Of a stretch of DNA of 64,000 nucleotides, positions 1 through 64,000 are shown in pieces; positions within the stretch are counted from its first letter, which is position 1; each line of letters starts with the position of its first letter. The DNA is from Pseudohalocynthiibacter aestuariivivens (GTDB lineage: Bacteria > Pseudomonadota > Alphaproteobacteria > Rhodobacterales > Rhodobacteraceae), in assembly GCF_018457175.1 (NCBI RefSeq), contig NZ_JAGFNU010000001.1, positions 186,001-250,000 of the forward strand, written 5' to 3'. The position numbers were made by a program, and so were the translations under genes. Under the pieces are notes generated by a model, which saw only the letters and a list, made by a program, of their open reading frames with translations, ran no database searches and was not told the DNA's origin.

Positions 1-1
1 A

Positions 2-487
2 CCACTGCGCCTGATGGTGGATTTGCCAAACGACGCCGATCTGGTGGATTTGTTTATACACGTACCCGGTCGCAAGCTTTTGGTCGCTTCAAGTGCGGGT
101 GATGGCTTTGTCGTGCCCGAAGATGACGTCATGGCGCAAACCCGCACCGGTAAGCAGGTGTTGAACGTGCGGAACGAGGTTCGCGCACAAGTTTGTCGCC
201 CGATAGATGGTGACAGTGTCGCCTGCGTTGGCGAGAACCGCAAAGTGCTGATCTTCCCGCTTGATGAGTTGCCGGAAATGACCCGTGGCAAAGGTGTGCG
301 GCTGCAGAAATACAAAGATGGCGGGCTTTCGGATGCAACGACATTCACCCTGGCCGACGGGCTAAGCTGGCTTGACCCTGCGGGGCGAACGCGAACAGAA
401 ACCGCGTTGGTAGAGTGGACGGGCAAACGCGCAGGCACAGGCCGTATGGCGCCGCGTGGGTTCCCAAGGAACAATAAGTTCACCTGA
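2..487 (+). CDS. parC: DNA topoisomerase IV subunit A, C-terminal part (partial)
   Basis: The frame is already open at the window edge, so only the last 161 codons are present and the true start lies upstream. The visible part is the C-terminal beta-propeller, which wraps DNA in the type IIA topoisomerase ParC. It shows blade-like repeats such as KLLVASSAGDGFVV and the short basic tail found in alphaproteobacterial ParC. ParC pairs with ParE to decatenate daughter chromosomes. The catalytic tyrosine domain is outside the window. GyrA is the alternative, but the short divergent propeller without a clear GyrA box favours ParC. Confidence 0.85.
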   Translation, partial: PLRLMVDLPNDADLVDLFIHVPGRKLLVASSAGDGFVVPEDDVMAQTRTGKQVLNVRNEVRAQVCRPIDGDSVACVGENRKVLIFPLDELPEMTRGKGVRLQKYKDGGLSDATTFTLADGLSWLDPAGRTRTETALVEWTGKRAGTGRMAPRGFPRNNKFT

Positions 488-545
488 TCTGGGTTTCAGG
501 GGTTATTGGTTGACCTAAGAGATTTAACACTGATGGAGTAAGCTC

Positions 546-914
546 ATGAACCTTGGGGCATTTTCTATAAGTTTAGGCATCAAGAATCTTAAAAATTCGA
601 AGGAATTTTACGAAAAACTTGGCTTTGCGCAATTCGCTGGTGATGAAGAGCACAACTTTCTGATTATGAAAAATGGAGAAACGCTGATCGGGTTGTTTCA
701 AGGTATGTTTGAAGGTCCGATGCTGACATTTAATCCCGGGTGGGATCAATCGGCTCAAAACATTGATGCTTTTACGGACGTTCACGAAATCAAAGATCGC
801 CTGAAGGCTGCGGGGCTGGAAGTAACACAGGAAACAGGTGAAAAAGACGGCCCGGCCAGTTTCACAGTGATTGATCCAGACGGGTATCCCATCTTAATTG
901 ACCAACACCGATAG
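546..914 (+). CDS. VOC (glyoxalase/bleomycin-resistance fold) family protein
   Basis: A 122-residue single-domain protein of the vicinal oxygen chelate fold. It has an N-terminal beta strand followed by the NSKEFYEKLGF helix typical of VOC domains, and a C-terminal DPDGYPILID strand that usually carries a metal-binding Glu/His region. Family members include lyases, dioxygenases and antibiotic-binding proteins; the substrate here cannot be told. It stands alone between parC and the convergent P450 gene, with a purine-rich TGGAG ahead of the ATG. Its AT-rich codon use differs somewhat from the neighbouring core genes. Confidence 0.75.
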   Translation: MNLGAFSISLGIKNLKNSKEFYEKLGFAQFAGDEEHNFLIMKNGETLIGLFQGMFEGPMLTFNPGWDQSAQNIDAFTDVHEIKDRLKAAGLEVTQETGEKDGPASFTVIDPDGYPILIDQHR

Positions 915-991
915 TTTTGCAGGAAAGAGGTGGGTTGGGGCCCATGTTAGCTTAGATTGCCCTAATTTTAACTGCGTCGAAAACGGATACC

Positions 992-2353
992 CTAAGCTTT
1001 TTCAACCTTCAGCCAGACACCCCCTTCGGGGCGCAGGGTTAGGATCATCACGGGTTTGGGCGTTTTTCCGGGTATCGTGCTGAACCTGAACTTTGCGAGC
1101 AGTGTCGCCAGAATAATCACCGCCTCCTGCAACGCAAAGCTCGCCCCGATACAAACGCGGGGACCGTCACCGAAAGGCAGATATGCATAGCGGTTTATTG
1201 CCCTCGGGTCAGCAAAGCGGTCTGGGTTAAACGTATTAGGTTTGTCCCACAGCAGATGGTTGCGATGTAACGCGTAGATCGGAAGAATGACTGTGTCTTT
1301 CGCCCTGACTTCACGGCCACACAAAGTATCCGGCTTCTGCGCGGTGCGGGACAACATCGCTGCAGGCGGATAAAGGCGCAGTGTTTCATCTACGATCTGG
1401 CGTATGTATGGCAGGTTTGCACAGTCTTCCGCTGTTGCGGCACGGTTGCCAAGCACAGCTTGCGCCTCTGTCCGCGCACGGTTTTGCACTTCCGGGTCAA
1501 ACGCACAAAGATATAGCGCCCAGGCAAGTGTAAGCGCAGTCGTCTCATGGCCAGCAACGATAAAGGTAAGCAGATTATCCCGCAGTTCGGCCGTTGTCAT
1601 CTTGCGTTCAGTTTCGGGGTCTTCACCTTCAAGTAGAAGATCCAGCAAATCAGGCGTTTCTTTGGTCGCTGCTTCGCGCCGTCTATCAATCACTTCATCT
1701 GCAACGCTCTTCATCTGTTTCATTGAACCAGATGAAAGGATACGCGAAGGCCGCGGCACCCAGTTGGGTGCGCCCAGAATATCCAGCAACGAGATCTTTG
1801 CTGTCTGATCGATGTAAGAGTTTATTGCGTTGTGCATTGCACTGCGGTCAAAACCCTCATCCCCTGAAAAAGTTACATCGGAAATGACTTCAAAGGTGGC
1901 CCTTACCATCTCTTCGTAAAAATCTACGCCTCGCCCGATGCTTTTCTCAGTGCGTTCAGCGCAACGTTCTGCTGCGGTGGTCATCATCGGTGCCAGATTC
2001 TGAATGTTTCGATGCGAGAAAACCGGGGCAGCGGTGCGCCGCTGCCAGCGCCAATGTGTCCCTTCGGCGACGAACAGGCTTTCGCCAATTGCTGGGCGCA
2101 GGATATTCTTGGTCACATCGGACTTGGGATAGTCTTCAAGTCGGTCTTTCAGGATATGGCGAAGCGTGTCAGGGTCCATAACCATATGCCACCGCTTGCC
2201 GGTTTTGCCTGAAACAATTGGCTGACGAGTTGCGATCTCCGGCAAAATTTCAAGCACGTTACGCCGTGCCGCCTGAAGCGTGCGCAAGATACCCCATGGT
2301 TCTTTAACCAGTGGGACGTGGGCCGGGATATTCTTTAGGGCGGTCTGATCCAT
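992..2353 (-). CDS. Cytochrome P450
   Basis: A 453-residue soluble P450 mono-oxygenase. Visible motifs are the I-helix oxygen-activation motif AGHETTA near residue 265, the K-helix ExxR in ETLRLYPP near 320, and the heme-ligand loop FGDGPRVCIG near 395 with its proximal cysteine. There is no membrane anchor and no fused reductase, and no ferredoxin gene lies next to it, so the redox partner must be elsewhere. The ATG was chosen because AGGAG lies 6 bases upstream; a GTG one codon earlier is also possible. The substrate is unknown. It converges on the VOC gene and is divergent from the lipoprotein gene. Confidence 0.9.
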   Translation of the reverse strand: MDQTALKNIPAHVPLVKEPWGILRTLQAARRNVLEILPEIATRQPIVSGKTGKRWHMVMDPDTLRHILKDRLEDYPKSDVTKNILRPAIGESLFVAEGTHWRWQRRTAAPVFSHRNIQNLAPMMTTAAERCAERTEKSIGRGVDFYEEMVRATFEVISDVTFSGDEGFDRSAMHNAINSYIDQTAKISLLDILGAPNWVPRPSRILSSGSMKQMKSVADEVIDRRREAATKETPDLLDLLLEGEDPETERKMTTAELRDNLLTFIVAGHETTALTLAWALYLCAFDPEVQNRARTEAQAVLGNRAATAEDCANLPYIRQIVDETLRLYPPAAMLSRTAQKPDTLCGREVRAKDTVILPIYALHRNHLLWDKPNTFNPDRFADPRAINRYAYLPFGDGPRVCIGASFALQEAVIILATLLAKFRFSTIPGKTPKPVMILTLRPEGGVWLKVEKA

Positions 2354-2469
2354 CACGCGCTCCTGTCTTTAAATCATATAGGAGCAGCGAAGCCCCGTGC
2401 AACGTGGTGCAATTGCACGGGGATGGGTCATAGGTTATTGCAATATAATAATGAGTTTGGGAGTTTCTG

Positions 2470-3195
2470 ATGCGTAAGCTGTTACTGTCGCGTCGCGTTC
2501 TTGTTTTAATTGGTTTTTTTGGTTTGCCGGCATGTAGCGGAGGCGGCCCAATTGACGGCCCACTTGAACCGATGGGACAATTCCGGCTTGGCCACAATAT
2601 TGTCGTCGCAGACAACGCACAGCTTGGGCCGCTGTCACGCGAAGCAGACCCGGACGAATGGAAAGCTGCGTTGACCAGCGCAATTTCTGACCGGTTTGGC
2701 CGGTATGAAGGTGAGCGGATGATCCATATCGGTGCCAGCGTTGACGCCTATGTTCTGGCTGTTCCCGGTGTGCCGATCCTCTTCTCCCCAAAATCGGTGC
2801 TTATTTTAGGGGTAAATGTCTGGGACGACGCCACACAAACCAAACTGACCGATCAGCCACATCAGATTACCGTTCTTGAAAGCTTGTCTGGGCGCACAGT
2901 CGTTGGCTCAGGGCTGACACAGCGTAAAGAAATCCAGATGCGCAACTTGTCGCGAAACGCTGCTGCATCAATCCAACGCTGGCTTCTTACGCATCCTGAA
3001 TGGCTTAATACGGATGATGTGGCTTCAGAAGATGTTGCGTCAAACACGGTCGATCCGGAAACAGATGATGTTTCGGATCTTGTCGCAAACAATGCGCTGG
3101 AAGGTGCGCCGGAGACCGCGCCCGATGGCGCGGCGGTGCGTCTACCTGAAGAAACGCAGGAAAGTGTTGCTGAAGAGGCCAAAACGACCAACTGA
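2470..3195 (+). CDS. Putative lipoprotein of unknown function
   Basis: A 241-residue protein beginning with a basic n-region and a hydrophobic stretch that ends in the lipobox LPAC at residues 19-22, so it is predicted to be processed by signal peptidase II and anchored by Cys22. The middle (about 35-180) is a globular domain I cannot name. The last 60 residues are acidic, rich in Asp/Glu/Ala and probably disordered. It runs toward tuf but appears to be a separate unit, since a promoter-like sequence follows its stop. Function unknown. Confidence 0.75.
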   Translation: MRKLLLSRRVLVLIGFFGLPACSGGGPIDGPLEPMGQFRLGHNIVVADNAQLGPLSREADPDEWKAALTSAISDRFGRYEGERMIHIGASVDAYVLAVPGVPILFSPKSVLILGVNVWDDATQTKLTDQPHQITVLESLSGRTVVGSGLTQRKEIQMRNLSRNAAASIQRWLLTHPEWLNTDDVASEDVASNTVDPETDDVSDLVANNALEGAPETAPDGAAVRLPEETQESVAEEAKTTN

Positions 3196-3198
3196 TGC

Positions 3199-3227
3199 TT
3201 GATTTTTCCGTCCAGTTTTCGTAACGA
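3199..3227 (+). promoter_or_regulatory. Candidate promoter for the first tuf gene
   Basis: TTGATT and TAACGA separated by exactly 17 bases lie about 55 bases ahead of the tuf start, just after the lipoprotein stop codon. The same layout, including the TAAC -10 start, is seen upstream of tRNA-Trp. Inferred from sequence only. Confidence 0.5.
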
Positions 3228-3281
3228 GCGCGCGATGTCAATTCGGGTCGCGAGTGGCCCCAGAACACGAGGCCTCTGAAC

Positions 3282-4462
3282 CATGGCTAAGGAAAAGTTT
3301 GAACGAACAAAACCGCATTGCAACATCGGCACGATTGGGCATGTTGACCACGGCAAGACGACGCTTACGGCTGCGATCACGAAGCAGTTCAGCGACAATT
3401 TCAAAGCGTATGACGAGATTGACGGCGCGCCTGAAGAGAAGGCCCGTGGTATCACCATTTCAACAGCGCATGTTGAGTATGAGACCGAAGCGCGTCACTA
3501 CGCCCACGTCGACTGCCCAGGCCACGCTGACTATGTGAAGAACATGATCACCGGTGCGGCGCAGATGGATGGCGCCATTCTGGTTGTGAACGCGGCTGAC
3601 GGCCCTATGCCACAGACCCGCGAGCACATTCTGCTTGGCCGTCAGGTTGGCATCCCGTCAATGGTTGTCTTCATGAACAAAGTTGACCAGGTCGACGATG
3701 AAGAGCTTCTCGAGCTGGTTGAAATGGAAATCCGCGAACTTCTGACCGAGTACGGCTATCCTGGCGACGATATCCCAATCATCGCGGGTTCTGCCCTGGC
3801 GGCTCTGGAAGACCGTGACCCGGAAATCGGCAGCGAGAAAATCGCAGAGCTGATGGCCGCTGTTGACGCGTATATCCCACAGCCTGCACGTGCGATTGAC
3901 CAGCCGTTTCTGATGCCAATCGAGGATGTGTTCTCGATCTCTGGTCGCGGTACTGTTGTTACGGGTCGTGTTGAGCGTGGCGTCGTGAATGTGGGCGACG
4001 AGATTGAAATCGTTGGTATCCGTGACACGAAGAAAACCACCTGTACCGGTGTTGAAATGTTCCGCAAGCTGCTTGACCGTGGCGAAGCCGGCGACAACAT
4101 CGGCGCACTGCTGCGCGGCATTGACCGCGAAGGTGTTGAGCGTGGTCAGATCCTGTGTAAGCCAGGTTCCGTTAAGCCACACACCAAGTTCGAAGCCGAG
4201 GTCTATATTCTGACCAAGGAAGAAGGTGGCCGTCACACGCCGTTCTTTGCGAACTACCGTCCACAGTTTTACTTCCGTACGACGGATGTGACGGGCACGG
4301 TTGAGCTTCCGGCAGGCACCGAGATGGTGATGCCGGGCGACAACCTGAAGTTCAACGTTGAACTGATCGCCCCGATCGCGATGGAAGAAAAACTGCGCTT
4401 CGCCATCCGCGAAGGCGGTCGGACCGTAGGCTCCGGTGTCGTGTCCAAAATTATCGAGTAAT
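3282..4462. repeat. Long direct repeat, copy 1 (tuf)
   Basis: By eye this stretch appears base-for-base identical to 25081..26261. The identity covers the tuf coding sequence plus one flanking base on each side and stops abruptly outside it, as expected for gene conversion between two tuf genes. Confidence 0.9.
3283..4461 (+). CDS. tuf: Translation elongation factor Tu (copy 1)
   Basis: EF-Tu, the GTPase that brings aminoacyl-tRNA to the ribosomal A site. It is full length at 392 residues. The G domain has GHVDHGKTT (P-loop), the DCPGHADY switch II motif and NKVD; domains II and III follow, with [12 protein letters not shown] and the C-terminal VGSGVVSKI. The protein and DNA match the second tuf gene in the str operon. 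Unlike that copy, this one has only a weak ribosome-binding site, and it has its own promoter-like sequence and a terminator, so it is probably monocistronic. Confidence 0.98.
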
Positions 4463-4485
4463 CGAAATCAAGATGAACATGCGAA

Positions 4486-4512
4486 AGGCGGCCGATGTGG
4501 TCGCCTTTTTTT
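4486..4512 (+). terminator. Intrinsic terminator after tuf copy 1
   Basis: An 8-bp stem (AGGCGGCC / GGTCGCCT, with one G-T pair) and a 5-base loop are followed by seven T residues, 25 bases after the tuf stop. Confidence 0.85.
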
Positions 4513-4671
4513 GAAATCCATGCCCTACCTTTTCCAAACTTTTTGATAGAATTTGATGCAAGCTTTTTTTGTGGAAATGTTTTAGAAACGACAAAAGACG
4601 CCAGCCGCAAAACGTGACAATCAATGCTGGCGAAAGAGCAGTTGAACGAACCAGCATGGATTTAAAAAATC

Positions 4672-5826
4672 ATGATGCTTAATAAGCGTGGATACAGCGT
4701 TGTTTTGATCGTATATGCGATCATTGCGGTTTCTGTAATAAAGCCGCCAAATGACTGGGCCAAAACCCATTTTCTGCTTTCCTACGATCTTGGGATTTTC
4801 CGCCGCGGATTTCTTGGCCAACTGCTGCGCCCTTTCTACGACACAGAGATGAGCCAGAGTGCTGTCTTTATGATAGGGGCGCTGCTTACATTCGTGGCAG
4901 GCCTAGTATTGGTTTTGTTCATGACAAAGTGCCTGCGTACCGCTGAGAACGGCATTGAGATGGCGTTGGTGTTTGCGACATCTTTCGGTCTGGCAACGTT
5001 TCTTGGAAATACTGGGTACTTCGATGGTGCCCTTGCCGTATTGGGTGTTACGGCACTTCTTTTTCCGACCCGTGGGGTAATTCCGCTTTTTGCGAAAACA
5101 ATGATCTGCCTTACCGGTGTTTTAGTGCATGAAATAATGCTGCCGACTTACACTCTTCTCGTTGCCTTTCAGATATTCTTTGCGCGAGATGCGGAACCCT
5201 TCCCAAAACGTATTTTGCTTAGCGTTTCGCCGATAATTGCGTCTTTGCTTGCGGTGATCGTCCTTTTCCAGCTCTCTCCAAATGCAAGCGAGATGTATGT
5301 TGTAACCTTGGCTGAAGTCACATCGCGCGCGATGGACTTCAACGTTCGAAAAGGCGCTGTTGAGGCGGTGATGAAATACGCTGAAGGTGAAGAGCCAGGG
5401 TATAATTATGTCTGGAATTCAAATCGCTATCTGTTCGAACTGAAATACGTCAGCTGGATTGGTGTTGGTTTCATTCTTTATCTGATTGGCGCCGGATGGA
5501 AGCTGATCTGTGATCGACCCTTCATTGATAGACTCGCCGTACTTGCCGCAGCTCTCGGGCCGCTATCCTTGCTTTTTGTCGCCTTTGACTTGTCGCGGCT
5601 GGTGTCGTTGGCAATCATTCAGTCATTCGTTGTGCTGGCGCTTATATTGCAGCATGACGATGCTGCACGATCGCGACTTGCCAATGTCTTCAGTCATCAG
5701 GTGATTGTTTTGTTGCTGGTTGCAAATGTTTTGATCAGCTTTCTTCCTTTGAATTTCACACCGGTTAACCGCATTGGCTTTCCTGCGGCTTTACTGGACC
5801 TGCCGATCTGGCGTGGTGAGTTTTAA
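4672..5826 (+). CDS. Polytopic inner-membrane protein, unknown function
   Basis: A 384-residue hydrophobic protein with roughly eight to ten membrane-spanning segments. The loop after the first segment contains a distinctive FRRGFLGQLL motif, and a longer soluble loop lies at about residues 205-245. The overall shape recalls GT-C-type or polysaccharide-related membrane proteins, but no catalytic motif is clear and I do not assign a function. No good ribosome-binding site is seen before the ATG; a second ATG follows immediately. It sits between the tuf terminator and tRNA-Trp, where many relatives have no gene. Confidence 0.7.
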   Translation: MMLNKRGYSVVLIVYAIIAVSVIKPPNDWAKTHFLLSYDLGIFRRGFLGQLLRPFYDTEMSQSAVFMIGALLTFVAGLVLVLFMTKCLRTAENGIEMALVFATSFGLATFLGNTGYFDGALAVLGVTALLFPTRGVIPLFAKTMICLTGVLVHEIMLPTYTLLVAFQIFFARDAEPFPKRILLSVSPIIASLLAVIVLFQLSPNASEMYVVTLAEVTSRAMDFNVRKGAVEAVMKYAEGEEPGYNYVWNSNRYLFELKYVSWIGVGFILYLIGAGWKLICDRPFIDRLAVLAAALGPLSLLFVAFDLSRLVSLAIIQSFVVLALILQHDDAARSRLANVFSHQVIVLLLVANVLISFLPLNFTPVNRIGFPAALLDLPIWRGEF

Positions 5827-5870
5827 TGGCTGCGTCCGTGCGTATTTGAAACAAAAATCAAAATGTGCCC

Positions 5871-5899
5871 TTGATTCATTTCGCGTCGTCGCGTAACCC
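5871..5899 (+). promoter_or_regulatory. Candidate promoter for tRNA-Trp
   Basis: TTGATT and TAACCC are separated by 17 bases, and the -10 ends 12 bases before the mature tRNA. This placement leaves a leader of only a few bases, as is usual for tRNA genes. Confidence 0.6.
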
Positions 5900-5911
5900 G
5901 ACCTCGGTCCT

Positions 5912-5987
5912 AGGGGTTTAGCTCAGTTGGTAGAGCATCGGTCTCCAAAACCGAGGGTCGTGGGTTCGAGTCCCTCAGCCCCTGCCA
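5912..5987 (+). tRNA. trnW: tRNA-Trp (CCA anticodon)
   Basis: A 76-nt cloverleaf with encoded CCA end. The acceptor stem AGGGGTT pairs with AGCCCCT (one G-T). The D stem is GCTC/GAGC, the anticodon stem TCGGT/ACCGA with loop CTCCAAA, and the T arm GTGGGTTCGAGTCCCTC region is normal. The anticodon CCA at 5945-5947 reads UGG, giving tryptophan. tRNA-Trp just upstream of secE-nusG is a common arrangement in alphaproteobacteria; here a TPR-protein gene lies in between. Confidence 0.97.
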
Positions 5988-6160
5988 GGACAATCTGACC
6001 AAGAATTTTCTAAGATATCTATCTGCAAATTATTCAAAATCGTCGCTGGCGAACCTGCCGTTGTGTTTCCTTGCCACATCAAAGCTTTTCCGGTCATTAT
6101 ATGATGATCAGGGTTCTGTTGTGAGATGTGGGTTACACGGACCCAATGATTGGAGGCACT

Positions 6161-7630
6161 ATGAAACTGTTTCAATGGGTGTTTTTCTTTTTGGTTTTTC
6201 TAAGCCCCGCATTTGCGCAGGACATGTCACAGGAGCGGGCTTGTCGCAAAAGTGCGACGCCATTTGAAGAGCGAATTGCGGCGTGTACGGCCCTTATCGA
6301 ATCCGAAGACTACGAAAAAAGGTATTGGGCCTACCAGCGACGGGGCGATGCGTATAGCGATAACGGCGATTATGCCGTTGCGATTGAAGATTTTAACCGT
6401 GCACTTGAGATTGACCCGCAATATGAAGCTGCACTTGGGACGCGTGCTTATGCTCTCTATGAGGAAGGTCGGTACGAAGAGGCCTTGGCAGATACAACGC
6501 TGCTTATCGAAATAGATCCGGAAGATCATTGGAATTTCTATTATCATGGCCGAATACTGGATTGGCTTGACCGGGATGTTGAAGCACTTTCAGCACTGAC
6601 ACAGGCTATAGACCTCAAGGGTGACTATTTTTATTCTCGCTACCAGCGCGGGCATGTTCACCAAAAAATGGAAAACTTCACGCCCGCAACCGCAGATTAT
6701 CAGGCCGCGCGCGACATTTCCCCGTTCAGGTCCTTCATTCACATGCGGCTCGCGGACAACTACTGGGATATGGGAGACGCAGATAACGCTGCCCGCTATT
6801 ATCGCATGGCGCAGATCATTAACCCAAACGAGCGGTTTACTAGTAGAAATCTGACCGAACTTGTTCAACTTGATCCGAACGTTCAGTTGTCTCCATTGCA
6901 ATATGAGCCGCCTGAGGATGGGTTGAGCATCAGATATCTTCAGGTTTTTCTTCCGTTTGACACGCGGGATGAAATGGAAATCGCAATTATGGATCTGGCA
7001 AACTGGTTTAGTGCCCCACCGAAAGCGATGCCAGAGGCATTGGCCTTGATAACGCGTAATTTGACGGTTCACGACGGTGACGTTGTACAAATTGATCTGG
7101 ATTTGGAAGCGGAAAAAAATCTGGACGTCGTTACATCGACTGGTGGAAAGATACCGGAATCCATTGATACATTCAGAGGTCTTTTTCTTCGCACGCTGCG
7201 CACAGAAGCGGGTGGCCCGGAGTTCAGAAAAGTTTTTGACGAAGGTGAGCCGGCAACGTTATGGCCCCTTGTGGTTGGAAATACCGTGACAGGCCGAGGC
7301 GGATTTGAACTTGTTTGCCCGGAAGAATTTTCAATGGATGCGATGATGATGGGCTGTTTGCACGATGTCCCCTTTGTACGGCTCGGCACGCTGGAGTTTA
7401 GTCTGGTTGTTGAAAAACAGGAACAGATACACGAACCATTGGGGGTTTTTGACACTTTCGTTGTCCGCTACCGGGAGCTTTCAAAAATGGAAGCTTTTGG
7501 CAGGGAGGTGAAACGCGAAGTCGAAACACGTTGGTGGATCAGCCCCGAGCTAGGCTTTTGGGTAAAACGGACCAATCAGCGTGGTGATAAAATCGCCAGC
7601 CTGCATGCAATTTCGATTTTGGAAAACTGA
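6161..7630 (+). CDS. Secreted/periplasmic TPR-repeat protein
   Basis: A 489-residue protein with a cleavable signal peptide (residues 1-19, ending SPAFA|QD). At least four tetratricopeptide repeats follow at about 55-200, recognisable by the pattern YAVAIEDFNRALEIDPQYEAA. The C-terminal half (about 245-489) is a second, beta-rich domain without a family I can name; it ends with WWISPELGFWVKR. The start was set at this ATG because GGAGG precedes it and it gives a clean signal peptide; an upstream in-frame ATG does not. It is probably a periplasmic scaffold, but its partners are unknown. It lies between tRNA-Trp and secE. Confidence 0.8.
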   Translation: MKLFQWVFFFLVFLSPAFAQDMSQERACRKSATPFEERIAACTALIESEDYEKRYWAYQRRGDAYSDNGDYAVAIEDFNRALEIDPQYEAALGTRAYALYEEGRYEEALADTTLLIEIDPEDHWNFYYHGRILDWLDRDVEALSALTQAIDLKGDYFYSRYQRGHVHQKMENFTPATADYQAARDISPFRSFIHMRLADNYWDMGDADNAARYYRMAQIINPNERFTSRNLTELVQLDPNVQLSPLQYEPPEDGLSIRYLQVFLPFDTRDEMEIAIMDLANWFSAPPKAMPEALALITRNLTVHDGDVVQIDLDLEAEKNLDVVTSTGGKIPESIDTFRGLFLRTLRTEAGGPEFRKVFDEGEPATLWPLVVGNTVTGRGGFELVCPEEFSMDAMMMGCLHDVPFVRLGTLEFSLVVEKQEQIHEPLGVFDTFVVRYRELSKMEAFGREVKREVETRWWISPELGFWVKRTNQRGDKIASLHAISILEN

Positions 7631-7652
7631 TATCGGTCAGTGTCGGATGGGG

Positions 7653-7681
7653 TTGAATTCCCCGTGATACAGGCGTATCTG
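7653..7681 (+). promoter_or_regulatory. Candidate promoter for secE-nusG
   Basis: TTGAAT and TATCTG are separated by 17 bases, and the -10 ends 30 bases ahead of secE and after the TPR gene stop. Confidence 0.5.
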
Positions 7682-7710
7682 CGTGGCAATCCGTCAGAAG
7701 GGCTATTTTT

Positions 7711-7908
7711 ATGGCAAAAGCAAATCCAGCGCAGTTTATCCAGCAGGTTCGGTCCGAAGTTTCAAAAGTTGTCTGGCCAACACGGCGCGAAGTATTGCTG
7801 ACCACGGCAATGGTCTTTGTCATGGCGACGTTGACTGCGATCTTTTTTTCGCTGATCGATTTGACGATCCGCGAAGGTCTGAGAGCTTTGTTCGACGCTT
7901 TTAGATAA
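7711..7908 (+). CDS. secE: Preprotein translocase subunit SecE
   Basis: A 65-residue protein of the short bacterial SecE type with an amphipathic N-terminal helix (QQVRSEVSKVVWPTRREV) and a single C-terminal transmembrane segment (about 35-58). SecE clamps the SecY channel in the inner membrane. The conserved VVWP motif is present. It is the first gene of the secE-nusG-rplKAJL-rpoBC run and is spaced 186 bases from nusG. secY lies far downstream in the spc region, as usual. Confidence 0.95.
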   Translation: MAKANPAQFIQQVRSEVSKVVWPTRREVLLTTAMVFVMATLTAIFFSLIDLTIREGLRALFDAFR

Positions 7909-8094
7909 GAAAAACTCGTCTCTACGGTCTTGAAGTACCTTGATTTCACTAGTAAAGCGGGCGGCATCATCAGGGCAGGCGTACAGCGATTCGGGTTGTG
8001 CGCTGTTTTTGTTCTGGACTAAGGCGGCGTAACCGTCTGAATAAATTGAACTTTCCGGGCCTAAGGCCACGGGCGATGTGAGGCAAGAAGCAGT

Positions 8095-8628
8095 ATGGCG
8101 AAGCGGTGGTATTCGGTAAGCGTTCTCTCAAACTACGAGAAAAAGATTGCCGAGCAAATCAAGCACTCCGTCATTGACGCCGGTCTCGAGGACGAGATCG
8201 AAGAAGTGCTGGTGCCTACCGAAGAGGTTATCGAGGTGCGCCGCGGTAAGAAAGTTACCGCCGAGCGCCGTTTCATGCCGGGCTATGTTTTGGTCCGTAT
8301 GGAAATGTCAGATCAGGGCTATCACCTGATCAACTCGATCAACCGTGTTACCGGTTTTCTGGGCCCACAAGGCCGCCCGATGCCAATGCGCGACGCTGAG
8401 GTGAACCAAATTCTCAACCGGGTTGAGGAAGGTCTGGAATCGCCTCGTACGCTGATCCACTTCGAGATTGGCGAAAAAGTGCAGGTTACTGACGGCCCAT
8501 TCGAAGGGTTCGACGGAATGGTCGAAGACGTCGATGAAGAAAGCAACCGTCTGAAAGTGACGGTATCAATTTTTGGCCGGGCAACCCCGGTCGAGCTGGA
8601 ATTCACTCAGGTTACAAAAGACGCCTGA
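8095..8628 (+). CDS. nusG: Transcription termination/antitermination factor NusG
   Basis: A 177-residue protein with the NGN domain (about 1-120, starting KRWYSVSVLSNYEKKI) and a C-terminal KOW domain (about 125-177, with the GPFEGFDGMVEDVDEE loop). NusG binds the RNA polymerase clamp, suppresses pausing and couples to Rho or S10. It is standard length and lies between secE and rplK. The 186-base gap before it may hold another promoter, but I could not pick one out. Confidence 0.97.
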   Translation: MAKRWYSVSVLSNYEKKIAEQIKHSVIDAGLEDEIEEVLVPTEEVIEVRRGKKVTAERRFMPGYVLVRMEMSDQGYHLINSINRVTGFLGPQGRPMPMRDAEVNQILNRVEEGLESPRTLIHFEIGEKVQVTDGPFEGFDGMVEDVDEESNRLKVTVSIFGRATPVELEFTQVTKDA

Positions 8629-8686
8629 GCGCATCTGTGGGAGGTACGGTGGGCGCGCCCATCACGCCGGACCACACAACCCAGAT

Positions 8687-8706
8687 CGGTGAAACGCGTT
8701 TCACCG
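8687..8706 (+). promoter_or_regulatory. Perfect 20-base palindrome in the rplK leader
   Basis: The sequence CGGTGAAACGCGTTTCACCG reads the same on both strands and lies 22 bases ahead of rplK. As RNA it gives an 8-bp stem with a CGCG loop. By analogy with known L1 autoregulation of the L11 operon it may be part of a translational control site, but its sequence has not been matched to an L1 target here. Confidence 0.5.
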
Positions 8707-8728
8707 TTGTTGAAGAAGGAGAGGCCAC

Positions 8729-9154
8729 ATGGCCAAGAAAATTGCTGGTAAGATGAAGCTGCAGGTGAAAGCCGGGCAAGCCAACCCATCCCCACCCGTT
8801 GGACCTGCACTGGGTCAGCGCGGAATTAATATCATGGAATTCTGTAAGGCGTTTAACGCCCGTACGCAGGATCTGGAGCCCGGAGCACCGTGCCCAACGG
8901 TGATCACCTATTACGTGGATAAATCGTTCAATATGGATATCAAGACGCCCCCTGCGTCTTATTTCCTGAAAAAGGCGGCCAAACTGAAATCTGGCGCAAA
9001 GCTGCCGGGTCGTGAAACAGTTGGCACAGTCTCCACTAAGCAGGTGAAAGAGATTGCCGAAGCGAAAATGAAAGACCTGAACGCGACCGATATTGAAGCA
9101 GCAATGCAGATCATTCTCGGCTCGGCGCGGTCTATGGGCATCGAGGTGAAATAA
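8729..9154 (+). CDS. rplK: Ribosomal protein L11
   Basis: A 141-residue 50S protein that forms the GTPase-associated centre with 23S rRNA and the L7/L12 stalk. The N-terminal domain starts [20 protein letters not shown] and the RNA-binding C-terminal domain ends [20 protein letters not shown] lies ahead of the ATG. Only two bases separate it from rplA, so the two are co-translated and, from other bacteria, probably regulated together by L1. Confidence 0.98.
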
Positions 9155-9156
9155 TC

Positions 9157-9855
9157 ATGGCAAAGCTTGGAAAACGTACCAAAGCCGCACGTGAGGCTTT
9201 CGCAGGTAAATACGACGTCACCGTCGAAGAAGCCGTTTCGCTGATCAAAGCAAATGCAAATGCAAAGTTTGACGAAACTGTAGAAGTCGCAATGAACCTG
9301 GGTGTCGACCCACGCCATGCAGACCAAATGGTTCGTGGTGTTGTGACTCTGCCGAACGGTACCGGTAAAACAGTACGCGTCGCTGTGTTTGCACGCGGGC
9401 CTAAAGCTGAGGAAGCACAGGCTGCTGGCGCAGACATCGTTGGTGCCGAGGATCTGATGGAAATCGTTCAGGGCGGCAAGATCGAATTTGATCGTTGCAT
9501 CGCAACTCCGGACATGATGCCAATCGTTGGCCGTCTGGGTAAAGTGCTTGGCCCACGGAACCTGATGCCAAACCCACGGGTTGGCACAGTAACCATGGAT
9601 GTCGCTGAGGCTGTAAAGAACGCCAAAGGCGGCGAAGTTCAGTTCAAAGCAGAAAAAGCTGGTGTTGTACACGCAGGTATCGGCAAAGCCTCTTTCGACG
9701 AAGCAAAGCTGGTGGAAAACCTTCGGGCATTTGTCGGTGCGGTCGCGAAAGCAAAACCAGCAGGTTCCAAAGGAGCCTACATGAAGAAAATCGCTGTGTC
9801 CTCGACAATGGGCCCAGGCGTTTCCGTATCAGTGGATTCTGCCAACAGCGAGTAA
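9157..9855 (+). CDS. rplA: Ribosomal protein L1
   Basis: A 232-residue 50S protein of the L1 stalk, which moves deacylated tRNA out of the E site. The two-domain L1 signature is present, including [15 protein letters not shown] and a C-terminal [15 protein letters not shown] strand. It follows rplK by two bases. In other bacteria L1 also represses translation of its own operon by binding the leader mRNA. Confidence 0.98.
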
Positions 9856-9862
9856 GAATTCC

Positions 9863-10114
9863 GCCCGGGGAAACCCGGGCTGAATAGCGGGGTCGTAAGG
9901 CTCCGTTCTGTCCGAGACGGAGGGTGTGGCGCCCATAATAACAAAGCGTCACATAATTCCTTCCCGAGATGGGAAACGAGACAGATTTTTCGAGGGGCCT
10001 CCCTCGAGTGATTTTGGCCTCGGGACCCTGAAATTGGACCCGAACGTCGGCGACCCCGCAAAATTGGGGAAACTGACACTAACTGAGCCGGAGAGGGAAA
10101 CCTTTCCATAATTG
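9863..10114 (+). ncRNA. Structured leader of rplJ (L10-leader type)
   Basis: The 269 bases between rplA and rplJ contain no gene but several strong hairpins. They are GCCCGGG-GAAA-CCCGGGC at 9863-9880, CTCCG/CGGAG around 9901-9922, TTCCC/GGGAA near 9961-9975, CGAGGG/CCCTCG near 9991-10007, and CCCC/GGGG near 10055-10070. Position and density of structure fit the known L10-leader, where the L10-(L7/L12)4 complex binds and represses rplJL translation. Exact motif boundaries need a covariance search. Confidence 0.65.
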
Positions 10115-10124
10115 GAGTGAAACT

Positions 10125-10640
10125 GTGGATAGAGCACAAAAAGAGAAGTTGGTCGACGAACTCGGCCAGATCTTTGAAAGCTCTGGCGTCGTAGTGGTTG
10201 CCCACTACGAGGGTCTCACGGTTGCTGAGATGCAGGACCTGCGCGCGCGAATGCGCGAAGCTGGTGGGTCCGTTCGCGTTGCCAAGAACAAGCTCGCCAA
10301 AATCGCTCTTGATGGGAAGCCATGCGCAAGCATCGCTGATTTCCTGACGGGCATGACCGTTCTCGCCTATTCGGAAGACCCCGTGGCTGCAGCCAAGGTC
10401 GCCGAAGACTTCGCTAAGGAAAACAAGAAACTTGTGATCCTTGGCGGTGCTATGGGAGAGAACGCTCTGGATCGTGCCGGCGTTGAAGCCGTGTCGAAAA
10501 TGCCATCTCGCGAGGAGCTTATTGCTTCTATCGCTGGCTGCATCGGCGCACCTGCTTCGAATATCGCTGGCGCAATTGGCGCACCTGCTTCGAACATCGC
10601 TGGCATCTTTTCCACTTTGGAAGAGCGGCTCGCCGCTTAA
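10125..10640 (+). CDS. rplJ: Ribosomal protein L10
   Basis: A 171-residue 50S stalk-base protein. It carries an N-terminal rRNA/L11-contact domain ([21 protein letters not shown]) and a C-terminal helix that binds L7/L12 dimers. The start is GTG with GGAG 8 bases upstream; no ATG fits. The C-terminal half contains a nearly exact 11-residue tandem repeat ([11 protein letters not shown]), which lies where the family normally has APA-type repeats. The long leader suggests translational autoregulation. Confidence 0.97.
10545..10604 (+). repeat. In-frame 33-base tandem duplication in rplJ
   Basis: Two 27-base units at 10545-10571 and 10578-10604 differ at one position and are offset by 33 bases. 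They encode two copies of GAPASNIAG. The near-identity of the DNA suggests a recent tandem duplication. Confidence 0.85.
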
Positions 10641-10707
10641 GCAACTTCGTGACCTCGTAGGGTTGAACACCTGACGTTGGAACACATTTATGAATGGGAA
10701 CAGTGAA

Positions 10708-11085
10708 ATGGCTGATCTGAAAAAACTGGCTGAAGAGATTGTGGGTCTGACCCTTCTCGAAGCACAAGAACTGAAAACGATCCTTAAAGACGAGTATGGC
10801 ATTGAGCCTGCTGCCGGTGGAGCTGTAATGGTTGCTGGCCCAGCAGATGCTGGTGCTGCTGCTGGTGAAGAGCAAACTGAATTTGACGTGATCCTGAAGT
10901 CCGCTGGCGCTTCTAAAATCAACGTCATCAAAGAAGTTCGCTCGATTACCGGTCTCGGCCTTAAAGAAGCGAAAGAGCTTGTTGATGCAGGCGGCAAAGC
11001 TGTCAAAGAGCAAGTTTCTAAAGAAGAAGCTGACGACATCAAAGCCAAGCTCGAAGCAGCTGGCGCCGAAGTCGAAATCAAGTAA
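10708..11085 (+). CDS. rplL: Ribosomal protein L7/L12
   Basis: A 125-residue stalk protein that recruits translational GTPases. The N-terminal dimerisation helices ([22 protein letters not shown]) are joined by an Ala/Gly-rich hinge at about 40-55 to the C-terminal factor-binding domain ([21 protein letters not shown] and [11 protein letters not shown]). The ATG of MADLKK was chosen because it matches the family; an in-frame ATG six codons earlier would add MNGNSE. It is followed by a long, structured gap before rpoB. Confidence 0.97.
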
Positions 11086-11155
11086 TTGGCCGGGGCACAA
11101 AGCCCCAACCAACGAAAATCTTGGCTGGATCCGGGAAAATTCCGGGTCCAGCCGA
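11086..11155 (+). promoter_or_regulatory. Two tandem hairpins after rplL (attenuator or processing site)
   Basis: The first hairpin pairs TTGG with CCAA and GGGGC with GCCCC (11086-11112). The second is long: GGCTGGATCCGG at 11123-11134 pairs with CCGGGTCCAGCC at 11142-11153 around a 7-base loop, with one G-T pair. No T run follows, so a processing site or a weak attenuator is likelier than full termination. An attenuator and an RNase III site lie at this place in E. coli. Confidence 0.6.
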
Positions 11156-11196
11156 ATCTGTCTTAGCAAGCGCATCTGAACGGTGCTTTTTCTAAG

Positions 11197-11260
11197 GAGA
11201 GGTTCAGCGGATCGGGAGCAGACCGGTGGGACGGTTTGCATGAATAGGTCCGAACCCCTC
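11197..11260 (+). ncRNA. Structured rpoB leader (possible Rhodo-rpoB motif)
   Basis: The arm GAGAGGTTC (11197-11205) faces GAACCCCTC (11252-11260), and inside it CGGATC faces GGTCCG, closing a region of about 35 bases. A conserved RNA called the Rhodo-rpoB motif has been described upstream of rpoB in Rhodobacterales, and this element has the right taxon and position. I cannot confirm the match without the published consensus. Confidence 0.45.
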
Positions 11261-11333
11261 TTGTTTCGTGTGCGGCGCGGTCTTGTGGCCCGACTTGGAC
11301 GTGCCCGCGAAAAAAATAAAGGTGACCACGCGC

Positions 11334-14300
11334 ATGGCTCAGACTTTCCTAGGCCAGAAACGGCTTCGCAAATACTTTGGTAAAATCCGCGAAGTTCTGG
11401 AAATGCCGAACCTTATCGAGGTTCAAAAGTCTTCATATGATCTGTTTCTAAAATCCGGAGACCAGCTTCAGCCGCTGGACGGCGAAGGCATCAAAGGTGT
11501 CTTTCAGTCGGTTTTCCCTATTAAGGATTTCAATGAAACATCAATTCTTGAGTTCGTGAAATACGAACTGGAGAAACCAAAATACGATGTTGAGGAATGT
11601 CAGCAACGTGACATGACCTATGCAGCACCTTTGAAAGTGACACTGCGGTTGATCGTATTTGATATCGATGAAGATACCGGTGCGAAATCCGTTAAAGACA
11701 TCAAAGAACAAGACGTATTCATGGGCGACATGCCCCTGATGACACCGAACGGCACATTTGTCGTCAACGGTACCGAGCGTGTGATCGTATCCCAGATGCA
11801 CCGTTCACCAGGTGTGTTCTTTGATCATGACAAAGGCAAAACCCATTCGTCTGGTAAACTACTGTTTGCCTGCCGGATCATTCCATACCGTGGTTCGTGG
11901 CTCGACTTCGAATTTGATGCAAAAGACATCGTCTTTTCCCGGATTGATCGTCGCCGCAAACTTCCTGTTACGACCCTGCTTTATGCGCTGGGTCTGGATC
12001 AGGAAGAGATCATGGAAGCCTACTATGACACCGTTACCTACAAGCTGAAGAAGAACAAAGGTTGGGTCACCAAGTTCTTCCCAGAGCGTGTACGAGGAAC
12101 GCGTCCGACTTTTGATCTGGTTGATGCAAAAACCGGAGAAGTGATTGCCGAAGCTAATAAAAAGGTTACGCCACGCGCTGTGAAAAAGTTGATTGACGAT
12201 GGTAAAGTCGCAAATCTGTTGGTGCCACACGAACAGATACTGGGACGTTTTGTTTCCAAGGATATTATCAACGAAGAAAATGGGGCGATCTATGTCGAAG
12301 CAGGCGATGAACTTACGCTTGAACATGACAAAGAAGGCAAAGTAACTGGCGGTACGCTGCAAGATTTGCTGGATGCTGGCATTACTGAAATACCAGTTCT
12401 CGACATTGATAACATCAATGTCGGTCCGTACATGCGCAACACTATGGCGGCTGACAAGAACTTGGGTCGCGACACCGCGCTGATGGATATCTATCGCGTT
12501 ATGCGTCCTGGTGAACCACCCACCGTCGAGGCGGCCTCGCAATTGTTCGACACGTTGTTCTTTGACAGTGATCGCTATGATCTTTCGGCCGTAGGCCGGG
12601 TCAAGATGAACATGCGTCTGTCGCTTGATGCCGAAGACACACAGCGCACACTTCGTAAGGAAGACATCGTTGCCTGTGTCAAAGCGCTGGTTGAGCTTCG
12701 CGATGGCAAAGGCGATATCGACGATATTGACCACCTCGGCAACCGCCGTGTGCGCTCGGTTGGCGAACTGATGGAAAATCAGTATCGCGTTGGTTTGCTG
12801 CGTATGGAACGTGCAATCAAGGAACGCATGTCATCCGTTGAGATCGACACTGTGATGCCACAAGATCTGATCAATGCGAAACCAGCTGCAGCGGCTGTTC
12901 GTGAATTCTTCGGTTCTTCGCAGCTATCGCAGTTTATGGACCAGACCAACCCGCTGTCGGAAGTTACGCACAAGCGTCGTCTTTCAGCACTTGGGCCAGG
13001 TGGTCTGACGCGGGAACGTGCTGGGTTTGAGGTGCGCGACGTGCACCCGACTCACTACGGTCGGATGTGTCCGATTGAAACGCCAGAGGGGCCAAATATT
13101 GGTCTTATCAACTCGCTCGCGACATTCGCGCGTGTGAACAAATACGGCTTTATTGAAACACCTTACCGTAAGGTTGTGGATGGTAAGGTGACCGATGAGG
13201 TCAACTATATGGCCGCTACCGAAGAAATGCGTCACACAGTGGCGCAGGCCAACGCGAAGCTTGATGACAAAGGTGTGTTCATCAACGATCTCGTATCAAG
13301 CCGTAAATCTGGCGAATACATGCTCAGCCCGCGTGAAAACGTGGACCTGATCGATGTTAGCCCGAAACAGCTGGTTTCTGTTGCGGCTTCGCTTATTCCG
13401 TTCCTTGAAAATGACGATGCGAACCGTGCCCTGATGGGGTCGAACATGCAACGTCAGGCAGTGCCGCTGTTGCAAGCAGAAGCGCCGCTGGTGGGAACGG
13501 GTATCGAAGAAGTTGTTGCACGCGATTCCGGTGCTGCGATTATGGCAAAGCGTGCTGGTGTAATTGACCAGGTTGATGCACAGCGGATCGTGATCCGCGC
13601 AACCGAAGATCTCGAAATGGGTGACGCGGGCGTGGATATCTACCGCATGCGCAAATTCCAGCGTTCGAACCAGAACACCTGCATCAACCAGCGCCCGCTG
13701 GTGAAAGTGGGCGACACCGTTCAGAAAGGCGAAGTTATCGCTGACGGTCCATCCACAGATATGGGTGAACTGGCGCTTGGTAAAAACGTGGTCGTCGCGT
13801 TTATGCCTTGGAACGGTTACAACTACGAAGACTCGATCCTGATTTCCGAGCGGATCGCGCGTGATGACGTGTTTACTTCGATTCACATCGAAGAATTCGA
13901 AGTTGCCGCACGTGATACCAAACTTGGACCAGAGGAAATCACACGCGACATTCCAAACGTCGGTGAAGAAGCGCTGCGTAACCTCGACGAGGCTGGCATT
14001 GTCTACATCGGTGCTGAGGTAGAGCCGGGCGATATTCTTGTTGGTAAGATTACGCCAAAAGGCGAAAGCCCGATGACGCCGGAGGAAAAACTGCTGCGCG
14101 CCATCTTTGGTGAAAAGGCAAGCGACGTGCGTGATACTTCATTGCGCGTGAAGCCGGGCGACTTTGGTACGGTTGTTGAGGTGCGTGTCTTTAACCGCCA
14201 TGGTGTGGAAAAAGATGAACGTGCACTTCAGATCGAACGTGAAGAAGTTGAGCGTCTGGGCCGTGACCGGGATGACGAGCTGGCGATCCTTGATCGCAAC

Positions 14301-15467
14301 ATCTATGCGCGTCTGAAGTCTCTGGTTCTTGGCAAAGTGGCTGTCAAAGGTCCGAAAGGCGTGGCGCCAAATTCCAAGATCGATGAAGAGCTTCTGGACT
14401 CACTCTCACGAGGGCAGTGGTGGCAGTTGGCGTTGGCAGAAGAATCTGACGCACAGATCGTTGAAGCCCTGAACGCGCAATACGAGGCGCAGAAGCGTAC
14501 GCTTGACGCGCGGTTCGAGGATAAGGTCGAGAAAGTCCGTCGTGGTGATGATCTGCCTCCGGGTGTGATGAAGATGGTCAAAGTCTTCGTCGCGGTGAAG
14601 CGCAAGCTGCAACCGGGCGATAAAATGGCCGGTCGTCACGGCAACAAAGGGGTTATCTCCAAGGTTGTGCCGATGGAAGACATGCCGTTCCTCGCAGATG
14701 GGACGCCGGTTGACTTCTGTCTGAACCCGCTTGGTGTGCCGTCGCGTATGAACGTTGGGCAGATTCTTGAAACCCATATGGGTTGGGCTGCACGCGGTCT
14801 GGGTCTGAACATTGACGAAGCGATGCAGGAATATCGCCGGTCAGGTGATCTGACCCCTGTTCGCGAAGCGATGGAACTGGCCTATGGCTCTGATGTTTAC
14901 GAAGAGGGCATCAAAGGCATGACCGAGGATGACCTGTTGGAAGCGGCGGGGAATGTTACCCTTGGTGTGCCAATAGCAACGCCAGTCTTTGACGGAGCCA
15001 AAGAAGCAGACGTTAACGATGCGCTGGTCCGTGCCGGGTTCAGTCAATCTGGTCAGTCGATCCTGTTTGATGGTCGTACGGGTGAGCAATTTGCACGCCC
15101 CGTTACCGTTGGCGTCAAGTACCTGCTTAAACTTCACCACCTTGTGGATGACAAAATCCACGCGCGTTCAACCGGGCCTTACAGCCTTGTCACGCAACAG
15201 CCGCTGGGTGGTAAAGCTCAGTTCGGTGGTCAGCGTTTCGGGGAGATGGAAGTCTGGGCGCTCGAAGCATATGGGGCTGCCTACACGTTGCAGGAAATGC
15301 TTACCGTCAAGTCGGATGACGTGGCGGGCCGGACCAAAGTCTACGAGTCTATCGTCAAAGGCGAAGACAACTACGAGGCTGGCATTCCGGAAAGCTTTAA
15401 CGTGCTGGTGAAAGAAGTTCGGGGCCTCGGTCTCAACATGGAACTCCTGGATGCGGAGGAAGAATGA
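11334..15467 (+). CDS. rpoB: RNA polymerase subunit beta
   Basis: A 1377-residue catalytic subunit of the expected alphaproteobacterial length. Landmarks are the rifampicin-pocket segment [17 protein letters not shown] about 530 residues in, [17 protein letters not shown], and the C-terminal [13 protein letters not shown] and [18 protein letters not shown] motifs. The ATG of [10 protein letters not shown] was chosen because AAGGTGA lies upstream and this is the family start. The pocket region reads as the rifampicin-sensitive consensus by eye. It is followed by rpoC after 48 bases. Confidence 0.98.
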
Positions 15468-15515
15468 GGGCGTACCGCGCCCCCATTCACCCATCCCTGA
15501 CATAAGGAACGCAAA

Positions 15516-18500
15516 ATGAACCAGGAACTTACAACAAACCCGTTTAACCCGCTTGCAGCGCCTAAAACCTTTGATGAAATCAAGGTTTCCCTGGCATCGC
15601 CCGAGCGGATTTTGAGCTGGTCTTACGGCGAAATCAAAAAGCCGGAAACCATCAACTACCGGACGTTCAAGCCCGAGCGTGATGGTCTTTTCTGCGCCCG
15701 TATCTTTGGCCCGATCAAAGACTATGAATGTCTTTGCGGCAAATACAAGCGCATGAAATATCGCGGCGTTGTCTGCGAGAAATGCGGTGTCGAGGTAACT
15801 CTTCAGAAAGTCCGCCGCGAGCGGATGGGCCATATCGAACTTGCAGCGCCAGTTGCACACATCTGGTTCCTCAAATCGCTGCCATCCCGTATCGGCCTGA
15901 TGCTTGACATGACACTGCGTGATCTGGAACGCATTCTCTACTTTGAAAACTATGTGGTGATTGAACCCGGGCTCACCGATCTGACCTATGGCCAGTTGAT
16001 GAGCGAAGAAGAGTTCATGGATGCGCAGGATGCTTATGGCATGGATGCATTCACCGCTGGTATCGGCGCAGAAGCAATTCGCGAAATGCTGGGTCAGATT
16101 GACCTTGAAAGCGAAGCAGAAACGCTGCGCGCAGACCTTGCTGTAGCGACCGGCGAATTGAAACCCAAGAAGATTATTAAACGTTTGAAAATCGTTGAGA
16201 GCTTTCTTGAATCCGGTAACCGCCCCGAGTGGATGGTGATGACTGTTATTCCGGTCATTCCACCAGAACTGCGCCCGTTGGTGCCGTTGGACGGTGGGCG
16301 TTTCGCGACATCTGACCTTAACGATCTTTACCGTCGGGTGATCAACCGGAACAACCGCTTGAAACGCCTGATTGAATTGCGCGCACCCGATATCATTGTT
16401 CGTAACGAAAAGCGGATGCTGCAGGAATCTGTGGATGCGTTGTTTGACAATGGCCGCCGTGGCCGGGTGATTACAGGCGCAAACAAGCGCCCGCTGAAAT
16501 CGCTGTCAGACATGTTGAAAGGCAAGCAGGGACGTTTCCGTCAGAACCTTCTGGGGAAACGGGTCGACTTTTCTGGCCGTTCGGTGATTGTGACGGGTCC
16601 GGAACTGAAGCTGCACCAATGTGGTCTGCCGAAGAAAATGGCGCTCGAACTATTCAAGCCGTTCATCTATTCGCGTCTTGAAGCGAAAGGCCTGTCTTCG
16701 ACCGTTAAGCAAGCCAAAAAGCTGGTTGAAAAAGAGCGTCCTGAAGTCTGGGATATTCTGGATGAAGTGATCCGTGAGCACCCAGTCATGCTGAACCGGG
16801 CACCGACGCTGCACCGGCTTGGAATTCAGGCGTTTGAACCTGTGCTGATCGAAGGTAAAGCTATTCAGCTGCACCCGCTGGTGTGTTCGGCATTTAACGC
16901 TGACTTTGACGGCGACCAAATGGCCGTTCACGTTCCGCTGAGCCTTGAAGCACAGCTGGAAGCCCGTGTTCTGATGATGTCGACGAACAACGTTCTTTCG
17001 CCGGCAAATGGCGCGCCAATCATCGTTCCATCGCAGGATATGATCCTTGGCCTTTATTACATCTCGCTTGAGCGGGAAGGTATGAAGGGCGAGGGTATGA
17101 TCTTTTCGGATGTCGACGAAATTCAGCATGCGTTGGACGCAGGGCTTGTTCATCTTCACTCAAAGGTGACTGCACGGATTGCACAGATCGACGAAGAAGG
17201 TAACGAAGTCATGAAACGCTTCGACACCACGCCTGGGCGTATCCGCCTGGGTGCGCTATTGCCGAAGAACGCAAAAGCTCCGTTTGAACTGGTGAACCGC
17301 TTGCTTCGTAAAAAGGAAGTTCAGCAGGTTATTGATACCGTTTACCGTTACTGCGGTCAGAAAGAATCTGTCATCTTCTGTGACCAGATCATGACCGTTG
17401 GTTTCCGCGAAGCGTTCAAGGCAGGTATTTCGTTTGGTAAAGACGATATGATTATTCCTGACAGCAAATGGCCTATCGTTGATGGTGTCCGCAATAACGT
17501 TAAAGAATTCGAACAACAGTATATGGACGGCCTGATCACTCAGGGCGAAAAATACAACAAAGTTGTCGATGCCTGGTCCAAGTGTTCGGACGAGGTCGCA
17601 GATGCGATGATGGCAGAAATCTCGGCAATGCGCCTTGATGATGCCGGGGCGCAGATGGAGCCGAATTCGGTTTACATGATGGCCCACTCTGGTGCGCGTG
17701 GCTCCCCTGCTCAGATGAAACAGCTGGGTGGTATGCGTGGTCTGATGGCCAAACCTTCGGGCGAGATTATCGAAACGCCGATTATCTCGAACTTTAAGGA
17801 AGGTCTGACCGTGCTTGAGTACTTCAACTCGACACACGGTGCCCGTAAGGGACTAGCGGATACAGCACTTAAGACTGCGAACTCTGGTTACCTGACTCGT
17901 CGCTTGGTGGATGTTGCACAAGATTGTATTATCCGTGCGCATGACTGCGGAACTGAAAAGGCGATTACTGCACAAGCAGCCGTAAACGATGGTGACGTTG
18001 TCGCTTCGTTGGCAGAGCGTATTCTTGGCCGGGTATCGGCTGATGATGTGATGAAGCCAGGAACCGATGAGGTGCTCGTTTCTGCGGGGGAACTGATCGA
18101 CGAGCGCAAAGCAGATACCATCGAAGCGGCAGGTGTTGCGACGATGCGTATTCGCAGCCCACTGACCTGTGAAGCCGAAGAAGGTGTTTGCGCAGCCTGT
18201 TATGGCCGCGATCTTGCACGCGGTACGATGGTGAACCAGGGTGAAGCTGTCGGTATTATCGCCGCGCAGTCAATTGGTGAGCCTGGCACGCAGCTTACGA
18301 TGCGGACATTCCACATCGGCGGTATTGCGCAGGGTGGTCAGCAGTCGTTCCAAGAAGCCAGCCATGATGGCAAGGTTGAATTCCGCAATCCATTGTTGCT
18401 GAAAAACGCATCGGCCGAGCAGATCGTTATGGGCCGGAATATGGTTTTGGCGATTCTGGACGAAAACGGTCAGGAGCGCGCAAGCCACAAGCTGAGCTAC

Positions 18501-19781
18501 GGCAGTAAAGTCCACGTTAAAGATGGCGCAAAAGTCTCTCGTGGTGACAAGTTGTTTGAATGGGATCCTTACACCCTGCCAATCATTGCCGAGAAAGCCG
18601 GTACGGCTAAATTCGTTGACCTTGTCAGCGGACTTTCGGTACGTGACGATACTGACGATGCAACTGGCATGACCCAGAAAATTGTGACTGACTGGCGTTC
18701 GGCCCCTAAGGGGAACGAGTTGAAGCCTGAAATCCTTATCGTGGGTGAGGATGGCGAACCGGTACGCAATGATGTGGGTAACCCGGTGATCTATCCAATG
18801 TCGGTGGATGCGGTCTTGTCGATTGAAGATGGCTCTGAAGTCAAAGCTGGTGATGTTGTTGCGCGTATTCCACGTGAAGGTGCAAAAACCAAAGACATCA
18901 CAGGTGGTCTGCCACGTGTGGCCGAACTCTTTGAGGCACGCCGCCCCAAAGACCACGCCATTATCGCAGAGATCGACGGCTATGTTCGGTTTGGTCGTGA
19001 CTATAAAAACAAACGTCGCATCAGCATCGAGCCTTCAGATGAATCGCTCGAGCCCGTCGAATACATGGTGCCCAAAGGCAAGCACATTCCGGTTGCCGAA
19101 GGGGATTTCGTCTCTAAAGGTGACTACATCATGGATGGCAACCCAGCACCGCATGACATTCTGGCGGTTATGGGTATCGAAGCGCTGGCCAACTACATGG
19201 TTGACGAAGTGCAGGATGTTTACCGTCTGCAGGGCGTTAAGATCAACGATAAGCATATCGAAGTGATCGTGCGCCAGATGTTGCAGAAATGGGAAATCTT
19301 GGATTCCGGCCAGACAACCTTGCTGAAAGGCGAGCATGTCGACAAAGCCGAGTTTGATGCAGCCAACGAAAAGGCGCTCGCACGTGGTGATCGTGTTGCT
19401 TTGGGTGAACCAATACTTCTTGGGATTACAAAGGCAAGCCTGCAGACACGTTCATTCATCTCAGCGGCCTCGTTCCAGGAAACTACGCGCGTTCTGACCG
19501 AAGCATCGGTTCAGGGTAAACGTGACAAACTGGTTGGTCTGAAAGAAAACGTTATCGTCGGACGTCTGATCCCTGCCGGAACTGGTGGTGCTACACAGCA
19601 AATGCGTCGCATTGCAGTCGAACGTGACAACGTTGTGTTGGAGGCTCGTCGCGAAGAAGCTGCCGCCGCCGCTGCGTTGGCAGGGCCGGTTGACGGCTCG
19701 CCGGAAGACATGGGTAACATCGTTGGCGAAGATGTGCTGGAGGCAGGTATGGCTGATACGCTTGAAAGCCGCGAAGAATAA
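15516..19781 (+). CDS. rpoC: RNA polymerase subunit beta prime
   Basis: A 1421-residue catalytic subunit. The active-site aspartate loop NADFDGDQM is intact near residue 465. The N-terminal zinc ribbon ([20 protein letters not shown]) and the second zinc site ([15 protein letters not shown]) are present, as are the bridge/trigger-helix region and the [15 protein letters not shown] segment. TAAGGA precedes the ATG. It closes the rplKAJL-rpoBC cluster and is followed directly by a strong terminator. Confidence 0.98.
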
Positions 19782-19802
19782 GCAAACCTGAAAAAGAATA
19801 AA

Positions 19803-19834
19803 AAAGCCCCGCTGAAAACAGCGGGGCTTTTTTT
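19803..19834 (+). terminator. Intrinsic terminator after rpoC
   Basis: A perfect 12-bp stem (AAAGCCCCGCTG / CAGCGGGGCTTT) with an AAAA loop is followed by more T residues, 21 bases after the rpoC stop. Confidence 0.95.
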
Positions 19835-20035
19835 GGTCTGGCTTGATGTGGCGCGCAGCTGATTACTTTTGCATGTGCAGGCCAACGCGTGTATCGGCAA
19901 CGCGTAGCTATTATTTTGTTCAGGTCCCCGAAAGAGTCCCTTAGAATTTGAAATTTTGGCAAATCGAGCGGGGCAATAATTGCAAAGAGTCCAAAGCCAT
20001 TGCTGGTGGGCGTAAAAAGCGAAAGCAGAATAAAC

Positions 20036-20920
20036 GTGGCAATCCTCAGCGATAATGCACGTGGTGCAATTCTGATGATGGCGAGCATGATCGCCTTTAC
20101 CCTGAACGACACCTGCTTCAAGGCTTTGTCAGATGAACTACCGCTCTTTCAAGCTCTGCTTATTCGGGGTGTCGTGACAATGGTTTTGCTTTTCGGGATA
20201 GCCTGGGGAATGGGTGCGCTTCGTTTGCGGTTACCAAAGGCAGACTGGGGGTTCATCGCGCTCAGAACGATTGCCGAAATTGGCGCCGCATATTTCTTCC
20301 TGACGGCATTGTTTAATATGGAAATTGCCAATGTCACCGCCATTTTGCAGGCGCTTCCACTAACGGTAACCTTGGCAGGCGCCGTTTTTCTTGGAGAGGC
20401 GGTTGGCTGGCGTCGCTTGCTTGCCATTCTGGTTGGCTTTGTGGGTGTTATGCTGATCGTACGTCCGGGCCCCGATGGTTTCAATAGTTATGCGGTTTAC
20501 GCGTTGATTGCTGTCGCCTTTGTTACGATGCGCGATCTTGCATCGCGGAGATTGTCAAAAAATGTGCCATCGTTGGTAGTAGCGTTGGCCGCTGCTGCGG
20601 GGGTCACTTTGTTTGCTGCGATCGGGACCTTTTCTGAGCAATGGGTACCTGTGAGCGAATTGGCAGCGCTGCAATTAATGGGGGCATCTTTTTTCATAAT
20701 TGGCGGATATTTATTCAGCGTAATGGTGATGCGTGTTGGTGACATCGGGTTTGTTGCGCCGTTCCGATACACAGGACTTCTATGGGCGCTAATCATGGGA
20801 TTTTTTGTTTTTGGTGATTGGCCAGACCCTATTACACTATTGGGGGGTGCGATTGTTGTTGCGACAGGGATTTTCACATTTTACCGTGAACGCAAATTAG
20901 CAAAAAGGGAAAGAGGGTGA
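20036..20920 (+). CDS. EamA/DMT-family transporter
   Basis: A 294-residue membrane protein with ten predicted transmembrane segments arranged as two EamA repeats. Family landmarks are FTLNDTCFKALSDELPLFQALLIRGV at the start of repeat one and VAPFRYTGLLWALIMGFFVFGDWP in repeat two. DMT proteins usually export metabolites or drugs; the substrate is unknown. The GTG start (VAILSDNARGA) was chosen by family resemblance; the frame is open from a TTG 12 codons earlier, and neither has a strong ribosome-binding site. The stop overlaps the next start (GTGA). Confidence 0.85.
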   Translation: MAILSDNARGAILMMASMIAFTLNDTCFKALSDELPLFQALLIRGVVTMVLLFGIAWGMGALRLRLPKADWGFIALRTIAEIGAAYFFLTALFNMEIANVTAILQALPLTVTLAGAVFLGEAVGWRRLLAILVGFVGVMLIVRPGPDGFNSYAVYALIAVAFVTMRDLASRRLSKNVPSLVVALAAAAGVTLFAAIGTFSEQWVPVSELAALQLMGASFFIIGGYLFSVMVMRVGDIGFVAPFRYTGLLWALIMGFFVFGDWPDPITLLGGAIVVATGIFTFYRERKLAKRERG

Positions 20921-21741
20921 CATCTGAAGTTCAAGTTTTGGGGCTGTGTCGTTTTTCATACCCCGCACCTATTGATTCATTTCAGACTCGCCATAAAACC
21001 CTGGAAGACCGAAAAGCGATGCTTTACTCGCCCGAGAGGTTGGAACTGCGGTGTTTCTGGTTTGAACAAATTACCTTGCCTTCATTGCTCGCGCAGACCG
21101 ACCCCGATTTTACACTCCTAATTTTGTTTGGTGACGATTTTCCAGAACCTTACCGAAGCCGAATTCTGAAGCTGGTTGAAGGCGTGAAGCAAATCAAACC
21201 CGTTTTCCGGGCATCGGCACCGCATCGCGACGTGTATCGGGAAATTATGCAGGCAGAGCGAAGATTTGAATCGCGTGCTGTGGCAGAGTTTCGGTTAGAT
21301 GATGACGATGCGGTGGCAGTTAATTTTGTTGCTCAAACACGCACCAGATTTAGACAGGTTGCACCAGTGTTTGAGAGTGCTGAGCGAATGGCGATGGATT
21401 TCTCGCGCGGCGTAATCATCAGCGCCAAACCCGAAGGTGTTGAGTTTTTGCCTGTAATCACGCGGTTCTGGTCGGCTGGCTTGGTTGTATTTTTCAAGCC
21501 AGAGCATGATCGTTCGGTGATGGATTTTCCGCACCAGCAAATTTGGAAACGGATGCCTGCTGTCTCCTTCAATCAAAGCATTATGTATTTACGTGGAATG
21601 CACCGCACCAACGACAGCAAAGTTCGTACCAAAGGGAACGGTCGTTTCATCTTGCCGGAAAAAGAACTCGCTTCAAAGCTTAGACAACGGTTTCGGGTTG
21701 AAAAGGATCGTTTTGTGACAGGAGTCACACCGCTTCTTTAA
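20917..21741 (+). CDS. Putative rhamnosyltransferase-family protein
   Basis: A 274-residue soluble protein. It resembles the family annotated as putative rhamnosyl transferase: an N-terminal LGLCRFSYP segment, then LPSLLAQTDPDFTLLILFGD and the acidic motif FRLDDDDAV at about 125-133, which could bind metal and nucleotide sugar as DXD motifs do. The start is GTG, overlapping the transporter stop by four bases, with GGAAAGAGG upstream, so the two genes are translationally coupled. The acceptor is unknown. It precedes the rpsL promoter region. Confidence 0.7.
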   Translation: MTSEVQVLGLCRFSYPAPIDSFQTRHKTLEDRKAMLYSPERLELRCFWFEQITLPSLLAQTDPDFTLLILFGDDFPEPYRSRILKLVEGVKQIKPVFRASAPHRDVYREIMQAERRFESRAVAEFRLDDDDAVAVNFVAQTRTRFRQVAPVFESAERMAMDFSRGVIISAKPEGVEFLPVITRFWSAGLVVFFKPEHDRSVMDFPHQQIWKRMPAVSFNQSIMYLRGMHRTNDSKVRTKGNGRFILPEKELASKLRQRFRVEKDRFVTGVTPLL

Positions 21742-22041
21742 GAAACTGCAATCTTAGAACAAGGTAGAATATGCAATAGTCGCGATTGCGGTCACAATGT
21801 CTGAACCGTTGCTGTTGACAAGCTCTGCGACTCCCCATATACGGCGGCCACTTGGGCAGGGTGTATTCCCGTTATTGCCTTAATCAGAACTGAAGTGGTC
21901 AAGATCCGGGCTAGCGCTCCGATCCTCTGAATGCCCACCGCGTCGTTCCCAAAAAATGGGGGCGAATGTGGTTTTTGCGCTGTGCGGACGCGTATGAGCG
22001 CGTGAATTTGAAATGTGTTGCAACACGGGGAATGAACCGGA
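21742..22041 (+). other. Intergenic region ahead of rpsL
   Basis: This 300-base gap holds the rpsL promoter candidate described separately and about 190 bases of untranslated leader. I see no gene in it and no strong hairpin that ends in a T run. Confidence 0.6.
21815..21843 (+). promoter_or_regulatory. Candidate promoter of the str operon
   Basis: TTGACA and TATACG separated by exactly 17 bases; this is the best -35/-10 match in the window. The transcript would start about 190 bases before rpsL. Confidence 0.7.
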
Positions 22042-22413
22042 ATGCCAACGATCCAACAGCTGATCCGCAAGCCGCGGCAGCCGAAAGTAAAACGCCAAAA
22101 GTCCATGCACCTGCAGGCTTGTCCTCAGAAACGTGGAGTGTGCACCCGCGTCTATACAACGACGCCGAAGAAACCAAACTCTGCTATGCGGAAAGTTGCC
22201 AAGGTTCGTTTGACCAATGGCTTCGAGGTGATTTCGTACATCCCAGGTGAAAGCCACAACCTTCAGGAGCACTCTGTGGTTCTGATCCGTGGCGGTCGTG
22301 TAAAAGACCTTCCCGGTGTGCGTTACCACATCCTTCGCGGTGTTCTGGATACCCAGGGCGTCAAAGACCGTAAGCAGCGTCGTTCGAAATACGGCGCTAA
22401 GCGTCCTAAATAA
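22042..22413 (+). CDS. rpsL: Ribosomal protein S12
   Basis: A 123-residue 30S decoding-centre protein. It starts [14 protein letters not shown] and has [15 protein letters not shown] and the [14 protein letters not shown] loop, whose lysines are the usual sites of streptomycin-resistance mutations; both read as the sensitive form. It is the first gene of the str operon rpsL-rpsG-fusA-tuf, with 12 bases to rpsG. Confidence 0.98.
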
Positions 22414-22896
<483 letters not shown>

Positions 22897-22917
22897 ATCT
22901 GGCCAAGGACTGACCCA

Positions 22918-25035
22918 ATGGCACGCGAATACCCCCTCGACCGTTATCGTAATTTCGGGATCATGGCGCATATCGATGCAGGTAAAACCACCTGTTCGGA
23001 GCGTATCCTGTACTATACCGGGAAATCTCATAACATCGGCGAAGTGCACGATGGCGCTGCAACCATGGACTGGATGGAGCAGGAGCAGGAGCGTGGCATC
23101 ACGATTACTTCGGCTGCGACCACGACTTTCTGGGAACGTACTGAAAACGGTGTCGATGCGGAAACTGAAAAGCATCGTCTGAACATTATCGACACGCCAG
23201 GTCACGTTGACTTCACAATCGAAGTTGAACGTTCTTTGGCTGTGCTTGACGGTGCTGTTGCTGTTCTTGACGCCAACGCTGGTGTTGAACCGCAGACAGA
23301 AACCGTCTGGCGTCAGGCTGACCGCTACAAGGTTCCGCGTATCGTTTTCGTCAACAAGATGGACAAAATCGGCGCAGACTTTTTCAACTGCGTCGAAATG
23401 ATCAAAAGCCGCACTGGCGCAATCCCTTGCCCAATTCAGTGCCCGATTGGCTCAGAGACAGAGCTTGAGGGCATCGTAGACCTGGTCACCATGCAAGAGT
23501 GGGTGTGGGCTGGCGAAGATCTGGGTGCGACCTGGGAACTGCGCGAGATTCGCGACAGCCTTAAAGACAAGTGCGAAGAAATGCGCACAACCATGATCGA
23601 GCTCGCCGTCGAGATGGACGACGACGCCATGGAAGCTTACCTTGAAGGTAACGAGCCTGACGTCGCGACCCTGCGCAAACTGATCCGTAAGGGTACTCTT
23701 TCGATGACGTTTATTCCGGTTCTGGCTGGATCTGCGTTCAAAAACAAAGGTGTGCAGCCTCTGTTGAACGCAGTTGTGGATTATCTGCCAAACCCGCTGG
23801 ATGTTATTGACTACATGGGTTTCCGTCCTGGTGACGAAACAGAAACACGTGATGTTCCGCGTCGCGCGGATGACAACATGCCGTTTTCCGCTTTGGCGTT
23901 TAAAATCATGAACGACCCATTTGTCGGCTCGCTGACGTTCACCCGGATTTACTCGGGTAAGCTGAGCAAGGGCGACACCATGCTCAACTCTACCAAGGGC
24001 AAAAAAGAGCGTGTGGGCCGTATGATGATGATGCACTCGATCAACCGTGAAGAGATCGAAGAAGCATTTGCAGGCGACATCATCGCGCTGGCAGGTCTGA
24101 AAGACACCACAACAGGTGACACGATCTGTGCCGTAAATGATCCTGTTGTTCTGGAAACCATGACCTTCCCAGATCCGGTTATCGAGATTGCGGTTGAGCC
24201 AAAAACCAAAGCTGACCAGGAGAAAATGTCTCAGGGTCTTGCGCGTTTGGCGGCCGAAGATCCATCCTTCCGTGTGGAAACTGACCTCGAAAGCGGCCAG
24301 ACCATCATGAAAGGCATGGGCGAGCTTCACCTCGACATTCTGGTTGATCGTCTGAAGCGTGAATTCAAAGTCGAAGCTAACATTGGTGCGCCTCAGGTGG
24401 CTTACCGTGAAACCATCGGCCACGAAGCTGAAATTGACTATACCCACAAGAAACAATCTGGTGGTTCTGGTCAGTTTGCACGCGTTAAAATGGTTATTTC
24501 GCCAACACAGCCTGGCGAAGGTTATTCATTCGAGTCAAAAATCGTCGGGGGTTCTATTCCAAAAGAATACATTCCTGGTGTTGAAAAAGGCATCAAGTCA
24601 GTTATGGACTCTGGTCCTCTTGCTGGCTTCCCGGTTATCGACTTTAAAGTTGCTCTGATCGATGGTGCTTTCCATGATGTGGACTCCTCAGTTTTAGCGT
24701 TTGAAATCGCTGCTCGGGCCGCCATGCGTGACGGTTTGAAAAAAGCTGGCGCGAAAATGCTGGAGCCGATCATGAAGGTCGAAGTGGTTACTCCGGACGA
24801 CTACACTGGTGGCATCATTGGTGATCTTACGTCTCGTCGTGGTCAGGTGCAAGGCCAGGACAGCCGCGGGAATGCGATTGCGATCGAAGCATTTGTTCCA
24901 CTGGCAAACATGTTTGGCTACATCAACACCTTGCGCTCTATGTCTTCGGGCCGCGCAAACTTCTCGATGCAGTTCGATCACTACGATCCGGTACCGCAAA
25001 ACATCTCTGACGAAATTCAGGCGAAATACGCGTAA
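22918..25035 (+). CDS. fusA: Translation elongation factor G
   Basis: A 705-residue GTPase that drives ribosomal translocation and, with RRF, recycling. The G domain shows [18 protein letters not shown] and NKMDK, and domains II-V follow with GMGELHLDI and a GEPQ-like/VAYRETI segment. Length is typical of the bacterial EF-G1 type. AAGGAC lies ahead of the ATG. It is followed by the second tuf after 46 bases. Confidence 0.98.
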
Positions 25036-25080
25036 GGCGGGGACCGCCCCCCTTCACGCACACAGTTAACAGGAGGCCAA

Positions 25081-26261
25081 CATGGCTAAGGAAAAGTTTG
25101 AACGAACAAAACCGCATTGCAACATCGGCACGATTGGGCATGTTGACCACGGCAAGACGACGCTTACGGCTGCGATCACGAAGCAGTTCAGCGACAATTT
25201 CAAAGCGTATGACGAGATTGACGGCGCGCCTGAAGAGAAGGCCCGTGGTATCACCATTTCAACAGCGCATGTTGAGTATGAGACCGAAGCGCGTCACTAC
25301 GCCCACGTCGACTGCCCAGGCCACGCTGACTATGTGAAGAACATGATCACCGGTGCGGCGCAGATGGATGGCGCCATTCTGGTTGTGAACGCGGCTGACG
25401 GCCCTATGCCACAGACCCGCGAGCACATTCTGCTTGGCCGTCAGGTTGGCATCCCGTCAATGGTTGTCTTCATGAACAAAGTTGACCAGGTCGACGATGA
25501 AGAGCTTCTCGAGCTGGTTGAAATGGAAATCCGCGAACTTCTGACCGAGTACGGCTATCCTGGCGACGATATCCCAATCATCGCGGGTTCTGCCCTGGCG
25601 GCTCTGGAAGACCGTGACCCGGAAATCGGCAGCGAGAAAATCGCAGAGCTGATGGCCGCTGTTGACGCGTATATCCCACAGCCTGCACGTGCGATTGACC
25701 AGCCGTTTCTGATGCCAATCGAGGATGTGTTCTCGATCTCTGGTCGCGGTACTGTTGTTACGGGTCGTGTTGAGCGTGGCGTCGTGAATGTGGGCGACGA
25801 GATTGAAATCGTTGGTATCCGTGACACGAAGAAAACCACCTGTACCGGTGTTGAAATGTTCCGCAAGCTGCTTGACCGTGGCGAAGCCGGCGACAACATC
25901 GGCGCACTGCTGCGCGGCATTGACCGCGAAGGTGTTGAGCGTGGTCAGATCCTGTGTAAGCCAGGTTCCGTTAAGCCACACACCAAGTTCGAAGCCGAGG
26001 TCTATATTCTGACCAAGGAAGAAGGTGGCCGTCACACGCCGTTCTTTGCGAACTACCGTCCACAGTTTTACTTCCGTACGACGGATGTGACGGGCACGGT
26101 TGAGCTTCCGGCAGGCACCGAGATGGTGATGCCGGGCGACAACCTGAAGTTCAACGTTGAACTGATCGCCCCGATCGCGATGGAAGAAAAACTGCGCTTC
26201 GCCATCCGCGAAGGCGGTCGGACCGTAGGCTCCGGTGTCGTGTCCAAAATTATCGAGTAAT
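25081..26261. repeat. Long direct repeat, copy 2 (tuf)
   Basis: The partner of the repeat at 3282..4462. The match covers about 1181 bases and ends one base outside the coding sequence on each side. Confidence 0.9.
25082..26260 (+). CDS. tuf: Translation elongation factor Tu (copy 2)
   Basis: A second, identical 392-residue EF-Tu gene in the usual str-operon position after fusA. It has a strong ribosome-binding site (AGGAGG) 7 bases from the ATG, unlike copy 1, so most EF-Tu may come from here. No terminator follows. Instead an 11-bp hairpin lies between it and rpsJ, so str and S10 operons may be co-transcribed. Confidence 0.98.
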
Positions 26262-26279
26262 AAGACCTCCGGGTTCGAC

Positions 26280-26307
26280 GTGGGGCGGGGAATGATCCCC
26301 GCTCCAC
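26280..26307 (+). promoter_or_regulatory. Hairpin between tuf and rpsJ
   Basis: GTGGGGCGGGG at 26280-26290 pairs with CCCCGCTCCAC at 26297-26307 (one G-T pair) around an AATGAT loop. No T run follows. It may protect or process the mRNA or serve in S10-operon control. Confidence 0.55.
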
Positions 26308-26339
26308 CTATCAACTCTAACGCCGCGAAAGGCTCAGAA

Positions 26340-26648
26340 ATGACAAGCCAAAACATTCGCATTCGGCTGAAGGCATTTGACTACCGTGTACTGGATGCCA
26401 GCACACAGGAAATCGTCAATACTGCCAAGCGTACCGGCGCCCAAGTGCGTGGGCCGATTCCGCTGCCGAACAAGATTGAGAAATTCACGGTTCTCCGTGG
26501 TCCTCATGTTGACAAAAAATCCCGCGATCAGTTCGAGATCCGGACGCACAAACGTCTGCTCGACATTGTCGACCCGACACCGCAAACCGTTGACGCGCTG
26601 ATGAAGCTCGACCTCGCTGCCGGTGTTGACGTCGAGATCAAGGTATAA
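26340..26648 (+). CDS. rpsJ: Ribosomal protein S10
   Basis: A 102-residue 30S head protein that also acts as the NusE transcription antitermination factor by binding NusB and NusG. It starts [19 protein letters not shown] and has the extended-loop segment [21 protein letters not shown]. The start is fixed by family length; the open frame continues upstream but only through noncoding sequence. It is the first gene of the S10 cluster. Confidence 0.98.
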
Positions 26649-26662
26649 GGAGCCATACTGAA

Positions 26663-27391
26663 ATGCGCTCTGGTATTATCGCAAAGAAAGTCGGCATGAC
26701 CCGGCTTTTCATGGAAGACGGGAAGCAGATTCCTGTAACCGTTCTCCAACTCGACGGCCTTCAGGTGGTTGCGCAGCGTACCGCCGATAAAGATGGCTAT
26801 TCCGCAGTTCAGCTTGGTGCTGGAACGGCGAAAGCGAAACGCACATCCAAAGCGATGCGTGGCCATTTCGCAGCCGCTAATGTAGCACCGAAACGCAAAG
26901 TTGCAGAGTTTCGCGTCAGCCCCGACAATCTGATCGGTGTGGGCGAAGAAATCTCGGCCGAGCATTTCCTTGAGGGTCAGAAAGTTGACGTGTCCGGCAC
27001 GTCAATTGGTAAGGGCTTTCAGGGTGCAATGAAGCGCCATAACTTTTCGGGTCTTCGGGCGTCTCATGGTGTGTCGATTTCGCACCGTTCGCACGGCTCG
27101 ACGGGTCAGTGTCAGGACCCTGGCAAAGTGTTCAAGGGCAAGAAAATGGCCGGTCATATGGGCGCAGTCCGTGTTACCACTCAAAACCTTGAAGTTGTAC
27201 GCACCGACGCCGACCGTGGTCTGATCATGATCAAGGGCGCGGTTCCGGGTTCTAAAGGTGGCTGGGTCACAGTAAAAGATGCTGTGAAAAAGAAATTGCC
27301 TGATGGCGTTCCTTTTCCAGCGGCTCTGAAATCGGCTGCGGCACCGGCGGAAGCGCCTGCCGAAGCTCCGGAAGGAGGGGCTGAAGAATGA
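26663..27391 (+). CDS. rplC: Ribosomal protein L3
   Basis: A 242-residue 50S protein with a long extension reaching the peptidyl-transferase centre. It starts [16 protein letters not shown] and contains the [22 protein letters not shown] segment, whose Gln is the usual methylation site in proteobacteria. The C-terminal tail is rich in Ala, Pro and Glu, a lineage-specific extension. Its stop overlaps the rplD start by four bases. Confidence 0.98.
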
Positions 27392-28008
27392 AAACGGATG
27401 TAATCACTCTCGACGCAGGCAAAGCCGGCACCGTAGATCTCGATGATGCGATCTTTGGTCTGGACCCACGCGCTGACATTCTGCACCGTGTGGTCCGCTG
27501 GCAGCGCAACAATGCGCAGGCTGGAACCCATAAGGTGAAAACCCGGTCCGAGACCAGCTATTCGACCAAGAAGATCTATCGCCAAAAAGGCACCGGCGGC
27601 GCACGTCACGGTGACCGGAATGCGCCGATCTTCCGCTCGGGTGGTATCTACAAAGGTCCGACACCGCGCAGCCACGGCCACGACTTGACGAAGAAATTTC
27701 GCAAGTTGGGCCTACGTCATGCATTGTCTGCAAAGGCAAACGCCGGCGAACTGGTTGTGATTGACACAACAAACCTGAAAGAGGCGAAAACCTCTGTTCT
27801 GGCGAAAGCTGTCAAGGAACTGGGTTGGAAACGCGCGTTGATTATCGACGGGGCAGAGGTGAACGAAAATTTCGCTCGCGCCGCTCGTAACATCGAAGGC
27901 CTGGATATCCTGCCATCGATGGGTGCAAATGTTTATGACATCCTGAAGCGTGACACGCTTGTGCTCACGAAAGAAGGGGTCGAAGCACTGGAGGCTCGTT
28001 TGAAATGA
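27388..28008 (+). CDS. rplD: Ribosomal protein L4
   Basis: A 206-residue 50S protein lining the exit tunnel. The tunnel loop has [25 protein letters not shown], and [20 protein letters not shown] follows. In E. coli L4 represses the S10 operon by both attenuation and translation control; a comparable leader is not proved here. It overlaps rplC and rplW by four bases on either side, which implies translational coupling. Confidence 0.98.
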
Positions 28009-28301
28009 GCGCGAAAGCAGAACATTACGATGTGATCCGCAAGCCGATCATCACGGAAAAAGCAACTATGGCTTCTGAAGCCAACGCTGTTGTCTTTGAG
28101 GTGGCGATTGACGCGAACAAACCACAGATCAAAGAAGCTGTTGAAGCTTTGTTTGGTGTAAAGGTTAAAGCGGTCAACACTTCCATTGCCAAAGGTAAGA
28201 CCAAGCGGTTTCGCGGTCAGCCCGGCAAACGGAAAGATGTGAAAAAAGCTTATGTTACCCTTGTTGAGGGAAACACTATCGACGTCTCGACAGGCCTCTG
28301 A
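28005..28301 (+). CDS. rplW: Ribosomal protein L23
   Basis: A 98-residue 50S protein at the tunnel exit, the docking site for trigger factor and SRP. It contains [34 protein letters not shown] and [18 protein letters not shown]. It overlaps rplD by four bases and is followed by a structured 152-base gap before rplB, unusual in an otherwise tight operon. Confidence 0.98.
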
Positions 28302-28321
28302 TAGTAAGCACCGAATCTGCG

Positions 28322-28404
28322 CAGCCCCGGTTCGCCCGGGGCTGACGCTATTTTAGGACGGGGACCTTTGGGGCCCTATAGATCGGGCACCTTCGGGGGC
28401 CTAA
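28322..28404 (+). promoter_or_regulatory. Structured leader upstream of rplB with twin repeats
   Basis: A perfect 9-bp hairpin (CAGCCCCGG / CCGGGGCTG, loop TTCGC) at 28322-28344 is followed by two related GC-rich units. The first, at 28360-28378, reads GGGGACCTTTGGGGCCCTA, and the second, at 28385-28404, reads GGGCACCTTCGGGGGCCTAA. The T run after the hairpin is broken, so it is more likely a control or processing element than a full terminator. Confidence 0.5.
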
Positions 28405-28453
28405 ACACAGTCAGGCTAGAGAGTCTGGCATAGCTAAACGGAAGACAGAAAGC

Positions 28454-29296
28454 ATGGCACTAAAGTCGTATAAGCCGACGACGCCAGGCCAGCGTGGGCT
28501 GGTGCTGATCGACCGTTCGGAGCTTTGGAAAGGTCGTCCTGTTAAGTCTCTCACTGAGGGTCTGAGCAAAAAGGGCGGTCGGAACAATACCGGACGGATC
28601 ACAATGCGTCGTCGTGGTGGTGGCGCAAAGCGTCTCTATCGTATTGTTGATTTCAAACGGAACAAGTTTGATGTGGCAGCCACCGTTGAGCGGATTGAAT
28701 ACGATCCGAACCGGACTGCCTTTATCGCGCTGGTTAAGTATGAAGATGGCGAGCAGGCATATATCCTTGCGCCACAGCGTTTGGCTGTTGGGGACAAGGT
28801 TATCGCTTCTGCAAAGACCGATATCAAACCTGGGAACGCAATGCCGTTTTCGGGAATGCCAATCGGTACGATCGTACACAACATTGAGTTGAAAGAAGGC
28901 AAAGGCGGCCAGATCGCCCGTGCAGCCGGTACTTACGCCCAGTTTGTCGGTCGTGATGGTGGCTACGCTCAGATTCGTCTTTCTTCGGGCGAGCTTCGCA
29001 TGGTGCGCCAGGAATGCATGGCGACCGTCGGTGCCGTGTCGAACCCAGATAACTCTAACCAGAACCTCGGTAAAGCTGGCCGGAACCGCCATAAAGGTAT
29101 CCGCCCATCCGTTCGGGGCGTGGTTATGAACCCGGTTGATCACCCACATGGTGGTGGTGAAGGCCGGACATCTGGTGGTCGTCACCCGGTTACACCGTGG
29201 GGCAAGCCTACCAAGGGTGCACGCACCCGTAACAAGAACAAGGCGTCCAGCAAGCTGATTATCCGCTCGCGTCACGCTAAGAAAAAGGGCCGGTAG
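28454..29296 (+). CDS. rplB: Ribosomal protein L2
   Basis: A 280-residue 50S protein needed for subunit joining and peptidyl transfer. The C-terminal [24 protein letters not shown] region carries the histidine conserved near the catalytic centre. It starts [15 protein letters not shown]. Two bases separate it from rpsS. The long upstream gap suggests that its translation is set separately from rplCDW. Confidence 0.98.
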
Positions 29297-29298
29297 TT

Positions 29299-29577
29299 AT
29301 GTCGCGTTCTGTATGGAAAGGGCCTTTTGTCGACTCTTATGTGCTTAAGAAAGCCGAAAAGAGCCGCGAATCCGGCCGCAGCGAAGTGATCAAAATCTGG
29401 TCGCGCCGCAGCACAATTCTACCCCAGTTTGTTGGTCTGACCTTTGGTGTCTACAACGGCCACAAGCATATCCCCGTAAACGTGTCTGAAGACATGATCG
29501 GTCAGAAGTTCGGTGAGTACTCACCCACCCGGACTTACTATGGTCATGCTGCTGACAAAAAAGCGAAGCGGAAGTAA
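29299..29577 (+). CDS. rpsS: Ribosomal protein S19
   Basis: A 92-residue 30S head protein that contacts S13 and A-site tRNA. It has the start [21 protein letters not shown] and the signature ITPE-like region [29 protein letters not shown]. rplV follows after five bases. Confidence 0.98.
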
Positions 29578-29582
29578 GAGCC

Positions 29583-29963
29583 ATGGGTAAAGAGAAAAAC
29601 GCACGCCGCGTGGCTGACAACGAAGCATTTGCAAAATCAAAAATGCTTCGCACGTCACCGCAAAAGCTGAATCTGGTTGCTGCGATGATCCGTGGCAAGA
29701 AAGTGGACAAAGCGCTTTCTGATCTGACTTTTAGTAAAAAGCGGATCGCCGCTGATGTAAAGAAATGTCTGCAATCTGCCATCGCAAACGCAGAGAACAA
29801 CCACAACCTGGATGTGGATGAACTCATCGTTGCTGAAGCTTATGTAGGCAAAAACCTGACCATGAAACGTGGTCGTCCACGCGCACGTGGCCGGTTTGGC
29901 AAAATTCTGAAGCCATTCGCCGAGCTGACCATTCTGGTACGGCAAGTTGAGGAGCAAGCATAA
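29583..29963 (+). CDS. rplV: Ribosomal protein L22
   Basis: A 126-residue 50S protein whose long beta-hairpin ([19 protein letters not shown]) narrows the exit tunnel near the macrolide site. It has [21 protein letters not shown] near the N terminus. The last base of its stop codon is the first base of the rpsC start. Confidence 0.98.
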
Positions 29964-30664
29964 TGGGTCATAAGGTTAATCCAATTGGCATGCGCCTCCA
30001 GGTCAACCGTACCTGGGACAGCCGCTGGTATGCAGACACGAAAGACTATGGCGATCTTTTGCTTGAAGACCTGAAAATCCGGGAATTCATCAAAAGCGAT
30101 TGCAAGCAGGCTGGCATCAGCCGTGTGATCATCGAACGTCCGCATAAAAAATGCCGTGTCACGGTTCACACCGCACGTCCTGGTGTGATCATCGGTAAAA
30201 AAGGCGCGGACATCGAAGGTCTTCGCAAGAAACTGGCAGCGCTGACTGCTTCGGAACTGCACCTCAACATTGTTGAAGTTCGCAAACCCGAGCTTGATGC
30301 ACAGCTCGTAGCTGAAAGCATTACGCAGCAGCTCGAACGCCGTGTTTCTTTCCGCCGTGCGATGAAACGCGCAGTGCAGAACGCGATGCGCATGGGTTCC
30401 CTTGGTATTCGTGTTAACGTTGCTGGCCGTTTGGGTGGTGCCGAGATTGCGCGGACTGAATGGTACCGCGAAGGACGCGTTCCACTGCACACACTGCGTG
30501 CCGACATCGACTACGCCACTTCAGAAGCGCTGACTGCCTATGGCATCATCGGGGTTAAAGTCTGGATCTTCAAAGGTGAGATCATGGAGCACGACCCAAG
30601 CGCCCGTGAGCGTAAGCAACAGGAACTCCAGGAAGGCCCCGCACCACGCGGGCCCCGCCGCTAA
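29963..30664 (+). CDS. rpsC: Ribosomal protein S3
   Basis: A 233-residue 30S protein at the mRNA entry channel with helicase activity alongside S4. It starts [22 protein letters not shown] and carries the KH-domain loop [21 protein letters not shown]; the C-terminal domain ends in a Pro/Arg-rich tail. Its ATG shares a base with the rplV stop. Confidence 0.98.
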
Positions 30665-30676
30665 GGAGATAGTAAG

Positions 30677-31090
30677 ATGCTGCAACCAAAGCGCACAAAA
30701 TTTCGCAAACAGCACAAAGGCCGTATCCACGGTGAAGCAAAGGGCGGATCAACTCTGACCTTTGGCACCTATGGCCTGAAGTCGACTGAACCTGAGCGCA
30801 TCACCGCGCGTCAGATTGAAGCCGCGCGTCGTGCGATGACACGTCACATGAAACGTCAGGGCCGGGTCTGGATCCGGATTTTCCCAGACACCCCTGTGAC
30901 ATCGAAGCCAACCGAGGTTCGGATGGGTAAAGGTAAGGGCTCTGTTGACTATTGGGCCGCCAAAGTAAAACCCGGACGAGTCATGTTTGAGATTGACGGC
31001 GTGTCCGAATCTGTGGCAAGGGAAGCGCTCCGTCTGGCTGCGATGAAATTGCCGGTTAAGACCCGCACTGTCGTACGCGAAGACTGGTGA
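30677..31090 (+). CDS. rplP: Ribosomal protein L16
   Basis: A 137-residue 50S protein close to the A-site tRNA elbow. It starts [16 protein letters not shown] and has [28 protein letters not shown]; the arginine in that segment is the usual hydroxylation target. AAGGAGA precedes the ATG. It is followed by a 93-base gap with a terminator-like hairpin. Confidence 0.98.
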
Positions 31091-31099
31091 GTTTTTTAT

Positions 31100-31133
31100 C
31101 GGACCCCCGGATGGTTTCGGGGGTTCGGTTTTT
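31100..31133 (+). terminator. Terminator-like hairpin between rplP and rpmC
   Basis: A 10-bp stem (CGGACCCCCG / CGGGGGTTCG, with one G-T pair) and an 8-base loop are followed by a G and five T residues. It lies inside an otherwise continuous operon, so partial termination or attenuation is likely. Confidence 0.7.
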
Positions 31134-31183
31134 GTTGGAAAAGCGCCGACGGGTTCGGTGACTTCTGATGGAAGGATGAGGCG

Positions 31184-31390
31184 ATGAACGCCCAAGAATT
31201 GCACGATAAGACCCCGGACCAGCTTCGTGAGGAGTTGGCCAACCTGAAAAAAGAATCGTTTAACCTTCGGTTCCAACAGGCCACCGGGCAAATGGAAAAT
31301 ACTGCGCGGATGAAAGCGGCTCGCCGTGACGCTGCGCGTGTAAAAACCGTACTTAACCAAAAAGCCGCTGCCGCGGCTGCAGAAGAATAA
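31184..31390 (+). CDS. rpmC: Ribosomal protein L29
   Basis: A 68-residue helical-hairpin protein near the tunnel exit. It starts [24 protein letters not shown] and has the [29 protein letters not shown] signature. The tail is Ala-rich. GGAAGGATGAGG lies upstream. rpsQ follows after 13 bases. Confidence 0.97.
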
Positions 31391-31403
31391 GGGAGCCTGA
31401 ATA

Positions 31404-31634
31404 ATGCCCAAACGTATTCTTACAGGCACCGTGACAAGCGACCAGAACGAACAAACCGTAACGGTTTCCGTTGAGCGTCGCTTTACACACCCTGTGCTTA
31501 AGAAAACTATTCGTCGGTCCAAGAAATACCGGGCCCACGATGCTAAGAACGAATTCAAGACTGGCGATATTGTCCGCATTCAGGAATGCGCTCCAGTCTC
31601 GAAAAACAAACGCTGGGAGGTTCTGGGCGCGTAA
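31404..31634 (+). CDS. rpsQ: Ribosomal protein S17
   Basis: A 76-residue OB-fold protein that binds 16S rRNA helices early in 30S assembly. It starts [21 protein letters not shown] and has the [24 protein letters not shown] core. A 74-base gap with a weak 6-bp hairpin (TGGGGA/TCCCCA) separates it from rplN. Confidence 0.97.
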
Positions 31635-31708
31635 GCAACCAGACCTTTCGGTTTTATCGAAACCCTGGGGAATAACCTTAAAGGTCCCCACAGGTCGGGA
31701 GAAACCAC

Positions 31709-32077
31709 ATGATCCAGATGCAGACCAATCTGGATGTCGCTGACAACTCTGGCGCTCGCCGTGTTCAGTGCATCAAGGTTCTGGGTGGTTCCAAGCGTAA
31801 ATACGCTTCCGTTGGCGACATCATCGTCGTCTCGGTTAAAGAAGCCATCCCACGCGGTCGCGTGAAAAAAGGCGATGTCCGTAAGGCCGTTGTCGTACGT
31901 ACCGCTAAAGAAGTCCGTCGTGACGACGGCACCGCGATCCGGTTTGACCGGAACGCAGCAGTTATTCTCAACAATGCAAACGAACCAATTGGTACCCGTA
32001 TCTTTGGGCCAGTCGTTCGTGAGTTGCGCGCGAAGAACTTCATGAAGATCATCTCGCTCGCACCGGAGGTGCTGTAA
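31709..32077 (+). CDS. rplN: Ribosomal protein L14
   Basis: A 122-residue 50S protein on the subunit interface, also the binding site of the silencing factor RsfS. It starts [27 protein letters not shown] and ends ISLAPEVL. Only one base separates it from rplX. It would be the first gene of the classical spc set. Confidence 0.98.
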
Positions 32078-32078
32078 G

Positions 32079-32384
32079 ATGGCCGCTAAATTGAAAAAAG
32101 CCGACAAAGTTGTTGTTCTGGCTGGCAAGGATAAGGGTAAAGAGGGCGTTATCGTCAGTATCGACCCAAAATCCGGAAAAGCTGTGGTTGATGGTATCAA
32201 CCTTGCAGTTCGCCACACACGCCAGACCCAAACGTCACAAGGTGGCCGCGTGCCGACAGCCTTGCCTGTTCAGCTCAGCAATCTTGCGCTGATTGATAGC
32301 AAGGGCAAAGCGACGCGTGTTGGCTTCCGCGTGGAAGATGGCAAAAAAGTCCGTTACGCCAAATCAAACGGGGAGACTGTCTGA
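32079..32384 (+). CDS. rplX: Ribosomal protein L24
   Basis: A 101-residue assembly-initiator protein of the 50S subunit with the N-terminal KOW motif ([35 protein letters not shown]). It shares its last base with the first base of rplE. Confidence 0.97.
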
Positions 32385-32944
32385 TGCTTGATACAGCAAA
32401 TTACACCCCGCGCCTAAAAGCGTTGTACAAAGAAACGATCTGTCCCGCGCTGATGGAAGAATTTGGTTACAAAAACGCGATGATGCTGCCCAAGCTCGAC
32501 AAAATCGTGTTGAATATGGGTATCGGTGACGCTGTTAAAGACACCAAAAAGGTGAAACTCGCAGAAGACGAGATGACCCTTATTGCGGGTCAGAAAGCTG
32601 TCACCACCAAGGCTAAAAAGTCGATCGCTGGTTTCCGCGTCCGTGAAGAAATGCCGCTGGGGTGCAAAGTAACCCTGCGTGGCGAACGGATGTATGAATT
32701 CCTGGATCGCCTGATCACCATCGCGATGCCCCGTATCCGCGACTTCCGCGGTGTTTCAGGAGCATCCTTCGACGGTCGTGGCAACTATGCCATGGGCCTT
32801 AAAGAGCACATCGTTTTTCCAGAGATTGATTTCGACAAAGTCGATGAGATCCGTGGGATGGATATTGTGATTGCCACAACCGCGAAAACCGACGCGGAAG
32901 CTAAGGCGCTGTTGAAAGCTTTCAACATGCCCTTCAACAGCTGA
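32384..32944 (+). CDS. rplE: Ribosomal protein L5
   Basis: A 186-residue 50S protein that binds 5S rRNA and contacts P-site tRNA and S13. It contains [38 protein letters not shown] and the C-terminal [18 protein letters not shown]. It starts on the last base of the rplX stop codon. Confidence 0.98.
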
Positions 32945-32964
32945 TCGCGGGAGGAAAGTAAGAC

Positions 32965-33270
32965 ATGGCTAAGAAAAGCATGATCGAGCGCGAGAAGAAG
33001 CGTCAGAAGCTGGTGGAAAAATATGCCACCAAGCGTGCTGAGCTTAAAGTGATCGCGAATGACGAGAGCAAGCCGATGGAAGAGCGTTTCAAAGCGCGCC
33101 TGAAGCTGGCTAAATTGCCGCGCAACTCTTCGGCGACACGGTTGCACAACCGCTGTCAGCTGACGGGCCGCCCTCACGCTTATTATCGTAAGCTGAAGGT
33201 ATCGCGGATCGCGCTGCGGGAACTTGGCTCTGCGGGCCAGATCCCCGGCATGGTGAAATCAAGCTGGTAA
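32965..33270 (+). CDS. rpsN: Ribosomal protein S14 (zinc-free long form)
   Basis: A 101-residue 30S head protein. It contains [32 protein letters not shown] and only one cysteine, so it is the long form without a zinc ribbon. GGGAGGAAAG precedes the ATG. rpsH follows after 13 bases. Confidence 0.97.
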
Positions 33271-33283
33271 CGGAGAGAACGAT

Positions 33284-33676
33284 ATGAACGATCCTATCGG
33301 CGATATGCTCACCCGTATCCGGAATTCCCAGATGCGCGGTAAGTCCACCGTCAGCACACCTGCCTCCAAGCTTCGCGCTTGGGTTCTGGATGTGTTGGCT
33401 GACGAAGGTTATATTCGTGGTTACGAGTCCACGACTGATAAAAATGGCCACCCGGCCATTGAAATCAGCCTTAAATATTTCGACGGCACTCCTGTCATTC
33501 GCGAGCTGAAACGGGTTTCGACCCCTGGTCGCCGCGTTTACATGGGCGTCAAAGACATCCCATCGGTCCGTCAGGGTCTGGGTGTCTCAATCGTCTCCAC
33601 ACCAAAGGGTGTGATGTCGGATGCATCTGCACGTTCTGCCAATGTTGGTGGCGAAGTGCTCTGCACCGTATTCTAG
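33284..33676 (+). CDS. rpsH: Ribosomal protein S8
   Basis: A 130-residue 30S protein that binds helix 21 of 16S rRNA. It starts [17 protein letters not shown] and has the C-terminal signature [30 protein letters not shown]. In E. coli S8 represses the spc operon by binding the rplE start; a similar site was not recognised here. Confidence 0.98.
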
Positions 33677-33686
33677 GGAGGTCTGC

Positions 33687-34223
33687 ATGTCTCGTATCGG
33701 TAAGAAACCAGTCGAGCTTGTAGCGGGTGTATCTGCATCTGTCTCTGGTCAGACGATTGAAGTGAAGGGCCCTAAGGGTACCCGGAGCTTCACCGCAACT
33801 GATGATGTCACCATCACGGTTGAGGAAAACAATGTAACAATTGCGCCGCGTGGAAATTCCAAACGCGCGCGGCAGCAGTGGGGCATGTCACGCACCCAGA
33901 TCGCCAATCTGGTGACCGGGGTGACGAAAGGCTTCACAAAAGAACTAGAGATCAACGGTGTTGGTTATCGTGCGCAGATGCAGGGCAGCAATGTTCTGAA
34001 GCTGAGCCTTGGCCTCAGCCATGAAGTCAACTTTGAAGTGCCGGCAGATGTGACTGTCACCGCTCCGAAGCAGACTGTCATTATTGTTGAGGGCATCGAC
34101 GAACAAAAAGTTGGTCAGGTTGCAGCAGACATTCGTGAATGGCGCAAGCCCGAGCCTTACAAAGGCAAAGGCATCAAGTACAAAGACGAATATATCTTCC
34201 GTAAGGAAGGTAAGAAGAAGTAA
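33687..34223 (+). CDS. rplF: Ribosomal protein L6
   Basis: A 178-residue 50S protein next to the sarcin-ricin loop. It starts [21 protein letters not shown] and ends with the signature [18 protein letters not shown]. The start was chosen at the ATG after GGGAGG; the open frame extends upstream only inside rpsH. Confidence 0.98.
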
Positions 34224-34235
34224 AGGACCCAGGAT

Positions 34236-34595
34236 ATGGCAAACAGCAAAAGAACACTGTTTCTGAAGCGCCGCCTGCGCGTTCGGAACAAACTGCGGAA
34301 AACTGCAAACGGGCGTCCGCGCCTTTCGGTTCATCGCTCGAACAAAAATATCAGCGTGCAGCTGATTGATGATGTGAACGGCGTAACACTCGCGTCAGCT
34401 TCTTCTCTCGAGAAGGACCTGGGCATTGTTGGCAAGAACAACATCGAAGCTGCAACAAAAGTGGGCTCTGCAATAGCGAAGCGTGCTAAGAAAGCTGGTG
34501 TTGAAGACTGCTACTTTGATCGTGGCGGCTTCCTCTTTCATGGGAAAGTTAAGGCTCTGGCCGATGCTGCTCGTGAAGGCGGACTGAAGTTCTAA
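34236..34595 (+). CDS. rplR: Ribosomal protein L18
   Basis: A 119-residue 5S rRNA-binding protein. It starts with the basic stretch [20 protein letters not shown] and has [20 protein letters not shown] and the terminal [27 protein letters not shown]. It is spaced 12 and 11 bases from its neighbours. Confidence 0.98.
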
Positions 34596-34606
34596 GGAGA
34601 CGATAG

Positions 34607-35167
34607 ATGGCAAGAGAACCAAATACCCGGGGTGGACGTCGCGATCGCGATGAAACACCGGAATTCGCCGATCGTCTCGTAGCGATCAACCGTGTGTCGA
34701 AAACTGTTAAAGGTGGTAAGCGTTTTGGCTTTGCTGCTTTGGTGGTTGTTGGCGACCAAAAGGGCCGCGTCGGTTTTGGTAAAGGTAAAGCCAAAGAAGT
34801 ACCCGAAGCGATCCGCAAAGCGACAGAACAAGCCAAGCGTCAGCTTGTGCGCGTTCCACTGCGCGAAGGTCGTACACTCCACCACGACATCGAAGGCCGT
34901 CATGGCGCTGGTAAAGTTGTGATGCGGACCGCACCACAAGGTACCGGTATCATTGCTGGTGGTCCGATGCGTGCGGTATTCGAGATGCTCGGTGTGCAGG
35001 ACGTTGTTGCGAAGTCTATCGGCTCGCAAAACCCCTACAACATGATCCGTGCAACCATCGACGGGCTGAAAAGCGAAGCGAGCCCACGTATGGTAGCGCA
35101 GCGCCGCGGTAAGAAGGTAGCGGAAGTTCTTCGCAAGCCTGAAACCGAAGCCGCAGCGGAAGCCTGA
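34607..35167 (+). CDS. rpsE: Ribosomal protein S5
   Basis: A 186-residue 30S protein involved in decoding accuracy. The double-stranded RNA-binding-like domain has [23 protein letters not shown], and the C-terminal domain has [29 protein letters not shown]. It has an alphaproteobacterial N-terminal extension ([11 protein letters not shown]) and an Ala-rich tail. Confidence 0.98.
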
Positions 35168-35178
35168 GGAGAAGACCC

Positions 35179-35367
35179 ATGGCAAAAACCATCGTTGTAA
35201 AACAAATCGGCTCTCCGATCCGCCGTCCGATCAAACAGCGTCAGACGCTGATCGGTCTTGGCCTTAACAAGATGCACAAAACCCGTGAACTGGAAGACAC
35301 ACCAGCAGTACGCGGCATGGTTGCTAAGATTTCGCATATGGTTGAGATTATCGAAGAAAAAGGCTGA
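35179..35367 (+). CDS. rpmD: Ribosomal protein L30
   Basis: A 62-residue 50S protein. It contains [35 protein letters not shown] and ends VEIIEEKG. In most bacteria rplO follows directly; here a strong terminator follows 25 bases later and two unrelated genes intervene before rplO. Confidence 0.97.
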
Positions 35368-35392
35368 GCCTTTTCGGATAGAAAACGGAAAG

Positions 35393-35421
35393 ACGCCCTC
35401 GGGAAACCGGGGGCGTTTTTT
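35393..35421 (+). terminator. Intrinsic terminator after rpmD
   Basis: A 10-bp stem (ACGCCCTCGG / CCGGGGGCGT, one T-G pair) with a GAAA tetraloop and a following T run. It ends the operon segment at rpmD instead of running on to rplO. Confidence 0.9.
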
Positions 35422-35542
35422 GCATTGGTGCAAGCAGCAATGGCGCTTGCCCGTAAAGTTTGCCAACAAACAGCGAATCAATTATAAGTTGTTAATAATT
35501 TGTTAAATCGCCTTTATCGCGCAATCTTTTTTAGAGGGGAAT

Positions 35543-35731
35543 ATGAAAAATCTTGTGCTGGTTCTAATTCTGTGCAGCCCAACGTTCGCAGTTGGAAGTT
35601 TTGCCGCAACTTCTACTTCTGCACGTACTTCAATCGAAGAGAGTGAAATTGGGCACAGCGGCGGGTGTCGCAAATCATCCCCACCGGGACGATGTTGTCA
35701 CGCGGGATCTCGACCCTATCACTGTCACTAA
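35543..35731 (+). CDS. Small secreted Cys/His-rich peptide, unknown function
   Basis: A 62-residue product with a good ribosome-binding site (AGAGGGG) before the ATG. The N terminus is a signal peptide (MKNLVLVLILCSPTFA, cleavage near 16-22). The mature part is short and ends in a Cys/His cluster: His38, Cys42, Cys51, Cys52, His53, His60, Cys61 and His62, with GHSGGCRKSSPPGRCCH and YHCH. This spacing suggests metal binding or disulfides. I recall similar HSGGC...YHCH endings in small secreted bacterial proteins but cannot confirm a family. It lies after the rpmD terminator and 293 bases before ectC. Confidence 0.6.
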   Translation: MKNLVLVLILCSPTFAVGSFAATSTSARTSIEESEIGHSGGCRKSSPPGRCCHAGSRPYHCH

Positions 35732-35817
35732 ATGAATATGACCCGAAAAAAGATCGTTGATGATCTAGCCCAGAGCGATTTCAAAGCGTTCGAGCTTTTC
35801 GAATTGGGTTTCTCCCG

Positions 35818-35882
35818 GTGTTATTGGGCGGGCCGCCGCAAATCCAATCAAAGGGATTGCATCTCGAGCCGCCCAATAGCGC
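35818..35882 (+). repeat. Long inverted repeat between the small peptide gene and ectC
   Basis: TATTGGGCGG at 35822-35831 is matched exactly by CCGCCCAATA at 35869-35878. The pairing extends outward by four more positions with two G-T pairs, giving about 14 bp. A smaller AATCC/GGATT stem lies inside. The rest of the 293-base gap between the two genes shows no convincing gene. Confidence 0.6.
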
Positions 35883-36024
35883 ACTAATTGTTAGCGAGAC
35901 ATTGTCTGATCGAAGTGTTCTGAGACTTCAATTTAAATCAGTACCTTTAGTGTTCGGCTAAGGCTTTTCATACGACCTCAATGATGATTAGTTTCGGTTT
36001 ACTGCGTTAAACAGGAGACAGCTT

Positions 36025-36411
36025 ATGATCGTCAGAAACCTCACATCCATCCTTGGCACCGATCGTCATGTTACGGGCGAAGCATTCGAGAGCCGCCGTA
36101 TTCTCCTCGCGGATGACGGGCTGGGTTACTCACTGCACGATACGGTGGTGAAGGAGGGGAATGAACAGCACCTCCAATACAAAAACCATATCGAAAGCAA
36201 CTATTGCGTCGAAGGTGAGGGCGAGGTGGTCAATGTTGCCACTGGGGAAGTACACCCTCTGGGCCCGGGCTCACTTTACACGTTGGACAAACATGATGCG
36301 CATATCCTGCGTGCGACCAGGGGAGATATGCGCCTGATATGCGTTTTTACGCCTGCTCTTTCCGGGCACGAAGTACATGACGACGATGGGGGCTATCCTG
36401 CGTCAGAGTAA
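36025..36411 (+). CDS. ectC: L-ectoine synthase (solitary EctC)
   Basis: A 128-residue cupin that is full length for ectoine synthase, the enzyme that cyclises N-gamma-acetyl-diaminobutyrate to ectoine. It starts MIVRNLTSILGT and contains SLHDTVVKEG, LQYKNHIESNYCVEGEGEV, LYTLDKHDAH and the terminal GHEVHDDDGGYP. Glu57, Tyr85 and His93 line up with the iron ligands known for EctC. CAGGAGACAG gives a strong ribosome-binding site. No ectA, ectB, ectD or ask_ect lies anywhere in the window. It is set between rpmD and rplO, inside what is normally one ribosomal operon. Orphan EctC proteins are known in bacteria that do not make ectoine from scratch. Confidence 0.9.
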   Translation: MIVRNLTSILGTDRHVTGEAFESRRILLADDGLGYSLHDTVVKEGNEQHLQYKNHIESNYCVEGEGEVVNVATGEVHPLGPGSLYTLDKHDAHILRATRGDMRLICVFTPALSGHEVHDDDGGYPASE

Positions 36412-36448
36412 TCACCGACGTTGGGTCCGGTATCTGATGGGATAGTGC

Positions 36449-36477
36449 TTGATCGCAGCTATTATCCCGTTTATACG
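36449..36477 (+). promoter_or_regulatory. Candidate promoter for rplO
   Basis: TTGATC and TATACG are separated by exactly 17 bases in the gap between ectC and rplO. It would allow rplO-secY-adk to be transcribed independently of the upstream segment. Confidence 0.6.
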
Positions 36478-36575
36478 CCCCCGGTGGTCTTCTTGACCAC
36501 GAGAATCAAAATCAAGAAAAGCCGTGTTTGGCCCGCTTACGCTTCAGGGGCCATTTCCGGCATAGGAGAAGCGAA

Positions 36576-37061
36576 ATGAAACTGAACGAACTGCACGACA
36601 ATCCCGGTGCAACGAAATCCCGTAAACGTATTGGCCGCGGTCCTGGTTCCGGCACTGGTAAGACCGGTGGCCGTGGTATCAAAGGTCAGAAATCCCGTTC
36701 GGGTGTGGCGATCAAAGGGTATGAAGGCGGGCAAATGCCGCTCTACCAACGCCTGCCAAAGCGTGGCTTCAATAAACCAAACCGCAAGAAGTTTGCAGTC
36801 GTAAATCTTGGTTTGCTGCAAAAATTCATCGACGAAAAGAAGATCGATGCCAAGAAAGCGATTACCGAAGATGTGCTGGTCGACAGCGGTCTTGTACGTC
36901 GCAAGCTCGATGGCGTTCGTATTCTCTCCAAAGGCGAATTTAAAGCCAAGGTTGACCTCACAGTGACCGGCGCCTCCAAGTCGGCGGTCGAAGCCGTGGC
37001 TAAGGCCGGTGGCTCTCTGACGGTCACAACTCCGGCAGCAACGGACGCGGCAGCTGAATAA
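36576..37061 (+). CDS. rplO: Ribosomal protein L15
   Basis: A 161-residue 50S protein. It starts [34 protein letters not shown] and contains [31 protein letters not shown] precedes the ATG; the open frame extends 16 codons upstream only through non-family sequence. It is separated from rpmD by about 1.2 kb of inserted DNA and from secY by a terminator-like hairpin. Confidence 0.98.
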
Positions 37062-37111
37062 GCGCTTGTGAGCGGCGCTTGTGCCGCTTACATACATTTA
37101 AGTTTTCCCAG

Positions 37112-37147
37112 CGCCGCCTTCCGGAAAACCGGACTGGCGGCGTTTTT
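37112..37147 (+). terminator. Terminator-like hairpin between rplO and secY
   Basis: An outer 7-bp stem CGCCGCC/GGCGGCG and an inner CCGG-AAAA-CCGG stem are followed by five T residues. It ends 20 bases before secY, so it may attenuate secY expression rather than stop it. Confidence 0.8.
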
Positions 37148-37167
37148 AATGACAGAGAGGCCCATAA

Positions 37168-38523
37168 ATGGCATCTGCGGCAGAGCAAATGGCGTCAAAC
37201 ATGAGCTGGGGTGCCTTTGGCAAGGCAACCGAGCTACGCCAGCGCATTCTTTTCACAATCGGTTTGCTTATAGTTTATCGGCTGGGCACCTATATTCCGG
37301 TTCCGGGCATCGACGGCGTCGCGCTTCGCGAATTTATGGAACAGGCCGCCAGCGGTATCGGCGGTATCCTGTCAATGTTTACGGGTGGTGCCTTGTCCCG
37401 GATGGGGATATTCGCACTCGGCATCATGCCCTATATTTCGGCGTCGATCATTATCCAGCTTTTGACAGCGATGGTTCCAAAGCTTGAGCAGCTGAAAAAA
37501 GAGGGTGAACAAGGCCGCAAAAAGATCAACCAATATACCCGCTACGGTACCGTGGCTTTGGCAACGTTCCAGGGGTATGGGCTGGCGGTTAGTCTTCAGG
37601 CGGGTGACCTTGCGCTAAATCCGGGTTTCGAATTTATTGCATCTACCATGATCACACTGATCGGGGGCACGATGTTCCTGATGTGGCTGGGTGAACAAAT
37701 TACCGCACGGGGTATCGGTAACGGTATTTCGCTGATCATCTTTGTTGGTATTATTGCCGAGGTTCCAGCCGCGCTTGCGCAATTCCTAAGCCAGGGGCGC
37801 TCCGGTGCTATTTCACCAGCGGTGATCGTTGGTGTTCTGGTCATGGTTGTGGTCGTCATTGCATTCGTCGTGTTCATGGAACGCGCTTTGCGCAAAATCC
37901 ACATCCAGTATCCGCGCCGTCAGGTTGGTATGAAGGTATACGATGGTGGTTCGTCACACCTGCCCGTGAAGGTGAACCCTGCAGGTGTTATTCCTGCCAT
38001 CTTCGCCAGTTCTTTGCTTTTGTTGCCAACGACACTCGCGACCTTCTCGGGTAGCCAGACCGGGCCAATCATGGCGACGATCCTTGCCTACTTCGGACCA
38101 GGACAGCCGCTTTACCTGCTGTTCTTTACAGCGATGATCGTTTTCTTCACGTTCTTTTACACCTTCAATGTGTCGTTTAAGACCGAAGACGTGGCCGACA
38201 ACCTTAAGAATCAGAATGGTTTTGTTCCGGGGATTCGGCCTGGCAAGAAGACAGCAGAGTATCTGGACTTTGTCGTGACCCGCCTTTTGGTTCTGGGTTC
38301 GGCTTATCTTGCGGCAGTTTGTCTCCTTCCAGAGATTTTGCGTTCACAATTGGCCATTCCCTTTTACTTTGGCGGCACCTCGGTTCTGATCGTCGTTTCC
38401 GTAACGATGGATACGATCCAACAGGTACAGTCGCATCTGCTGGCGCACCAGTATGAAGGGCTGATTGAAAAATCTCAGCTCCGCGGCAAGAAGCGCGGGA
38501 AAAAAGGGACGACTAGAAAATGA
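37168..38523 (+). CDS. secY: Preprotein translocase subunit SecY
   Basis: A 451-residue protein with ten transmembrane segments, forming the protein-conducting channel with SecE and SecG. Family segments include [30 protein letters not shown], and [12 protein letters not shown]; the C-terminal cytoplasmic loop has [24 protein letters not shown] precedes the ATG. The stop overlaps the adk start by four bases. Confidence 0.98.
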
Positions 38524-39161
38524 ACATTATCCTTCTCGGCCCACCGGGCGCTGGTAAAGGAACCCAAGCCCGTAAATTGGTAGACGAGAGGGGCATGATT
38601 CAGCTCTCTACAGGTGACATGCTGCGCGAGGCAAAGACCTCGGGAACTGATATGGGTAAAAAGGTCGCCGCGATCATGGATTCGGGCGAACTTGTGACCG
38701 ATGAGATTGTGATCGGTCTGATCGAGGAAAAGCTCAAAGGCGAAAATGGCGGCGGCTTCATCTTTGATGGTTTCCCACGCACTTTGGCTCAGGCGGATGC
38801 GCTTGCAGAATTGTTGGACAAGGTTGGTCAATCGTTGGAATGCGTGATTGAAATGCGTGTGGATGATGACGAACTTGTGCGTCGGATTACCGGGCGTTTC
38901 ACCTGTGGTAACTGTGGCGAAGGTTATCATGACGAGATGAAGATACCCGCGGTCGAGGGAACCTGTGATAACTGCGGAGCACAGGATATGAAGCGCCGCG
39001 CTGACGACAACGAAGACAGCTTGCGCACTCGACTGATGGAATATTACAAAAAAACATCGCCGCTGATTGGCTACTACTACGCTAAAGGCAAGCTTAAAGA
39101 TGTTGATGGTTTGGCAGCGATTGACGAAGTGGCAAAATCAATCAGCGACGCTTTGGCCTAA
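38520..39161 (+). CDS. adk: Adenylate kinase (zinc-finger LID type)
   Basis: A 213-residue enzyme that interconverts ATP + AMP and 2 ADP. The P-loop is [10 protein letters not shown], the AMP-binding motif FDGFPRT, and the long LID carries two CxxC pairs ([11 protein letters not shown] and CDNCGAQD) expected to bind zinc. It overlaps the secY stop (ATGA), so it is translationally coupled to it. Adk after secY is the usual order. Confidence 0.97.
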
Positions 39162-39200
39162 GGGTCTGACAAGCAAGTTGTAGAAAGTACCTATTCTCGC

Positions 39201-39229
39201 TTGACGTGAATGGGAAAACCCCATATTTG
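39201..39229 (+). promoter_or_regulatory. Candidate promoter of the alpha operon
   Basis: TTGACG and TATTTG separated by 17 bases, between adk and rpsM. About 145 bases of leader would follow, including a GGCCCG/CGGGCC hairpin at 39299-39323 that could take part in S4- or rpsM-linked control. Confidence 0.6.
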
Positions 39230-39380
39230 GCACTATCCCAAAAGAGGGAATCGGCACGGATTCGGATAATTCGATTCAGCCGTTTGAGATTCAGCTGTGG
39301 CCCGCGGGTTTTCGCCTCGGGCCCATGTTGTGAAAAAAGGTTCTGGAATTACGGAGCCGCAACAAAAAGGAAAGCAACAC

Positions 39381-39749
39381 GTGGCACGTATTGCCGGCGT
39401 AAACATCCCGACCCATAAACGGGTCCCGATCGCCCTGACTTATATTACCGGTATCGGTAACACATCTGCGAAATCTATCTGTGAAGCCGTTGGAGTCGAC
39501 CCCGCACGCCGGGTGAACGAACTCTCGGATGCCGAAGTTCTGGCGATCCGCGAACACATCGACGCGAACCACAAAGTTGAAGGCGACCTGCGCCGTGAAG
39601 TTCAGATCAACATCAAACGTCTGATGGATCTGGGCTGCTATCGCGGTCTGCGTCATCGCCGCAACTTGCCGGTTCGCGGCCAGCGCACCCACACCAACGC
39701 TCGTACTCGCAAAGGTCCTGCAAGGGCCATTGCTGGTAAGAAGAAATAG
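39381..39749 (+). CDS. rpsM: Ribosomal protein S13
   Basis: A 122-residue 30S head protein bridging to the 50S subunit. The start is GTG ([15 protein letters not shown]), fixed by family alignment and by AAAGGAAAG upstream. It contains [19 protein letters not shown] and the C-terminal [24 protein letters not shown]. Confidence 0.98.
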
Positions 39750-39760
39750 GGGGCGGATCA

Positions 39761-40150
39761 ATGGCACGCGAAAAGACTCGTACTAAGAAAAAAGAGCGTA
39801 AGAATATTGCCTCTGGTGTTGCGCATGTGAACAGCTCATTCAACAATACTAAAATCCTGATCTCCGACGTCCAGGGCAACGCGATTGCCTGGTCATCAGC
39901 CGGGACTTGCGGCTTTAAAGGGTCGCGGAAATCCACACCTTATGCAGCTCAGATGGCTGCAGAAGATGCGGGCCGGAAAGCTCAGGATCATGGTGTTAAG
40001 ACCCTTGAGGTCAATGTTCAGGGGCCGGGTTCGGGCCGTGAATCTGCACTGCGCGCTTTGGCTGCGATCGGTTTGAACATCACGTCAATCCGTGATGTGA
40101 CCCCAATTGCACACAACGGCTGCCGCCCACCAAAACGGCGCCGCGTCTAA
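39761..40150 (+). CDS. rpsK: Ribosomal protein S11
   Basis: A 129-residue 30S platform protein near the mRNA exit path. It has [41 protein letters not shown] and the terminal [16 protein letters not shown]. It follows rpsM by 11 bases and precedes rpoA by 109. rpsD is not here; in alphaproteobacteria it usually lies elsewhere. Confidence 0.98.
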
Positions 40151-40259
40151 TATTTCTTTGCTTGGGCTGCGTGGTGAGCACGCGGCCCAAACACGTCTTT
40201 TTACCTCGGGCGTTTCTGTCTTGGGACATGAGCCAGAAACTTGAATGGAGGCGACACGC

Positions 40260-41276
40260 ATGATCCACAAAAATTGGGCCGAATTAATTAAGCCAACACA
40301 GCTTGATGTGAAGCCGGGCAATGACCCGTCACGTCAGGCAACTGTTATCGCCGAACCGCTGGAACGCGGTTTTGGTCTGACACTTGGCAACGCGCTGCGC
40401 CGCGTCCTAATGTCGAGCCTGCAAGGCGGAGCCATCATCAGTGTTCAGATCGACAACGTTCTGCACGAGTTTTCGAGTGTTGCTGGTGTACGTGAAGACG
40501 TAACCGACATTGTTCTGAACCTCAAAGGCGTTGCGATCCGTATGGAAGTCGAAGGGCCAAAGCGCCTTTCAATTTCCGCGAAAGGCCCGTCGGTTGTTAC
40601 CGCTGGCGATATTTCGGACAGCAGTGGCATTGAAATCCTGAACAAAGATCATGTGATCTGTCACCTCGATGATGGTGCGGATCTGTTCATGGAACTGACG
40701 GTAAACACCGGCAAAGGTTATGTTTCGGCAGAAAAGAACCGTCCAGAGGACGCACCTATTGGCCTCATGCCAATTGATGCGATCTTTTCACCGGTTAAGA
40801 AAGTATCCTATGACGTGCAGCCGACCCGCGAAGGTCAGGTGCTCGACTATGACAAGCTGACACTGAAGCTGGAAACCGATGGTTCCATCACGCCTGACGA
40901 TGCGGTGGCGTATGCCGCACGCATTCTGCAGGACCAACTATCGATCTTTGTGAACTTTGATGAGCCCGAGTCAGCGACACGCGCTGACGAAGATGACGGT
41001 CTAGAGTTTAATCCGCTGCTTCTGAAGAAAGTGGATGAACTTGAACTGTCAGTTCGCTCTGCGAATTGTCTGAAGAACGACAACATCGTTTATATCGGTG
41101 ATCTGATCCAGAAAACCGAAGCTGAAATGCTGCGCACACCGAACTTTGGCCGTAAATCTTTGAATGAAATCAAAGAAGTGTTGTCAGGTATGGGCTTGCA
41201 CCTCGGTATGGACGTTGAAGAATGGCCACCAGAAAACATCGAAGACCTGGCAAAGAAATTCGAAGATCAGTTCTGA
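40260..41276 (+). CDS. rpoA: RNA polymerase subunit alpha
   Basis: A 338-residue subunit that dimerises to start RNA polymerase assembly. The N-terminal domain (about 1-235) has [20 protein letters not shown], and the C-terminal domain (about 255-330), which contacts UP elements and activators, has [18 protein letters not shown] and [17 protein letters not shown] lies 9 bases ahead of the ATG. Confidence 0.98.
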
Positions 41277-41417
41277 GTTGACTAAAAGGGGGTCGTCGCT
41301 TAAATGGCCCCCGAAAATGCCCGCAATAGCTGGGAAAATATGGGCATACTGCCCCAAGGAGAGCGGCGCAGGACCAGCGACCGCCAGACAAAGCAAAATA
41401 GAAGTAGGAGATAAGAA

Positions 41418-41843
41418 ATGCGTCACGCGAGAGGCTATCGCCGCCTGAACCGCACCCATGAGCACCGCAAGGCTCTGTTCGCCAACATGGCGGGATCGCT
41501 CATTGAACATGAACAAATTAAAACGACCGTTCCAAAAGCAAAAGAGCTTCGCCCGATCATCGAAAAACTGATCACGCTGGGCAAGCGCGGTGACTTGCAC
41601 GCGCGTCGTCAGGCAGCAAGCCGTTTGAAGCAGGATGCTTATGTTTCGAAATTGTTTGAGGTGCTTGGCCCTCGTTACAAAGAACGCAACGGTGGGTATG
41701 TCCGTATTTTAAAAGCCGGTTTCCGGTATGGAGACATGGCGCCGATGGCAATCATCGAATTTGTTGACCGCGACCCGGCAGCAAAAGGTTCGGCAGATAA
41801 AACACGCGTTGCCGAAGAAGAGGCAGCGCTCGACGCTGAATAA
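41418..41843 (+). CDS. rplQ: Ribosomal protein L17
   Basis: A 141-residue 50S protein. It starts [29 protein letters not shown] and has [25 protein letters not shown] precedes the ATG after a 141-base gap. It closes the alpha operon and is followed by a bidirectional terminator. Confidence 0.98.
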
Positions 41844-41862
41844 CTCAGATCGACGTAAAACA

Positions 41863-41890
41863 AAAACCCCGCCAGATGGCGGGGTTTTTT
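41863..41890. terminator. Bidirectional terminator after rplQ
   Basis: A 9-bp stem (AACCCCGCC / GGCGGGGTT) with an AGAT loop is flanked by A and T runs, so it can act on both strands. It serves rplQ on one side and the small reverse-strand gene ending 16 bases away on the other. Confidence 0.9.
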
Positions 41891-41905
41891 GTTTTCAGAA
41901 CCAGC

Positions 41906-42094
41906 TCAACTGTAGCTGGGTTCATTCTGCAACGGGGATCGCATTGCAGCAATCGATGATTCGATATTTTCAATGAGATCGTTCAATTGGCCCTCCCCGA
42001 TCGGTGTCGCACCAAGAAATTCCAGCAAATCGTGCCTGGCGCTGTCCGGAAGTGTCATCAATTTAGCAAATAAATCGGGATTGATCGTGTTCAC
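41906..42094 (-). CDS. Small protein divergent from luxR, unknown function
   Basis: A 62-residue soluble, acidic, mostly helical product starting at GTG (MNTINPDLFAKLMTLPD) and containing LLEFLGATPIGEGQLNDLIENIESSIAAM. No homologue is recognised. Support for a real gene: it ends just before a bidirectional terminator, it fills the gap between rplQ and luxR, and the shared upstream region holds a dyad. The ribosome-binding site is weak (AAAGAAAGA). It might be a QS-linked regulator, but nothing in the sequence shows that. Confidence 0.45.
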   Translation of the reverse strand: MNTINPDLFAKLMTLPDSARHDLLEFLGATPIGEGQLNDLIENIESSIAAMRSPLQNEPSYS

Positions 42095-42137
42095 AACACA
42101 TCTTTCTTTTGATTCTTGTCAGCGTGTTCAATTTAAG

Positions 42138-42158
42138 GTTGACGAATTTTCGATCAAC
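42138..42158. promoter_or_regulatory. Dyad between the small gene and luxR (possible lux-box-like operator)
   Basis: GTTGACGAA faces TTCGATCAAC, so the arms match except for one extra base. The element lies 14 bases ahead of luxR in the shared intergenic region, is about the size of a lux box (20 bases), and may be a LuxR-type binding site. Confidence 0.4.
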
Positions 42159-42172
42159 TTGTCTAAAAAGAC

Positions 42173-42784
42173 ATGTCCTCTAAGCTAGGTGTAGATCTTG
42201 AACTCCATAAACTGTCGCTGATTGCGCCGGCGGGGTACTTTATTGGACTGCACATTCGCTTTGCTGCACCGTTGATGTCTTTTCAGACATATAACCAGCA
42301 GTGGTTGGATCATTACACCGAACAAGGTTATGCGCTGCGGGACCCGACGATTGCATGGGGATTCAGCACGGTTGGGGTAAGCCGATGGAGCGAACTGGGT
42401 ATTCCAGATCCATTCGGCATTCTTGAAGAAGCAAAAACCTTTGGTTTGACATTTGGTATGTCTGTGTCCTGTGGGGAAATCAGCTCGCGTACAATTGCGA
42501 GCTTCGCCCGTACGGACCGGGAATACACCGAAAGCGAAATGGAACAGATTTCGCTCATAATTCGTCGGCTTCACGATATCACGGAGCCGCCGGAGAGCCT
42601 TACTAAGGCTCAGATCGAGGCCCTGCGGTGTATAGCGGCAGGCGATCGACATGCGGCGGCAGCCGCCAAACTGAATATTTCAGAAAGCGCACTAAAGGCC
42701 AGATTGACTGCGGCTCGTCAGCGACTGCTCGCTCGTACAACCGCAGAGGCCATACAACGCGCTAAAGACTACAGGCTGCTATAA
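42173..42784 (+). CDS. luxR: LuxR-family quorum-sensing transcription regulator
   Basis: A 203-residue regulator, short for the family. Residues about 5-135 form an autoinducer-binding domain with YNQQWLDHYTEQGYALRDPTIAWGF and WSELGIPDPFG; the Trp and Asp that usually contact the acyl-homoserine lactone head group are present (YALRDP, WG). Residues about 143-203 form the LuxR helix-turn-helix (LTKAQIEALRCIAAGDRHAAAAAKLNISESALKARL). The ribosome-binding site is poor. It is followed after 62 bases by the cognate luxI. Confidence 0.9.
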   Translation: MSSKLGVDLELHKLSLIAPAGYFIGLHIRFAAPLMSFQTYNQQWLDHYTEQGYALRDPTIAWGFSTVGVSRWSELGIPDPFGILEEAKTFGLTFGMSVSCGEISSRTIASFARTDREYTESEMEQISLIIRRLHDITEPPESLTKAQIEALRCIAAGDRHAAAAAKLNISESALKARLTAARQRLLARTTAEAIQRAKDYRLL

Positions 42785-42846
42785 CCGGATGTCATCACTG
42801 TTTGCTGTCAGGGCTTAGGGGTATTTCAACCAAGCTGGAGACTGCC

Positions 42847-43434
42847 ATGCAAACCACAACACTATCTTTCGAAAACATGCATAACCACGGGGAACTTTTT
42901 GCGAACCTTTTTCGCGCAAGAAAGCAATCCTTTATTGTGCAGAAAAACTGGAACCTGCCTGAAGCATTGGGAATGGAGTATGATCAATATGACACTCCGG
43001 CAAGTCGTTGGATTGCGATCCACGAATTTGGCGAAGTCTATGCTGGTATGCGGCTGACCCCGACAAATGCGCAATGCGGGATTTACAGTTACATGATCCG
43101 GGATGCGCAACGAGGGCTTTTGAATACGATCCCTCAGGATCTGCTTTATGATGAAGCGCCTATAGACGCGCACACATGGGAAAGTACCCGTGTATTCGTG
43201 TCGCACAACACGCCTCAGCGGATTCGTCGTCGTGTACACGCCTATATGGTTATGGCGATGCTTAAATCGGCGCGTGAACTTGGGGCAACCCGGCTTATCG
43301 CACTAACCGCTGCAAACTGGCCGCGTTGGTTTGGCCGGTGCGGTCTTGAGGCTTCGGCAGCAGGTCGGGAGATGTTCATTGGTGACGGTGACTACCAATG
43401 TGTATCGATCGATCTGGCATCGAAGCTGCACTAA
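42847..43434 (+). CDS. luxI: Acyl-homoserine-lactone synthase (LuxI family)
   Basis: A 195-residue autoinducer synthase that joins an acyl group from acyl-ACP to S-adenosylmethionine. The family's invariant residues are visible: Arg25, Phe29, Trp35, Asp46, Asp49, Arg69, Glu112 and Arg115 (in LFRARKQSFIVQKNW, YDQYDTP, GMRLTPT and WESTRVFV). The ATG with GGAG upstream was chosen; an upstream frame start lacks family sequence. The acyl chain cannot be told from sequence. Confidence 0.95.
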   Translation: MQTTTLSFENMHNHGELFANLFRARKQSFIVQKNWNLPEALGMEYDQYDTPASRWIAIHEFGEVYAGMRLTPTNAQCGIYSYMIRDAQRGLLNTIPQDLLYDEAPIDAHTWESTRVFVSHNTPQRIRRRVHAYMVMAMLKSARELGATRLIALTAANWPRWFGRCGLEASAAGREMFIGDGDYQCVSIDLASKLH

Positions 43435-43508
43435 GCAAACGGGCCTTCCGGAATATCGGGAGGCCCAATTCGCTTTTAACTTTCTGTCAGCGCGCATAGA
43501 TTTGCCGT

Positions 43509-44822
43509 ATGGCAGATCTGTTTGACTCATTTCAAAGCTCAGCCCCGGCAGATGCACCGCGTCCGCTGGCAGACAGGTTGCGACCAAAAAAGCTATCTGA
43601 AGTCATTGGACAAGATCATATTTTGGGTCCTCAAGGCCCGCTTGGAACTATGCTGGCCTCTGGTAGCTTGTCTTCGCTCATTTTCTGGGGCCCTCCGGGA
43701 GTTGGCAAAACAACGATCGCCCGTTTGCTGGCCAATGAAACGGAAATGGCTTTTGTCCAGATCAGTGCAATTTTCACCGGTGTTCCCGACCTGAAGAAAG
43801 TTTTCGAGTCTGCGCGGATGCGCCGAACGAACGGGCAGGGCACTTTGCTGTTTGTTGACGAAATACACCGTTTCAACAAAGCGCAGCAGGATGGGTTTCT
43901 TCCTTATATGGAAGATGGGACGATCCTTTTAGTAGGCGCAACTACCGAAAATCCTTCCTTTGAGCTGAACGCAGCGCTGTTGTCGCGTGCGCAGGTCATG
44001 GTGTTGGAACGTCTATCGTTAGGTGATCTCGAAAGATTAGCGCAACGAGCAGAGAAAGAATTGGCCAATGGTTTGCCGCTTGATGGTCCCGCGCGCGAAG
44101 CCTTGCTGGAAATGGCAGATGGCGATGGGCGAGCATTGCTCAATTTGATTGAACAAGTCACCGCTTGGAAAACCGAAAGTAAGATCAACAAGGAAACGCT
44201 GGCCAAACGGTTGATGCGGCGTGCAACGAAGTACGACAAAAGCGGTGATGAACATTTTAATCTTATCTCCGCACTCCATAAATCTGTGCGCGGATCGGAT
44301 CCTGATGCGGCACTTTACTGGTTTGCCCGGATGCTGACGGGGGGAGAAGACCCACGCTATCTCGCGCGTCGCGTGACACGCATGGCGGTGGAAGACATTG
44401 GCCTTGCTGATCCGCAGGCGCAGACGATTTGCCTTCATGCCTGGGAAACCTACGAAAGGCTTGGAAGCCCTGAAGGTGAACTGGCGCTCGCGCAAGCAGT
44501 GGTTTACTTGGCATTGGCCCCAAAATCGAACGCGGCCTATGTCGGGTACAAATCAGCAATGCGCGCAGCGAAGGAAACTGGATCAGAGCCACCACCGAAG
44601 CATATCCTGAACGCGCCCACAAAATTAATGAAGGATCAGAAGTATGGTGATGGGTACTCCTATGATCACGACGCCGAAGCAGGGTTTTCAGGGCAGAACT
44701 ATTTTCCCGAGGAAATGAAGCGTGGCATTTACTACCAACCTGTTGAACGTGGTTTTGAGAGAGAATTGAAACGCAGGCTCGATTACTTTGCAAAACTACG
44801 TTCAAAGCGACAGGGCGGTTGA
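43509..44822 (+). CDS. rarA: Replication-associated recombination protein A (RarA/MgsA)
   Basis: A 437-residue AAA+ ATPase related to clamp loaders, acting at stalled replication forks. Walker A is GPPGVGKTT (about residues 61-69), Walker B is LLFVDEIHRF, and sensor motif GATTENPSFELN follows. The C-terminal part (about 260-437) is the MgsA tetramerisation region with YWFARMLTGGEDPRYLARR and PKSNAAYVGYKSAM. It is the first gene of a run to crcB, rluC, HAD and ATP12. Confidence 0.97.
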   Translation: MADLFDSFQSSAPADAPRPLADRLRPKKLSEVIGQDHILGPQGPLGTMLASGSLSSLIFWGPPGVGKTTIARLLANETEMAFVQISAIFTGVPDLKKVFESARMRRTNGQGTLLFVDEIHRFNKAQQDGFLPYMEDGTILLVGATTENPSFELNAALLSRAQVMVLERLSLGDLERLAQRAEKELANGLPLDGPAREALLEMADGDGRALLNLIEQVTAWKTESKINKETLAKRLMRRATKYDKSGDEHFNLISALHKSVRGSDPDAALYWFARMLTGGEDPRYLARRVTRMAVEDIGLADPQAQTICLHAWETYERLGSPEGELALAQAVVYLALAPKSNAAYVGYKSAMRAAKETGSEPPPKHILNAPTKLMKDQKYGDGYSYDHDAEAGFSGQNYFPEEMKRGIYYQPVERGFERELKRRLDYFAKLRSKRQGG

Positions 44823-44854
44823 CTCTGCCTCTGTGACGCGAAATGAGAAGCGCC

Positions 44855-45232
44855 ATGATCTGGACCGTTTTACAAGTTGCTCTGGGTGGCGCGATCGGCG
44901 CTTCTGGCAGATACCTAACTGGTGTGGCAGCGCTGCGTTTATTTGGCCATGGCTTTCCCTGGGGAACGCTGGTTGTGAACGTCGTTGGCTCGTTCCTTAT
45001 GGGAGTGCTGATTGTTATGCTCGCAACGAAAGGCGACAACCGATTAGCGCCGTTTTTGATGACGGGTGTTTTAGGGGGTTACACAACCTTCTCGGCATTT
45101 TCTCTCGACGCGCTTACGTTGTTTGAAAGGGGACAGGTGGGGACCGCTGCACTTTATGTTGCAGGAACGCTTGTACTGACGCTATCGGGTATTGCGCTTG
45201 GTGTCATGGTTGCACGGGGGATTTTGGCATGA
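44855..45232 (+). CDS. crcB: Fluoride ion channel CrcB/Fluc
   Basis: A 125-residue four-helix membrane protein that exports fluoride as an antiparallel dimer. Family motifs are GGAIGASGRY at the N terminus, GTLVVNVVGSFLMG in helix 2, and TGVLGGYTTFSAFSLDA in helix 3, whose Phe residues line the pore. The ATG preceded by AGAAG was chosen; an in-frame ATG four codons earlier is possible. It sits 32 bases after rarA, so there is no room for a fluoride riboswitch. The stop overlaps rluC by four bases. Confidence 0.95.
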   Translation: MIWTVLQVALGGAIGASGRYLTGVAALRLFGHGFPWGTLVVNVVGSFLMGVLIVMLATKGDNRLAPFLMTGVLGGYTTFSAFSLDALTLFERGQVGTAALYVAGTLVLTLSGIALGVMVARGILA

Positions 45233-46281
45233 GCCGCGTTCAAATACTTGAGATTGGAGCAGATGATGCCGACCAACGGCTGGATCGTTGGTTTCGCCGG
45301 ACGTTCCCGCATATTGCACAGGGTCGGATCGAAAAGATGTGCCGGAAAGGTGACATCAGGGTTGATGGTAGCCGGGTTAAACCTGCGACGCGTCTCGCGC
45401 AGGGCCAAAGCGTTCGTATCCCGCCGTTGCCGGATGCGAACGAGATCAGCTCTCAGGCGAAGCCACCCCGTTCGACGGTTTCAGATGAAGATGCCAAGCT
45501 TATACAGTCTTGTGTGATATATCGCGACGATCATGTCATCGCGCTGAACAAACCACCCGGGCTTGCCACACAGGGCGGAAGCAAACAAACCCGCCACGTC
45601 GACGGTTTGGCCGAGGCGCTGCGCTTTGGATACGAGGAAAAGCCACGGCTTGTGCACCGGCTTGATAAAGATACCTCCGGTGTATTGCTTTTGGCGCGCA
45701 CCCGAGCTGTCGCTTCGGCACTGACAAGCGCATTTCGATCACGTGAAACACGTAAGATTTACTGGGCTGCAGTCGCTGGGGCACCGATGCCACGGCAGGG
45801 ATCGATCCGCTATGGTCTTGTGAAGGCGTCAGGGCACGGTGGGCATGGTGAAGCAGAAAAGATGATGTGTGTGCACCCAAGCGAAGTTGAGCGCGTGGAG
45901 GGGGCGAAACGCGCCACGACAGACTATGCTATTCTTTCAAATCTCGGAGGACGCGTGTGCTGGGTCGCCTTGGTGCCGATAACGGGGCGCACCCACCAAC
46001 TTAGGGCGCATATGGCTGAGATCGGGCATCCGATCATTGGTGACGGAAAATATGGTGGCTCAGGGCAGGAAAACCTTGGTGATGGTTGGGGAGCACAGCT
46101 GGGCGGCGAGATAAGCCGCAAGTTGCATTTGCACGCCAGGTCGTTGCGCATTCAACATCCCGTCAGCGGTGCGGCACTGAACATTACCGCACCTTTGCCC
46201 GAGCATATGGAGCGTACATGGGAGACACTTGGATGGTCACCTGCCGACGTTCCCGAAGACCCTTTTGAGGACGAGTTTTGA
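45229..46281 (+). CDS. rluC: 23S rRNA pseudouridine synthase, RluC/RluD type
   Basis: A 350-residue enzyme. An S4-like RNA-binding domain (about 15-75, with DQRLDRWFRRTFPHIAQGRIEKM) precedes the RluA-family catalytic domain, which has RLDKDTSGVLLLART with the catalytic Asp, and GRTHQLRAHMAEIGHPIIGD. RluC/RluD-type enzymes modify helices of 23S rRNA; the exact uridine is not decided here. It is coupled by four-base overlaps to crcB upstream and to the HAD gene downstream. Confidence 0.93.
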   Translation: MSRVQILEIGADDADQRLDRWFRRTFPHIAQGRIEKMCRKGDIRVDGSRVKPATRLAQGQSVRIPPLPDANEISSQAKPPRSTVSDEDAKLIQSCVIYRDDHVIALNKPPGLATQGGSKQTRHVDGLAEALRFGYEEKPRLVHRLDKDTSGVLLLARTRAVASALTSAFRSRETRKIYWAAVAGAPMPRQGSIRYGLVKASGHGGHGEAEKMMCVHPSEVERVEGAKRATTDYAILSNLGGRVCWVALVPITGRTHQLRAHMAEIGHPIIGDGKYGGSGQENLGDGWGAQLGGEISRKLHLHARSLRIQHPVSGAALNITAPLPEHMERTWETLGWSPADVPEDPFEDEF

Positions 46282-46970
46282 CGGACGATCCGCTGCGTTT
46301 GGTCGTATTTGATGTCGACGGAACACTTGTCGACAGCCAACAGCAAATACTTGCTGCGATGTGTGCTGCGTTTCAGGCGTTAGACTATCCCATGCCCTCT
46401 CGGTCCGAAGTATTGAGCATTGTTGGTTTGTCTTTACCGGTCGCGATGGCAACGCTTGCTCCAGACCTAAGTGACGCGGCGCAGGCTGAGTTGGTCAATG
46501 GATACAAGCATTCTTTCATGACCACGCGACAGAATGGTGGGGCCCAGGCACATGCGCCGCTTTACCCATATGTCCGCGAGATGATTGCAAGGCTAAGCTC
46601 TGCCCCCGGTATATTGATGGGCATTGCGACCGGAAAGTCGCGGCGTGGTCTGGACCACCTTTTGGAAAGCCACGCATTGCAGGACGTTTTTGTGACCCAA
46701 CAGGTTGCCGATCATCACCCGTCAAAACCGCATCCGTCGATGTTGCATACTTGTTTGTCCGATACAGGCGTACAGGCCGAGCATTCAGTTATGATCGGGG
46801 ACACAGAGTTTGATATTGAAATGGGCCGCGCGGCTGGGTTTCATACCATAGGGGTCAGTTGGGGTTACCACGACCGGGCGCGTTTGTGTGCTGGCGGTGC
46901 AGATCAGATTATCGATGATTTCAGAGTACTGCCCGAGGTGCTCTTTTCGCTGTGGGGAACGCATCTATGA
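46278..46970 (+). CDS. HAD-IA family phosphatase, phosphoglycolate-phosphatase-like
   Basis: A 230-residue haloacid-dehalogenase-type hydrolase. Motif I is VVFDVDGTLVDS with the nucleophile Asp13 and acid Asp15; motif II TGKS, motif III Lys in SKPHPSML, and motif IV GDTEFDIEMG are in order. The start is TTG overlapping the rluC stop, which fits the translational coupling of this run but is weak as a start codon. The substrate is unknown. The stop overlaps the ATP12 gene (ATGA). Confidence 0.85.
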   Translation: MTDDPLRLVVFDVDGTLVDSQQQILAAMCAAFQALDYPMPSRSEVLSIVGLSLPVAMATLAPDLSDAAQAELVNGYKHSFMTTRQNGGAQAHAPLYPYVREMIARLSSAPGILMGIATGKSRRGLDHLLESHALQDVFVTQQVADHHPSKPHPSMLHTCLSDTGVQAEHSVMIGDTEFDIEMGRAAGFHTIGVSWGYHDRARLCAGGADQIIDDFRVLPEVLFSLWGTHL

Positions 46971-47689
46971 GCGAATGGAAGAAGAAGCGATTCTGGAAAA
47001 CAGTTTCCGTTGCTGAAACGCCAGACGGTTTTGAAATTCGTTTGGATAACCGCTCTGTAAAAACACCATCCAAGGTCACCCTTTGTATGCCAACACGTAT
47101 GTTGGCGGAAGCCGTTGCCGAAGAATGGGAGGCTCAGGTCGAAAGCATTCAACCTGAAACAATGCCGCTGACCAGAGCGGCAAATTCTGCGATCGACAAA
47201 ATTATGCCGCAGCATGCCGAGGTCGCTGCTTTGATCGCTGATTATGGGGGGACGGATCTTTTGTGTTACCGGGCGGCTGCGCCGGTAGAGCTTGTCGCGC
47301 GTCAGGCAGAGGCATGGGACCCGGTTCTAAAGTGGTCTGAGGAGGAGCTTGGGGTTGCGCTGAAAACAACAACCGGGGTCGTCTACGTGCCACAGCCGGA
47401 GAAGAGTATTCACACACTCAATGGTCTGGTTCACGCGATGACGCCGTTTCAACTTGCGGGTTTTCACGACCTCGTCTCAATCACTGGCTCTCTGATTGTC
47501 GGACTTGCCGTATCAAAGAAATTTCTTTCCGTTGACGAGCTTTGGTTCAGGGCACGAATCGACGAATCGTGGCAGGAAGAGCAATGGGGCAAAGATGACG
47601 AAGCGAGCGAAACAGCAGAACTTAAACGCCTCTCCTTCCATAATGCCGCAAAATTCCATTTTTTGTCCTCTGACCGAAACTATCTATGA
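46967..47689 (+). CDS. ATP12-family ATP synthase F1 assembly chaperone
   Basis: A 240-residue protein of the ATP12 family, typical of alphaproteobacteria and mitochondria, which in mitochondria helps assemble the alpha subunit of F1-ATPase. It has KKRFWKTVSV, an IRLDNRSVKTP segment, EWEAQ and the LWFRARIDESWQEEQWG motif. It begins with ATGA overlapping the HAD stop. The bacterial role is inferred from the family. Confidence 0.9.
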   Translation: MSEWKKKRFWKTVSVAETPDGFEIRLDNRSVKTPSKVTLCMPTRMLAEAVAEEWEAQVESIQPETMPLTRAANSAIDKIMPQHAEVAALIADYGGTDLLCYRAAAPVELVARQAEAWDPVLKWSEEELGVALKTTTGVVYVPQPEKSIHTLNGLVHAMTPFQLAGFHDLVSITGSLIVGLAVSKKFLSVDELWFRARIDESWQEEQWGKDDEASETAELKRLSFHNAAKFHFLSSDRNYL

Positions 47690-47760
47690 TTTCGCTTGTC
47701 AAACAGGGTTATTGTCGGCGTGAAACGTAGTTCACGTAACGTTAATATACGTACAACCCC

Positions 47761-47871
47761 TTGACCTTGGCTCCCATATTTGGCCTAACTTTATGCACTT
47801 AGGGGGGATTAACCCCTATGTATCGCCTCCGGCTTTTGACGAAGCTGGAATAACCGCTCTGAAATGAGCGG
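47761..47871 (+). promoter_or_regulatory. aapJ leader with two small hairpins
   Basis: TTGACC at 47761 could be a -35, but no -10 fits well. Downstream lie a TAGGGG/CCCCTA stem near 47800-47819 and a perfect CCGCTC-TGAAAT-GAGCGG hairpin at 47854-47871, just before the AGGAAGAGG ribosome-binding site of aapJ. Confidence 0.35.
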
Positions 47872-47891
47872 ACTATCAGGAAGAGGTAAAC

Positions 47892-48908
47892 ATGAAAAAA
47901 TCCGTATTTCTTGGCGCCCTGACCGTCGCCGGTATTGCTGCCGGCGGTGTCTTCGCCGGTACGCTCGACGACGTTAAAGCACGTGGCAAGCTAAACTGTG
48001 GTGTTACCACTGGGGTGGCGGGCTTCGCTGTGCCAGATGCAAACGGTGAATGGGACGGCTTTGACGTAGGCGTTTGCCGCGCCGTCGCAGCCGCGGTCTT
48101 TGGTGATCCAACTGCTGTAGAGTTTGTGCCAACCACTGGTAAAACTCGCTTCACCGCGCTCGCCTCCGGCGAAATCGATATGCTCGCCCGCAACACGACC
48201 TGGACTTTCAGCCGTGACGTTGACCTGAAGTTCGACTTCGTTGGTGTCAACTACTATGACGGCCAAGGCTTCATGGTTCCGACTGCGCTGGGTGTGACTT
48301 CGGCTAAAGAACTGGACGGTGCCACGGTTTGTATCCAAACCGGCACCACAACCGAGTTGAACCTAGCGGATTTCTTCCGCGCTAATGGTATCAGCTACGA
48401 GCCAGTTCCGATCGAAACCAATGCAGAAGGCCAGCAACAATATCTGGCTGGCGCTTGTGACACTTACACCACAGACGCATCTGGCCTTGCTGCAACACGT
48501 GCAACTTTTGAAAGTCCGGACGACCACGTTTTGCTGCCCGAGATTATTTCGAAAGAGCCACTCGGACCACTCGTTCGCCACGGCGACAACGAATGGGGCG
48601 ATATCGTGCGTTGGTCTTTGAATGCGCTGATTTCAGCTGAAGAGCTGGGTGTAACATCCGCAAACATCGGTGAGATGTCCGCAGGAACCAACAATCCAGA
48701 GATTAATCGTCTTCTGGGCACCGAAGGTAACTTGGGTGAAATGCTGGGTCTGTCTGCTGATTGGGCAAAAAATGCCATCGCAGCTGGTGGTAACTACGCC
48801 GAATTGTTCGAACGGAACATCGGCGAAAATACCCCGATTGGTCTGTCACGCGGACTGAACGCACAATGGACTGATGGCGGTTTGCTTTACTCGCCTCCAT
48901 TCCGCTAA
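47892..48908 (+). CDS. aapJ: General L-amino-acid ABC transporter, substrate-binding protein
   Basis: A 338-residue periplasmic binding protein with a signal peptide (MKKSVFLGALTVAGIAAGGVFAG). The type II binding fold has LDDVKARGKLNCGVTTGVAGFAVPDANGEWDGFDVGVCRAVAAAV and FTALASGEIDMLARNTTWTFSRD, the AapJ/BztA signature. Related systems in Rhodobacter (bzt) take up Glu, Gln, Asp and Asn, and rhizobial Aap is broader. It is separated from aapQ by a GC-rich hairpin. Confidence 0.95.
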   Translation: MKKSVFLGALTVAGIAAGGVFAGTLDDVKARGKLNCGVTTGVAGFAVPDANGEWDGFDVGVCRAVAAAVFGDPTAVEFVPTTGKTRFTALASGEIDMLARNTTWTFSRDVDLKFDFVGVNYYDGQGFMVPTALGVTSAKELDGATVCIQTGTTTELNLADFFRANGISYEPVPIETNAEGQQQYLAGACDTYTTDASGLAATRATFESPDDHVLLPEIISKEPLGPLVRHGDNEWGDIVRWSLNALISAEELGVTSANIGEMSAGTNNPEINRLLGTEGNLGEMLGLSADWAKNAIAAGGNYAELFERNIGENTPIGLSRGLNAQWTDGGLLYSPPFR

Positions 48909-48919
48909 GAGAAAATTGA

Positions 48920-48945
48920 AAGGCGCGGCCTCGGCCGCGCCTTTT
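48920..48945 (+). terminator. Hairpin between aapJ and aapQ
   Basis: AAGGCGCGGCC and GGCCGCGCCTT are perfect complements around a tiny centre, with a short T run. It probably limits read-through so that the binding protein is made in excess, as is common for ABC operons. Confidence 0.7.
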
Positions 48946-49032
48946 GCGCTCTATAAGTAAAATAAAACAATAACGCCTTGGGCTTAACGAGCGCAGCAAA
49001 TGCGCCAAAAAAAACAACCAAGGCTTACGGGG

Positions 49033-50301
49033 ATGTCTTCTATGACAACACTGACCGACCCTCCTAAGGAGTCGTTTCGGCTATCTATGCTGATTTACGA
49101 CACCCGCTATCGGTCCATGACGATACAAGTCGTGGCACTGATAGGCTTCCTTATCGCGATTGGCTGGCTTATCAGCAATACCGCAAACAACCTGGCCGAA
49201 CTCGGGAAAGAACCAAGTTTTGGGTTTTTGTGGGAACCAGCTGGCTATGACATCAACCAGAGATTGTTGGATTACAATTCTCAGAGTCCTCATATCCGCG
49301 CAGCCGTAATCGGCTTAATGAACACGCTTGTCGTGGCGGTGCTTGGATGTATCACGGCCACAGTACTGGGCGTGACAATCGGTGTACTGCGGCTTTCCAA
49401 AAACTGGATCATCGCACGTTTGATGACGATTTACGTCGAAAGTTTTCGTAATGTCCCTGTTCTGTTGTGGATCGTGTTCGCAATGGCGATCATTACCGAA
49501 ACATTGCCGCAACCCAAAGACTTCAGAGGCGAAGACGCGATTGCAACGATGAAACTTGGTGACAGTGTTGCTATCACAAACCGCGGTGTCTACATTCCCG
49601 AACCTCTGTTTTCGAGCGGAATTGGAGATGTGTCGGTTTTCAACGACGCATTTGAAGTCAGCCTTGATCTAATGGCCATTCTTGCACTTTTGGGTGCTTC
49701 ATTGGTGATTTCTGGCTTGATCAAAAAGCGCGCCGATCAGATACAAGCCGCAACGGGCGTCAGACCGACGACCTGGTATGCCAGGCTTGGCGTTATCGTT
49801 ATACCGATGGCGATCCTTTTATATGTGCTCGGTTTCCACCTTGGATATCCTGAGCTCAAAGGATTTAACTTTACCGGTGGTACGCATCTGCGAAACTCTC
49901 TCATCGCACTTTGGCTTGCGTTGTCGCTTTATACAGCGGCCTTTATTGCCGAGATCGTACGGGCTGGTATCCTTGCAATTAGTAAAGGGCAAACAGAGGC
50001 TGCATCAGCGTTAGGGTTGCGTCCCAGCCGCACGATGAACCTTGTGATCCTGCCGCAAGCGCTGCGTGTGATCATTCCGCCGCTCATTTCTAATTATCTG
50101 AACCTGACCAAAAACTCCTCGCTCGCTATTGCGGTGGGCTACATGGATCTCACCGGCACTTTGATGGGCATAACGCTCAACCAAACAGGCCGCGAACTTG
50201 AGACGGTTCTGTTGGGAATGCTTGTTTACCTGACCATTTCATTGAGCATCTCGATGGTAATGAACTGGTATAACAATTCTGTTAAGCTGAGGGAGCGATA
50301 A
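49033..50301 (+). CDS. aapQ: General L-amino-acid ABC transporter, permease AapQ
   Basis: A membrane protein of about 420 residues with eight or so transmembrane segments. The start MSSMTTLTDPP was chosen over earlier and later ATGs by length and an AAGGC upstream; the start is uncertain by a few codons. It has the ABC permease coupling motif EAASALGLRPSRTMNLVILPQALRVIIPP. It pairs with AapM to form the transport pore. Confidence 0.9.
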   Translation: MSSMTTLTDPPKESFRLSMLIYDTRYRSMTIQVVALIGFLIAIGWLISNTANNLAELGKEPSFGFLWEPAGYDINQRLLDYNSQSPHIRAAVIGLMNTLVVAVLGCITATVLGVTIGVLRLSKNWIIARLMTIYVESFRNVPVLLWIVFAMAIITETLPQPKDFRGEDAIATMKLGDSVAITNRGVYIPEPLFSSGIGDVSVFNDAFEVSLDLMAILALLGASLVISGLIKKRADQIQAATGVRPTTWYARLGVIVIPMAILLYVLGFHLGYPELKGFNFTGGTHLRNSLIALWLALSLYTAAFIAEIVRAGILAISKGQTEAASALGLRPSRTMNLVILPQALRVIIPPLISNYLNLTKNSSLAIAVGYMDLTGTLMGITLNQTGRELETVLLGMLVYLTISLSISMVMNWYNNSVKLRER

Positions 50302-50302
50302 G

Positions 50303-51607
50303 ATGTCTGAAGTTTCATTTGTACGCACCGAAATGCTTCCGGAGCAGGCACCGCCAGCAACGACGGTGGGCTTTGTCGGCTGGATACGACACAACCTGTT
50401 CACAGGTTGGTTCAACTCGATAGCTACGGTGTTATCGATGCTGGTGATTTACTTTGTATTGTCCAAGATTTTACCCTGGATGTTCATGTCTTCCTGGTCG
50501 GCTGGTTCGCTGCACGAGTGCCGCGAGGCGATTGCTGCCGCTTACGGAGAGCATCACGAAGGCGCGTGTTGGGCGGTGATTAGGGAACGCTGGATTCAGT
50601 TGTTCTTTGGGTTTTATCCTTCAGAACTTTATTGGCGCCCGATACTGGCATTCTTTTCATTGTTTGTTGCGCTCGGACCAGTATTGTTTGCCGAGTATGT
50701 GCCAAAGAAACTGATCTGGTTCACAGCCATCTTCCCATTCTTTGGGGCATGGTTGCTATGGGGCGGATCGATCTGGGTTCCGATTTCGGCAATACTGGGG
50801 TTTGTATTGGGCTACGTTGCCTATCGGGTGATCACACCTATTTTGGGTAGCCTAGCCGGCGTTATCGCTGCAGCAGCAGTTCCGGTTCTCTGGTGGATCG
50901 CACTTGCGAGTCTTTTTGCGAGTTCTTTGGAGAGCATCATACCACTTGGTATCGAAGCAGTAGAAAGCCGCAAATTCGGTGGCTTCATGTTGTCGATTAC
51001 CATTGGGGTCGTTGCAATCTTTGGTTCACTGCCTTTGGGGATCGTCCTGGCGCTAGGTCGGCAGTCTGATCTGTTGATTGTTAAGGCGCTATGTGTCGGC
51101 TTTATCGAGTTCATTCGTGGCGTGCCGCTGATTACTTTGTTGTTTGTGGCTTCAACATTGCTGAATATCTTTTTGCCACCGGGTACCAACTTTGACATCA
51201 TCCTTCGGGTGCTGATCATGGTTACGCTGTTCGCAGCAGCCTATATGGCAGAGGTTGTTCGGGGCGGGCTTGCAGCCCTTCCAACCGGGCAATACGAGGC
51301 CGCAGATGCCTTGGGACTTGATTATTGGAAAGCGCAGAGGCTGATCATTATGCCGCAAGCGCTGAAAATTTCGATTCCCGGGATCGTGAGTACCTTTATC
51401 GGTGTTTTCAAGGATACAACTTTGGTTTCGATCATCGCCTTGCTTGACCCACTAGGTTTGCTCGCAGGTATTCGGGCAGATTCGAATTGGAATGGTATCG
51501 TTTGGGAGCTTTATGGTTTCCTGGCGCTTATATTCTTTATCTTCTGCTTCTCAATGTCTCGTTATTCCATGTACCTGGAGCGCAAGCTTCAAACTGGCCA
51601 TCAGTAA
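50303..51607 (+). CDS. aapM: General L-amino-acid ABC transporter, permease AapM
   Basis: A 434-residue permease beginning two bases after aapQ. It has multiple membrane segments, a hydrophobic central region without clear function, and the coupling loop EAADALGLDYWKAQRLIIMPQALKISIPGIV. FIEFIRGVPLITLLF is typical of polar amino-acid permeases. Confidence 0.93.
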   Translation: MSEVSFVRTEMLPEQAPPATTVGFVGWIRHNLFTGWFNSIATVLSMLVIYFVLSKILPWMFMSSWSAGSLHECREAIAAAYGEHHEGACWAVIRERWIQLFFGFYPSELYWRPILAFFSLFVALGPVLFAEYVPKKLIWFTAIFPFFGAWLLWGGSIWVPISAILGFVLGYVAYRVITPILGSLAGVIAAAAVPVLWWIALASLFASSLESIIPLGIEAVESRKFGGFMLSITIGVVAIFGSLPLGIVLALGRQSDLLIVKALCVGFIEFIRGVPLITLLFVASTLLNIFLPPGTNFDIILRVLIMVTLFAAAYMAEVVRGGLAALPTGQYEAADALGLDYWKAQRLIIMPQALKISIPGIVSTFIGVFKDTTLVSIIALLDPLGLLAGIRADSNWNGIVWELYGFLALIFFIFCFSMSRYSMYLERKLQTGHQ

Positions 51608-51619
51608 GGGAGTTCACAA

Positions 51620-52411
51620 ATGTCTGAACTTGCACAAAAACGCGAAGCCGATCGCAGCAAAATGTCAGTTTCTGACCACATCGCTGTTCAAATCACCAAT
51701 ATGAACAAGTGGTACGGGGCGTTCCACGTGTTGCGGGACATTAACCTGACCGTAAATGAAGGCGAGCGGATCGTTATTGCGGGGCCTTCGGGTTCTGGAA
51801 AATCAACGCTGATCCGCTGTATCAACAGGCTGGAAGAACACCAGCAGGGCGATATCATCGTTGATGGGACTGAGCTGACATCGGATCTTAAAAACATTGA
51901 TAAGATCAGATCTGAAGTTGGTATGTGTTTTCAACACTTCAATCTCTTCCCGCATCTGAGCATTCTTGAAAATTGTACGCTGGCACCGATCTGGGTTCGT
52001 AAAACGCCCAAAAAAGAAGCCGAAGAAATCGCGATGCACTTTCTTGAAAAGGTGAAAATCCCAGAGCAGGCCGACAAGTTCCCCGGTCAGCTTTCAGGTG
52101 GTCAGCAACAGCGCGTTGCGATTGCACGCAGTCTCTGCATGAAGCCGCGGATCATGCTGTTTGATGAACCGACCTCTGCGCTTGACCCTGAGATGATCAA
52201 AGAGGTGCTCGACACCATGATCGAGCTTGCAGAAGAAGGTATGACCATGTTGTGTGTTACGCACGAAATGGGCTTTGCCCGACAGGTGGCTAACCGGGTT
52301 ATCTTTATGGACCAAGGCCAGATTGTTGAACAGAATGAACCAGAAGAGTTCTTCAACAACCCGAAATCAGACCGTACAAAACTCTTCCTGAGCCAGATTC
52401 TCGGGCACTAG
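51620..52411 (+). CDS. aapP: General L-amino-acid ABC transporter, ATP-binding protein
   Basis: A 263-residue ATPase with Walker [11 protein letters not shown]-loop [14 protein letters not shown] signature [15 protein letters not shown], Walker [15 protein letters not shown] and H-loop VTHEMGFAR. Residues before 25 are a lead-in peptide. It completes the aapJQMP operon and precedes a bidirectional terminator. Confidence 0.97.
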
Positions 52412-52431
52412 AGTTTAAATCTGACATCACG

Positions 52432-52462
52432 AAAAACCCTGGTCACTTGACCGGGGTTTTTT
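52432..52462. terminator. Bidirectional terminator between aapP and the phosphatase gene
   Basis: An 11-bp stem (AAACCCTGGTC / GACCGGGGTTT, one T-G pair) with an ACTT loop has A and T runs on both sides. It separates two convergent operons. Confidence 0.9.
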
Positions 52463-52482
52463 ATTTAGAGGTGCATCTATTT

Positions 52483-52986
52483 CTAAACGAGGTCGCGAGG
52501 CACGACAAAATCAACAAGTTCTCCGCTTCCGGGGATAACGGCGTTCCAACTCGAGACATTGAAATCGATTATTGAAGTTGCTGCAGTTGGGTACTTGTCA
52601 AATTGCGCATGTGCCGGGCGTCTGGAGACCAACCCGGCAGCTAGAGAACCAGTTCCAGGATTGTGACCAAGCATCAAAACGGTCGTCTCACGTCGTTTTG
52701 AAAGCAAATTTAGCATTTGATGTGCGGAGGCAAGATAAAGCGCAGAGCTGATTTCAATGATTGCGTCGTCTTCCAGATGAGAAGAAAGAATTTTCCAGGT
52801 CTCAACGGTGCGTCTTGCGGTAGAACAAAGCATGGCATCTGGCAAATAGTGCTTGTCTGAAAGCCATTTCCCGATTGCATCGGCAGATATTCTGCCTCTT
52901 TCGTCCAGAGTGCGGTCGTGGTCATCCAGCAGTGGGTCATCCCAACTGGATTTTGCATGTCGGATCAGGATTAGGCGTAGTGTCAT
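52483..52986 (-). CDS. Histidine phosphatase superfamily protein (SixA-like)
   Basis: A 167-residue enzyme of the phosphoglycerate-mutase-like fold with the catalytic RHAKSSW near the start (LILIRHAKSSWDDP) and a second His in MLGHNPGTGSL. The short form resembles SixA, which dephosphorylates phosphohistidine domains. The target is unknown. The ATG overlaps the stop of the Fe-S protein gene (ATGA), so it is the last gene of a coupled three-gene operon. Confidence 0.85.
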   Translation of the reverse strand: MTLRLILIRHAKSSWDDPLLDDHDRTLDERGRISADAIGKWLSDKHYLPDAMLCSTARRTVETWKILSSHLEDDAIIEISSALYLASAHQMLNLLSKRRETTVLMLGHNPGTGSLAAGLVSRRPAHAQFDKYPTAATSIIDFNVSSWNAVIPGSGELVDFVVPRDLV

Positions 52987-53639
52987 TGTGGGTGAAAGGC
53001 GTCCATGTGAAAGGCAGATTGTTCCGCTAACCTGCCATAAGTTGTGCTGATTGGACAAGCGCGCCGGACGGCGCATCCATAAAATCGACAGTCTTTTCCC
53101 TCTGCAGTATCGAGAAATGTCTTGCAGGCCGGAACGTCGTACTGGTCTTCTGTGATCGCGGAGACGGGGCAGGCGGTAACGCAGGGCTTCGTATCACAGG
53201 TCTCGCAGGGGTTTACCGAACTCTGGTCTGGTAAGGCGATACGCTGCGGCAGAGCGATTGCTGCACGGTAAGAAACGAACAACCCGGCACGATCATGAAC
53301 CAACATTGCTACTGGTGATGACCATGCGCGCTTGGAACGAAGTGCCCAGCGAATAAACGGCGGATAGGGTGGCCCATCTGATGGGTAAACTGGCGTAGCG
53401 CCAAGTGCTCTGGCCCAGTCGTCAACTATACGCTTTGACCAAAGGTCCAACGGGTCTGGCAAACCGTCAGAAAATTCTGACTGGGTTGACACATGAGGCC
53501 AGAAACCCGGTTCGTGCGGTCCCAACAGTAAAAGTGTTTTTGTGCCGCTTGGTGTGAGGTCTTCATCTTCCGGGTGGAATGCCCCAAAAATGTCGAGATG
53601 GCGCGTCTGTGCTGCCTTCAGGAGCGTCTCATACGTCAT
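52983..53639 (-). CDS. Ferredoxin-like 4Fe-4S protein
   Basis: A 218-residue protein with an N-terminal domain of unknown type and a C-terminal ferredoxin region. The latter has the clusters CETCDTKPCVTACP and CRFYGCAVRRACP, which give eight cysteines, enough for two 4Fe-4S centres. It resembles the C-terminal ferredoxin part of epoxyqueuosine reductase but lacks its cobalamin part. It may donate electrons to the upstream membrane hydroxylase. Start and stop overlap both neighbours by four bases. Confidence 0.75.
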   Translation of the reverse strand: MTYETLLKAAQTRHLDIFGAFHPEDEDLTPSGTKTLLLLGPHEPGFWPHVSTQSEFSDGLPDPLDLWSKRIVDDWARALGATPVYPSDGPPYPPFIRWALRSKRAWSSPVAMLVHDRAGLFVSYRAAIALPQRIALPDQSSVNPCETCDTKPCVTACPVSAITEDQYDVPACKTFLDTAEGKDCRFYGCAVRRACPISTTYGRLAEQSAFHMDAFHPQ

Positions 53640-54430
53640 TTGCGCAGGAAGGGAAGCTTAAGGCTCCACCCCAATTGTGCAGGGCGATCATCTTGCCATT
53701 CAAGCCCTATGGTCATTTTGGTATGCCCTGCCTTAGGCTGTGCGATATAGGTCCCAAACAACTGATCCCAGATCGAAAGAGCAAAACCATAGTTACTGTC
53801 GTGTTCCGCACGGTGAACTGAATGGTGAATACGATGCATATCAGGTGTCACAAGAATGCGACGCAACACCCGATCAACCGGCAACGGAAGCGAAAGATTT
53901 GCGTGGTTAAACATCGCGGTGCCGTTTAGCAGGATTTCGAACAACACAATTGCAAGCGCAGAAGGCCCTAGCAAATAAACCAGTCCAATCTTTAACAACA
54001 TGGAAAAGGCGATCTCCACAGGGTGAAAGCGGACAGCTGTTGTTACGTCGATATCGCGGTCAGAATGATGCACCCGGTGGAACCGCCAAAGCAGCGGAAT
54101 TTTATGGGTGATTAGATGTTGCGCCCAAATTGCAAAATCAAAGAACAATATGGCAAGAACGGTTTCCAGCCAAATTGGCCAGCCAAGTTGGTTTAACAAA
54201 CCCCACCCCTGCGCATTTGCATCAATCGCGGCGCCAACCGCAAGCAGGGGCATAGCAAGCGCAAGAATTCGCAAGGTGACTGCGTCAAGGAAGGTGATTG
54301 CCCAGTTGGTCAGCCAGCGTTTTTGACGAGTCACGCTTCGCTCACGGCGTGGCCAAAGCGCTTCCAGTGTCGCGAAAACTGCAAACAGTCCGATAAAGAT
54401 CGAAAGGCGTATTACGGCTTCGTTTTCCAT
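53636..54430 (-). CDS. Sterol desaturase / fatty-acid hydroxylase family protein
   Basis: A 264-residue inner-membrane di-iron enzyme candidate with about four membrane segments. The histidine motifs that bind iron are visible: QHLITHKIPLLW, FHRVHHSDRD and HRIHHSVHRAEHDSNYG, in the HX3-4H, HX2HH and HX2HH order. Members hydroxylate or desaturate lipids, sterols or carotenoids; the substrate is not shown. It is the first gene of a coupled three-gene operon on the reverse strand. Confidence 0.85.
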   Translation of the reverse strand: MENEAVIRLSIFIGLFAVFATLEALWPRRERSVTRQKRWLTNWAITFLDAVTLRILALAMPLLAVGAAIDANAQGWGLLNQLGWPIWLETVLAILFFDFAIWAQHLITHKIPLLWRFHRVHHSDRDIDVTTAVRFHPVEIAFSMLLKIGLVYLLGPSALAIVLFEILLNGTAMFNHANLSLPLPVDRVLRRILVTPDMHRIHHSVHRAEHDSNYGFALSIWDQLFGTYIAQPKAGHTKMTIGLEWQDDRPAQLGWSLKLPFLRK

Positions 54431-54472
54431 GCGGTGAACTAAGCGGCTTATTCTTCGGAAGGCAACTGAAAT

Positions 54473-55354
54473 TCAGGTTACCGGATTACCCGTACCTCGG
54501 ATGATAGACCCTGCGCCATGTTCAGTAAAAAGCTCCAGCAAACAAGCATTGGGTGCGCGACCATCGAGTATAACAACAGCCCGCACGCCGCCTTCAATTG
54601 CAACCAGCGCAGTTTCGGTCTTCGGTATCATACCGCCCGCAATTATTCCTTCCGCTGTCATTTGGCGTATCTGATCAGGTGTGATCTCTGTCATGACATC
54701 ACCTTCGGCATTTTTAACGCCGGCGACATCTGTAAGAAGCAAAAGTCGATCCGCCTTGAGCGACGCAGCAATTGCACCGGCTGCGGTATCGCCATTCACA
54801 TTGTAGGTCTCACCGTTACGACCAGCCCCCAGCGGCGCGATGACCGGGATAGTATCGGCACCAAATAACGTGTGCAAAACGTTTGGATTCATTTCAGCAG
54901 GTGTTCCGACAAAACCGAGATCAGGGTTCGTCTGGTCACAGATCATCAGATTGGCATCCTTACCGGATAGGCCAACAGCTTTGCCGCCCTGCCGGTTTAT
55001 CGCCTGTACGATCCGCTTGTTAACCCGGCCCGACAGAACCATTTCAACGACTTCAACCGTCGCGGCATCTGTAACGCGTTTACCATTTACGAATTCTGAC
55101 TGAATGCCGAGTTTTTCCAGCATTTCATTAATCATCGGGCCGCCGCCATGCACGATGACAGGGTTCACGCCGACCTGCTGCATGAGCACGATATCCCGCG
55201 CGAAGCCGTCCATTTCATCATCGTCACCCATGGCATTGCCGCCAAATTTGATCACAACAATTGCGTCGTCATAACGTTGCAGATACGGTAACGCCTCAGA
55301 AAGGGTGCGGGCTGTAGCGATCCAATCTCGGTTCATGGCAGTTTGCTTCTTCAT
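54473..55354 (-). CDS. argB: Acetylglutamate kinase
   Basis: A 293-residue enzyme of arginine biosynthesis that phosphorylates N-acetyl-L-glutamate. The amino-acid-kinase fold has [12 protein letters not shown] near residue 34, [12 protein letters not shown] and [12 protein letters not shown]. The ATG with AGGGAC upstream was chosen; the open frame runs further upstream through a palindromic noncoding region, and a second ATG lies six codons later. It is at the end of the engB run. Confidence 0.96.
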
Positions 55355-55401
55355 GTCTTTGTCCCTTTTCAGGCCTTCTTGATGCAAGGTCTGTACCTGG
55401 G

Positions 55402-55446
55402 GCAAGAATTTTTGAAAATTCTTGCAAAAAATCTTCAAAGATTTTT
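55402..55446. repeat. Two tandem AT-rich palindromes between engB and argB
   Basis: The first palindrome has 11-base arms, GCAAGAATTTT (55402-55412) and AAAATTCTTGC (55415-55425). The second has 9-base arms, AAAAATCTT (55427-55435) and AAGATTTTT (55438-55446). Each is perfect around a 2-base centre. They lie 8 bases after the engB stop in its direction of transcription, and the T run on that strand makes the first hairpin met also a possible terminator. Confidence 0.8.
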
Positions 55447-55453
55447 GGTTCTG

Positions 55454-56104
55454 CTATTCAAGCGTCGCGATTATGGCACGTAGCATGGGTATTCCTTCGC
55501 CTTTTTCGGAAGAGGTCAGGACCAGTTCGGGATAAGCCGCCGGATGTTTGCTCAGTGCCTGACGTACCTGCGCCAATACTTTTGTGCGATCAGCACCTTT
55601 AACCTTGTCCGTTTTGGTCAGAACAACCTGAAACGTCACAGCGGCGCGGTCAAGCAGAGACAAAATCTCTTCGTCGACTTTTTTTACGCCATGTCGCGCA
55701 TCGATCAGAACGAATGCCCGCCTTAAGGTCTGGCGCCCAGCTAAGTAGGACTTGAGCAGCCTTTGCCATTTTTCCACAACTGGCAGTGGTGCGTTGGCGT
55801 ACCCATAGCCCGGCAGATCGACAAGGTAGAGTTCGTCGCCAGCAGTGAAATAGTTGATTTCCTGGGTGCGCCCCGGAGTGTTTGAGGCGCGTGCAAGCCC
55901 CTTTCGTCCGGTCAATGCGTTGATCAGGCTGGATTTTCCAACATTCGAACGACCCGCAAAACACACCTCTAACCTGTCGGCCGGGGGCAGGCCGTCCATC
56001 GCGACAACGCCTTTGATGAATTCGGTCTCTCCAGCAAACAGGAGGCGCCCGGCTTCAACATCCTGGTGTTCGGGTTCTTTCGCAATGGGGAATCCAAGCT
56101 CCAT
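55454..56104 (-). CDS. engB: Ribosome biogenesis GTP-binding protein EngB/YsxC/YihA
   Basis: A 216-residue circular-order GTPase acting in 50S assembly. G1 is [10 protein letters not shown]3 DLPGYG, G4 TKTD and G5 TSSEKG, all intact. The ATG overlaps the MOSC stop by one base (TGATG). The gene is linked to yidC and argB as usual in Rhodobacterales. Confidence 0.95.
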
Positions 56105-56847
56105 CAAATCAGCTCCGCATTGTCACCAAGCGCAATTCGGCCCGGCGTGACAACTTCTGCATAGACACCGAAATCCTGATGACCCCAGCCTGCATTCAAC
56201 GCGCCAAGCGTATCTGCATCACGTTCCCCGGTTTCCGGGTTCGCGGTGGTCGCCAGGCATCGTTTAATACGTTCTCTAATTTCGAATTCTGCAGTTCCAA
56301 CCCGAAACCGTTGACCCAGCCATTCAAACTCTTCCCAGGGTTTGAGCCCCTCAAGCCAGATGTTTGCACGCCAGCGAAGTGGCGAAATCTCTTGGTCCAA
56401 TTGCTTTGCGACCTGCGAGTGAGACGCGAGATTGGCGATTGAGATCGAGGGAAAGTCGGTATCAGTCATACCCCGGCCCGGAACACGTACCACGCGTGCC
56501 GATTGGGCGCGGTTTGGTGGGACAAGCGGCTTTACCCAATCAAGAAACGCCTCGCTGTCCGTGTCGGGGTTGAATGTGAACGGCGGAAGGCCTGGGTGGT
56601 TCAGTGTAACGAGGCCAGTTTCTTCATTCGCCCGTGCCTTGATAGCCATCAGTTTTGGCGCCTTGGAACCTATCGTAAAATTCACGCAGGGCGCCCATTC
56701 GGCATCGTCAGCTTTAGATGCGTCATGCGCGATGGCCCAGCGTCGGTCCCAGGGCATCGTGCGGCCAGCATCCAGCTCAACACTATCAAGCGTTTCGGTC
56801 CCATGTGATTTGATGGGATGGCGCCAGATGTGGGCGACCTTGGTCAT
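56104..56847 (-). CDS. MOSC domain protein
   Basis: A 247-residue protein with an MOSC N-terminal beta-barrel ([17 protein letters not shown]) and a C-terminal MOSC domain with the cysteine in [18 protein letters not shown] that usually binds the molybdenum-cofactor sulfur. Related proteins (YcbX, YiiM, mARC) reduce N-hydroxylated compounds or transfer sulfur. It lies two bases from yidC and one base overlaps engB, so it is in the same transcript. Confidence 0.9.
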
Positions 56848-56849
56848 AC

Positions 56850-58670
56850 CTAAGCCTCGGGCTTATTGCGTTTAAAGGTGCCTTTGATGTTACCAAACAC
56901 ATCGGGTTTATATCCCTGGCTACGCATGATCAAATACTGTTGGGTGAAGGTAATCGTGTTGTTCGCAATCCAGTAGATCACAAGGCCAGAGGCGAAGCTG
57001 CCGAGCATGAACATGAACACCCAAGGCATCCAGGCAAAAATGGCTGCCTGCGTCGCATCTGTTGGGGCCGGGTTCAGTTTTTGCTGCAACCACATCGAAA
57101 TACCAAGCAAAATTGGCAATACGCCAAGTGAAACGATTGCAAAGATTGATCCGGGTTCCGGCGTTGCATAGGGTAGTAACCCAAAAAGGTTCAGGATCGA
57201 CGACGGATCAGGTGCCGAAAGGTCCTTGATCCAGCCAATCCATTCAGCATGACGCAGCTCAATCGTGACAAAAATCACTTTGTAGAGTGAAAAGAAGATC
57301 GGAATTTGCATGAGAATTGGCAAACACCCTGCGGCTGGGTTCACCTTCTTCTCTTTGTAAAGCTTCATCATCTCCTGCTGAAGCTTTTGTTTGTCGTCAC
57401 CGGCTCGTTCTTTCAGGGCCGCCATTTCAGGCTGCAACTCTTTCATCCGTGCCATAGAGACATAGGATTTATAGGCCAGTGGAAACAGGATTGCTTTGAT
57501 GATAAGCGTCAGACCGATGATCGACCAACCCATGTTACCAATGAAACTGTTTAACCAGTGCAGAACAAAGAAAATCGGTTTGGTCAGGAAAAAGAACCAT
57601 CCCCAGTCAATGGAATCGAGGAAGCCAGTTATGCCGCCATTATCTTGGTAGTTGCGAATTGTTTCCCATTCTTTTGCACCCGCAAAGAGCTTGGTTTCAA
57701 CAGACTGGATTGCACCGGGTTCCACCGTTAACGAGGCGTGACGCACTTCTGACAGGTAGATGTCCGCAGTTCCGATGTGTTTCTCGACGGCTGTAAAGGG
57801 TTGTCCGGCATTCGGGATCAGGGTTGTCATCCAATAGTGATCGGTGAATCCGACCCAGCCGTTTTCCGCAACTTCTGTTATTTGGGCAGCAGCGGCTTCA
57901 CGCGGGTCAACATCTAAATCAACAATGTCGTCATAGTCTGTTTCAGCGAGCTTGCCGTCTGCCATCCGAATGGCACCTTCGTGGATAATGAAAAATCCCT
58001 TGAGGTTGTCTGGTTCGGTATGACGTACAAGTTGCCCATATGGACGAATGCGAACAGCTTCACCTGAAGTGTTTTCGACTGATTGCGTAACTGAAAACAT
58101 AAAGTTCTCGTCAACCGAAATACTGCGGCGAAAAACAAGGCCACTACCGTTGTTCCAGATGAGCGTGACCGGAGTTTCAGGTGTTAACGTTGCGCCGGAC
58201 TCTACGTTCCAGATTGTCAGGTGGTTTGGCAGTTCGGTGCTGCTCGCGCCAGCGGGTGTCCAGCCGAACAATGCATAGTAAGCGTTTTCTTCGGTTGTCG
58301 GCTTAAGCAGGGTCACGCCTTCGGAATCGGAATCGAGCGTTTCTCGATAGTCTGAAAGCGCTAGGTCATCGATTCTGCCACCCAGCAAGGAGATTGATCC
58401 GCTCAGGCGGGGGGTGTCGATGGTAACACGCGGGGCTTCAGGGGCTGTCGCATCGGGCGAAGGTGCAGCCAACGCAACGTTGTCGGAAGCGGCAGGAGGT
58501 GCGACGCCGGGGGTGGCCGTGTCAGAGGTGCCTTCCGTTGTCGCTGTAGTGGCAGGTTCAGCGTTTGGATCGGTTACAGGTGGTTCTGGCGCAAAGAAAG
58601 TGAGCCAGACCAGCATAACTAGTCCGCTCAGCGCGATTGCAAGAATAAGATTTCTGTTCTGTTCGTCCAT
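56850..58670 (-). CDS. yidC: Membrane protein insertase YidC
   Basis: A 606-residue insertase. It begins with one membrane segment (MDEQNRNLILAIALSGLVMLVWLTFF), then a long, Ala/Thr/Pro-rich linker and a large periplasmic beta-domain (about 90-350), followed by the five-helix core with the conserved cytoplasmic helical hairpin (KELQPEMAALKERAGDDKQKLQQEMMKLYKEKKVNPAAGCLP). It inserts proteins into the inner membrane with or without SecYEG. It is long for the family because of the linker. Confidence 0.97.
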   Translation of the reverse strand: MDEQNRNLILAIALSGLVMLVWLTFFAPEPPVTDPNAEPATTATTEGTSDTATPGVAPPAASDNVALAAPSPDATAPEAPRVTIDTPRLSGSISLLGGRIDDLALSDYRETLDSDSEGVTLLKPTTEENAYYALFGWTPAGASSTELPNHLTIWNVESGATLTPETPVTLIWNNGSGLVFRRSISVDENFMFSVTQSVENTSGEAVRIRPYGQLVRHTEPDNLKGFFIIHEGAIRMADGKLAETDYDDIVDLDVDPREAAAAQITEVAENGWVGFTDHYWMTTLIPNAGQPFTAVEKHIGTADIYLSEVRHASLTVEPGAIQSVETKLFAGAKEWETIRNYQDNGGITGFLDSIDWGWFFFLTKPIFFVLHWLNSFIGNMGWSIIGLTLIIKAILFPLAYKSYVSMARMKELQPEMAALKERAGDDKQKLQQEMMKLYKEKKVNPAAGCLPILMQIPIFFSLYKVIFVTIELRHAEWIGWIKDLSAPDPSSILNLFGLLPYATPEPGSIFAIVSLGVLPILLGISMWLQQKLNPAPTDATQAAIFAWMPWVFMFMLGSFASGLVIYWIANNTITFTQQYLIMRSQGYKPDVFGNIKGTFKRNKPEA

Positions 58671-58775
58671 GTGGGACCGCCCGCCTGTCCTGAATTTAGG
58701 TCACGGAGGTTGAACAGACTGAGGGGGAAAAGGTCAAGCGGTTTTCAGTAAAAACAACCCTTTTCGAACGATCTT

Positions 58776-60311
58776 TCAGCCGATGTAACGGCCAAACCGT
58801 GGTGGCGCGGATAGTTTTGCCAATTGTCTTTCTATCCAGGGTAGCGAGTCTTCAAATGACATGGGTCGCGCAACAGCAAACCCCTGAACGTGGCTGCAGC
58901 CAAGTTGCGATAGCATTGCATGTTCGCCGATCGTCTCGACACCTTCGGCCAAAGTCTCCAGTTCCAGCCGTTCAGCTAAGGACAGGATGGCCGAAACCAT
59001 TCTTTGCTGACTTTGATCTTTATCAACATGGGTGATGAAGGATCTGTCGATCTTAATGCGCCCGACAGCGAAACGACGAATGTTCAAAATCGAAGCGTGA
59101 CCCGTCCCAAAATCATCAAGGTCGATCCCGCATCCGAGATTTGCCAGAGTTGTCAGATTGCGCGAGACCGTATCGTCGCCCGGGCCAGCGACGACAGTTT
59201 CCAGAATCTCGACCGAGAGGCGTTCTGGCGCCAGATCAAATCGATCGAGTTCCCACTTAATTTTATCAACGAATTTGGGGTTGCGAAGTTCCTGGCTGGA
59301 AAAATTAACCGCAACAGACGGGATATTTAATTCTGCCTCATCCCATGATTTCAAAGCCGTCAGGGCATGGAAAAGCATTACCTCGTTCAGGCGTTCAGAA
59401 AGACCTGAGTTTTCGATTGCAGGTAAGAAGTCCGTAGGGGAAATTACACCACGTTCCGGATGGCACCACCGTGCCAGTGCCTCAAAACCAGTGATCCGTC
59501 CTGTATCGGTCGAGAGTTGTGGTTGGAACCAAGCTTGAATTTGACCGTTTTCAAACGCGCATTCAACATTGTCACTCATGACATTGGGAAAACGCGCTTT
59601 GTTCCGCATTTCATGCGAATAGGCCCGGATCGCACCGTTTGCATTTAGCCGCGCTTCAGCGAGCGCATCATCCGCAGCTTCAAGCAGTGGTTCACTGGTT
59701 TTTTCGGGTGCGTCGCCCGCGATACAAAACCCAATGCTCGCAGACAGGTAAATGGTCGCGGCGTCTATGAGTAATGGCTCGGCAATCGCAGACTGGATGC
59801 GCCCAGAAATTTGAAGGAGCGCTTCCAAATCCGCGCGCTGAACAGGTGCCAGAGCAATGACGAAGCGAGCTTTCTCCACCTGGGCAACGATATCCCTGTC
59901 ACGAAGGACAGTGCGGACTCTGTTGTTTGACTGACAGAGGATATCTTCCGAGGCTCTGAGGCCAAATCGTTTTCTTAAAACGTCAAAATCATCGAGTTGG
60001 ACTATGAGGCAGGCAGGTGTTCGACCGGTCCTTGGCGCTGCTGAGAAAGCCGTTTCAAGCGCCTGACACACATCTTCGTGCGATGCAGGCCTGCTAAAAT
60101 CGTCTTGTCGAGTTTGCTTTTCATTTGGTCGTTCGGAAAAGCCTGACGCTGCTGCGAAAAAAACTGGAAGCAGGAGAGAAACGCCTACAAGCGCAGCTTC
60201 GCCTCCTAACCAAAAGCTTCCCAAAGTTAAGGCCGGGACAAACACATAAGTGTGTGAACCAGTGAACAGGTCAGAAAAAGCTTGTCTAGCTGGGCCGAAT
60301 GAAATCCGCAT
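58776..60311 (-). CDS. c-di-GMP phosphodiesterase with degenerate GGDEF and active EAL domain
   Basis: A 511-residue membrane protein. Two N-terminal membrane segments (about 25-60) are followed by a GGDEF-like domain (about 85-230) in which the GGDEF signature is replaced by VEKAR, so it should not make c-di-GMP. The EAL domain (about 250-505) keeps its catalytic residues: FEALARW, VAVNFS, EILET, DDFGTG, KIDRSF and EGVE. It should hydrolyse c-di-GMP. The ATG with AGGA upstream was chosen; a GTG seven codons earlier is possible. It is set between ttcA and yidC. Confidence 0.9.
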   Translation of the reverse strand: MRISFGPARQAFSDLFTGSHTYVFVPALTLGSFWLGGEAALVGVSLLLPVFFAAASGFSERPNEKQTRQDDFSRPASHEDVCQALETAFSAAPRTGRTPACLIVQLDDFDVLRKRFGLRASEDILCQSNNRVRTVLRDRDIVAQVEKARFVIALAPVQRADLEALLQISGRIQSAIAEPLLIDAATIYLSASIGFCIAGDAPEKTSEPLLEAADDALAEARLNANGAIRAYSHEMRNKARFPNVMSDNVECAFENGQIQAWFQPQLSTDTGRITGFEALARWCHPERGVISPTDFLPAIENSGLSERLNEVMLFHALTALKSWDEAELNIPSVAVNFSSQELRNPKFVDKIKWELDRFDLAPERLSVEILETVVAGPGDDTVSRNLTTLANLGCGIDLDDFGTGHASILNIRRFAVGRIKIDRSFITHVDKDQSQQRMVSAILSLAERLELETLAEGVETIGEHAMLSQLGCSHVQGFAVARPMSFEDSLPWIERQLAKLSAPPRFGRYIG

Positions 60312-60388
60312 AGTCTCGTATCCTGTTTTCACCGTCGAAATCTGCGGCGTTCAGGATCGAATCTTACGTTGCGTTCCTCATCTGTCGG

Positions 60389-61258
60389 TTAACGCAGGCG
60401 AGGAGGCTGCAAAGCATTTTCTTCAAATTCTGCCTTGTTGCGTTGAAGCCCTTCGAAGTCGAAAAGTTTTGGATCAAGCAGATGCGACGGGCGCGCGTTC
60501 ATCAGCGCACGGAACATGACTTGACGGCGTCCGGGGCTGCTGGCTTCCCAGGTATCGAGTATTTGTTTGACCTGCTGACGTTGCAGACCGTCCTGACTGC
60601 CACAAAGATCGCAGGGGATGATGGGATAATTCATCGCATTCGAGAATTTTGCGCAATCCGCCTCGGCCACATGTGCAAGTGGTCGATAAACAAAAAGATC
60701 GCCTTCTTCGTTCAACAGTTTTGGCGGCATTGTTGCCAGCCGACCGCCGTGAAACAGATTCATGAAAAACGTTTCAAGTATGTCATCGCGATGATGGCCC
60801 AGCACAACAGCGGAACACCCTTCTTCGCGGGCGATCCGGTAAAGGTTGCCACGACGCAGGCGCGAGCAGAGTGCACAAAAGGTGCGGCCTTCAGGAATTT
60901 TGTCCATAACAACGGAATAGGTGTCTTGGTATTCAATCCGGTGTGGGACCTGCATTTCCTCAAGGAAGTCCGGCAAAACAGTTGCCGGGAATCCGGGCTG
61001 TCCCTGATCAAGGTTGCAGGCAAGCAATTCCACCGGAAGCACACCGCGCCATTGAAGTTCGTGTAGGATGGCCAGCAATGTATAGCTGTCCTTGCCCCCA
61101 GACAGGCACACCAGCCAACGGGCATCACGTTCGATCATGCCGTATTGCTCTATCGCTTCGCGGGTATTGCGCACGATACGCTTGCGCAGCTTCTTGAACT
61201 CGGTCGTAGAAGGCGCGCCGTGAAACAGCGGGTGAATATCGTCGAGGTCGTCAAGCAT
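60389..61258 (-). CDS. ttcA: tRNA 2-thiocytidine biosynthesis protein TtcA
   Basis: A 289-residue PP-loop ATPase that thiolates cytidine 32 in tRNA. The PP-loop is SGGKDS at 53-58. The iron-sulfur cysteines appear in CALC and CDLC. The C-terminal half has PRL repeats. The ATG was chosen; a GTG three codons earlier also keeps the frame. The gene is in the yidD-yidC interval. Confidence 0.95.
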
Positions 61259-61382
61259 TCGGGACACCGGATTTGGATAACTTGGATGGTGTTAAATGGC
61301 GCGGGCGACGCCCGCAAGGTTTTCAGTGGTAAAACCCCCTTGATCCCCCTGAAGGGGGAGACGCAATTTGCAGGCCTATTAT

Positions 61383-61622
61383 CTACTTCTCTGGGTTTTC
61401 GGGGTCCGGCACCGGGTCGTACCCTTCTTTGCCAAGAGGATGGCAACGCCCAATACGGCGGGCAGTAAGTATTGCGCCTTTAATGGCACCATGTTTTTCC
61501 AGCGCTTCTAAAGCATAGGCCGAGCAGGTTGGCTGATACCGACAGTTGTGGCCGACCCAGGGTGAAAAGATCAAACGGTAGGCACGCACCGGTAGGGCGA
61601 AGATATGTGCGAGCAACGTCAT
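61383..61622 (-). CDS. yidD: Membrane protein insertion efficiency factor YidD
   Basis: A 79-residue protein with an amphipathic N-terminal helix and the family signature [27 protein letters not shown], then [18 protein letters not shown]. It supports YidC function. It overlaps rnpA by four bases. Confidence 0.95.
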
Positions 61623-62041
61623 TTTTGTTTTTGGTGAATGATGGCGAGTGCTGTTTTGAGATCAGTCAAAAGGTCCGCAAATGGCTGATTGGCCGTCGCC
61701 ATCGGGCGCCCGACCAATACGTAATCCCATCCGGGGTGTCCTGATACGGGAAGGCAAACGCGAGCGATTTCGCGCAAGCGTCGTTTGGCCCGGTTCCGGG
61801 CAACGGCATTTCCGACCTTCCTGGAACAGGTATAACCAACGCGAATGACGTGATCCGGGGCTTCGTCCGGTACCCGTTTGCGCGCCTGAAGAAGAAAGCC
61901 TGGCATCGGTTTGCGCAATCCGCGCGCTGCGCGAAGAAAGTCCGCACGATTGCGCAATACCTTCAGACAAACGGAAACCGCCGGGGACCCTGCCGCAGCG
62001 ATTGGCGATTGGCCTGCTGCGCGTGTCTCCGGCGGTGTCAT
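61619..62041 (-). CDS. rnpA: Ribonuclease P protein component
   Basis: A 140-residue protein subunit of RNase P, which with RNase P RNA removes 5' leaders of pre-tRNAs. The RNR motif is present in [20 protein letters not shown]. The N terminus has a short, Ala/Pro-rich extension compared with family norm. It is coupled to yidD by a four-base overlap and follows rpmH by 23 bases. Confidence 0.95.
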
Positions 62042-62064
62042 ATCCGTTAGCCTTTTGGCTGCGC

Positions 62065-62199
62065 TTATGCGCTAAGCACCTTCCGGCCCTTGGCGCGGCG
62101 TGCGTTCAAAATTTTACGGCCAGCTTTGGTCGCCATGCGCGAACGAAAGCCGTGGCGCCGTTTGCGAACCAGATTGGATGGCTGGAAAGTGCGTTTCAT
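62065..62199 (-). CDS. rpmH: Ribosomal protein L34
   Basis: A 44-residue very basic 50S protein, too short for most gene finders. It begins [19 protein letters not shown] and ends in [14 protein letters not shown], matching the family in length and sequence. GGAG lies ahead of the ATG. A strong promoter-like sequence lies 70 bases upstream. Confidence 0.97.
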
Positions 62200-62268
62200 C
62201 GTCCGTCTCCGTCAAAGTAGGTCTGCAATCCCGGATGGATTCGAAGACCAAATGTATTCGAAGCCCGG

Positions 62269-62297
62269 TCTTTAGGGGGTCGCATGGCATAAGTCAA
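62269..62297 (-). promoter_or_regulatory. Candidate promoter of rpmH-rnpA-yidD
   Basis: On the reverse strand TTGACT and TAAAGA are separated by exactly 17 bases, about 70 bases ahead of rpmH. The rest of the gap on to 62487 shows no gene. Confidence 0.7.
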
Positions 62298-62487
62298 TTC
62301 TCTGGTGAAAGGTTTTATGCAACAATTTCGCCCAAGAACCACAATATATGTTTCAGTGATGGTGTAAAACCTTTGCTCGACTGAAACATTGCTTCACCAC
62401 TGATCAAGGACGCGTGATCACACTACCGTCTGATGGTTTCGCAGCGCATGTTGTGCTCAATGAAACCCCTGACGGGACTACAAAAAG

Positions 62488-63225
62488 ATGACCGATATGA
62501 GCGAAACCCCGATGCCGCCTTCAAATCTCAAGCGGCGCTTGCCGTTAATTGCCATCGCTTGCGTGGCGGTCATCGGGGCGTTTACGCTGCGAGACTATCT
62601 GAGCTTTGAAACTTTGGGTGAGAACCGCGAAATGCTTTTGACATTTCGTGACGCAAATTACCTTCTTACAGCACTGGCGTTCATTGGGGCTTACATCATT
62701 ATTGTCGGGTTCTCGTTGCCCGGTGCGACGATCGCAACCTTAACAGGTGGCTTTCTGTTTGGGGTGTTTCCGGGAGCCTTGTTCAATGTAACTGCCGCAA
62801 CCGTGGGGTCTATCGCCATTTTTCTGGCGGCTCGTTGGGGTTTGGGTGAGCGACTGGCTGCAAAAATGGAAAGCTCAGAAGGCGCTGTTAAGAAGATCAA
62901 GGACGGAATTGATGAAAACCAGTGGTCGGTGCTATTTCTGATCCGTCTGGTTCCAGCGGTTCCTTTCTTTGTAGCTAATCTGGTGCCTGCGCTTGTTGGT
63001 GTTCCGCTTCATCGTTTCGCGATCTCAACCTTCCTCGGAATTATCCCGGGCGGTATCGTCTATACTTCAGTTGGTGCCGGGTTAGGAGAGGTGTTCGAGC
63101 AGGGTGAGACGCCTGATCTTGGCATTATCTTTGAGCCTAAAGTTCTGTTGCCGATCCTGGGACTTTGTGTGCTGGCCGCGTTGCCGATCATGATCAAAGC
63201 GTTATCCAAAAAACAAGGACATTGA
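62488..63225 (+). CDS. TVP38/TMEM64 family membrane protein
   Basis: A 245-residue membrane protein of the DedA-like VTT fold with about five or six membrane segments. It has FSLPGATIATLTGGFLFGVFPGALFN, SIAIFLAARWGLGER and FLIRLVPAVPFFVANLVPALVGVPL, which are typical of the family. VTT-fold proteins such as DedA and TMEM41 move lipids. Its downstream partner is a disulfide oxidoreductase, and such pairs have been seen in other bacteria. The ribosome-binding site is weak. Confidence 0.85.
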   Translation: MTDMSETPMPPSNLKRRLPLIAIACVAVIGAFTLRDYLSFETLGENREMLLTFRDANYLLTALAFIGAYIIIVGFSLPGATIATLTGGFLFGVFPGALFNVTAATVGSIAIFLAARWGLGERLAAKMESSEGAVKKIKDGIDENQWSVLFLIRLVPAVPFFVANLVPALVGVPLHRFAISTFLGIIPGGIVYTSVGAGLGEVFEQGETPDLGIIFEPKVLLPILGLCVLAALPIMIKALSKKQGH

Positions 63226-63227
63226 AA

Positions 63228-64000
63228 ATGAACCGTATAAAAACGGATATCTGCATCATTGGTGCAGGCTCTGGTGGATTGTCGATAGCATCGGGCGCGG
63301 TTCAGATGGGGGCTGATGTGGTTCTGATAGAAGGCCACAAAATGGGTGGCGATTGTCTGAACTATGGCTGTGTTCCCTCAAAGGCGCTGATTGCTGCTGG
63401 TAAGGCGGCGCATGCTATGGAAACCGGGGCACCTTACGGCGTGTCACCAATTACACCCAAAGTCGATTATGGAGCTGCCAAAGATCACGTTGCAAAGGTG
63501 ATTGGCACGATTGCGCCACACGATTCTGTTGAAAGATTCGAAGGGCTGGGTGTGAAGGTCATTTCGGAATATGGGCAATTTATTTCGCCAACCGAAGTTC
63601 AGGCGGGCGACACTGTTATAACCGCGCGTCGTTTTGTGGTCGCGACGGGGTCATCCCCCTTTGTTCCTCCCATTCCAGGTTTGGATTCAGTTCCCTACGA
63701 AACCAATGAGACAATTTTTGAGTTGCGAGAGAAACCGAAACATTTGCTGGTTATAGGCGGTGGCCCGATTGGCATGGAAATGGCGCAGGCACATCGGCGC
63801 CTTGGTTCTGAGGTCACTGTGATTGAGGGGATGAAAGCGCTTGGCAAGGATGACCCTGAACTGGCCGAGATCGTGTTGGAAAACCTGAGGGCCGAAGGAA
63901 TCGAGATTGCAGAAGATGCAATGGCCGCAGAAATACGAGGCAAAGTCGGTGCGATTGAAGTCGAGGTCAAGGATGGGCGGGTCTTTAAAGGCTCACATCT
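63228..64000 (+). CDS. FAD-dependent pyridine nucleotide-disulfide oxidoreductase (partial)
   Basis: Only the first 257 codons are in the window. The FAD motif is CIIGAGSGGLSIA at about residues 9-21, the redox-active disulfide is MGGDCLNYGCVPSKAL at about 39-54, and the NAD(P)H-binding motif VIGGGPIGMEMA follows near residue 174. This class includes mercuric reductase and dihydrolipoamide dehydrogenase. The MerA name cannot be confirmed because the C terminus is missing and no other mer gene is nearby. It starts two bases after the TVP38-type gene stop. Confidence 0.9.
   Translation, partial: MNRIKTDICIIGAGSGGLSIASGAVQMGADVVLIEGHKMGGDCLNYGCVPSKALIAAGKAAHAMETGAPYGVSPITPKVDYGAAKDHVAKVIGTIAPHDSVERFEGLGVKVISEYGQFISPTEVQAGDTVITARRFVVATGSSPFVPPIPGLDSVPYETNETIFELREKPKHLLVIGGGPIGMEMAQAHRRLGSEVTVIEGMKALGKDDPELAEIVLENLRAEGIEIAEDAMAAEIRGKVGAIEVEVKDGRVFKGSH

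Follow-up and report, generated by a model that had tools for sequence, protein, structure and literature searches.

A conserved Cys/His-rich peptide gene with an export signal between rpmD and rplO in Pseudohalocynthiibacter aestuariivivens

The peptide gene and its genomic setting

The window analyzed here, a 64,000-nt stretch of the P. aestuariivivens genome, contains at 35543-35731 of the plus strand a 62-codon open reading frame with the product MKNLVLVLILCSPTFAVGSFAATSTSARTSIEESEIGHSGGCRKSSPPGRCCHAGSRPYHCH (Table 1). A sequence-only reading of this DNA had proposed a secreted Cys/His-rich peptide with eight Cys/His residues in its last 25 residues, a good ribosome-binding site and a signal peptide. 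All of this holds: four Cys and four His residues fall within the final 25 residues, the ribosome-binding site AGAGGGG lies 3 nt ahead of the ATG, and the start of the protein is signal-peptide-like, with a hydrophobic helix at residues 2-17 in an AlphaFold model; the peptide is now also backed by homologues and is predicted to be exported. The signal-peptide cleavage site was assigned by eye and from the AlphaFold helix. Within the C-terminal block, H38, G40, G41, C42, C51, C52, H53, H60, C61 and H62 are invariant in our alignment A1, and the same positions are invariant in all 80 unique blocks compared.

Table 1. Features at the peptide locus (positions are those of the window)
Feature	Position	Strand	Basis
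rpmD intrinsic terminator, closing the upstream part of the spc operon	35388..35421	+	RNA fold
TTAA-N7-TTAA box TTAATAATTTGTTAA, CtrA-box form, 36 bp before the ATG	35492..35506	+	sequence pattern
Ribosome-binding site AGAGGGG	35533..35539	+	read from sequence
Signal peptide, residues 1-21, proposed cleavage GSFA/A	35543..35605	+	by eye; model helix 2-17
Variable linker of the mature peptide, residues 22-37	35606..35653	+	unconserved in 26 homologues; missing from short forms
Conserved 25-residue C-terminal block HSGGCRKSSPPGRCCHAGSRPYHCH, residues 38-62	35654..35728	+	invariant positions
Stop codon immediately 3' of H-C-H	35729..35731	+	127/129 distinct forms end HCH
Long imperfect hairpin, possible transcript end, without a T run	35818..35882	+	RNA fold

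The rpmD terminator placed upstream of the gene by the earlier reading is a real hairpin (-26.1 kcal/mol, z -5.18, with 0/200 shuffles as good), which was overlooked by a simple terminator scan and found by RNA folding. Downstream, the region 35800-35900 folds with -38.9 kcal/mol (z -2.77), a value equalled or bettered by 2/200 shuffles. Terminator-like structures follow 10 of 88 copies of the gene (2.5 in shuffles), the window copy being negative. The leader RNA fold of the peptide gene is unremarkable (z -0.67), and no Rfam family scored above threshold at the locus. A second cistron at 35732-35887 (51 aa) was considered and rejected, as it has no homologue at the other loci compared. The peptide gene is apparently an autonomous, monocistronic unit.

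The spc operon is broken between rpmD and rplO (35368-36575), and this gap differs in length and content among related Rhodobacterales, as expected of an insertion-prone site. A solitary ectC lies between the peptide gene and rplO; the gene at 36025-36411 indeed encodes ectoine synthase (Ectoine_synth, 1.5e-53), as the earlier reading had stated. No ectB was found above the family cut-off in the genome, and ectC therefore looks like an orphan. The suggestion that homologues might travel with ectC or with spc operons was borne out in part for the latter and weakly for ectC. Among the best 80 of 337 homologues, ectC is found at the same place in four (L058, L064, L076 and L117), and a partnership with it was rejected on this count. 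In 16 of these 80, rpmD and/or rplO adjoin the peptide gene, both sides being visible in 13; nine of the 16 copies are co-directional with the operon and seven are opposite to it. For 64 homologues outside the spc gap we surveyed the 108 nearest neighbours (genes of 80 aa or more within 1600 bp) and inspected the 25 commonest of their 111 families, which revealed no recurrent partner; they included Flavodoxin_2 in six cases and transposases in two. Without a recurrent neighbour, an operon-based function was dropped, and the genomic neighbours leave the function of the peptide unexplained.

Conservation, selection and distribution

Homologues were detected in 46 of 394 genomes of the family at E <= 1e-7, counting the genome itself, and in 65 of 394 at E <= 0.01, those beyond the 46 being weak. 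A scan of named genomes with a pattern that spanned only the first ten residues (the N-terminal half) of the block returned 337 encoding stretches, of which the best 80 were retained. These 80 stem mostly from Rhodobacterales, together with Pseudomonas, Marinobacter, Halomonas, Litchfieldella and Methylophaga. All of them match the full Cys pattern in a looser regular expression and, found by their N-terminal half only, show the full Cys/His set.

Four Cys and four His residues, an invariant set of potential ligands as expected of a metal-binding peptide, are present in 80/80 unique blocks (the regular expression for these blocks required them). Mean pairwise identity among these 25-codon blocks is 0.85 at the first, 0.89 at the second and 0.41 at the third codon position, and synonymous changes make up 77% of codon differences versus 22% expected of single changes, a pattern that indicates strong purifying selection on the encoded peptide block. 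The earlier reading had named missing homologues and frame-breaking changes in relatives as grounds for giving up the gene; relatives exist in numbers (the best 80 of 337), and their codons carry the mark of purifying selection instead. An open reading frame this short and without a Pfam or NCBIfam name could in principle be spurious, but selection on the 80 blocks and homologues in many genomes refute this reading, to which we give practically no credence. The gene is almost certainly real and almost certainly bears an export signal.

Over all loci compared, the core H-x-GGC-x8-CCH occurs in 129 distinct forms, which end exactly in HCH in 127 cases and in HCHK in two. The block is 25 residues long in 83 forms, 27 in 39, 28 in five and 26 in two. 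In 48 of the 129 the block begins right after an A-x-A site, so that the predicted mature peptide would be the block itself, with His as its first and last residue. Most Rhodobacterales copies, including that of the window, have a variable linker between signal peptide and block.

The gene travels among chromosomes, plasmids and viral contigs. Plasmid copies were found in Pseudomonas, Rhizobium, Sinorhizobium and Pseudosulfitobacter, none of which is annotated in the incomplete annotation tables examined. Thirty-six IMG/VR contigs carry the peptide (22 from a first search plus 14 further ones), mostly in forms of the MDNSxGx linker type, and ten large neighbours on viral contigs include three terminase large subunits, one tail protein and one head protein. 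A search of 50,697 deposited phage records gave 0 matches to the peptide.

Promoter boxes upstream of the peptide gene

The box at 35492-35506 is the sole TTAA-N7-TTAA site in the window. The whole genome (3.9 Mb) has 29 such sites versus 69 for a backward control, showing that the N7 pattern is not enriched genome-wide. In the upstreams of homologues, a repeated GTTAAC was what was first seen. Within 100 bp of the start codon, 79 alphaproteobacterial upstreams (88 records minus gammaproteobacterial ones, short flanks and near-identical upstreams; several genomes of one species may be included, and related species are non-independent samples) contain TTAA-N7-TTAA in 23 cases, TTAA-N6-TTAA in 22 and either in 37. 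Exact N6/N7 boxes thus precede 37/79 homologues versus 0/498 control genes (0/303 intergenic controls); a second control set gave 0/496, and shuffled upstreams a mean of 0.87 and at most 4 of 79. When one mismatch was allowed, the counts rose to 48/79 versus 13/498 for N6/N7 and to 32/79 versus 21/498 for spacings of 4, 5, 8 and 9, and since the other spacings rise too, only the exact boxes are specific to spacings 6 and 7. Such boxes were found in 0/8 gammaproteobacterial copies and in 0/20 viral copies examined, and the latter share no common promoter box.

The form of these boxes resembles that of CtrA sites: Rhodobacterales CtrA has been reported to use TTAAC-N5-GTTAAC (PMC7232146). The genome itself encodes CtrA (74% identity, E 3.9e-100, to a Caulobacter query sequence); the sole N7 site ahead of its ctrA gene has one mismatch. 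Other N7 sites of this genome precede a sigma-70-type factor (read as rpoH), ybjN, ompW and an open reading frame that is pilin-like by eye and has no Pfam match; in D. shibae, rpoH1 has been reported to contain a CtrA site (PMC4046655). A glycosyltransferase of this genome with an MshEN-type N-terminus (L193) and, in another genome, a protein with a similar start (L156) both have two overlapping N7 boxes upstream and represent a probable CtrA target. With a box near its promoter and a CtrA gene in the same genome, the window copy has the sequence features of a CtrA-regulon member, and we consider its box to be probably that of CtrA.

Position complicates this assignment for other copies. In many of them the N6/N7 box sits just 11-32 bp ahead of the start codon; start codons were chosen by a script from ribosome-binding site and hydrophobicity, and the distances may be off. 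At activating CtrA sites of R. sphaeroides, 23-24 nt separate the end of the site from the transcription start, and the ATG follows 12-33 nt further on (PMC6180460); boxes nearer to the start than this would repress or serve another regulator. The N6 boxes might possibly be Crp/Fnr sites, given the NssR motif TTAAC-N4-GTTAA quoted in PMC1274295 and the Dnr/Fnr site TTAAC-N4-GTCAA quoted in PMC7232146. This is disfavoured because N6 sites lie nearer to the start than FNR-like sites (median 29.5 versus 62.5 bp) and because CtrA sites with 6-bp spacing have been reported at two R. sphaeroides promoters, flgB2p/fliI2p (PMC6180460).

FNR-like boxes, TTGAT-N4-ATCAA with at most one mismatch, are present in 10/79 alphaproteobacterial upstreams versus 3/496 controls, and absent upstream of the window copy. 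All of them lie 52-67 bp upstream of the start, the spacing expected for an FNR activator. Neither an N6/N7 nor an FNR-like box is found in 33/79 promoters. Cross-talk between the CtrA and FNR systems is described in PMC7232146.

Relation to the YHYH_alt module and proposed roles

In profile searches no Pfam or NCBIfam family covers the window peptide, and a literature search in PMC on the motif letters found nothing. A PDB sequence search returned chance matches only, none of the solved structures matching the peptide, and in the AlphaFold model the signal helix is the only folded part (pLDDT 67, pTM 0.24). A weak relative, L010, pointed to the NCBIfam entry YHYH_alt (NF033223). None of the peptides scanned reaches its curated cut-off of 30 bits, P0001 giving no match; the best score is 12.3 bits and two of 26 members are weak matches, so by cut-off the window peptide falls outside YHYH_alt. 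Comparison of the peptide family with YHYH_alt by hhalign gave 97.3% over the C-terminal 14 columns (columns 12-25), and the C-terminal half of YHYH_alt, CHx4-6YHCH, is found in the peptide family.

In five A5 proteins and in proteins of viral contigs, the YHYH_alt module reads H-x-GGL-xxx-GCH-x5-7-YHCHR and sits just after the signal peptide, i.e., at the mature N-terminus of secreted proteins. The rest of L010 is Excalibur (Pfam 1.2e-8); other YHYH_alt-bearing proteins are Excalibur-like, SNase-like or peptidoglycan-binding by eye, as are the viral-contig proteins L271-L294, which bear the module at the mature N-terminus. Like the module, the peptide has an H-x-G-G start after the signal peptide and ends in ..CHAGSKPYHCH or ..CHxNRKTGxYHCH, and two linker types between CH and HCH, AGSKP and xNRKTGx/MDNSxGx, are common to both. 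Because of the C-terminal match and the shared linkers, the peptide looks like a freestanding YHYH_alt module with an extra Cys pair. It differs in having C42 and C51 where YHYH_alt has L and G, the two Cys being added by a CRK-SSPPG loop (family form C-RK-[SD]SP-x-G-x-C), and it stops at HCH, whereas YHYH_alt continues with R and a further domain. The Excalibur, SNase-like and peptidoglycan-binding proteins, of which only Excalibur is Pfam-confirmed, share the module at the mature N-terminus, but the peptide lacks their second domain.

Two other systems offer looser parallels. Small periplasmic copper peptides such as CutF of R. capsulatus are likewise exported and Cys-containing; cutF lies before cutO in one operon, whereas the peptide gene has no recurrent partner gene. 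The YHYH domain resembles the peptide block in name only, being a different, larger domain to which the peptide has no Pfam match. It is described in PMC7824862 as tail-associated and histidine-rich with a predicted Zn site.

Our tentative reading, held with slightly less than even confidence, is that of a horizontally mobile, disulfide-braced periplasmic metal-binding peptide switched by CtrA or FNR, in which both metal and regulator are inferred; the metal or disulfide chemistry in the periplasm that the earlier reading suggested is thus still the best guess. The mini-protein would be exported by Sec and its signal peptide then cleaved. In the oxidising periplasm, the disulfides C42-C51 and C52-C61 would most likely close the block H-x-G-G-C-x8-C-C-H-x6-H-C-H into a pair of small loops, and H38, H53, H60, H62 and the terminal carboxylate might coordinate a transition-metal ion, either Zn(II) or Cu. 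The peptide would represent an extra-braced version of the module that elsewhere caps secreted proteins. Transcription in Rhodobacterales may depend on CtrA through TTAA-N6/7-TTAA boxes, with an FNR-type regulator taking this part in another subset, so that the peptide would be produced only in certain lifestyle states. Its putative role is to buffer or deliver metal in the envelope.

Other readings of the same features are less likely. A disulfide-stabilised secreted signal or antimicrobial peptide, whose His residues would serve structure or pH sensing rather than metal, would also be compatible with the C-x8-CC-x8-C framework, the Sec signal, the small size and the CtrA-type boxes, as well as with the plasmid and viral-contig copies; in D. 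shibae, CtrA has been connected with quorum sensing (PMC4046655, PMC6473078). Such a peptide is unlikely here, as the block hardly varies between genera and classes, unlike pheromones or bacteriocins, and the 25 commonest of the 111 neighbour families included no recurrent immunity, exporter or maturation gene. We give similarly little weight to a freed cell-wall- or DNA-binding module, a YHYH_alt cap without its partner domain that would serve the CtrA programme at the envelope or in DNA uptake. The profile match, the place of YHYH_alt at the mature N-terminus of its carrier proteins and the CtrA sites predicted at D. shibae competence genes (PMC6473078) speak for it, but the peptide lacks the R found after HCH in YHYH_alt. 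More improbable still is a phage-derived moron that alters the host envelope, e.g., for superinfection exclusion, and was later domesticated in Rhodobacterales: although viral contigs carry the gene and five of ten large neighbours are terminase, tail or head proteins, the viral copies mostly have another linker type, the 20 of them examined lack the boxes, deposited phage records yielded no match, and the borders of IMG/VR proviruses may contain host DNA.

The metal-binding reading could be extended, in a doubtful form, to a novel metallopeptide family of the envelope, with two disulfides and four histidines, that would link envelope metal handling to a motility/gene-transfer lifestyle. This would combine a liberated YHYH_alt module, transfer among chromosomes, plasmids and prophages, CtrA and FNR wiring in Rhodobacterales, and a mature form that is often His-first (chelating via its amine) with a C-terminal H-C-H.

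The TTAA-N7-TTAA box, the YHYH_alt relation and the plasmid and viral copies go beyond the sequence-only reading. A near-invariant 25-residue peptide with an export signal is common to alpha- and gammaproteobacteria, plasmids and proviruses and has been nameless in the family libraries searched. Its predicted regulation is simple, with a CtrA box in one set of species and an FNR box in another, which makes its role testable in model roseobacters. If established, this role would provide a first function for YHYH_alt, the cap module of many secreted proteins.
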